Source: Rubrivivax sp. (GTDB taxonomy: Bacteria > Pseudomonadota > Gammaproteobacteria > Burkholderiales > Burkholderiaceae_C). From it: a stretch of DNA of 36,296 nt. The DNA lies in NCBI GenBank assembly GCA_016790435.1, contig JAEUPE010000113.1, forward strand, positions 1-36,296, in the 5' to 3' direction. The first letter of the stretch is position 1. Each line of letters begins with the position of its first letter. Under the pieces are notes generated by a model. That model searched no databases and was not told the DNA's origin. It saw only the letters and a list, made by a program, of their open reading frames with translations. The translations under genes were made by a program, and so were the position numbers. Of this stretch, positions 1-36,296 are shown piece by piece.

Positions 1-30
1 CAGTCCGGGGGACTGTTTGTGCCTGGCGAG

Positions 31-273
31 CGACCGGGCGCTTGCGCCCGGTGCGGCCTGCAAGGCGAGCAGCGCAGGGTTGGGGTCGGCGCGCGTACTC
101 GCGCGCTTCCAAGACTGACTCGCGAACACTGCCTGGGCGAAACGAGCGCAGCGAGTGAAGCGAGTTGTGAGCGCGACCCCAACCCGAGCAGCGCAAGGAA
201 GTCGGCGCGCAGCGCCGACCGCCGCAGCTAAGCCCCGCCGCTCTGCCGCCCGCGGCCTTGCCCGCGCGGGCGG
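31..273. repeat. Stem-loop-rich non-coding element
   Basis: No convincing gene is seen in the first 354 bases. The stretch is full of exact inverted repeats: 33-41 with 44-52 (9 bp), 89-95 with 100-106 (7 bp), 201-208 with 212-219 (8 bp) and 246-254 with 265-273 (9 bp). A longer-range 12-bp pair, 77-88 with 174-185, encloses the second hairpin. Two direct repeats are also present: 66-76 equals 185-195 (11 bp) and 85-94 equals 201-210 (10 bp). Short open frames here are arginine/alanine/serine-rich and look like GC shadows. The last hairpin lies about 80 bases beyond the stop of the dienelactone hydrolase gene and could end that transcript, although no T-run follows. It could be a REP/MITE-like intergenic repeat or a structured RNA; the sequence alone does not decide. 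Confidence 0.55.
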
Positions 274-354
274 TCGATCCCAAACGCATGCACAGACGCC
301 ACCGACGCGTGCCCCTGCCTGATCTCTGGTTCACGCGAGCTCAGGAGTTCGGAA

Positions 355-1053
355 TCAGAACAGCTTCGCCGCCAGAAACGACAACGCCCGCCCATGCGCG
401 AGCGCCGCGCTGGCAGCGTGGTACGACCCGCGTGCCCAGCAGTTGAAGCCGTGGTGCGCGTCGGCGTAGACGTGCACTTCCGCGCGCTCCGGCCCCATCG
501 CCTGCCGCACCGAGGCCACGGCCTGCGGCGGGATGTGGTCGTCGTGGCCGGCGTAGTGGAACTGCATCGGGCACCGCACGCTGGCCGCGTACTGCAGGTT
601 CATGTGGATGCCACCGCCGTAGTAGGCCACCGCCGCGTCCACTCCTGCGGTCGCTGCGGCGAACCATGCCATGCGCCCGCCCATGCAGTAGCCCACCGTG
701 CCGATCTTCGACGCACCCACTTCCGCCCGGGCGCGCAGCACACGCGCGGCGATGCCGATGTCGGCGATCGCCTGCTCGGCCGTGTAGGCCGTCATCAGCG
801 CGCGCGCCTGCGTCATGTCGGCGCCTTCGTAGCCGAGCTCGACCCGAGGCGCCTCGCGCCAGAAGAGGTCGGGTGCGAGGACCACGAAGCCATCGAGCGC
901 GTACTGGTCGGCCACGGCGCGGATGTGCTCGTTGACGCCGAAGATCTCCTGCATGAGCAGGATGCCCGGCCCGCGCCGCGCCGGCGGCAGCGCAAGATAG
1001 CCGGCATAGCCGGGGGCGAGGTCGATCCAGGCGCGCTGTACGGGGTCGGTCAT
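355..1053 (-). CDS. Dienelactone hydrolase family protein
   Basis: Cytoplasmic alpha/beta hydrolase of 232 residues, the usual length for the dienelactone hydrolase (carboxymethylenebutenolidase-like) family. The catalytic triad is visible: nucleophile Cys123 in GYCMGG, an Asp at 171/172 in GHDDHIP and His201 in HHGF. The family's conserved Glu appears as Glu36 in QEIFGVN. The ATG at 1053 has a GGGAGA ribosome site about eight bases upstream. The family hydrolyses the lactone ring of dienelactones in chlorocatechol breakdown, but many members act on other esters or lactones. No aromatic-degradation genes lie nearby, so the substrate is unknown. The gene is the last of the minus-strand run, 139 bases after ruvC, and may have its own promoter. 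Confidence 0.9.
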   Translation of the reverse strand: MTDPVQRAWIDLAPGYAGYLALPPARRGPGILLMQEIFGVNEHIRAVADQYALDGFVVLAPDLFWREAPRVELGYEGADMTQARALMTAYTAEQAIADIGIAARVLRARAEVGASKIGTVGYCMGGRMAWFAAATAGVDAAVAYYGGGIHMNLQYAASVRCPMQFHYAGHDDHIPPQAVASVRQAMGPERAEVHVYADAHHGFNCWARGSYHAASAALAHGRALSFLAAKLF

Positions 1054-1192
1054 TCAGTGTCTCCCATCTGGCTGTGTTTCGGGTTCGGGTTCCTGCCCGG
1101 GTTCGGTGCTGGTCGCGAGGCGGGCGCCGCGGTCCTCAGGCGCTCCGGCCGGGGTCGATCAAGCAACCCGTCCCGAATGATCGCGCAGCCCG

Positions 1193-1753
1193 TCAGTAGA
1201 CACGACTCTTGCGGTATTGCGCATGGGCGCGCGGCGCCAGCGGCGTGGCACCGGCCAACGCCGCCAGCACCGTCGAAGCATGCGCGTGGGCGATGCACAG
1301 CCCCAGCGCGTCGGCCGCGTCCTTGCCCGGCAGGCCGGGCAGCTTGAGCAGCCGGCGCACCATCTCCTGCACCTGCGCCTTGTTGGCCAGGCCGTGGCCG
1401 ACGACGGCCTTCTTCATCTGCAGCGCCGTGTACTCGGCCACCGGCAGGTCGCCGCGCACGAGGCCGGCCAGCGCCGCGCCGCGCGCCTGGCCGAGCAGCA
1501 ACGTGCTCTGCGGATTGACGTTGACGAAGACGATCTCGGCCGCCGCACAGTCGGGCGCATAGCGCTCCACCACCTCGCACACACCCTCGAAGATGATCTT
1601 CAGGCGCAGCGGCAACTGGCCACGCGGCGCATCCAGGGTGCTGATGGTGCCGCTGGCCACGTAGGCCAGGCGCGCGCCCTGCGCCTCGATGACGCCGAAG
1701 CCCGTGCGCTGCAGGCCGGGGTCGATGCCGAGGATGCGCACGGGGGCCGCCAC
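1193..1753 (-). CDS. ruvC: Crossover junction endodeoxyribonuclease RuvC
   Basis: Holliday-junction resolvase that cuts four-way DNA junctions together with the RuvAB branch-migration motor. The 186-residue product has all four acidic active-site residues: Asp11 in GIDPG, Glu73 in AEIVFVN, and Asp145 and Asp148 in KDAADALG. The start is a GTG at 1753, one base after the TAG of the cytidylyltransferase gene, so translation is probably coupled. ruvA and ruvB are not next to it; a dienelactone hydrolase gene follows instead. The dusB-fis-purH block that commonly precedes ruvC in related bacteria lies about 17 kb away on the same strand. Confidence 0.95.
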
Positions 1754-1754
1754 G

Positions 1755-2723
1755 CTAGACGAAGTACCAGCGCACGGAGTGGAAGAACACCGGCGCCGCG
1801 AAGCACAGCGGCGCCACGCGGTCGAGCAGGCCCACCGCCCCGGTGATCGACGGCCGGTTGCCCCACCAGCGCACGCCGGCGTCCTTCTTCAGCGCCCGCA
1901 TCACCAGCTCACCCAGCGAGCCGCAACCGCCCGCCACGGTCGCCATCACCGCCGCGCGCAACGGATCCACGGGCGTGATCCAGAACAGCGCCGCACCGAC
2001 GATGGCCGACGCCGCCACGCCGAGGCCGAAGGCGCGCAGCGAGAAGCTGCGGTCGATCTGCCGCGCCAGCGGGCGACGGCGCAGGCTGCGGCTGGCGATC
2101 TCCTGCACCACCTGCGCCGCCGCCACCACCATCACGAGGAAGAAGACGAGGAAGGCGCCGCGCCCTTCGTAGCCGCGAAACTCCAGCAGCAGCAGCGCCG
2201 GCGCGTGCGAGAGCCCGAACACGCAGACCATGATGCCCCACTGGATCTTGGCATTGCGCTCGAGGAAGCGGCCGGGGTCGCCGGCGAGCGCGCTCGCCAC
2301 CGGGATGGCCAGGAACGCGTAGACGGGCACGAAGACGCTGAAGAGGTCGAAGCGCCTCAAGCCCACGAGCAGGTACTGCAGCGGCAGGATGGCGAAGAAG
2401 GCGAGGATGAGCCCGCGATGGTCGGCCCGCCGCGTGTGCACGAGCGTGATGAACTCGCGCAGCGCCAGGAACGAGAAGATGCCGAAGCCGAGCGTGGCAC
2501 CCACCGGCCCGGAGATCCACGCCAGCCAGAAGACCAAGGCGCCGACCCACACCGCGCGCAGGTCACGCTGCAGGGCCAGTCGCCGCTCGCGCCCCGCTTC
2601 GTCGCCCACCGGCTTGAGCGACACGACCCCGACGACGAGGCTCGCGAGCACGAGCAGCCCGAAGAGCGAGACGAAGAGCAGCGCGACCTGGCCCGAGGCG
2701 TCGAGACTGCGCAGTTGTTCCAT
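1755..2723 (-). CDS. Phosphatidate cytidylyltransferase (CdsA-type membrane protein)
   Basis: Predicted CDP-diacylglycerol synthase, which makes CDP-diacylglycerol from phosphatidate and CTP for phospholipid synthesis at the inner membrane. The 322-residue protein has many hydrophobic segments (about residues 12-36, 58-95, 105-121, 128-147, 161-180, 189-206 and 231-249). A CTP_transf_1-like signature spans residues 269-304, with [15 protein letters not shown], then GAVGLLDRV. The signature's usual HGG is not present in that form, so this is a divergent family member and may not be the genome's only cdsA. It lies 22 bases after the acyltransferase gene that makes its substrate and one base before ruvC. 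The ATG at 2723 has only a weak ribosome site. Confidence 0.82.
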
Positions 2724-2745
2724 CGGCTTGGCGTGCCCTGCCGAC

Positions 2746-3366
2746 TCAGGCCACGCGTGGCCGCTCGGCCAGCACGGCTGCGCGCGCGCGCTCGAGGAAG
2801 GCGCGCTTGTCCTCGCCGGCCTGCAGCAGGATCGGCGCGCCGAAAGTGACCGTGCAGAGGATGGGCACCGGCACCACCTCGCCCTTGGGCATGACGCGCT
2901 GCACGTTGTCGATCCATGCCGGCACCAGCGGCACCTGCGGGAACTGCTCGGCGAGGTGGAAGAGGCCGCTCTTGAACGGCATCGGCTCGCCCTTGGCGCT
3001 GCGCGTGCCTTCGGGGAAGATGACGAGCGAGTCGCCCGCCTTCAACGCCTCGACCAGCGGCTCGAGGGGGTCCTCGTCGGCCGTGCGTTGCCTGGCGACG
3101 TACACCGCGTTGAACACCCGGCTGGTCAGCCAGGTCTTGAACGGCGTCTTCGTCCAGTAGTCGCGCGCCGCGATCGGCCGTGTCGTCGCGCGCAGGTCGT
3201 GCGGCAGCGCCGCCCAGATCAGCACCCAGTCGAGGTGGCTCTGGTGGTTGGCGAAGTAGATGCGCTGCTCGGCCTTGGGCGGGCAGCCGCGCCAGTGCCC
3301 CTGGGCACCGGTGATGAGCCGCGCGATGAACGCGAGCAGCATGCCCATGAGCGCGGCCGAAGACAT
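2746..3366 (-). CDS. 1-acyl-sn-glycerol-3-phosphate acyltransferase (PlsC-type)
   Basis: Acyltransferase that adds the second acyl chain to lysophosphatidate, giving phosphatidate. The 206-residue protein has the catalytic HX4D motif as NHQSHLD (His41, Asp46) and the substrate-binding motif FPEGTRS at residues 117-123. A short hydrophobic N-terminus (about residues 5-18) may anchor it to the membrane. It is shorter than typical PlsC (about 240 residues). Its neighbour encodes the next step, the cytidylyltransferase, which supports a phospholipid role over acylation of lipid A or another lipid. No clear ribosome site precedes the ATG at 3366. The 87-base gap to the PilZ gene is the widest inside this run. 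Confidence 0.88.
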   Translation of the reverse strand: MSSAALMGMLLAFIARLITGAQGHWRGCPPKAEQRIYFANHQSHLDWVLIWAALPHDLRATTRPIAARDYWTKTPFKTWLTSRVFNAVYVARQRTADEDPLEPLVEALKAGDSLVIFPEGTRSAKGEPMPFKSGLFHLAEQFPQVPLVPAWIDNVQRVMPKGEVVPVPILCTVTFGAPILLQAGEDKRAFLERARAAVLAERPRVA

Positions 3367-3453
3367 GCGGCGATGCTAGTGCACGCCTGAGCGGGGCCGG
3401 ACCGGTGGATGGGTGGTGGCGCCAGGCACCCGCATGGCGCCGGCCGCCGCGGG

Positions 3454-4332
3454 TCAATCGGCTGCGAGGGCGGGCAACATCGAAGGAGCAGGCGCGACGG
3501 CAGCCGCGGCGGACGCCTCCGGGCCCGCCTGCGCCAGCCAGCGCCGCAGCGCCAGTTGCCCCGCTGCGGACATGTTCTCCCAACGACATCCGATCCGGTG
3601 CGCATTGCGGCCGAGCGCCGCCACGTGCTGCACGCGTGCGTCGGCCACGATGACCTGCGTGTCGTCCAGTTCCAGTTCCACGCGCGGCAGGTCGCTGCCG
3701 GGCGCCGGGGGCACCACGCCGGCCGGCAGCATGACCGCGCAGCCGAGTTCGCTGATGTCGAGCACGCGCAGGTTGCGCGTGCTCACCAGGTAGTGGCCAC
3801 CGCAGAAGCGCACCACCGGCCCGCGCGACGGCGGCCGCGCCGCCCCCGTCACGACGCGGGGCGCCAGCCGGCGCGAGGTGCGATAGATCTCGCGCGGCCA
3901 TCGCGCCTGGATGAGAAAGCGCTCACCCCGCTCGACCCGCTCACCCGGCGCATGCGCACCTGCCAGCCCCTTCGAGCGCGCGACTCCCGTGCCCTCGCGC
4001 GCCGCGCAGGGCGCGGCGAGCACGAACTGCACGCGCAAGCCGTGCAGCAGCGCAGCGGCCCAGGCCGGGCGCCCCTGCAGGGCGCGCGCGATGGCGATGC
4101 CGTCATCGTGGCTCGCCAGCACGAGTTGCTGTTGCATCAGGTCGACGAACTGCAGCGTGGCCGTGACGCCACGGGTGCCGGCCGCGCCCACGTGCAGCGC
4201 GAGAGCGCGATCGCAGAGCTCGCGCAGCACTTCGGCGTGCAGCGTGCCTTCGTCGTCAGGGCGGCTGACACGCCAGCCCACCGCCTCGAACGGATCCTCG
4301 ATGTCGGCCAGCGGCACGTGCACGGCGCCCAT
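3454..4332 (-). CDS. PilZ domain cyclic-di-GMP receptor, YcgR-like
   Basis: Predicted cyclic-di-GMP effector of 292 residues. The N-terminal half (about 1-140) resembles the flagellar-brake (YcgR) N domain. A PilZ domain follows from about residue 145, with the two ligand-binding motifs intact: RxxxR as Arg147-Glu-Ile-Tyr-Arg151, and D/NxSxxG as Asp192-Ile-Ser-Glu-Leu-Gly197. The C-terminal tail is alanine/proline-rich. YcgR-type proteins slow the flagellar motor when cyclic-di-GMP rises; that role here is inferred. The gene starts 10 bases after the stop of the GGDEF-EAL gene, so an enzyme controlling cyclic-di-GMP and a receptor for it are probably made together. A TGAGG ribosome site precedes the ATG. 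Confidence 0.82.
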   Translation of the reverse strand: MGAVHVPLADIEDPFEAVGWRVSRPDDEGTLHAEVLRELCDRALALHVGAAGTRGVTATLQFVDLMQQQLVLASHDDGIAIARALQGRPAWAAALLHGLRVQFVLAAPCAAREGTGVARSKGLAGAHAPGERVERGERFLIQARWPREIYRTSRRLAPRVVTGAARPPSRGPVVRFCGGHYLVSTRNLRVLDISELGCAVMLPAGVVPPAPGSDLPRVELELDDTQVIVADARVQHVAALGRNAHRIGCRWENMSAAGQLALRRWLAQAGPEASAAAAVAPAPSMLPALAAD

Positions 4333-4342
4333 GTCTGCAGCC

Positions 4343-6621
4343 TCACATCACCGGGATGGGGTCGAGCGCGCCGTGCGAGCTGAACAGGCTCTCGATCTGC
4401 GCGCGGCGGAGCAGCAGCCGCTCGAACTCCGGCACGCTCACGGCGCGGCTGGTGAGGAAGCCCTGGTACTCGTCGCAACGCACCGACTGCAGGAAGGCAA
4501 GCTGGGCGGGTGTCTCCACGCCCTCGGCCACCACCTTCAGCTTGAGGCTGTGCGCGAGCGCCACGATGGCGCTGACGATCGCCGCGTCGTCGGGATCGGT
4601 CTCGAGGTCGCGCACGAACGAACGGTCGATCTTCAGCGCCGCGATCGGCAGCTTCTTCAGGTAGCTCATCGACGAGTAGCCGGTGCCGAAGTCGTCGATC
4701 GACAGCGTCACGCCCATCGCGGCGAGCTCCTGCGCGATGCTCACGCTCAGCTCCGGGTCGGCGAGCAGGATCGATTCGGTGACCTCGATCTCCAGGCAGC
4801 TCGCCGGCACGCCCTGCTCGGCGAGCGCCTGCGCCACGCGCGCCGGCAGGCCACGCTCGCGCAGGTGCGTGGAAGCCAGGTTCACGGCGATGGGCACCGG
4901 GTTCAGCCCGGCCGCCACCCAGGCGGCACTCTGCCGGCAGACGGTCTGGATGGCCCACTCGCCGATCGGGATCACGAGGCCGGCGTCCTCGACGAGCGGG
5001 ATGAACTCGGCCGGCGGCAGCAGGCCGCGCTCGGGGTCCTGCCAGCGGATGAGCGCCTCGGCGCCGACGATGCGCCCGCTCACCACGTCCACACGCGGCT
5101 GGTAGTGCAGCACGAACTCGTTGCGCTCGAGCGCGCGGCGCAGACGCGTCTCCATGTGCAGGCGGTCGAGCGCCCGCGCGTTCATCGAGCGGTCGTAGAG
5201 CTGGAAGCCGCCGCGGCCGGCCGCCTTGGCGCGGTACATGGCCGTGTCGGCGTTCATCAGCAGGGTGTCGATGTCGGTGCCGTCCTCGGGGTACGAAGCG
5301 ACGCCGACGCTGCCGCCGACGAACACCTCGGTGCCCTGCACGACGATGGGCTCGGCGAGCGTGCGCACCAGGCGCTGCGCGACGCCGGCGACGTTCTCGG
5401 GCATCTGCACGTCGGTGAGCATGACGATGAACTCGTCGCCGCCCAGGCGGGCGATGTGCTGCACCGCTGCATCGGCCGCCTCGGCGGGCTCGCTGCCGTT
5501 GCGCGCCACCGAGTCGTGTGAGCGCAATGCCGCCGCCAGGCGCGAGCTCGCCTTGCACAGCAGCTCGTCGCCGGCACGGTGACCGAGCGTGTCGTTGACA
5601 CGCTTGAAGTTGTCGAGGTCGACGAACATGATCGCCAGCCGGCGGCCATGGCGCGCCGCCTGCGCCAGCGCGCGCTCGAGCTGCTCGACGAAGAGCAGCC
5701 GGTTCGGCAGCCCCGTGAGCGGGTCGTAGTAGGCGAGGCGACGGATCTGTTCCTCGGCGTCCTTGCGGCGCGTGATGTCGTGCACCACGCCGGCCAGGCG
5801 CAGCGCCTGGCCCTCGGCGCCGCGCTCGGCCACCTCGACCTGCTGGTGCACGTGGCGCACCCGACCGTCGGCCAGCAGCATGCGGTGGTCGACGGCGAAA
5901 CCCTCACCCTGCGCCGCCGCGTTGGCGAAGGCGTTGTTCAGGCGCGGCGCATCCTCGGCATGCACGTCGGCGAAGAAGTCCTCGGGGCCGGTCGCGCGCT
6001 GCCCGCCGGCGTGGCCGAAGATGCGCCAGGCCTGTTCGGAGGAGCTGATGCGGTTGTCGCGGAGGTCCCACTCCCAGTCGCCCATCTCGCCGATGCGCTG
6101 CGCGTTGGACAGCCGGCGCTGGTTCTGCTGCAACTCGTCGATGGCGGCGCTGGCGCGCATCATGTAGCGCACCCGGTGCGGCAGCACGGCCCAGTTGATC
6201 GGCTTGGTGATGAAGTCGGTGGCGCCGGCCTCGAAGGCGCGTTCGATGGACGCGGTGTCGTCCAGGCCGGTCATCATCACCACGGGCACGCGCTCGCCGC
6301 CGGGCAGGTGGCGCAACTCGGCGCAGGCGGTGAAGCCGTCCATCACCGGCATGCTCACGTCGAGCAGCACGAGGTCGGGCATGCCGGCACGCATGGCGTC
6401 CAGGGCGGCCCGGCCATCGCCGGCTTCACTCACCGCGAAGCCCGCCTTGGTGAGCGTGGCGCGGGTCAGGCGGCGGCCGCCGGCGTCGTCGTCGACCACC
6501 AGCACATGTGGGCGCGAGGCGGCCACGGCGGCCACGGCGGCCCCGGCCGCCAAGGCCGCCGCAGGCGCAGCGCACGGTGCCGGCAGTGCCGCCGGCTTGG
6601 GGACGGGGGAGGCTTCGGTGT

Positions 6622-6625
<4 letters not shown>
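4343..6625 (-). CDS. Response regulator with REC-PAS-GGDEF-EAL domains
   Basis: Cytoplasmic two-component regulator of 760 residues that should make or break cyclic-di-GMP. Order: an alanine-rich leader (1-38), a receiver domain (39-155) with phospho-acceptor Asp89 and Lys141, a PAS domain (about 175-290), GGDEF (about 296-478) and EAL (about 485-745). The active loop GGDEF is intact at 395-399. The phosphodiesterase residues are also present: EALIR (523-527), Asn582, the Glu in EVTES, the Asp pair in IDDFGTGYS, Lys in KIDRSF, the Glu in AEGVET and the Gln in YQGF. About 18 extra residues (376-393) sit just before GGDEF. Both activities could work; the sequence does not tell which dominates. 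It overlaps the end of the kinase gene by four bases (ATGA), so that kinase is its likely partner. Confidence 0.93.
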
Positions 6626-8319
<1,694 letters not shown>

Positions 8320-8334
8320 GGCGTGCGGCAGTCG

Positions 8335-9743
<1,409 letters not shown>

Positions 9744-9747
<4 letters not shown>

Positions 9748-10526
9748 AGCGATCCCCAGGCGGTTTCGAGGCAGGGCCGTTCGGCGAAGTCGAACTCCCA
9801 GACTTCGGCGTTGCCGAGGTCCAGGCGTTCGCGCAAGCCGATCAGTTCGCCGAGCACGCGCCCGACGCCCTTGCTGCCGACGAGCAGCGGCCGCTCGGCC
9901 AGCTGCTGCTTGATCTTGCGCACGGCATCGGCCACGCGCCGGGTGAACTCGTCGTCCGACTCGCCGCCCGGCGGCGTCATGCGCGCCTCGAACCAGGGCT
10001 GCGTCTCGGCGATGGGCCGCAGGTTCCACTCACCCAGGCGGCGCTCGGAGAAGGCGGGCTGCACGAGCATCGTCACGCCCGGCAGGCTCCTGGCGATGAT
10101 GTCGGCCGTCTCGCGGTTGCGCCTCAGGTCGCTGGTGACGATCAGCTTCACCGGCGGCTCGAGCCGCGCGATGCGCTGCGCCACCGTCGCGGCCTGCGCG
10201 CGGCCCATGGCGGTGAGAGGCACGTCGAGGTCGCCGCCGCAGCGCAGACCGGCCAGGTTGGGCGCCGTGGCACCGTGGCGCACGAAGCGCAGGGGCAGGC
10301 GGTGGTCGACGAGGTCGGAGGTGGGAGACGCGGAGTTCGGCGCAGCGGTCAACACGGCAGTCGGCAGGAGGGTCGAGGATGAGAGGGCGCGCGCGGCGGG
10401 CACCGCCTTCGGCAGGCGTTCCGCATGGCACGACGGATGCGGCGGGCGCGACGAGCCCGACGAGCGCATGCGTGCGGCCGCGCGGGGCTTCGAGGGTCGG
10501 CGGGCGACCGCGTGCTCTTGTGGCAT
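9744..10526 (-). CDS. Histidine phosphatase (phosphoglycerate mutase-like) family protein, second His absent
   Basis: A 260-residue protein with a low-complexity, basic N-terminus (about 1-75) followed by a histidine-phosphatase fold. The catalytic start motif is present (FVRHGATAPN, Arg83-His84-Gly85), as are a TSDLRRNRETA segment and Glu161 in SERRLGEW. The usual second catalytic histidine (SHGG near the C-terminus) is replaced: the matching segment reads VGSKGVGRV with Lys219. Activity is therefore doubtful; it may be a binding or regulatory protein. The start used is the ATG at 10526, 13 bases after the hydrolase stop; a longer frame back to 10640 runs inside the hydrolase gene. It overlaps the kinase start by ATGA, so it may take part in that signalling pathway. 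Confidence 0.78.
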
Positions 10527-10539
10527 GGGAAAGCTCGGC

Positions 10540-11754
10540 TCAGCGCAGCGCGCTCGCCGGCGCGAACGGGATCGGGTTGCCGGGATAGGCGTCCCGCGCC
10601 GGCGCGTGCAGCACGCTCCACTCGGCGCCGGCCGGCACACCGCCGGCCAGCCACTGGCGGATGAAGTCGATCTGGTTGCGGTCGGCGAGCAGCGGCGTGT
10701 GACCGGTGTCGGGCACGTGCATCACGGCCACCGGCTTGCCGCGGCGCATGCGCTCGAGGGTCGGCAGCAGCAAGGCGTCGGACTGCATGCCGTGGATCAG
10801 CAGCACCGGGCAGTCAACGCTGCGCCATTGCGCCCACTGCACGACGCTGTGCCGCGACGTGCGGCGGTAGGCCTGCATGGCGCGCACGTCGTGGCGGTAG
10901 ACGCGGCCGCTCTCCTCGTCCGACCAGCGCGTCTGGTGGAACGAGAGGTTGAAGCGGATGTCGTCGCTGACCGGACCGTCGTTCTTGTTCGAGGCGCCCA
11001 CGCGGCGCAGCAGGTCGCCGGGGTTGCGGAACACGTAGTGCCGGGCGATGGCCTCGGCACGCCGCTTGCGCCGGCGCGCCGGGATGTGCGGGCCCACGTC
11101 GTTGAGGATCAGGCGCTCGATGAGCCCGGGGTGGTGCGAGATCAGCTCGATGGCAGCGGTGCCGCCCATCGACGACCCAAGGACCGTGACGCCCTGGCCG
11201 GCGGCGCGGGCGCCGCGCCGGCGGCCGCTTCGGGCGCCTGCACCGGCGCTGTCGAGGTGCAGGATCATCTGCCGCAGTTGCTCGGCATAGGTGGGGAGCG
11301 AGTAGTCCTCTTCCGCGGCCAGCCAGCCCGAGCGGCCACGCCCGAGCCAGTCCATGCAGATGACGCGATAGCGGTCGGCCAGGTCCGAGGCCAGGTAGTG
11401 GAAGCGCATGGCCACGTTGGCCACGCCACCGCAGCAGAGCAGGACCGGCGCGTCGGCCGCGCCCCACTCGGTGTAGGCCACGGGCGTGACATACGCACGC
11501 CGCAGGCGCCGGGGCGTGCCCGGTTGCAGCCGCGTCGGGTGTTCGTAGTCGAAGTGGCGCAGCTGGAAGTGGCCATGGAAACGACCGACCACACGGCTGG
11601 CCAGGGCCATGTACTCGTTCCACGAGCCCAGCGAGCGACGCTGGCCGGGCAGCGGCGGCTCCCAGGCCACGTCCGGCAGCGCGCCGCCCAGCGGGGCAGG
11701 CACGGTGTCACCGAACTCGGCCTGGCGCGCAACGACATTGAGCTGCGCTCTCAT
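10540..11754 (-). CDS. Alpha/beta hydrolase
   Basis: A 404-residue alpha/beta-hydrolase-fold protein with the triad Ser195 in GSSMGG, probably Asp325 in GMQSDAL and His351 in DTGHTP. The oxyanion-hole region is LLCCGGVAN. An extra N-terminal region of about 85 residues and a Gly/Arg-rich insert (about 170-187) just before the nucleophile strand set it apart from minimal family members. The substrate cannot be read from the sequence. It heads the minus-strand run, 13 bases before the phosphatase-like gene, and its ATG overlaps the stop of a possible leader ORF as ATGA. No signal peptide is seen, so it is probably cytoplasmic. Confidence 0.88.
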   Translation of the reverse strand: MRAQLNVVARQAEFGDTVPAPLGGALPDVAWEPPLPGQRRSLGSWNEYMALASRVVGRFHGHFQLRHFDYEHPTRLQPGTPRRLRRAYVTPVAYTEWGAADAPVLLCCGGVANVAMRFHYLASDLADRYRVICMDWLGRGRSGWLAAEEDYSLPTYAEQLRQMILHLDSAGAGARSGRRRGARAAGQGVTVLGSSMGGTAAIELISHHPGLIERLILNDVGPHIPARRRKRRAEAIARHYVFRNPGDLLRRVGASNKNDGPVSDDIRFNLSFHQTRWSDEESGRVYRHDVRAMQAYRRTSRHSVVQWAQWRSVDCPVLLIHGMQSDALLLPTLERMRRGKPVAVMHVPDTGHTPLLADRNQIDFIRQWLAGGVPAGAEWSVLHAPARDAYPGNPIPFAPASALR

Positions 11755-11852
11755 CGGCTGGCCCTCGCGGCCGGGCGCCGGCCGCAGGCTGGGCCGGCAG
11801 GCGCGGCCGAAGGGCCTGCCGCTCGCTCTCGTGTGGTTGCTTGGAGGTTCAT
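11751..11852 (-). CDS. Possible 33-residue leader ORF upstream of the alpha/beta hydrolase
   Basis: A short frame beginning MNLQATTRER and ending in an alanine/arginine-rich tail. Its ATG at 11852 follows a leader (caggaacaagaacc) nearly identical to the one before the divergent sensor gene at 12080. Its TGA overlaps the hydrolase ATG as ATGA, which would couple the two. The composition is what random GC-rich sequence also gives, so it may not be a true peptide. It could be a leader peptide or simply an entry site for ribosomes. Confidence 0.35.
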   Translation of the reverse strand: MNLQATTRERAAGPSAAPAGPACGRRPAARASR

Positions 11853-11854
11853 GG

Positions 11855-12077
11855 TTCTTGTTCCTGTCCGCCCTTCGGCCCCTTCGCCGGAACGGCCGTC
11901 AGGGCTGGTATCGGAGTGCCCCGGACCGACTTGAGCGGAAATGACGCCGCTTCTCCACCGATTGCCGGCCGGCGCCGCTGGCAGCCTCGGGGGCATCAAG
12001 TTGGCACCCGTTTTGCCGAAAGCACCGGGGCCGCCTCTGGCGCACAAAACCGCCGGATTCGCAGGCAGGAACAAGAA
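11855..12077. repeat. 12-bp inverted repeat forming mirrored translation leaders
   Basis: Positions 11855-11866 and 12066-12077 are exact inverted copies. Each lies directly upstream of an ATG pointing outward: 11852 on the minus strand and 12080 on the plus strand. Each carries an AGGA ribosome-site-like core. The stretch between them holds the sigma-54 element and no gene, so this is the shared divergent control region of about 225 bases. The pairing may reflect a duplicated leader rather than a hairpin, since the arms are 199 bases apart. Confidence 0.6.
12001..12017 (+). promoter_or_regulatory. Sigma-54 (RpoN) -24/-12 promoter
   Basis: The element ttggcacccgttttgcc matches the RpoN consensus TGGCAC-N5-TTGC. 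The -24 GG (12003-12004) and the -12 GC (12015-12016) are separated by exactly ten bases, as required. Transcription would begin near 12028, about 50 bases before the ATG at 12080. Such promoters need an AAA+ enhancer-binding activator; none is encoded in this window. Confidence 0.65.
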
Positions 12078-12079
12078 GC

Positions 12080-12916
12080 ATGGATTCAACCAAGAGCAGG
12101 ATGATTGGCGTGGCCGTCGTGGTCTGCGGCTTCGCCGTGGGCATGGCCGGCCTGCTCAACTACTTCAAGTACCGCAGCACCTCCAACCGTCTCGTCACCG
12201 AGCGGCTGGTCGTCACGGGGCGCTCGGTCGAGAACTCGATCCAGTCGTCGCTGGCGCTCGGGTTGCAGTTCTCCGACATCGGCACGCTGCCCGGCATCCT
12301 CGACCGCGAGCAGGCCACCGACAGCCTGATCCAGGGCATCGACATCTTCGACACCGAGGGCAAGCTGCTCTACAGCACCGACCGCCTGCGCGCCTCGCGG
12401 CCCGTGCCCAGTGCCTGGCTCGCCGCCGCGCGCAAGGCCAGCAACAAGGACTGGCTCGTCGACGATGGCGCGGAAGCCGCCACCGGCATCTCGGTGCAGA
12501 ACAACTTCGGCCTCACGATTGGCTACCTGGCGCTGCGCTTCTCGGGCGAGCGCGTGCGCGACGAGACCCACGCCGTGGGGCGCCAGATCGCGCTCTCCAG
12601 CCTGCTCGTGTTCCTGGCCGCCGCTGGGCTGTCGTCGGTGGCGCTGCTGTCGGTGATGCGGCGCCTGGGTAGCGATGTCGGTCGCGTCGAAGCGGCGCTG
12701 CGCGCCGGGGATTCGGCGCGCGCCACGGCCATCGCCTCGCGCGGCCCCTTCGGCCCCGCGCTGCTTCGCTTCCTGAAGACCACCCGCCTGGCCGAGGCCG
12801 AGGTGGCCCGTCTGCGTTCCCAGCTGCAGTCCGAGCAACCGGGTGGCCAGGCCAGAGCCACCCGCCCCTCCACCGGCGTGAAAGTCACGACCCGCAGCAG
12901 GGAGGTGGCGCAATGA
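12080..12916 (+). CDS. Two-TM periplasmic sensor-like membrane protein without output domain
   Basis: No family name is certain. The 278-residue protein has TM1 at about residues 9-28, an extracytoplasmic domain of about 140 residues, TM2 at about 169-193 and an 85-residue cytoplasmic tail. The outer domain contains a strand pattern like Cache/PAS-type sensors (IQGIDIFDTEGKLLYST at 84-100). The first part of the tail looks HAMP-like, with a predicted helical segment at about 235-252. There is no kinase, cyclase, methyl-accepting or DNA-binding domain. The next gene starts inside its stop codon (ATGA, 12913-12916) and encodes a protein with the same N-terminal plan, so the two may form a complex. 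It lies just downstream of the sigma-54 element, with an AGGA ribosome site. Confidence 0.75.
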   Translation: MDSTKSRMIGVAVVVCGFAVGMAGLLNYFKYRSTSNRLVTERLVVTGRSVENSIQSSLALGLQFSDIGTLPGILDREQATDSLIQGIDIFDTEGKLLYSTDRLRASRPVPSAWLAAARKASNKDWLVDDGAEAATGISVQNNFGLTIGYLALRFSGERVRDETHAVGRQIALSSLLVFLAAAGLSSVALLSVMRRLGSDVGRVEAALRAGDSARATAIASRGPFGPALLRFLKTTRLAEAEVARLRSQLQSEQPGGQARATRPSTGVKVTTRSREVAQ

Positions 12917-15015
12917 GCAACCACTATCTGCGCAGGATCTACCTGCGCCTGGCGGGTGCGGTGACGCTCGTCGTCATGGTGGCGCTGCTCGCCAACGCCT
13001 ACCTCTCGCACCGCACCTTCGAGCGCGCACTCGCGCCGCAGCTGGGGAGCAAGATGGCCAGCGTCGGCGGCTCCATCTCCGCCCTCGTGCTGAAAGCCGT
13101 CGAAAACGGCGTGCCGTTCAGCGAGCTGTACGGGGTGAACGAGCGCTTCCAGGAAGTGAAGTCCGAGATGCCCGAGGTGGCCTATCTCGCTCTCACGGAC
13201 ACGCACGGCACCATCCTGCATCAGAGCACGACCGCGCCGGAAGGCGCCGCCGCGCACTTTGCGCTGCCGACAACGCTCAAGCTGCTCGAGGGCAACGCCG
13301 GCACTTCGAGCGTGCAGCGCGTGGGCAAGCTCTTCATGGTCTCTGTGTCGGTGGCATCGGCGGAGCGCAAGCTGGGCCTGCTGCACATGGGCGTGGACCT
13401 GCGCTTCGTCGACGACATGGTGCTCGACATGCTGCTCGACGTGCTCGTCGTGCTCGTCGTGGCCCTGTTCTTCACGCTGGAGCTGATGCACTTCATCGCC
13501 GGCGCCAAGCTCGACGCCTCGCTACGTGACCTGGGCGAGACCTTCGAGCGCGGCAGCACGGGCAACTTCGTGATCCCCGTCCGCCTGGGCGTCGATCAGG
13601 CCTTCGGTGGCCTGCTGAAGGTGCTCGACGGCGTGCTGGCCCGCCTGAACGATGCCTACGAGGCCCTGGCACACGAGCTCGAGCGCAGCCGCCACGTGCC
13701 CACGCACGAGAGGCATCCGGGCATGCGCCTGGCGCACCGTGGCGCCACGGAGCTGGCGGCGCGCTTCCAGTTCGGCCGTGCATCCAAGGCCGAGCTGCGC
13801 GACGTGAGCGAGCTGGCCAAGGTGCGGGCGCCGCTCTTCGTCTTCATCCTCGCCGAGGAACTGACGCGCTCGTTCCTGCCCGGCTACGTCAACGACCTGC
13901 TCGTGCCGGTGCCGGGCGTCTCCAGCCAGATCCTGATCGGCCTGCCGATCGCGCTGTTCATGCTCATCGTCGCCATCGCGCAGCCCTTCCTCGGCGTGCA
14001 CTGCGAGCGCGTGGGGCATCGGCGCACGATGCTGGCCGGCGCGGCCATCGCGGCGACGGGCTTCCTGGCCAGCGCCATGGCGCACACGGTGCTCGACCTG
14101 CTGATCTGGCGCTCATTGTGCGCGGTCGGTTACGCCATGGTCTTCGTCGCCGCGCAGAGCTACGTGCTCGACCACGCGCCGCGCCAGCAGCGGGCCAAGA
14201 GCTTCGCGCTCTTCGTCGGCGCGATCATGGCCGCCACGGTTTGCGGCCCCTCGATCGGCGGCATCCTGGCCGACAACGTGGGCGTGCGCCCGACGCTGGT
14301 CATTGCGGCGCTGCTGGCTGCGGTGTCGATCCTCGTCATCCGGCAGCTGCCCGACAACCGCGCGCGCCAGGCCGACGAGCTGCCGGCGCGCGTGCCGACC
14401 TGGCGCGAGTTCGGCGCGCTCGTCTTCAACCGGCGCTTCATGACCGTGACCGGGCTGGCCGCCATGCCGGCGAAGATGCTGCTCACCGGCATCTGCTTCT
14501 ACCTGCTGCCGCTGCACCTGGTGGCCAGCGGCAGCACGCAGAGCATGGCCGGGCGCCTGCTGATGATCTATGCCGTCGTCATGGTCGTGCTCGGCCCGCT
14601 GATGGCCTCGCTGGCCGTCTCGCGCGAGCGCATGCACTGGCTGGTCGGCGGTGGCCTCGTGGTCTCCGGCCTCGGCGGCGCGGCGGTCTTGGCCGGCGGC
14701 GGCATCGGCTGGATCCTGCTCGCGGTGCTGCTCATCGGCCTCGGGCAATCGATGTCGATCTCGGCCCAGAGCGCCCTCGTCGCCGAGCACTGCACCGAAG
14801 AGATCGCGCGCCTGGGCGACGGGGTCGTCTACGGCGTCTACCGGCTGCTGGAGCGCATCGGCAACGCACTCGGGCCGGTGGTCGCGGCGGCGCTCGTGAT
14901 GCGCTTCAACTACGAAATCGGCTTCGTCGCCATCGGCACGGTGGCCATCGTCGCCGGCCTCGCCTTCCTTGCCGCCACGCGGCAGCCTCCGGCTTCGGCT
15001 CTGGCGCCAGCCTGA
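12913..15015 (+). CDS. Periplasmic-sensor/HAMP-like domain fused to MFS transporter
   Basis: A 700-residue inner-membrane protein with two parts in one unbroken frame. Residues 1-256 are sensor-like: TM1 (about 12-30), an outer domain (31-170) with a Cache-like segment (VAYLALTDTHGTILHQS), TM2 (about 173-196) and a HAMP-like stretch (about 198-256). Residues 303-690 are an MFS transporter with about twelve hydrophobic segments and a loop 2-3 motif-A variant (GVHCERVGHRR, 361-371). MFS proteins are normally about 400-450 residues, so the first 300 are extra. The plan suggests transport gated or tuned by a periplasmic ligand; that is inference. The substrate is unknown. It sits between the sensor-like gene (ATGA overlap) and a periplasmic binding protein gene 33 bases downstream. 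Confidence 0.85.
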   Translation: MSNHYLRRIYLRLAGAVTLVVMVALLANAYLSHRTFERALAPQLGSKMASVGGSISALVLKAVENGVPFSELYGVNERFQEVKSEMPEVAYLALTDTHGTILHQSTTAPEGAAAHFALPTTLKLLEGNAGTSSVQRVGKLFMVSVSVASAERKLGLLHMGVDLRFVDDMVLDMLLDVLVVLVVALFFTLELMHFIAGAKLDASLRDLGETFERGSTGNFVIPVRLGVDQAFGGLLKVLDGVLARLNDAYEALAHELERSRHVPTHERHPGMRLAHRGATELAARFQFGRASKAELRDVSELAKVRAPLFVFILAEELTRSFLPGYVNDLLVPVPGVSSQILIGLPIALFMLIVAIAQPFLGVHCERVGHRRTMLAGAAIAATGFLASAMAHTVLDLLIWRSLCAVGYAMVFVAAQSYVLDHAPRQQRAKSFALFVGAIMAATVCGPSIGGILADNVGVRPTLVIAALLAAVSILVIRQLPDNRARQADELPARVPTWREFGALVFNRRFMTVTGLAAMPAKMLLTGICFYLLPLHLVASGSTQSMAGRLLMIYAVVMVVLGPLMASLAVSRERMHWLVGGGLVVSGLGGAAVLAGGGIGWILLAVLLIGLGQSMSISAQSALVAEHCTEEIARLGDGVVYGVYRLLERIGNALGPVVAAALVMRFNYEIGFVAIGTVAIVAGLAFLAATRQPPASALAPA

Positions 15016-15048
15016 CTCACCAACCCCAACAAACGCGGAGCCCGAACG

Positions 15049-16128
15049 ATGGACCCCCTCTTGACCCGAATCCTCAATCGACGCCTGAGCCGTCGCGACT
15101 GGCTCGCCCTCGGCGGCGCCTCGGCAGGGTCGGCCGCGCTGCCCGCCTCACTGGCAGCCGAGCCTCTGCCGCGCGCCGGCCAGCGCCCGTTTCGCATCTA
15201 TGCCGTCACGTTCCGCGGCATGACGGACGTGGAGAAGGGCTTCGCCGAGTACTTCGCTTCGCGCAAGATCCCGGTGCAGATCAGCTACCGCGACATGAAC
15301 CGCGAGCCGACGCGCCTGGCCGGCTTCCTCGACGAGATCCGTGCCACCCGGCCCGACCTCATCTACGCCTGGGGCACTTCGGTCACGCTCGGCCTCGTCG
15401 GCCCCTACGACGCCGTGGTGCCGAGCCAGCACATCACCGACATCCCGGTCGTCTTCACGCTCGTGGCGGCGCCGACGCTGGCCAAGATCGTGCCCGACAT
15501 GAAGGCCTCGGGCCGCAATGTCACGGGCGTCACGCACGTCGGCCCCACCGATGCGCAGATGCGCGCGATGGCGCAGTACCGCCCCTTCCAGACGCTCGGC
15601 GTGCTGTACACACCGACCGAGAAGAACTCGGTGGTGGTGCTGGAGGAGATCCGCCGCCTCGGCCGCGAGATGGGCTTCCACACGGTGGAGCGCACGTTCC
15701 GCCTGGATGCGCAGCGCAAGCCCGTGGCCGATGGTGCCGCCGACCTCGTGCGCGAGCTGAAGGAGGCGGGCGCGCAGTGGCTGTACCTCTCGCCCGACAG
15801 CTTCCTCGGCACGCTCGCCGAGGGCGTGGTCATCCCGACCGCGATGTCGCTCGGCCTGCCGACGTTCGCCTCCACCGAGCAGCTGATGCAGGCGGGCGCC
15901 CTGTCGGGTCTCGTCAGCCGCTACTACAACGTGGGCCAGTTCACGGCGCACAAGGCTGAGCAGATCCTGGTGGGCAAGACGCCGGCATCGCAGATTCCGG
16001 TGGAGACGCTCAAGCGCTTCTCCTACCAGATCCGCATGCCGGCGGCGAAGCGGCTGAACCTGCCTCCGCCGCTGCCGATGCTGAGCTACGCGGAGTTGAT
16101 TCACACGGACGCCGTGGCGTCGCAGTGA
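15049..16128 (+). CDS. ABC-type substrate-binding protein (ABC_sub_bind family), Tat-exported
   Basis: A 359-residue periplasmic binding protein that resembles the ABC_sub_bind family (Pfam PF04392). The N-terminus has a twin-arginine export signal, SRRDWLAL at residues 14-21, then an alanine-rich hydrophobic stretch to about residue 37 (SLAAEP). The mature part shows two alternating Rossmann-like lobes, with ATRPDLIYAWGTSVT and QWLYLSPDSFLG typical of this family. Tat export implies the protein folds before crossing. No ABC permease or ATPase gene is nearby; the preceding gene is a sensor-MFS fusion, so the binding protein may present its ligand to that protein's outer domain. The ligand is not known. 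Confidence 0.87.
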   Translation: MDPLLTRILNRRLSRRDWLALGGASAGSAALPASLAAEPLPRAGQRPFRIYAVTFRGMTDVEKGFAEYFASRKIPVQISYRDMNREPTRLAGFLDEIRATRPDLIYAWGTSVTLGLVGPYDAVVPSQHITDIPVVFTLVAAPTLAKIVPDMKASGRNVTGVTHVGPTDAQMRAMAQYRPFQTLGVLYTPTEKNSVVVLEEIRRLGREMGFHTVERTFRLDAQRKPVADGAADLVRELKEAGAQWLYLSPDSFLGTLAEGVVIPTAMSLGLPTFASTEQLMQAGALSGLVSRYYNVGQFTAHKAEQILVGKTPASQIPVETLKRFSYQIRMPAAKRLNLPPPLPMLSYAELIHTDAVASQ

Positions 16129-16134
16129 GCGCGC

Positions 16135-16195
16135 GCGGAGGCGCAGTCCTCCGCCCCTGACGGTGAACTTTTCGCGCTCCGGCCCCTTGGGGCCG
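16135..16195 (+). terminator. Hairpin pair after the binding-protein gene
   Basis: Two perfect 7-bp stems follow the stop at 16128: 16135-16141 with 16148-16154, and 16180-16186 with 16189-16195. The first is followed at a distance by a short cttttc run (about 16168-16173). This is a possible end for the sigma-54 transcript before the second MFS gene; the T-run is weak. Confidence 0.35.
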
Positions 16196-16242
16196 CCGCG
16201 GCTTCTCGCCGGGGCACGCGAGCTGCGCCATGCTCGGGCCCC

Positions 16243-17583
16243 ATGTACCACGCCGAAGCGGGGGCCCGCCCCGAAGTGCTGCGCGCGTCGCTGGATGCAC
16301 GGGCGCGCAGCCGCGTGCCGCGCATGGTGGTGTTCATCGGCTGCGTCAGCCTGCTCACCGACGTGGCCGCCGAGATGGTGGCCAGCGTGCTGCCGCTGTA
16401 CCTGTTCATGGTGCTGCGGCTCTCGCCGCTCGAGTACGGCTGGATCGACGGCCTCTTCAACGGCAGCTCGGCCATCGTCCGGGTCTGGTTCGCGCATTGG
16501 GCCGATCGCACGCAGCAGCACAAGCGCATCGCCTTTCTCGGTTATGCGCTCTCGGCGCTGTCGCGCATCGGACTGTTCGTCGCCGGGCTAGGCGGCTGGA
16601 TCTCCGTGGCCGTGGTGCTGCTGCTGGACCGCGTCGGCAAGGGCATCCGCACGGCCCCGCGCGACGCGATGATCGCCCAGTGCACCAGCGCACCGGCGCT
16701 GGGCGCGGCCTTCGGCGTGCACCGCGCCATGGATGCCGTCGGCGCCCTGGCCGGGCCGCTGCTGGCGACGGGGCTGCTGTTCGCGTTCCCGGGTCGCTTC
16801 GACCTCGTCTTCGCGGTGAGCGCCGCCTTTGCGATCTCCGGGCTGGTCGTGCTGGCGCGGTGGGTGAAGATGCCCGCCGCTGCCACGGCACCCGAGGAAG
16901 CAGCCGGCGGCGCTGCGCCGCCGGGCCGCACGGCTTCCGCCCAGGCGGCGGGCCCGCCGCCCGCGACACGAGCCCCCGCGGAGTGGCGAGCGCTGCTGCG
17001 CGCGCCCTACGTGGCGCTGTGCGGTTGCTGCGCGCTGCTGGCGCTGTTCACGGTGTCCGACGGCATGGTCTACGCCGGCCTGCAGGCACGCGGCCGGGTC
17101 GATCCGGCCTGGCTGCCCATGCTGTTCGTGGCCACGGCCGGTGTCTTCATGGCCGCGGCCATCCCCATCGGCCGGCTCTCCGACCGGTTCGGGCCGATGT
17201 CGGTGTTCGCGGCGGGCCACGTCGGGCTGGTGACCATGTACGCGCTCGCCAGCGTCGACCTGCTGCCGGCGCCGATGACGATCGCGGCCACGGTGACGCT
17301 GCTGGGCCTGTACTACGCGGCCACCGACGGGGTCGTGATGGCGCTGCTGGCCCGGGGCCTGCCGGCCGCCATCCGCACCACTGGCATGGCCGTCGTCACC
17401 AGCGTGATCGGGCTCGCGCGCATGGCCGCCTCGGTGTTCTTCGGCTGGTGCTGGACCGAGTGGTCGCACGAATCGGCGATGGGCGTGTTCGCCGCCGGGC
17501 TGACGACGAGCCTGCTGCTGACGCTGCTCGCGATCCGCTGGTGGTCGCTGGCGGCCCCCTCGACGTGGAGAGGAGAACGATGA
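16243..17583 (+). CDS. MFS transporter
   Basis: A 446-residue major-facilitator protein with about twelve hydrophobic segments. The halves are split by an alanine/proline/glycine-rich central loop (about 212-245). The N-half carries an RVGKGIRTAPRDAMI segment seen in a subgroup of MFS proteins, and a motif-A-like loop (WFAHWADRTQQHKR). A second motif-A copy (IPIGRLSDRFGPM) lies in the C-half. The substrate is unknown. Its stop overlaps the start of a secreted beta-propeller-like gene (ATGA, 17580-17583), so the two are probably made together. It may be expressed apart from the sensor-MFS operon, since two hairpins separate them. Confidence 0.88.
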   Translation: MYHAEAGARPEVLRASLDARARSRVPRMVVFIGCVSLLTDVAAEMVASVLPLYLFMVLRLSPLEYGWIDGLFNGSSAIVRVWFAHWADRTQQHKRIAFLGYALSALSRIGLFVAGLGGWISVAVVLLLDRVGKGIRTAPRDAMIAQCTSAPALGAAFGVHRAMDAVGALAGPLLATGLLFAFPGRFDLVFAVSAAFAISGLVVLARWVKMPAAATAPEEAAGGAAPPGRTASAQAAGPPPATRAPAEWRALLRAPYVALCGCCALLALFTVSDGMVYAGLQARGRVDPAWLPMLFVATAGVFMAAAIPIGRLSDRFGPMSVFAAGHVGLVTMYALASVDLLPAPMTIAATVTLLGLYYAATDGVVMALLARGLPAAIRTTGMAVVTSVIGLARMAASVFFGWCWTEWSHESAMGVFAAGLTTSLLLTLLAIRWWSLAAPSTWRGER

Positions 17584-18614
17584 AGTCGAACACCGGCTGG
17601 CTGGCCGCTGCCGCCCTGCTGCTGCCCCTGGCGACCGCCGCCAACCCGACCCCGAACGCCGGCGCGGCGCAGCGCCTGACGACGCTGCAGGCGTGGCGGT
17701 CGCAGCCGTTCGTGCTCGTGCGCGGCGCAGGCCCGGCCGCGCCGGTGGACCTGGTCTCGTTCGACGCGGCCACGCACCGCGTGACGCGCCGGGTGCCGGT
17801 GGCGCTGGCCTGCGAGCGGCTGCACACGGCCGGTGGGCTCGTCGCCTGCCTGCGCTACAACCGCACGCTCTCGGGCGCGAGCCAGGTGGACGTGCGCGAC
17901 TTCGGGCTCGGGTTGACGCAGGAGAGCCCGATCCAGTCCAACTCGATCATCAGCCGCACGCGCGCCTCGGCCGATGGCCGCCTCGTCGGCACGACGGTGT
18001 TCGTCTCCGGCCACAGCTACGCGGTGCCAGGACAGTTCTCGACGATGACGCACATCTGGGACACGCAGCGGCGGGCCATGGCCCTCGCGCTCGACAAGCT
18101 GACCCTCACGCACGAGGGGCAGGTGGTGCCCTATACGTCGCAGACGCAGCTCAACTATTGGGGCGTCACCTTCGATCCGCGCGATGCGGACCGCTTCTAC
18201 GTCACGGTGTCGATCCGCGGCCGGCCTCATCTGGCCCTTGCCAGCGTGGCACGGGCCACGGCGCAGACCGTGCGCGCCGACGTCGAGTGCCCGTCGCTCT
18301 CGCCCGACGGCACGCGCGTCGCCTTCAAGAAGCGGCGTGCCGATGGCCGGGGCTGGGTCCCGGCGGTGCTCGAGCTGGCCTCGGGCAAGGAGATCGTCTT
18401 CACGGCCGCGCGCAATCTCGACGACCAGATCGAGTGGCTCGACAACGACACGCTCGTCTACGAGGCCACGCAGACGCGCATGGGCGGCGCGAAAACCGAC
18501 CTGATGGTGCGCAGCGCACGCGATCCCGGCGCGCCGGAGCGGTTGTGGCTGGAGGACGCGGCCTCGCCGGCCGTGCATCGCGGGGCGCAGGCGGGCGCCA
18601 CGGCGCCGCGCTAG
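17580..18614 (+). CDS. Exported beta-propeller-like (TolB/WD40-type) protein of unknown function
   Basis: A 344-residue protein with a clear signal peptide (MKSNTGWLAAAALLLPLATA, cleaved near residue 20). The mature part contains propeller-blade-like repeats, such as RADVECPSLSPDGTRVAFKK and IEWLDNDTLVYEA, as in TolB-type lipoprotein-associated folds. No catalytic motif stands out. A GGAGAGGAG ribosome site precedes the ATG that overlaps the MFS stop. Coupling to a transporter suggests a periplasmic accessory or binding role, which is inference. It ends facing purH. Confidence 0.72.
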   Translation: MKSNTGWLAAAALLLPLATAANPTPNAGAAQRLTTLQAWRSQPFVLVRGAGPAAPVDLVSFDAATHRVTRRVPVALACERLHTAGGLVACLRYNRTLSGASQVDVRDFGLGLTQESPIQSNSIISRTRASADGRLVGTTVFVSGHSYAVPGQFSTMTHIWDTQRRAMALALDKLTLTHEGQVVPYTSQTQLNYWGVTFDPRDADRFYVTVSIRGRPHLALASVARATAQTVRADVECPSLSPDGTRVAFKKRRADGRGWVPAVLELASGKEIVFTAARNLDDQIEWLDNDTLVYEATQTRMGGAKTDLMVRSARDPGAPERLWLEDAASPAVHRGAQAGATAPR

Positions 18615-18647
18615 CGGCGCGACTTCGACGCGATCGCGGGCGCCCGC
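18603..18647. terminator. Palindromic convergent junction between propeller gene and purH
   Basis: The gap between two converging genes holds a 7-bp stem (18603-18609 with 18614-18620), then overlapping palindromes at 18629-18638 and 18636-18647. There is no T-run on either strand. It may work as a two-way terminator. Confidence 0.35.
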
Positions 18648-20285
18648 CTAGTGCCGGAAGTGGCGAGTCCCGGTGAACACCATCGCCACCCCGCGCTCGT
18701 CGGCCGCCGCGATGACCTCGTCGTCGCGCATGCTGCCGCCCGGCTGGATGACGCAAACCGCGCCGTTGTCGACCACCACGTCGAGCCCATCTCGGAAGGG
18801 GAAGAACGCGTCACTCGCCACCGCGGAGCCCGACAGCGTCAAGCCGGCATTGGTCGCCTTGATCGACGCGATGCGGGCGCTGTCGACGCGGCTCATCTGC
18901 CCCGCGCCGATGCCCAGCGTCATGCCATCGGTCGCATAGACGATGGCGTTGCTCTTCACGAACTTGGCCACCTTCCAGACGAACAGCAGGTCGGCCAGCT
19001 GCGCCGGCGTCGGCGCGAGCCGGGTCACCACGCGCAGTTCGGCCGCGGTCACGTTCTTCGCATCTTGCGACTGCACGAGAAAGCCGCCGCCGACGCGCTT
19101 GAAGTCGAGCGCGTTGCTGCCCGGGCCGGTGGCCGCGCCGCCACGCTCGGGCAGCGGCACCTCGAGCAGGCGCAGGTTGGCCTTGGCGGCGAAGAAGCTG
19201 CGCGCCTCGGCCGAGAAGCCCGGCGCGATGAGCACCTCGACGAACTGCTTGGTCGCCTGCATCGCCTCGGCCGTGGCGGCGTCCACCGGGTGGTTGAAGG
19301 CGACGATGCCGCCGAAGGCCGAGGTGGGATCGGTCTTCCAGGCCTTGGCGTAAGCCTCGGCCGGGCTCGCACCGACGGCCACGCCGCAGGGATTGGCGTG
19401 CTTGACGATGACGCAGGCCGGCGTGTCGGCGAAGCTCTTCACGCACTCCCAGGCCGCGTCGGCATCGGCGATGTTGTTGAAGCTGAGCGCCTTGCCCTGG
19501 TGCTGGGTCCAGCCGGCGAGCAGGCCGGGCAGGCCCGCGGGCGCGGCGGGCAGCACGTCGCGGTAGAAGGCGGCGCCCTGGTGCGGGTTCTCGCCGTAGC
19601 GCATGTCCTGCGTCTTCGCGAGCTGCAACGACAGCATGGCCGGGAACGGCTCGCGCGCCGGCACGGCCTCGGCGCGCTCCTCCGAGCCGGCGGCCAGCGC
19701 GCTGAGGTAGTTGGTGATCATGCCGTCGTAGGCGGCGGTGTGCGCGAACACCTTCTGCGCCAGGCGGAAGCGCGTCGAGCGCTGGATGCCCTGCGGCCCG
19801 TTCGCCTGCAGTTCGGCGAGCACGGGAGCGTAATCGGCCGGGTCGATGAGCACGGCGACGTGCGCCCAGTTCTTGGCCGCCGCGCGCAGCATCGCCGGGC
19901 CGCCGATGTCGATGTTCTCGATCGCCTCGTCGAGCGTGCAACCTTCGCGGGCCGTCGCCTGCGCGAAGGGGTAGAGGTTGACGACGAGCAAGTCGATGGG
20001 CGCGATACCGTGCTGGGCCAGCGCCTCCACGTGCTCTGGCAGGTCGCGGCGCGCGAGCAGGCCGCCGTGGATGCGCGGGTGCAAGGTCTTCACGCGCCCG
20101 TCCAGCATCTCGGGAAAGCCGGTGACCTCGGCCACCTCGGTGACAGGCAACCCGGCATCGGCGAGCAGCCGCGCCGTGCCGCCGGTGGAGAGCAGGCGCA
20201 GTCCGCACGCATGCAAGGCGCGCGCGAAATCGACGACGCCGGTCTTGTCGGAGACGGAAATGAGGGCGGTGCGGGGCTGGGACAT
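18648..20285 (-). CDS. purH: Bifunctional AICAR transformylase / IMP cyclohydrolase PurH
   Basis: Catalyses the last two steps of purine synthesis: formylation of AICAR and ring closure to IMP. The 545-residue product has the N-terminal cyclohydrolase domain ([35 protein letters not shown]) and the C-terminal transformylase domain. The latter shows RYGENPHQ, the catalytic Lys-His in [10 protein letters not shown] and [14 protein letters not shown]. The start at 20285 puts the conserved N-terminus where the family has it. An alternative ATG at 20339 overlaps the fis stop as ATGA and would add 18 proline-rich residues. Length is slightly above the usual 520-530, from a short insert before the C-terminus. 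It follows fis and dusB in one operon. Confidence 0.96.
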
Positions 20286-20335
20286 GGGCAACGGCGGGGG
20301 CAGGTAGGCGGGCGCGGGCGAGGTTCGGTCTTCGC

Positions 20336-20581
20336 TCATTTCGCGGGCTTGGCGAGTCGGTGGTCCTGCAGCTTGCGCCGCAGCGTGTTGCGGTTGATGC
20401 CCAGCCACTCGGCCGCGAGGCTCTGGTTGCCCTCGGCGTGCCGCAGCACCACGTCGAGCAGCGGCCGTTCGGCGGCGGCCATGAACAGATCGTGCAGCCG
20501 GTCGGGTTCGGCGCCGCGCAGGTCGTTGAGGTACTGCTCGACGCTGGCGCGCACGCATTCGTCGATGGCTTTTCGTGTCAT
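20336..20581 (-). CDS. fis: Fis family DNA-binding protein
   Basis: An 81-residue nucleoid-associated protein with the Fis C-terminal helix-turn-helix: [19 protein letters not shown], then NTLRRKL. It bends DNA and regulates transcription and site-specific recombination in the family. The ATG at 20581 matches the family's usual N-terminus ([10 protein letters not shown]). A longer frame upstream is arginine/proline-rich shadow. It sits between dusB and purH, the classic order, 91 bases after dusB. No clear ribosome site is seen; the bases before the start are pyrimidine-rich. Confidence 0.95.
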
Positions 20582-20672
20582 GGAGGAGGTCTCCGGGCTT
20601 CTTGCAGGCCGGGTTGGAGCTTGAGGAGGAGAGACGCGGGGACGGTGAAACGGGTCGGGCAGCGGAAACCGA

Positions 20673-21758
20673 TCACGCCGCGGCGAGCCAGGGGGCGTCA
20701 CCCGAATCTTCGTTGGCCGCCGCCGTTTCAGCGCCCTCCTGAGGGTGGGGGCCTTCCGGCAGCAGCGCATGGTGGCTGCCCAGTTCGTCGAAGAAGGCGG
20801 TCACGGCCGCCAGTTGCGCCTCGCAGGAGTCGATGGCATTCATCTGCCGGCGGAACGCCTCGCCGCCGGGCAACGCCTGCACGGCCCAGCCGATGTGCTT
20901 GCGCGCACTGCGCACGCCCGTGTGCTCCCCGTACAACACGTAGTGATCGTGCAGGTGCTCGGTGAGCCAGAGCAGCACTTCGTGCGTGGCCGGCGGCGGC
21001 GGCAGGTGGCCATGCTGCTGCAGGTGCAGCGCTTCGCGGAAGATCCACGGACGGCCCATCGCTGCGCGCCCGATCATCACTGCATCGGCGCCGGTGGCGC
21101 GAAGCACCTCGAGCGCGCGCGCCGGCGAGTGGATGTCGCCGTTGGCCACCACCGGGATCGCGAGCGCGGCCTTGATCGCCGCGACCGTCTGGTGTTCGGC
21201 GACGCCGCCGTAGCCCATCTCGCGCGTGCGCCCATGCACCGTCACCATCGCCACGCCAGCAGCCTCGGCAGCACGCGCGAGCTTGAGGGCATTGCGGCCG
21301 CCCTCGCCTTGCGCGCTCCAGCCCGTGCGCATCTTCAGCGTCACCGGCACGCCGCGCGGTGCGCACGCGGCCACCACGGCCTCGATGATGGCAATGGCCA
21401 GCGGCTCGTCCCGCATCAGCGCCGAGCCGGCCCAGCGATTGCAGACCTTCTTGGCCGGGCAACCCATGTTGATATCGATGATCTGCGCACCTCGGTCGAT
21501 GTTGTAGCGCGACGCATCGGCCATCTCGGTGGCATCGACACCCGCGATCTGCACCGCGATCGGGCCCGGTTCGCCGGCATGGTCGGCACGGCGCGAGGTC
21601 TTGAGCGAGTTCCACAGCTCGCGCCGGCTCGTCACCATCTCGCTCACCGCATGACCGGCACCGAGGCGCCGGCACAGCATGCGGAACGGCCGGTCTGTCA
21701 CGCCGGCCATCGGGGCCACGAAGAAGGCGTTGGGCAATGCGAAAGGGCCGATGCGCAT
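20673..21758 (-). CDS. dusB: tRNA dihydrouridine synthase DusB
   Basis: Flavoenzyme that reduces specific uridines in tRNA to dihydrouridine using NADPH. The 361-residue product shows the FMN-binding start APMAGVTDRPFR (15-26), the catalytic Cys100 in NMGCPAKKV, the KMRTGW and VHGRTREMGYGG segments, and the phosphate-binding ANGDI and GADAVMIGRAAMGRPW motifs. The ATG at 21758 begins MRIGPFALPNAF as in the family; longer upstream frames are shadow. The C-terminal 25 residues are an acidic/alanine-rich tail. It heads the dusB-fis-purH operon. Confidence 0.96.
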   Translation of the reverse strand: MRIGPFALPNAFFVAPMAGVTDRPFRMLCRRLGAGHAVSEMVTSRRELWNSLKTSRRADHAGEPGPIAVQIAGVDATEMADASRYNIDRGAQIIDINMGCPAKKVCNRWAGSALMRDEPLAIAIIEAVVAACAPRGVPVTLKMRTGWSAQGEGGRNALKLARAAEAAGVAMVTVHGRTREMGYGGVAEHQTVAAIKAALAIPVVANGDIHSPARALEVLRATGADAVMIGRAAMGRPWIFREALHLQQHGHLPPPPATHEVLLWLTEHLHDHYVLYGEHTGVRSARKHIGWAVQALPGGEAFRRQMNAIDSCEAQLAAVTAFFDELGSHHALLPEGPHPQEGAETAAANEDSGDAPWLAAA

Positions 21759-22002
21759 CGGAGAGGGTCCAGGCGGCGGTGGGGGTCGCGCCGATTGCGA
21801 GCGCCAGGTGGGAGGGCTCCGGTTGCCCGGGTACGCGCGCGGCACGCGCGGCACGCGAAACGGGCGGGCCCGCTGCTCAAAAAAGAGGCGCGAGTAGACC
21901 GGCGCGCACCCGACCCGGAAGCGCTTCTGCAACGCCCTGCGAAACCCCCGCACCGCCCGGGTCCTGAGGGTCGGGCCGGGCCGCTGCCCATAATCCCTCG
22001 AC
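21759..22002. promoter_or_regulatory. Divergent intergenic region, dusB operon / YqaA-like gene
   Basis: No gene is seen in these 244 bases, which must hold promoters for both directions. On the plus strand, cataat at 21989-21994 resembles a -10 box but lies only nine bases before the ATG at 22003; no good -35 is present. Short GC tandem copies (cggcacgcg) occur near 21840. Confidence 0.4.
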
Positions 22003-22488
22003 ATGGAGGCTTGGCTGCACTCGCTGCTGTCGACGTTGGCCGTGCCTCAGGTGGGGCTGGTCACGGTTTTCGTGGTCTCGCTGATCTCGGCCACGTTGTT
22101 GCCGATGGCCAGCGTGCCCGCCGTCTACGGCCTCGTCAAGCTCAACCCCGACCTGTTCTGGCCGGCCCTCCTGGTGGCCACCGCGGGCAACACCGCCGGC
22201 GGCGCCATCAGCTACTGGATGGGCTACGGTTTCGAGCGCGCCTACGAGAAGCTGACGCGCAAGCCGGCGCGCGACGCGCGCGCACTCGCCTGGCTCGAAC
22301 GCTTCGGCCCACCGGCCTGCCTGCTGTCCTGGCTCCCCTTCATCGGCGACCCGCTCTGCGCGATCGCGGGCTGGCTGCGCCTGCCGTTCTGGCCTTGCCT
22401 GTTCTACATGGGCGTGGGCAAGTTCCTGCGCTACCTGGTCTACGTGGGCGGCCTGTACTGGTTCTCGCCAGAGCAGCTCAACCTGTGA
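22003..22488 (+). CDS. YqaA/DedA-like small membrane protein
   Basis: A 161-residue inner-membrane protein of the SNARE-associated/DedA superfamily, YqaA type. It has about four hydrophobic segments and the typical GNTAGGAISYWMGYG segment (about 64-78), followed by a helix and SWLPFIGDPLCAIAGWLR (about 108-125). DedA-type proteins act in membrane homeostasis and lipid carrier transport; the role of YqaA members is not settled. The ATG at 22003 lacks a visible ribosome site and may be leaderless. Confidence 0.85.
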   Translation: MEAWLHSLLSTLAVPQVGLVTVFVVSLISATLLPMASVPAVYGLVKLNPDLFWPALLVATAGNTAGGAISYWMGYGFERAYEKLTRKPARDARALAWLERFGPPACLLSWLPFIGDPLCAIAGWLRLPFWPCLFYMGVGKFLRYLVYVGGLYWFSPEQLNL

Positions 22489-22569
22489 ACTCGCAGCCTT
22501 TGCAGGTGGCAGCCGCAGGGCGGCGCAGGCCAGAATGACCGTTCCGAACCACACGAGCGCTCCGTTGCC

Positions 22570-24054
22570 ATGAGCACCCCCACCTACGACGAACTGGCCT
22601 CCACCTGGACGCGCCTGCACCACCTGGGCCACCTGCAGTCCATCGCCGGCTGGGACCAGGCCGCCAACATGCCACCGAAGGGCGTGGAGGCACGCGCCGC
22701 CGCCATGGCCGAGATGGCCGCGCTGTTGCACCGCATGCGCACCGACCCGAAGCTGCCCGACCAGCTCGCGCGTGCCGAGCAGGAACCGCTGTCGGACCCG
22801 CAACGCGCCAACCTGCGCGAGATGCGGCGCGAATGGCGTCTGTCGAACGCACTGCCCGAATCGCTCGTGCAGCGCCAGCAGCTGGCCACCAGCCGCTGCG
22901 AACACGCCTGGCGCACGCAGCGCCCGGCCAACGACTGGGCCGGTTTCGTCGCCAACTTCCGCGAGGTGCTGGCCATCGGGCGCGAAGAGGCGGCGCTGTT
23001 GTCAGCCGAGACGGGCCTGCGCAAGTACGACGCGATGATGGACCGCTTCGAGCCGGGCATGACGAGCGCGCGCCTGGACGCCATCTTCGGCGACGTTCGG
23101 CAATGGTTGCCGGGCCTGGTGCAGCGCGTCATGGCCAAGCAGGCCGACGAGAAGGTCGTGCAGCCGGCGGGCCCGTTCCCGATCGAGAAGCAGCGCGCCC
23201 TGTGTGAGCAGGCGATGCGCCTGCTCGGTTTCGACTTCGAAGCCGGCCGCCTCGACGTGAGCGCGCACCCCTTCTGCGGCGGCGTGCCCGAGGACGTGCG
23301 CATGACGACGCGCTTCCGCGACGACGAGTTCCTCGGCAGCCTGATGGGCACGGTGCACGAGACGGGCCACGGCCGCTACGAGCAGAACCTGCCGCGCGAC
23401 TGGCTCGGGCAGCCGCTGGCCAACGCGCGCTCGATGGCGCTGCACGAAAGCCAGAGCCTGAGCTTCGAGATGCAGTTGGGCGCGCACCCGGGTTTCGTCA
23501 AGCACCTCGCGCCGCTGGTGGCGGCTGCGTTCGAACGCCAGCCGGCCTTCGAACCTGCCAACCTGTACCGCCTGATGACACGCGTGAAGCCGGGCCTCAT
23601 CCGCGTCGATGCCGACGAGGTGACGTACGCGGCGCACATCATCCTGCGCTACGAGATCGAACGGCCCCTCGTCGAAGGCGAGATCGAGCCCGAGGACATC
23701 CCGGCGCTGTGGGACGCGAAGATGAAGGAACTGCTCGGCCTGGACACGCGCGGCAACTTCAAGGACGGGCCGCTGCAGGATGTGCACTGGCCCGAGGCGC
23801 TGTTCGGCTACTTCCCCTGCTACTCGCTGGGCGCGATGTACGCGGCGCAGTGGTTCGCGGCGATGCGGCGCGGCATCCCCGACCTCGACATCCGCATCAA
23901 CCGCGGCGACTTTGCCGTCGTCTTCGACTGGCTGCGCGAGAACATCTGGAGCCAGGCGAGCCGCTGGAGCACGGACGACCTGGCGCGCCGCGCCAGCGGC
24001 GAGGCGCTGAACCCGGCGCACTTCCGGGCGCACCTCGAGAAGCGGTATCTCTGA
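22570..24054 (+). CDS. Carboxypeptidase Taq (M32 family metallopeptidase)
   Basis: A 494-residue cytoplasmic zinc carboxypeptidase, standard length for family M32. The metal site is intact: HETGH at 263-267, with the third ligand Glu293 in HESQS. Other family markers are DEVTYAAHI, DVHWPEALFGYFPCYSLGAM and an N-terminal helical lid (GWDQAANMPPKG at 27-38). It removes C-terminal residues from peptides with broad preference and probably serves peptide recycling. It stands alone, 81 bases after the YqaA-like gene, which could be the same transcript. Confidence 0.95.
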   Translation: MSTPTYDELASTWTRLHHLGHLQSIAGWDQAANMPPKGVEARAAAMAEMAALLHRMRTDPKLPDQLARAEQEPLSDPQRANLREMRREWRLSNALPESLVQRQQLATSRCEHAWRTQRPANDWAGFVANFREVLAIGREEAALLSAETGLRKYDAMMDRFEPGMTSARLDAIFGDVRQWLPGLVQRVMAKQADEKVVQPAGPFPIEKQRALCEQAMRLLGFDFEAGRLDVSAHPFCGGVPEDVRMTTRFRDDEFLGSLMGTVHETGHGRYEQNLPRDWLGQPLANARSMALHESQSLSFEMQLGAHPGFVKHLAPLVAAAFERQPAFEPANLYRLMTRVKPGLIRVDADEVTYAAHIILRYEIERPLVEGEIEPEDIPALWDAKMKELLGLDTRGNFKDGPLQDVHWPEALFGYFPCYSLGAMYAAQWFAAMRRGIPDLDIRINRGDFAVVFDWLRENIWSQASRWSTDDLARRASGEALNPAHFRAHLEKRYL

Positions 24055-24101
24055 CGCTCACGCCGGAGCAGTTTCGGGTTCGCCCGCGGCCGAGGGCGTG
24101 G

Positions 24102-24116
24102 CGGCCGGACCGGCCG
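24102..24116. terminator. GC palindrome between convergent genes
   Basis: A perfect 7-bp inverted repeat (24102-24108 with 24110-24116, one-base centre) lies between the M32 peptidase stop and the end of the converging unknown gene. There is no T-run. A possible two-way terminator. Confidence 0.3.
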
Positions 24117-24142
24117 GGAGGCCTCGCCGCGTGTGAACGAGC

Positions 24143-24673
24143 TCAGTGCCCGGGCTTGCCGCCGCGGGCCTCGTTGAGCGCATTCATGAAATCGCTTTCG
24201 CTGCCCTCGGTGATGACGACCGTGCTCTGCGGGTCGTGCGGCGAGAGTTGATGCGTTTGCTGCTGCTGTTCCCTGGCCTGCTGGCGCAGTGAGCGCTGCA
24301 CCAGCGCCAGCAGGTCCTGGATGCTGCCGTCGGAGGGGTCGAGCGGCAGGATGCGCAGCTGGCCGTGGATCTTGGCCAGGCCCTTCTGCGAGATGCCGGC
24401 CACGGCGCCGGCGCCGTGATGGATCAGTGCCACTTCCAGCGCCGCCAGGTGCGGCAGCGCGGCGCGTGAGCCCTGCACGCGGTCGAGCAGGGCCTGCAAC
24501 GAGCGCTGCATCAGCCGCCCCCGCAACAGCTCACCGGCCGCGGGCACGCCCGGCGCGATTGGCGAGGAGGGGCGTTCGCTGGCGCTGGCGACGACTTCGG
24601 TACTTGCAGGCATGGCGGCGGCGGCTCGGACGGGCTGGGGCGGTGCATCCAGACGGAAGGGGCGTCTGTCCAT
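24143..24673 (-). CDS. Hypothetical protein
   Basis: Family not recognised. From the ATG at 24673 the product has 176 residues: a proline/alanine-rich N-terminus, a helical middle (RLMQRSLQALLDRVQGSRAA), a segment with ALIHHGAGAVAGISQKGLAKIHGQLRI, a glutamine-rich helix (QQAREQQQQTHQ) and an ordered C-terminus with TVVITEGSESDFMNAL. The balanced composition of the middle and end argues that it is real. Other possible starts are the ATG at 24613 and a GTG at 24793, which would sit inside a strong hairpin behind an AGGAGAG site. No signal peptide or TM segment. It follows the patatin gene on the same strand. Confidence 0.6.
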   Translation of the reverse strand: MDRRPFRLDAPPQPVRAAAAMPASTEVVASASERPSSPIAPGVPAAGELLRGRLMQRSLQALLDRVQGSRAALPHLAALEVALIHHGAGAVAGISQKGLAKIHGQLRILPLDPSDGSIQDLLALVQRSLRQQAREQQQQTHQLSPHDPQSTVVITEGSESDFMNALNEARGGKPGH

Positions 24674-24792
24674 CGCATATCGGCCGCCCAGGACGCCGCT
24701 TGAGCGTCGGGGCCCCGCCGGCGCCGTGATGTGTGGCGCGCCGGCGGTGCCGCCCGCCGGAGGGAACCAGGGATCCGGGTGGCCATCGATCA

Positions 24793-24824
24793 CCGGCCTC
24801 TCCTGGCAGGCCAGGAGAGGCCGG
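24793..24824 (-). terminator. Perfect 15-bp hairpin after the patatin gene
   Basis: Positions 24793-24807 and 24810-24824 are exact inverted copies with a two-base centre. The hairpin begins 21 bases past the patatin stop. No T-run follows, so it may be a rho-independent-like stop, an mRNA-stabilising structure, or a control hairpin: it hides an AGGAGAG site just before a GTG in frame with the next gene. Confidence 0.5.
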
Positions 24825-24844
24825 CGTGCCCTCGCCGTCCCCGC

Positions 24845-26185
24845 TCAAGCTTGCGGCAGCAGCCTCTGCAGGTCGGCCAGCACCTCGTCCAGGCGGCGCA
24901 GCGCCTGCGCCGCCGAGCGCCCGTGAAGGGCCGGCTCGGTGCCCCGGCGCCGGCGGCCAAGAAGGCGCCGTGCGGGGTCGTCGAGCACGGCGTCGTCCAG
25001 CGCCAGCCCGTGCCGGGCCAGCACCGGGCGCAGGCTGCCGCGACGCGAGCGCAGGTCGGCGCGCGTGCGCTGGTAGGCATGCTCGGCGAGCGAGCGCCGC
25101 TGCGAGTAGCTGAACAAGTTGGCCAGGAAGAGCGCCGGGTCGCGCTGGTCGGGCTCGAAGAGCAGGATGTCGGTGCCGGGGTGGCTGACCTCGTAGCCCT
25201 TGAGGCCAAGCTCCAGGCGGGAATGGATGAGCGTGCGGAAGGTCTGCGACAGCACGACCGGCAGGCCGCCACGCACGAGTTGCGGGATGCGTTCGTGCGC
25301 GCCACCGAGCACGCGGTGGTGGCGGTGCTCCTGTGCTGCGCCGTGTGAAGTGGCATCGAAGGGCACGAGCGGGTTCAGGCACAACACGAGATCGAGCCCC
25401 ATGTCGAGCAGGACACGCGCGTGCAGCGTCTTCTTCAGCGCCCCGTCGACGTACCAGCGCCGGCCGCCTGGCTCCACCGGGCCATGCGGGCCCTCGATGG
25501 GCACGGGCGGGAACAGCCCCGGCAGTGCCGCGCTGGCGACCACCGCTTGCGAAATGGGCACGCCATCCCAGCCGGGCAGGCCGAACGGCGCGGCCGTGCC
25601 GCTGTCGAGGTCGGTGGCGACGACCACCAGGCGGCGCTTGAGCGCACGGAAGTCGTCGCTGCGCCCAGGCGCCGAGAGCACCTCGTGCAGCCTCTCGCGC
25701 AACGCCGCGTTGCTGAACAGGCCCGTGGGCAATGCCTGGCCCAGGCGCTCCAGCGCCACCAGCCACGAACTGCGCCCGAGCGGCCCGCCAACCGCGAAGC
25801 CCGCGGCCGCCTGCGCCAGCAGCGCCGGCAGCCGCGCCAGGCGCGCGCCATATTCGCCCAGCGCCGGGCGGAAGAAGAGCGAGGGATGGATGCGGTCGGA
25901 CAGTGGCCCGTCACCCTCGATGAAGGCGGTGCAGAGCTGCCTCGGCGTCATGCCGTTGGCCAGCGCCGCCGCAACGAGTGCCCCGGCCGAGACCCCGACA
26001 TAGCCGTCGAGCTCGTTGATCGCGAGGCCGGGCAGCGCCTCTTCGAGCGCGACGAGCGTGCCGATCTCGTAGATCGCGCCGAGCGGCCCGCCGCCGGCGA
26101 GCGCCAAGCCGACGCGACGACTGGAGGACGAACGCCCCCGGGCGCCGTGAGGGCGACTGCGTGCGACTGCGTGCCCCTCGGGCAT
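24845..26185 (-). CDS. Patatin-like phospholipase
   Basis: A 446-residue lipid acyl hydrolase of the patatin family. The Ser-Asp dyad and oxyanion loop are visible: GGGPLGA at 31-37, GVSAG with Ser66, and Asp247 in YVDGALKK. The C-terminal 200 residues extend well beyond the patatin core and are arginine-rich; their role is not known. No signal peptide is seen, so it acts inside the cell. It follows the phasin gene by 30 bases on the same strand, so it may work on granule or membrane lipids; that link is inferred from position. Confidence 0.88.
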   Translation of the reverse strand: MPEGHAVARSRPHGARGRSSSSRRVGLALAGGGPLGAIYEIGTLVALEEALPGLAINELDGYVGVSAGALVAAALANGMTPRQLCTAFIEGDGPLSDRIHPSLFFRPALGEYGARLARLPALLAQAAAGFAVGGPLGRSSWLVALERLGQALPTGLFSNAALRERLHEVLSAPGRSDDFRALKRRLVVVATDLDSGTAAPFGLPGWDGVPISQAVVASAALPGLFPPVPIEGPHGPVEPGGRRWYVDGALKKTLHARVLLDMGLDLVLCLNPLVPFDATSHGAAQEHRHHRVLGGAHERIPQLVRGGLPVVLSQTFRTLIHSRLELGLKGYEVSHPGTDILLFEPDQRDPALFLANLFSYSQRRSLAEHAYQRTRADLRSRRGSLRPVLARHGLALDDAVLDDPARRLLGRRRRGTEPALHGRSAAQALRRLDEVLADLQRLLPQA

Positions 26186-26215
26186 CTCTCGAACGCGCTT
26201 CAGCGTTGCGGGTGA

Positions 26216-26731
26216 TCAGGCCGCGGTCTTGCGCGCGCGCTTCGCGGCGGGCGCCGCGGCCTTGCCGGCGGACTTGCTGAGCTTGGCCACGGCGGCGGCG
26301 AGCTCGTCCACGCGCGCGGTCAGCGCCTGCACGTCCTTGGCAGTCGGCACGCCGAGCTTGTTCATCGCCTTGGCGGTGCGCTGTTCGAAGATGCTCTCGA
26401 GCTTGTCCCAGTTCTGGCCGGCCTTGGCAGTGACCGTGCCGGCCATCGCGCTCATCTTGCCGGTGACCTCGGCGATCTTGTCCTCGGCCAGCCCCTGCGT
26501 CTTCTTCTGCAGGCTCATGCCTTCCTTGACCAGGGTGTCGAAGACCTTGCCGCCCTCTTCCTGCGCCTTGGCGTAGGCCCCCATGCCGGCCAGCCAGATC
26601 TGCTGCGCGGAGCCCTTCACCGAGGCGGCCAGCTTGCTCGTGTTGAGGCCGGCGAAGTCGGCGCCCGCGCCCTTCGCGCTCTTGCGGGCACCCGTGGCAC
26701 CGGCGGCAGGCTTGGAGATCTTCTTGACCAT
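26216..26731 (-). CDS. Phasin (PhaF/PhaI-type polyhydroxyalkanoate granule protein)
   Basis: A 171-residue phasin of the poly(3-hydroxyalkanoate) granule-associated type. The core (about 40-130) is helical with the family-like IWLAGMGAYAKAQEEGGKVFDTLVKEG, then heptad-like segments. The C-terminus is an alanine/lysine/arginine tail (about 150-171) like the DNA-binding tail of PhaF. Phasins coat storage granules and can tie them to the nucleoid. The start at 26731 follows an AGAGGA ribosome site; a longer frame to 26830 begins in the promoter region. It is the first gene of a minus-strand unit with patatin. Confidence 0.88.
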   Translation of the reverse strand: MVKKISKPAAGATGARKSAKGAGADFAGLNTSKLAASVKGSAQQIWLAGMGAYAKAQEEGGKVFDTLVKEGMSLQKKTQGLAEDKIAEVTGKMSAMAGTVTAKAGQNWDKLESIFEQRTAKAMNKLGVPTAKDVQALTARVDELAAAVAKLSKSAGKAAAPAAKRARKTAA

Positions 26732-26924
26732 GGATGCAGTCCTCTCGTGGTTGCAGTTGGAGTTCGTCTGGCCGGAGGGTCGGCGCCATTGCCCGAGCCA
26801 TCGTGCAGCCGCAGGGAATATAGGGTTCACCCGCGGGGCTCGCAGCTGAAATCTCTAGTGAGTGCGCTCTATCCTTGCCCTCGGCCAACGCCCACCGACA
26901 CCAAGATCCGCCAGGAGAACCGCG
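26732..26924. promoter_or_regulatory. Divergent promoter region, phasin / fatty acyl-CoA reductase
   Basis: No gene is seen in these 193 bases. On the minus strand a tatatt -10-like box lies at 26817-26822, about 85 bases before the phasin ATG; its -35 is poor. On the plus strand tatcct at 26870-26875 is a weak -10 candidate before the reductase gene. Shared control of the two units is possible. Confidence 0.4.
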
Positions 26925-28943
26925 ATGCATTACTTCGTCACCGGCGCCACCGGCTTCATCGGCAAGCGCCTCGTCAAGGCCCTGCTCGCCCGCCGCGGCA
27001 CGTCCGTTTCGTTCCTCGTGCGCGCCGGCAGCGAAGGCAAGGTGGGCGACCTGCTCGAGTACTGGGGCCTGTCGGGCGCCGCGAAGTCGCGCGCCATCCC
27101 CGTCACCGGCGATCTCACGGCCAAGAAGCTGGGCGTGGCACCCGAGACGCTGAAGGCGATGAAGGGCCACATCGACGCCGTCTATCACCTCGCCGCCGTC
27201 TACGACCTCAAGGCCGACGCCGAGAGCCAGGTGCAGGTGAACGTCGAGGGCACGCGCAACGTGGTGGAGTTCGCCAAGGCCGTCGACGCCGGCCACCTGC
27301 ACCACGTGAGCAGCATCGCCGCCACCGGCCTCTACGAAGGCGTGTTCCGCGAGGACATGTTCGAGGAGGCCGAGAACCTCGACCACCCGTACTTCATGAC
27401 CAAGCACGAGAGCGAGAAGATCGTGCGCAAGGAGTCGAAGGTGCCGTGGACGGTGTACCGGCCGGCCCTGGTGGTGGGCGACAGCAAGACGGGCGAGATG
27501 GACAAGATCGACGGCCCGTACTACTTCTTCAAGGTGATCCAGCGCATGCGGCAGATCCTGCCGCCGTGGTTCCCGGCCATCGGCCTCGAAGGCGGACGCA
27601 TCAACATCGTGCCGGTGGACTTCGTGGTCAAGTGCATCGACCACATCAGCCACCTCAAGGCCAACCAGGCCGGCAAGTGCTACCACCTCGTCGACCCGGT
27701 GGGCTACCGCGTCGGCGACGTGCTCGACATCTTCAGCCGCGCCGCGCACGCGCCGAAGATGAACCTCTTCGTCAACGCGGCCCTCTTCGGCTTCGTGCCC
27801 AAGAGCGTGAAGAAGGGAATGATGGCCCTGGCGCCGGTGCGCCGCATCCGCAATGCCATCGTCAAGGACCTCGGCCTGCCCGAGGACATGTTCACCTTCG
27901 TCAACTACCCGACGCGCTTCGATCGCCGCGAGCTCGACGCCGCGCTCAAGGGCAGCGGCATCGAGTGCCCGAACCTGCACGACTACGCCTGGGTGCTGTG
28001 GGACTATTGGGAGCGCCACCTCGACCCCGATCTGTTCAAGGACCGCAGCCTCAAGGGCGCGGTGGGCGGCAAGGTGGTGCTGGTCACCGGCGGCAGTTCG
28101 GGCATCGGCCTGTCGGCGAGCAAGAAGTTCGCCGAGGCGGGCGCCATCACGATCATCTGCGCCCGCGACCCCGAGAAGCTCGCCGAGGCGGTGAAGGAGA
28201 TCGTCGAGCACGCGCGCGGCAAGGGCAACGCCAACCCGCAGGTCTACAGCTATCCCGTGGACGTGGCCAACCCGGAGAGCTGCGCCGAATTCGTCAAGTT
28301 GCTGGAGGAGAAACACGGCGGCGTCGACTTCCTCATCAACAACGCCGGGCGCAGCATCCGCCGCGCCATCGAGAGCAGCTACGACCGCTTCCACGATTTC
28401 GAGCGCACGATGCAGCTCAACTACTTCGGCGCGCTGCGCATCACCATGGGCCTGCTGCCGGGCATGACGGCCAAGCGCCGGGGCCACATCGTCAACATCA
28501 GCTCGATCAGCGTGCTCGTCAACGCGCCGCGCTTCTCGGCCTACGTGGCAAGCAAGGCGGCGCTCGACGCCTGGACGGCCTGCGCGAGCAGCGAGTTCGC
28601 CGACACCGGCGTCACCTTCACCACCGTCAACATGCCGCTCGTGCGCACGCCGATGACGGCGCCGACCAAGATCTACGAGAGCATGCCGCTGCTCGACCCG
28701 GAGGAGGCGGCGGCGATGGTGACCGACGCCTGCATCAGCAAGCCGGTGCGCGTGGCCACGCGCCTGGGCACCTTCGGCGCGGTGCTGCACGCGCTGGTGC
28801 CGCGCGTGACGCAGATCATCATGAACACCACGTTCAGGATGTTCCCGGACAGCGCGGCGGCGCGCGGCGAGAAGGCGCCGAAGACGACGCTGTCGCCGGA
28901 GGCGATCGCGATGTCGCAGATGATGCGCGGAATCCACTTTTGA
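26925..28943 (+). CDS. Fatty acyl-CoA reductase, two-domain SDR (Marinobacter FAR type)
   Basis: A 672-residue NADPH enzyme with two fused short-chain dehydrogenase domains. The N-domain (1-about 370) is an extended SDR with GATGFIG at 7-13 and Tyr156-x3-Lys160, related to NAD_binding_4 acyl reductases. The C-domain (about 380-650) is a classical SDR with TGGSSGIG at 388-395, NNAG at 472-475, Ser526/527 and Tyr540-x3-Lys544. Length and segments such as FREDMFEEAE, DYWERxLDPDLFKDR and GRSIRR closely match, from memory, the bacterial fatty acyl-CoA reductase of Marinobacter that makes fatty alcohols for wax esters. The start at 26925 has an AGGAG site seven bases upstream. It diverges from the phasin-patatin genes. 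Confidence 0.9.
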   Translation: MHYFVTGATGFIGKRLVKALLARRGTSVSFLVRAGSEGKVGDLLEYWGLSGAAKSRAIPVTGDLTAKKLGVAPETLKAMKGHIDAVYHLAAVYDLKADAESQVQVNVEGTRNVVEFAKAVDAGHLHHVSSIAATGLYEGVFREDMFEEAENLDHPYFMTKHESEKIVRKESKVPWTVYRPALVVGDSKTGEMDKIDGPYYFFKVIQRMRQILPPWFPAIGLEGGRINIVPVDFVVKCIDHISHLKANQAGKCYHLVDPVGYRVGDVLDIFSRAAHAPKMNLFVNAALFGFVPKSVKKGMMALAPVRRIRNAIVKDLGLPEDMFTFVNYPTRFDRRELDAALKGSGIECPNLHDYAWVLWDYWERHLDPDLFKDRSLKGAVGGKVVLVTGGSSGIGLSASKKFAEAGAITIICARDPEKLAEAVKEIVEHARGKGNANPQVYSYPVDVANPESCAEFVKLLEEKHGGVDFLINNAGRSIRRAIESSYDRFHDFERTMQLNYFGALRITMGLLPGMTAKRRGHIVNISSISVLVNAPRFSAYVASKAALDAWTACASSEFADTGVTFTTVNMPLVRTPMTAPTKIYESMPLLDPEEAAAMVTDACISKPVRVATRLGTFGAVLHALVPRVTQIIMNTTFRMFPDSAAARGEKAPKTTLSPEAIAMSQMMRGIHF

Positions 28944-28966
28944 GCAGGTCATACGCGCTGCGCGCG

Positions 28967-29899
28967 ATGCCCCGCTCCTCGCGCCCTCAACCGGACGGCT
29001 GGCGCCGCCGGTCACGGCGCGAAGGGGGGGCGCTGGGCCTTGGGTCGGACGGCCGCAGGTGGGTCGCCGGCGTCACGTTGTGGGCAAGCCTGGCGGCGGC
29101 CTGGGCGCAGCCGGGGGGAGCACCGTTGGCCCCACGGGTGGCATCGACGCCGGCTTCCGCATCCCCGTCTGCTCCACCCTCTGCACCGCCTGCTGCGCGG
29201 GCGATGACGACCCTGGGCGTGTTCTCTCTGCTGGGCGACGGCGTCGAGGTCACCGTGGCGCCGCTGGTCAGCGACACGCGCATCGACGCCAGCCGCCGCG
29301 AGACCTTCGAGTACCGCAACATCGGCTTCGACATCATCGCGGGGCGCGAGGTTCGAGAGGCCGCGGGCCGGCTGCGGCCCGGCATCGCGGTGGTGCCGTT
29401 CGGCACCAACACCACGTTGCCGGCGGCCGAGCAGCGACACATCGCCTCCGGCGCGCGCGATGGCGCTCTGCCGGCGTGGATCCTGCAGGCGGTGCGCGAG
29501 CGGCGGCTCTCGCACGTGCTGCTGCTCACGCGCCAGCGCAGCGAGGTGCGCCTGCTCACGGCCGACAACAGCACCATCGCGCGCAACCGCGGCCGCGTCG
29601 ACGGGCTCGGCTTCTACCTCGACGCCGAGTACAAGGTGCGGGACGCAAACACCGGCGCGGTCTCCAACGGCGCGCTCGGGCCGCACGTGCTGGTCGAGCT
29701 CACGTTGATGGAGACCGACAGTGCCAAGGTCGTGCGCAGCCACACCATCGACGAGCAGTTCCTGCTCGGCGCGATGGAGTCGCAGGGCGCGGTCGACCCC
29801 TGGTCGTACCTCAGCGCCGAGCAGAAGGTGACCCTGCTGCGCGAGGCGCTCGCGCGCGCGCTGCGGCGCGTGCTGCCGGAGTTCTTCAGGGGCCTGTAG
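28967..29899 (+). CDS. Hypothetical exported protein
   Basis: Family not recognised. The 310-residue product has an arginine-rich N-terminus, a hydrophobic export signal (about residues 32-48, ending AAAWAQ), an alanine/serine/proline-rich linker (about 50-75) and a globular part. Recognisable segments are LGDGVEVTVAPLVSDTRID, GFDIIAGREVREAAGRL and HVLVELTLMETDSAKVVRSHTIDEQF. The ATG at 28967 lacks a ribosome site; it lies 23 bases after the reductase stop, so the two could share a transcript. Confidence 0.7.
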   Translation: MPRSSRPQPDGWRRRSRREGGALGLGSDGRRWVAGVTLWASLAAAWAQPGGAPLAPRVASTPASASPSAPPSAPPAARAMTTLGVFSLLGDGVEVTVAPLVSDTRIDASRRETFEYRNIGFDIIAGREVREAAGRLRPGIAVVPFGTNTTLPAAEQRHIASGARDGALPAWILQAVRERRLSHVLLLTRQRSEVRLLTADNSTIARNRGRVDGLGFYLDAEYKVRDANTGAVSNGALGPHVLVELTLMETDSAKVVRSHTIDEQFLLGAMESQGAVDPWSYLSAEQKVTLLREALARALRRVLPEFFRGL

Positions 29900-29915
29900 C
29901 CGCCACGCGACCCGG

Positions 29916-29930
29916 GGCGCCGGCGCCGGC
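29916..29930. terminator. GC palindromes at convergent junction
   Basis: Two overlapping perfect 12-bp palindromes (29916-29927 and 29919-29930) fill the gap between the unknown exported protein gene and the converging oxidoreductase gene. There is no T-run. A possible two-way terminator. Confidence 0.3.
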
Positions 29931-29931
29931 C

Positions 29932-31002
29932 CTACTCCTTGGCGACCTCGAGCACCAGCTTGCCGAAGTTCTCGCCATTGAAGAGCTTGAGCAGCGTGGC
30001 CGGGAAGGCGCGCACGCCGCCGGTCGCCACGTCCTCGCGGCTCTTCATGCGGCCGTCCTTCAGGTAGCCCGCCATCTCGGCGATGGCCTGAGGGAAGCGC
30101 TCCGTGTAGTCGAACACCACCATGCCTTCCATGCGCGCGCGGTTGACGAGCAGCGACATGTAGTTCTTCGGCCCGACCATCGCACCGCCGGCGTTGTTGT
30201 ACTGGCTGATGGCGCCACAGATGACGATGCGCGCCTTGCGATTGATGCGTGCCAGCGCCGCGTCGAGGATGTCGCCGCCGACGTTGTCGAAGTAGATGTC
30301 GACGCCGTTCGGGCAGTGCTGCTTGAGGCCCTCGCGCACGGCGTCCCAGCGCGTCACGCCCTCCGGGGCCGGCTTCTTGTAGTCGATGCAGGCGTCGAAG
30401 CCGAGTTCCTTGACCACCCACTCGCACTTGGCCGGTCCGCCCGCGATGCCCACGGCACGCAGGCCCTTGATGCGCGCCAACTGGCCGACGGTCTGGCCCA
30501 CGGCACCGGCGGCGCCGGAGACGAGCAACGTCTCGCCGGCCTTCGGTTGGCCCACGTCCATGAGGCCGAAGTAGCCCGTCATGCCGGGCATGCCGAGCAC
30601 GTTGAGCCACTGGCTCACGGTGCCCAGGCGCGTGTCGATGCGCGCCAGACCCGAGCGCTTGACCTGGTCGGGCGCGACGTTCCAGTACTCCTGCACGCCG
30701 GGGCCGCCGGTGACCTTGTCGCCGACCTTGAAGCCAGGGTGCTTCGAGGCGACGACGACACCGATGCCGCCGGCGCGCATCACCTCGCCCAGGCCGACCG
30801 GCGGGATGTAGCTCTTGCCCTCGTTCATCCAGCCGCGCATGGCCGGGTCGAGCGACAGCGCGAGCACCTTCACGAGCACGCCGCCTTCGGCCGGTTCGGC
30901 CACAGGCTCCTCGGTGAACTGCCAATTGGCGTCGGTGGGCAGGCCGGTCGGCCGGGCGGCCAGGCGGACCTGGTGGTTGACGAGGGTCGCAAGGGTGGTC
31001 AT
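29932..31002 (-). CDS. NADP-dependent oxidoreductase, zinc-free MDR family (CurA/prostaglandin reductase-like)
   Basis: A 356-residue medium-chain reductase of the leukotriene B4 dehydrogenase/CurA type, which reduces the double bond of alpha,beta-unsaturated ketones or aldehydes with NADPH. Visible marks are the N-terminal LSLDPAMRGWMNE (49-61), the nucleotide loop GAAGAVGQ (163-170) after LLVSGA, and YFDNVGGDILDAAL. Zinc-binding cysteines are absent, as expected. The ATG at 31002 begins MTTLATLVNHQVRLAARPTG, typical of the family. It is flanked by about 160 non-coding bases upstream, so it is probably its own transcript. Confidence 0.93.
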   Translation of the reverse strand: MTTLATLVNHQVRLAARPTGLPTDANWQFTEEPVAEPAEGGVLVKVLALSLDPAMRGWMNEGKSYIPPVGLGEVMRAGGIGVVVASKHPGFKVGDKVTGGPGVQEYWNVAPDQVKRSGLARIDTRLGTVSQWLNVLGMPGMTGYFGLMDVGQPKAGETLLVSGAAGAVGQTVGQLARIKGLRAVGIAGGPAKCEWVVKELGFDACIDYKKPAPEGVTRWDAVREGLKQHCPNGVDIYFDNVGGDILDAALARINRKARIVICGAISQYNNAGGAMVGPKNYMSLLVNRARMEGMVVFDYTERFPQAIAEMAGYLKDGRMKSREDVATGGVRAFPATLLKLFNGENFGKLVLEVAKE

Positions 31003-31164
31003 GGCGAGGTCCGTGGGTCGGAGGTCGGAACGAGTTGGGGCGAAGGAAGCGGATCAGGGGCCCGATGATGGGGCCGGCGCCGATCCGGCGGCGTCACAAC
31101 CCGGACACCGGCGCACTTCCACCGGAACGGTGCGGAGCTCTGCGCATGTCGCCAGGCGCTGGCG

Positions 31165-32552
<1,388 letters not shown>

Positions 32553-32609
32553 GGCTGAGCGGTGAAGCGGCCGGGCACCCCCCGCTCGACACCTCGCACG
32601 CGCTGAACG

Positions 32610-33365
32610 ATGCGTGCACGCGTCTGGTTCTTCGACCTCGACAACACGCTGCACGACGCCACGCATGCGTCGTACGCGGGCATCAACGAGGGCATGACGA
32701 GCTACATCGTCGAGCAACTCGGTGTCACGTCGGCAGAGGCGGGTGCACTGCGCCAGCGCTACTGGCAGCGCTACGGCGCCACGCTGCTGGGCCTCATCCG
32801 CCACCACGGCGTGCAACCGGGGCACTTCCTGCACCACGCGCACCGGCTGCCCGGGCTGGAGGAGCGCGTGTACGGCCACGCGCACGACCTGCACGTGCTG
32901 CGCCGCCTGGCACGCCTGCCGGGTCGCCGCTGCATCCTCACCAACGCACCGGCCGCCTACACCGCGCGTGTGCTGGGCGCGCTCGGCATCGCGCCGCTGT
33001 TCCACGCCGTGCTGTCGATCGAGGACATGCGCATGTTCGGCCAGTGGCGGCCGAAACCGGACGCGCGCATGCTGGCCCGCATGGCGGTGCGGTTGCGTGC
33101 GAACCCGCGCGACTGCGTGCTCGTGGAAGACACGCTCGAGCACCAGAAGGCGGCACGCGGCGTGGGCATGCGCACGGTGTGGATGCAGCGCTGGCTGCGC
33201 CCGGCCGCCAGCGGGCCGCGCCCGCCTGGCATGCTCGGCGCGACCGCGAATGGCGCGTCCAAGTCGCCCCGCGTGGGTGCCGCACCGCACAAGCGCCCGG
33301 CTGCGGGCCGACCCGCGTATGTCGACCGGCGCATCCGTCGCCTGGGTGAACTGTTGCGCCGCTGA
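32610..33365 (+). CDS. Pyrimidine 5'-nucleotidase, HAD superfamily
   Basis: A 251-residue HAD hydrolase with motif I FFDLDNTL (Asp9, Asp11), motif II LTNAP (Thr), a KP at the end of the GQWRPKPD segment (motif III) and motif IV VLVEDTLEHQKAA. The fold matches the SDT1-like pyrimidine 5'-nucleotidases, which release phosphate from UMP or CMP. The last 50 residues are a basic, proline/alanine-rich tail not needed for the fold. It lies 57 bases after argB and ahead of slmA. Confidence 0.9.
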   Translation: MRARVWFFDLDNTLHDATHASYAGINEGMTSYIVEQLGVTSAEAGALRQRYWQRYGATLLGLIRHHGVQPGHFLHHAHRLPGLEERVYGHAHDLHVLRRLARLPGRRCILTNAPAAYTARVLGALGIAPLFHAVLSIEDMRMFGQWRPKPDARMLARMAVRLRANPRDCVLVEDTLEHQKAARGVGMRTVWMQRWLRPAASGPRPPGMLGATANGASKSPRVGAAPHKRPAAGRPAYVDRRIRRLGELLRR

Positions 33366-33482
33366 CTCACGCCGGTGTGTCAGTGTTTACCTGCACCGCG
33401 GGCGCAAACCCCCCTGTGCCAGAATCTTTCGCTCCCCCTAGTTTGTTCCCTGAGTCGCCGCCTGTCGCCCCTCGGTCCCTCG

Positions 33483-34169
33483 ATGTCTGCCCTGCCCAAA
33501 GCTGCCCTCCCCGAGGACGACGAGACACTCGATGCCGCCGAGGCCCCCGAGTCCGCTGCGGCGCATTCGGCCGGCAACAGCGCCAAGCGCAAGCGCCCGA
33601 AGCCCGGCGAGCGCCGTCTGCAGATCCTGCAGACGCTCGCCGCCATGCTCGAGCAGCCGGGCGCCGAACGCATCACCACCGCCGCGCTCGCCGCCAAGCT
33701 CGACGTCAGCGAGGCGGCGCTGTACCGCCACTTCGCGAGCAAGGCGCAGATGTTCGAGGGGCTCATCGAGTTCATCGAGAGCAGCGTCTTCACGCTCGTC
33801 AACCAGCTGGTCGAGCGCGAGCCTTCGCCCGCCCTGCAGGCGCGCAAGATCAGCACGGTGATCCTGCAGTTCGGCGAGAAGAACCCCGGCATGACGCGCG
33901 TCATGGTGGGCGACGCGCTCGTCTTCGAGCACGAGCGGCTGAATGCGCGCATGAACCAGTTTTTCGAACGAGTCGAGTCGCAGTTGCGAGTCAGCCTGCG
34001 CGCCGCCGCCGAGGCCGCGGGCTCGGCCACGCCGACGGTCGATGCGCAGGCCATCGCTTCGGCACTCACGTCGCTCATCGTCGGGCGGTTGCAGCGCTAT
34101 GCCCGCAGCGGCTTCAAGCGCATGCCCACCGAGCACCTGGAGCCGGCGCTGGCGCGGCTGGCGCCTTGA
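33483..34169 (+). CDS. slmA: Nucleoid occlusion factor SlmA
   Basis: TetR-family DNA-binding protein of 228 residues that blocks FtsZ ring assembly over the nucleoid. A low-complexity N-terminus (1-42) precedes the TetR fold: GERRLQILQTLAAMLE, then the helix-turn-helix at about 64-85 ending EAALYRHFASKAQMFEGL. The last part, SLIVGRLQRYARSGFKRMPTEHLE, is characteristic of SlmA. The ATG at 33483 lies 117 bases past the nucleotidase stop, so it may have its own promoter; longer frames upstream run through that gap. Confidence 0.93.
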   Translation: MSALPKAALPEDDETLDAAEAPESAAAHSAGNSAKRKRPKPGERRLQILQTLAAMLEQPGAERITTAALAAKLDVSEAALYRHFASKAQMFEGLIEFIESSVFTLVNQLVEREPSPALQARKISTVILQFGEKNPGMTRVMVGDALVFEHERLNARMNQFFERVESQLRVSLRAAAEAAGSATPTVDAQAIASALTSLIVGRLQRYARSGFKRMPTEHLEPALARLAP

Positions 34170-34191
34170 ACCTCTCCATCGCCTGAGTCGA

Positions 34192-34887
34192 TTGGGTCCG
34201 TCGGGCGTCGAGGTCGAGATCGGCGGCGCCATGCTGCGCCTGCTGCCCGAGCGTGCCGCCTTCTGCGCCGCGGAGAACACCCTGCTCGTCGCCGACGTGC
34301 ACCTCGGCAAGGCACACTCGTTCCGCCGCCTGGGCGTGCCGGTGCCCGAGGGCACGACGGCCGGCACGCTGGCGAGACTGACCCGCGCCATCGAGGTCAC
34401 CGGAGCCCGGCACGTCGTGGTCCTCGGCGACCTGCTGCACGCCGCGTTGGCCACCGCCACCTCGCGCGGTGAGGCCACCCGGCAGGCCGTGGCCGCCTGG
34501 CGCCGCGCCCATCCGGCCGTGCAGCTGACGCTGGTGCGCGGCAACCACGATGCGAAGGCCGGCGATCCACCGGCCGACTGGGAGGTGGCCGTCGTCGAGG
34601 AGCCCTGGCCGCTCGGCCCCTACGCCCTGCGCCACGAGCCGCGCCCGGACGAAGGCGGCCGCTACGTGCTGGCCGGCCACCTGCACCCGGCGCTGCACCT
34701 CTCGGGCCGGGGGCCGGGCCGGCTGCGGCTGCCCTGCTTCCACTTCGGCGCCTCGTTCGGCGTGCTGCCCGCCTTCGGCGAGTTCACCGGCGGCGTCGGC
34801 GTGCGCGCCGCACCCGGCGACCGCCTGTTCGCCATCGCCGAGGACGAGGTGCGCGAAGTCGGCGCCCTACACTGCCAGGCATCATGA
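34192..34887 (+). CDS. pdeM: PdeM-type metallophosphoesterase (ligase-associated DNA damage response endonuclease)
   Basis: A 231-residue calcineurin-like phosphoesterase. Metal-binding motifs are complete: DVH (Asp35, His37), GDLLH (79-83), GNHD (117-120) and GHLH (162-165). The order and the LLPERA start segment match PdeM, named for its usual neighbours (DNA ligase, Lhr helicase, exonuclease), none of which are here. The family normally has about ten residues before LLPERA. A TTG at 34192 supplies them; the first ATG (34231) would cut into that strand. It overlaps the ATPase gene downstream by ATGA. Its function in vivo is inferred from the family. Confidence 0.85.
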   Translation: MGPSGVEVEIGGAMLRLLPERAAFCAAENTLLVADVHLGKAHSFRRLGVPVPEGTTAGTLARLTRAIEVTGARHVVVLGDLLHAALATATSRGEATRQAVAAWRRAHPAVQLTLVRGNHDAKAGDPPADWEVAVVEEPWPLGPYALRHEPRPDEGGRYVLAGHLHPALHLSGRGPGRLRLPCFHFGASFGVLPAFGEFTGGVGVRAAPGDRLFAIAEDEVREVGALHCQAS

Positions 34888-35798
34888 GTTCCGCCCCACC
34901 CAACCCCGCCGACCCCCGCCTCGTCGAAGCCCTCCAAGGCCTCATCACCCGCGCCGACACGCTGCTCGCGCGCCTGGCGCCGCTGCTGCCGCCGGCCGCC
35001 GTCGAGCCCGACTGGCAGGCCGCCGTCGCCTTCCGGCTGCGCCGCCGCGGCGCGGCGCGCGTGCTCGAGCCGGTGCGGCATCGCTCGTCGATCACGCTGG
35101 CCGACCTCCAGGAGATCGACGGCCAGATGGAGCGCCTCGTGCGCAACACCGAGCAGTTCGTCGCTGGACGCGGCGCCAACAACGTGCTGCTCTCGGGCGC
35201 ACGCGGCACGGGCAAGAGCTCGCTCATCAAGGCCTGCCTGAACGAGTTCGCGCCGCGCGGGCTGCGCGTCATCGAAGTGGACAAGGTCGACCTCGTCGAT
35301 CTGCCCGACATCGTCGACCTCGTGGCCGCGCGGCCCGAACGCTTCATCGTCTACTGCGACGACCTCAGCTTCGACGAGGGCGAGCCCGGCTACAAGGCGC
35401 TGAAGAGCGTGCTCGACGGCAGCGTGGCGCAGAGCAGCGACAACGTGCTCATCTACGCCACGAGCAACCGCCGCCACCTGCTGCCCGAGTACATGGACGA
35501 GAACCTCACCTACAAGCACCACCCCGACGGCGAGGTGCATCCGGGCGAGGTGGTGGAGGAGAAGATCTCGCTGTCGGAGCGCTTCGGGCTGTGGATCAGC
35601 TTCTACCCCTTCTCGCAGGACGAGTACCTGACCATCGTGGCGCAGTGGCTGCGCGTCTTTGGCGTCGGGGAGGGCGAGATCACCGCGGCGCAGAAGGAGT
35701 CGCTCGTCTGGGCGCTGGAGCGCGGCTCGCGCTCGGGCCGCGTGGCGCAGCAGTTCGCGCGCGACTACGCGGCGCGGCACGGCGGCGACGGGCGCTGA
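34884..35798 (+). CDS. DUF815 family ATPase
   Basis: A 304-residue AAA-type ATP-binding protein of the DUF815 family. Walker A is GARGTGKSS (105-113), Walker B is IVYCDD (155-160), sensor 1 is the Asn in IYATSNRRHLLPE, and an arginine-finger region includes ERFGLWISFYPF. The biological role of DUF815 is not established. The ATG overlaps the PdeM stop (ATGA), and the Nudix gene begins 12 bases after its end. This ATPase-mutT pairing is common in beta-proteobacteria. Confidence 0.92.
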   Translation: MSSAPPNPADPRLVEALQGLITRADTLLARLAPLLPPAAVEPDWQAAVAFRLRRRGAARVLEPVRHRSSITLADLQEIDGQMERLVRNTEQFVAGRGANNVLLSGARGTGKSSLIKACLNEFAPRGLRVIEVDKVDLVDLPDIVDLVAARPERFIVYCDDLSFDEGEPGYKALKSVLDGSVAQSSDNVLIYATSNRRHLLPEYMDENLTYKHHPDGEVHPGEVVEEKISLSERFGLWISFYPFSQDEYLTIVAQWLRVFGVGEGEITAAQKESLVWALERGSRSGRVAQQFARDYAARHGGDGR

Positions 35799-35828
35799 AG
35801 ATGGCGCTGAATGAAGATGGGCGCTGAA
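35791..35828 (+). repeat. Triple ggcgctgaa repeat at the ATPase/Nudix junction
   Basis: Three exact copies of ggcgctgaa lie at 35791-35799, 35803-35811 and 35820-35828. The first includes the ATPase stop and the others flank the start codons of the Nudix gene. It looks like local duplication and creates a choice of in-frame ATGs. Confidence 0.6.
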
Positions 35829-36296
35829 GGCAGCGGCGAGGCCGACGCCGACGCCATGCCGAGCGGGCACGCGACCACCGTCGATGCCGGCGCGGCCCGG
35901 CCGGCAGCACCCCGCCAGCCGGTGGACGTGGCCGTCGGCGTGCTGATCGACGGGCCGGGCCCCGACGCACGCTTCCTGCTCACCTCGCGCCCCGCGGGCA
36001 AGGCCTACGCCGGCTACTGGGAGTTCCCGGGCGGCAAGGTCGAGCCGGGCGAGACCGTCGAGGCCGCCCTGGCGCGCGAACTGCATGAGGAACTCGGCAT
36101 CACCATCGGCGCGGCACAGCGCTGGCAGGTGGAGGTGTTCGACTACCCACACGCGCTCGTGCGGCTGCACTTCTGCAAGGTCTTCGCATGGCAGGGCGAC
36201 TTCGTCATGCGCGAGGGCCAGCAGATGGCGTGGCAGACACTGCCGGTGCAGGTGGTGCCGGTGCTGCCCGGCACCCTGCCGGTGCTGGCGTGGTTC
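35811..36296 (+). CDS. mutT: MutT-type Nudix hydrolase (partial, runs off the window)
   Basis: The first 162 residues of a Nudix hydrolase, most like 8-oxo-dGTP diphosphatase, which cleans oxidised guanine nucleotides from the pool. The Nudix box is complete (GGKVEPGE, then REL-EELG), preceded by SRPAGKAYAGYWEFPGG as in MutT and followed by HALVRLHFCKVF. The N-terminal 36 residues are a low-complexity extension. In-frame ATGs at 35811 and 35817 are both possible. No stop is reached by 36296. Confidence 0.9.
   Translation, partial: MKMGAEGSGEADADAMPSGHATTVDAGAARPAAPRQPVDVAVGVLIDGPGPDARFLLTSRPAGKAYAGYWEFPGGKVEPGETVEAALARELHEELGITIGAAQRWQVEVFDYPHALVRLHFCKVFAWQGDFVMREGQQMAWQTLPVQVVPVLPGTLPVLAWF

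Follow-up and report, generated by a model that had tools for sequence, protein, structure and literature searches.

Solute-binding proteins (SBPs) are known to activate chemoreceptors, kinases, c-di-GMP enzymes and Ser/Thr kinases through the periplasmic domains of these proteins, as described in PMC9602780. A transporter domain and a signalling protein can also occur together, as in the SLC5/STAC histidine kinases CbrA, CrbS and RpuS, where, in the account of PMC9100948, the carrier leads into the kinase. Might a binding protein, a sensor and a carrier be joined in one unit? The locus discussed here raises this question. It lies on contig C145 of a Rubrivivax MAG (5.39 Mb in 302 contigs, 80.8% complete); the whole contig of 36,296 nucleotides was analysed and is called the window below.

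Three genes make up the cassette: a sensor gene (sens), a gene for a fusion of a similar sensor to an MFS carrier, and a gene for an SBP of the ABC_sub_bind family (Table 1). The first two overlap by 4 bases, and 33 bases separate the second from the third. The first-pass annotation of this DNA had described these three close genes behind a sigma-54 (RpoN) promoter. The genes stand, all on one strand and with MFS_1 and ABC_sub_bind over the Pfam cut-offs; the named promoter does not. That annotation was confined to the three genes, and it missed both a divergent kinase and GGDEF-EAL operon and the output proteins encoded beside the cassette in relatives. A second, ordinary MFS gene, without a sensor, follows the SBP gene at 16243-17583; in close relatives this position is occupied by other genes.

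Table 1. Features of the cassette and of the divergent operon, with positions in the window.
Feature	Position	Strand	Remarks
PilZ-domain protein	3454-4332	-	PF07238 33.4 bits, cut-off 22.5; directly downstream of the GGDEF-EAL gene
REC-PAS-GGDEF-EAL protein	4343-6505	-	Pfam
Hybrid histidine kinase (HK), PAS-HisKA / HATPase-REC-REC-Hpt	6622-10029	-	Two ORFs, 8335-10029 and 6622-8319
pgm, histidine phosphatase superfamily	9744-10403	-	PF00300 100 bits
abh, alpha/beta hydrolase	10540-11754	-	Pfam; first gene of the divergent operon
FliA-like box towards abh, TCAAGTCG-N11-TCCGATAC	11908-11934	-	4 mismatches, p 0.006
FliA (sigma-28) box towards sens-MFS-SBP, TCAAGTTG-N11-GCCGAAAG	11996-12022	+	Predicted; sequence match
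Sigma-54-like TGGCAC-N5-TTGC	12002-12016	+	Exact; overlaps the FliA box; not conserved, probably chance
sens	12080-12916	+	TM, periplasmic single Cache domain, TM, short cytoplasmic helix
Sensor-MFS fusion	12913-15015	+	sens-like Cache half, about 1-260; DHA1-type MFS half, about 300-690
ABC_sub_bind (PF04392) SBP	15049-16128	+	Tat-like signal

The predicted structure of the sens protein (AlphaFold pLDDT 86.4) has a Cache fold between two TM helices, and this domain matches those of WalK, KinD, CitA and DcuS. In Pfam no family scores above cut-off for sens, the best Cache model being sCache_4 (E 0.035, 14.4 bits against a cut-off of 22.1), and dCache_1 is found at E ≤0.01 in just one of 28 relatives. 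The protein is without an output domain, as had been proposed from the first reading. Sequence comparison shows that sens and the N-terminal half of the sensor-MFS protein are homologous (hhalign 97.6%, E 3.3e-12), and on the predicted models both sensors are Cache domains. HAMP goes unrecognised in sens and in the window's MFS protein (Pfam, E 0.05), and is weakly recognised in three of 20 MFS proteins. The MFS half scores 135.1 bits with MFS_1, over the Pfam cut-off, and its fold resembles those of MdfA, VMAT2, NorA and SotB; the carrier's relatives are mainly exporters. Its GPSIGG sequence, which we take to be antiporter motif C, is intact in 15 of 20 MFS proteins, the window's included, and the motif C proline is lost in five.

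How widely is the cassette distributed? Relatives were found through the MFS protein, at E 1e-60 or better in whole-genome searches, so that the counts given here tell how often an SBP and a sens accompany this MFS protein, and do not speak to SBPs that occur without it. There are seven loci in named genomes. At the level of the phylum, 9 of 398 genomes have a relative of the MFS protein; for the class the count is 5 of 369, for the order 11 of 300 and for the family 11 of 399. These sets overlap, and the Rubrivivax genome itself is counted in each. The MFS protein is absent from five same-genus genomes listed in the family search. The unit is thus widespread but patchy. When every match is widened to its neighbourhood, 42 distinct loci result, including the window (L numbers below); L084, which is identical to L009, was dropped from the counts. 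Identity to the window's MFS protein is 31-90% among 20 aligned proteins.

Loss of the three-gene order in relatives had been named beforehand as grounds for giving up the unit. The order sens-MFS-SBP on one strand is found in 30 of the 42 loci, a count that includes L029, a near copy of L028 that was excluded from the trees, and five loci in which sens was assigned on weak tblastn scores of 45-69 bits (L093, L094, L107, L110 and L111). Three of the 12 exceptions are contig ends (L005, L037 and L095), four are without a separate sens gene (L089, L090, L108 and L109), L105 has the order SBP-sens-MFS, and L091, L092 and L112 have a sens-like gene elsewhere in the cluster; in L096 neither sens nor an SBP was found beside the MFS gene. 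The SBP is kept with the MFS protein in 40 loci, the exceptions being L005, at its contig end, and L096. Gene calls were made with a custom script, not a standard annotator, and some SBP and sens starts are uncertain.

Over 30 loci the pairwise tree-distance correlations of the three genes are 0.94, 0.90 and 0.94. Shared species history adds to such correlations, and the paralogues are the stronger argument: three genomes (G152, G250 and G022) have two cassettes each, and the copies split into the same two groups in every tree, which indicates a joint line of descent for the three genes. As a gene unit the cassette is real and old, and it has been co-inherited across distant proteobacteria.

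What does the cassette serve? Several kinds of output gene recur beside it, which, as the loci were counted without a random-locus control, is an observation and not a test. A pair of HK and GGDEF-EAL genes adjoins the cassette in 12 of the 42 loci. In seven a Ser/Thr kinase is encoded that has dCache and, at its C-terminus, HAMP (L025, L026, L027, L030, L035, L089 and L090), and in five a dCache-HAMP nucleotide cyclase (L028, L032 and L093 by Pfam; L029 and L033 by tblastn), mostly with cyclic-nucleotide-binding proteins as well. A SpoIIE phosphatase is found in five (L091, L092, L105, L106 and L112), three of which also have STAS and/or anti-sigma-type ATPase genes. Type VI secretion genes are present in another five (L094, L107, L108, L109 and L110), those seen being Hcp, VgrG-like, ImpA, a ClpV-like AAA protein or the FHA component; to our knowledge, a sensory input would be a novelty for type VI secretion. 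No recurring output class was found in the remaining eight (L031, L034, L036, L037, L088, L095, L096 and L111); the kinase of L031 has TPRs and is without Cache. We note that in L025 (10665-13121) and similar loci the kinase domain is N-terminal, followed by dCache and by HAMP at residues 747-800 of 818, with nothing after it; the terminal HAMP of these kinases looks as if it contacts another protein. A GNAT acetyltransferase gene often adjoins the cassette (L030, L031, L035, L036, L112 and others).

The explanation we favour, tentatively and at somewhat less than an even chance, is that binding protein, Cache sensor and Cache-MFS carrier form a co-inherited input module, which in this lineage would be transcribed, like the divergent operon, by sigma-28 and would have c-di-GMP and motility as its output. 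The periplasmic ABC_sub_bind protein would bind a small ligand and dock on the two Cache domains, that of sens and that of the fusion; by analogy with the established SBP-activated receptors, docking on one or both of these domains is likely. The paralogous sensors probably dimerise through their TM and coiled-coil helices. In the fusion, the second TM helix and a helical linker run straight into the carrier and so offer a possible gating path, along which the signal might pass from the second TM helix to TM1 of the MFS half and gate the DHA1-type carrier. The sens protein, with the same fold and no carrier, would be a natural dimer partner and a link to the output enzyme, and the signal could simultaneously inform the neighbouring signalling enzyme. 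Control of the carrier by the SBP through the sensor domains had been the simplest model in the first-pass annotation; it is plausible and it fits the anatomy, both sensors being Cache domains. In this lineage the module and the divergent abh-pgm-hybrid HK-GGDEF/EAL operon would be transcribed by sigma-28 together with the late flagellar genes.

A more ambitious version, possible though on balance unlikely, is that SBP, output-less Cache sensor and Cache-MFS protein are a general proteobacterial plug-in cassette, in which a secondary transporter is part of the receptor. It would serve at least five kinds of output, namely histidine kinase/c-di-GMP, Ser/Thr kinase, cyclic-nucleotide cyclase, SpoIIE/STAS partner switching and type VI secretion, with the dCache-HAMP enzymes found among several of the partners being driven by HAMP-like contacts with the cassette.

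Is signalling needed at all? One might think that the cassette is simply a transporter, in which the SBP delivers or collects the ligand of the MFS protein in the manner of TRAP-like or TTT-like systems, the Cache domains are docking platforms and the signalling neighbours are incidental. The steady company of SBP and MFS protein (40 of 42 loci) agrees with this, as does the failure to find an ABC partner on the contig. A transporter of this kind does not account for the separate, carrier-less sensor that is kept as well, nor for the output enzymes that recur next door, and the MFS half resembles exporters, which need no external binding protein. We regard pure transport as unlikely.

The opposite simplification is that the MFS half is a non-transporting signalling scaffold, a transceptor, as may be the case in the SLC5/STAC kinases. 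Were this so, the intact MFS motifs of 15 of 20 proteins, the window's among them, would be hard to place, since they suggest that transport is retained. Strong conservation of the Cache half, the missing motif C proline in five of 20 proteins and the signalling genes of the neighbourhood all favour a receptor, and there is perhaps one chance among several that it is nothing else.

Does the SBP instead serve an ABC permease encoded elsewhere, being merely co-transcribed with sens and the sensor-MFS gene? The protein scores 89.9 bits with ABC_sub_bind (PF04392; cut-off 25.9), and its solved sequence relatives are 3lkv, 6hni and 3lft. An ABC partnership on the contig was considered and rejected, as no component was found: a Pfam scan of 29 of the 33 called genes shows neither a permease nor an ATPase, in agreement with the first reading, and the contig holds none of the genome's 53 matches to PF02653 and none of its 128 matches to PF00005 (150 of 225 candidates scored). 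The 53 BPD_transp_2 matches off this contig do provide possible partners. However, the SBP tree tracks the sens and MFS trees, paralogues too, and the SBP is the sole PF04392 protein found in the MAG (81% complete), so that service to a distant permease is improbable. Exporter-type ABC proteins are encoded near some relatives (L111).

The SBP had also been described as exported by the Tat pathway. By inspection its N-terminus, LSRRDWLALGG, is a Tat-like signal, and a Tat-like RR is read by eye in nine of 11 SBPs of the closest group, L087 having HRRLITS and the N-terminus of L086 not being readable. Tat export is rejected as a family trait, as no RR is seen by eye within the signal in L025, L037, L093, L108, L110 or L111.

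Returning to the input module, by what promoter might it be expressed? The near-perfect RpoN promoter reported earlier is an exact -24/-12 match, of which 0.12 are expected per window (p 0.002 in its own intergenic region), and sigma-54 genes are present in the genome (two matches). The match is private to this sequence. In the other 11 comparable intergenic regions the sigma-54 match has 2-4 mismatches (p ≥0.21) and is kept in none, including relatives with 87-90% identical MFS proteins, and in 19 other upstreams no GG/GC match with ≤2 mismatches is found at its place; off-site there are matches in L006 and L007 (two mismatches) and in L033 (one mismatch, across the start codon). The sigma-54 elements sit mostly within the 11-base spacer of an overlapping FliA box, a spacer that is not conserved, and the box itself is kept in nine of 12 regions. 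Because the match is not kept in relatives we reject sigma-54 control, and transcription of the three genes by sigma-54, alone or beside sigma-28, is highly improbable. What looked a persuasive sigma-54 match is thus the unconserved spacer of a candidate sigma-28 promoter, and the earlier interpretation is supported in part, for the unit and not for its promoter.

The published FliA consensus is TAAAGTTT-n11-GCCGATAA, as given in PMC2859248, and the E. coli flgKL box also starts TCAAGTCC, as given in PMC4183435. The sens-side box has three mismatches to TCAAGTTT/GCCGATAA, with none of 1000 shuffles as good. It is significant in nine of the 12 upstream regions (p ≤0.023), weak in L086 (p 0.042) and absent in L085 and L087. 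The abh-side box is significant in eight of 12 (p ≤0.009) and nearly so in L083 (0.061), and is absent in L009, L085 and L087. When eight upstream regions are aligned with MAFFT, no stretch is more visibly shared than the two boxes. The comparison with the spacer used boxes chosen as best matches, so that the high conservation seen in it owes something to this choice; fair tests are provided by the shuffles and the column alignment. Among four loci added after the motif was formed, one has a strong box, one a weak box and two have none. The genomes of L085 and L087 carry fliA yet have neither box, and those of L006 and L007 have the box and no FliA over cut-off. No FliA box was noticed by eye upstream of the distant cassettes, and flagellar control is therefore not a property of the whole family.

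FliA is present in the Rubrivivax genome, where its motif (≤1 mismatch) occurs 28 times, against 12 for a reversed control. Of 26 matches outside the locus, the genes downstream of 10 were scanned; they encode two chemoreceptors, FliS, a PilZN/YcgR-like protein (whose called start is 3 bases from the box and so may be wrong), a single-domain response regulator, a FIST protein, an HD-domain protein, a Cache histidine kinase, a Cache protein and DUF1631. Elsewhere in the window, at 24678-24703 on the minus strand, a FliA-like match with one mismatch is followed, after 166 bases, by a called ORF of 122 aa. A FliA promoter, a candidate by sequence with moderate to strong support, replaces the RpoN claim, and the cassette in this group appears to be expressed together with the late flagellar genes.

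The arrangement of abh, pgm, hybrid HK and GGDEF-EAL genes running one way and sens, MFS and SBP genes the other is shared by the 12 closest loci, with the sequence of L005 stopping short of the SBP gene; L025-L027 likewise have abh and pgm with the cassette. In the window the hybrid HK is broken at 8319-8335, between HisKA and HATPase. L007 encodes it in one ORF of about 980 aa; judged by such relatives, the split comes from a frameshift in the Rubrivivax genome or from an error of assembly. The HK, GGDEF-EAL and PilZ genes next door point to c-di-GMP control of motility as the most likely output in this lineage, judging by gene content.

If the favoured explanation is true, binding-protein-triggered signalling and secondary transport are joined, and a carrier with a periplasmic sensor of its own and an SBP dedicated to it would be gated by the two or report through them. 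Bacteria could in this way couple what they transport to motility, to second messengers, to protein phosphorylation and perhaps to type VI secretion, and, since five output types are found next to the same input unit, the idea can be tested directly. Each part is of a known kind; we could not find the combination, and its recurrence beside several outputs, described. The cassette was absent from the open-licence literature searched, which is weak evidence.

How, then, does the cassette stand to the systems that are known? Its SBP shares PF04392 with the TrpX-type proteins 3lft, 3lkv and 6hni, its sequence relatives, but scores 86.9 bits against a TrpX cut-off of 390, and no ABC permease or ATPase gene adjoins it. 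With the class 3 (FliA) flagellar regulon it shares a predicted promoter type and, in this genome, the company of chemoreceptor, FliS and YcgR-like genes; a transporter cassette was not found as a member in the E. coli table of PMC4183435. The carrier half has the fold and the GPxxGG motif of the DHA1 drug:H+ antiporters MdfA, NorA and SotB and of the VMATs, whereas the aligned chains of these proteins (370-420 residues, 15-19% identity) are without such a Cache half. Like the SLC5/STAC kinases presented in PMC9100948, the cassette brings a transporter domain and signalling protein together, but here the sensor leads into the carrier, no kinase is fused and the carrier is of another superfamily. 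The cassette also resembles the SBP-stimulated receptors described in PMC9602780, with which it shares an SBP beside a periplasmic Cache-type sensor and the same kinds of output enzyme; what sets it apart is the fusion of the partner sensor to an MFS carrier and the presence of a further sensor copy that has no output of its own.
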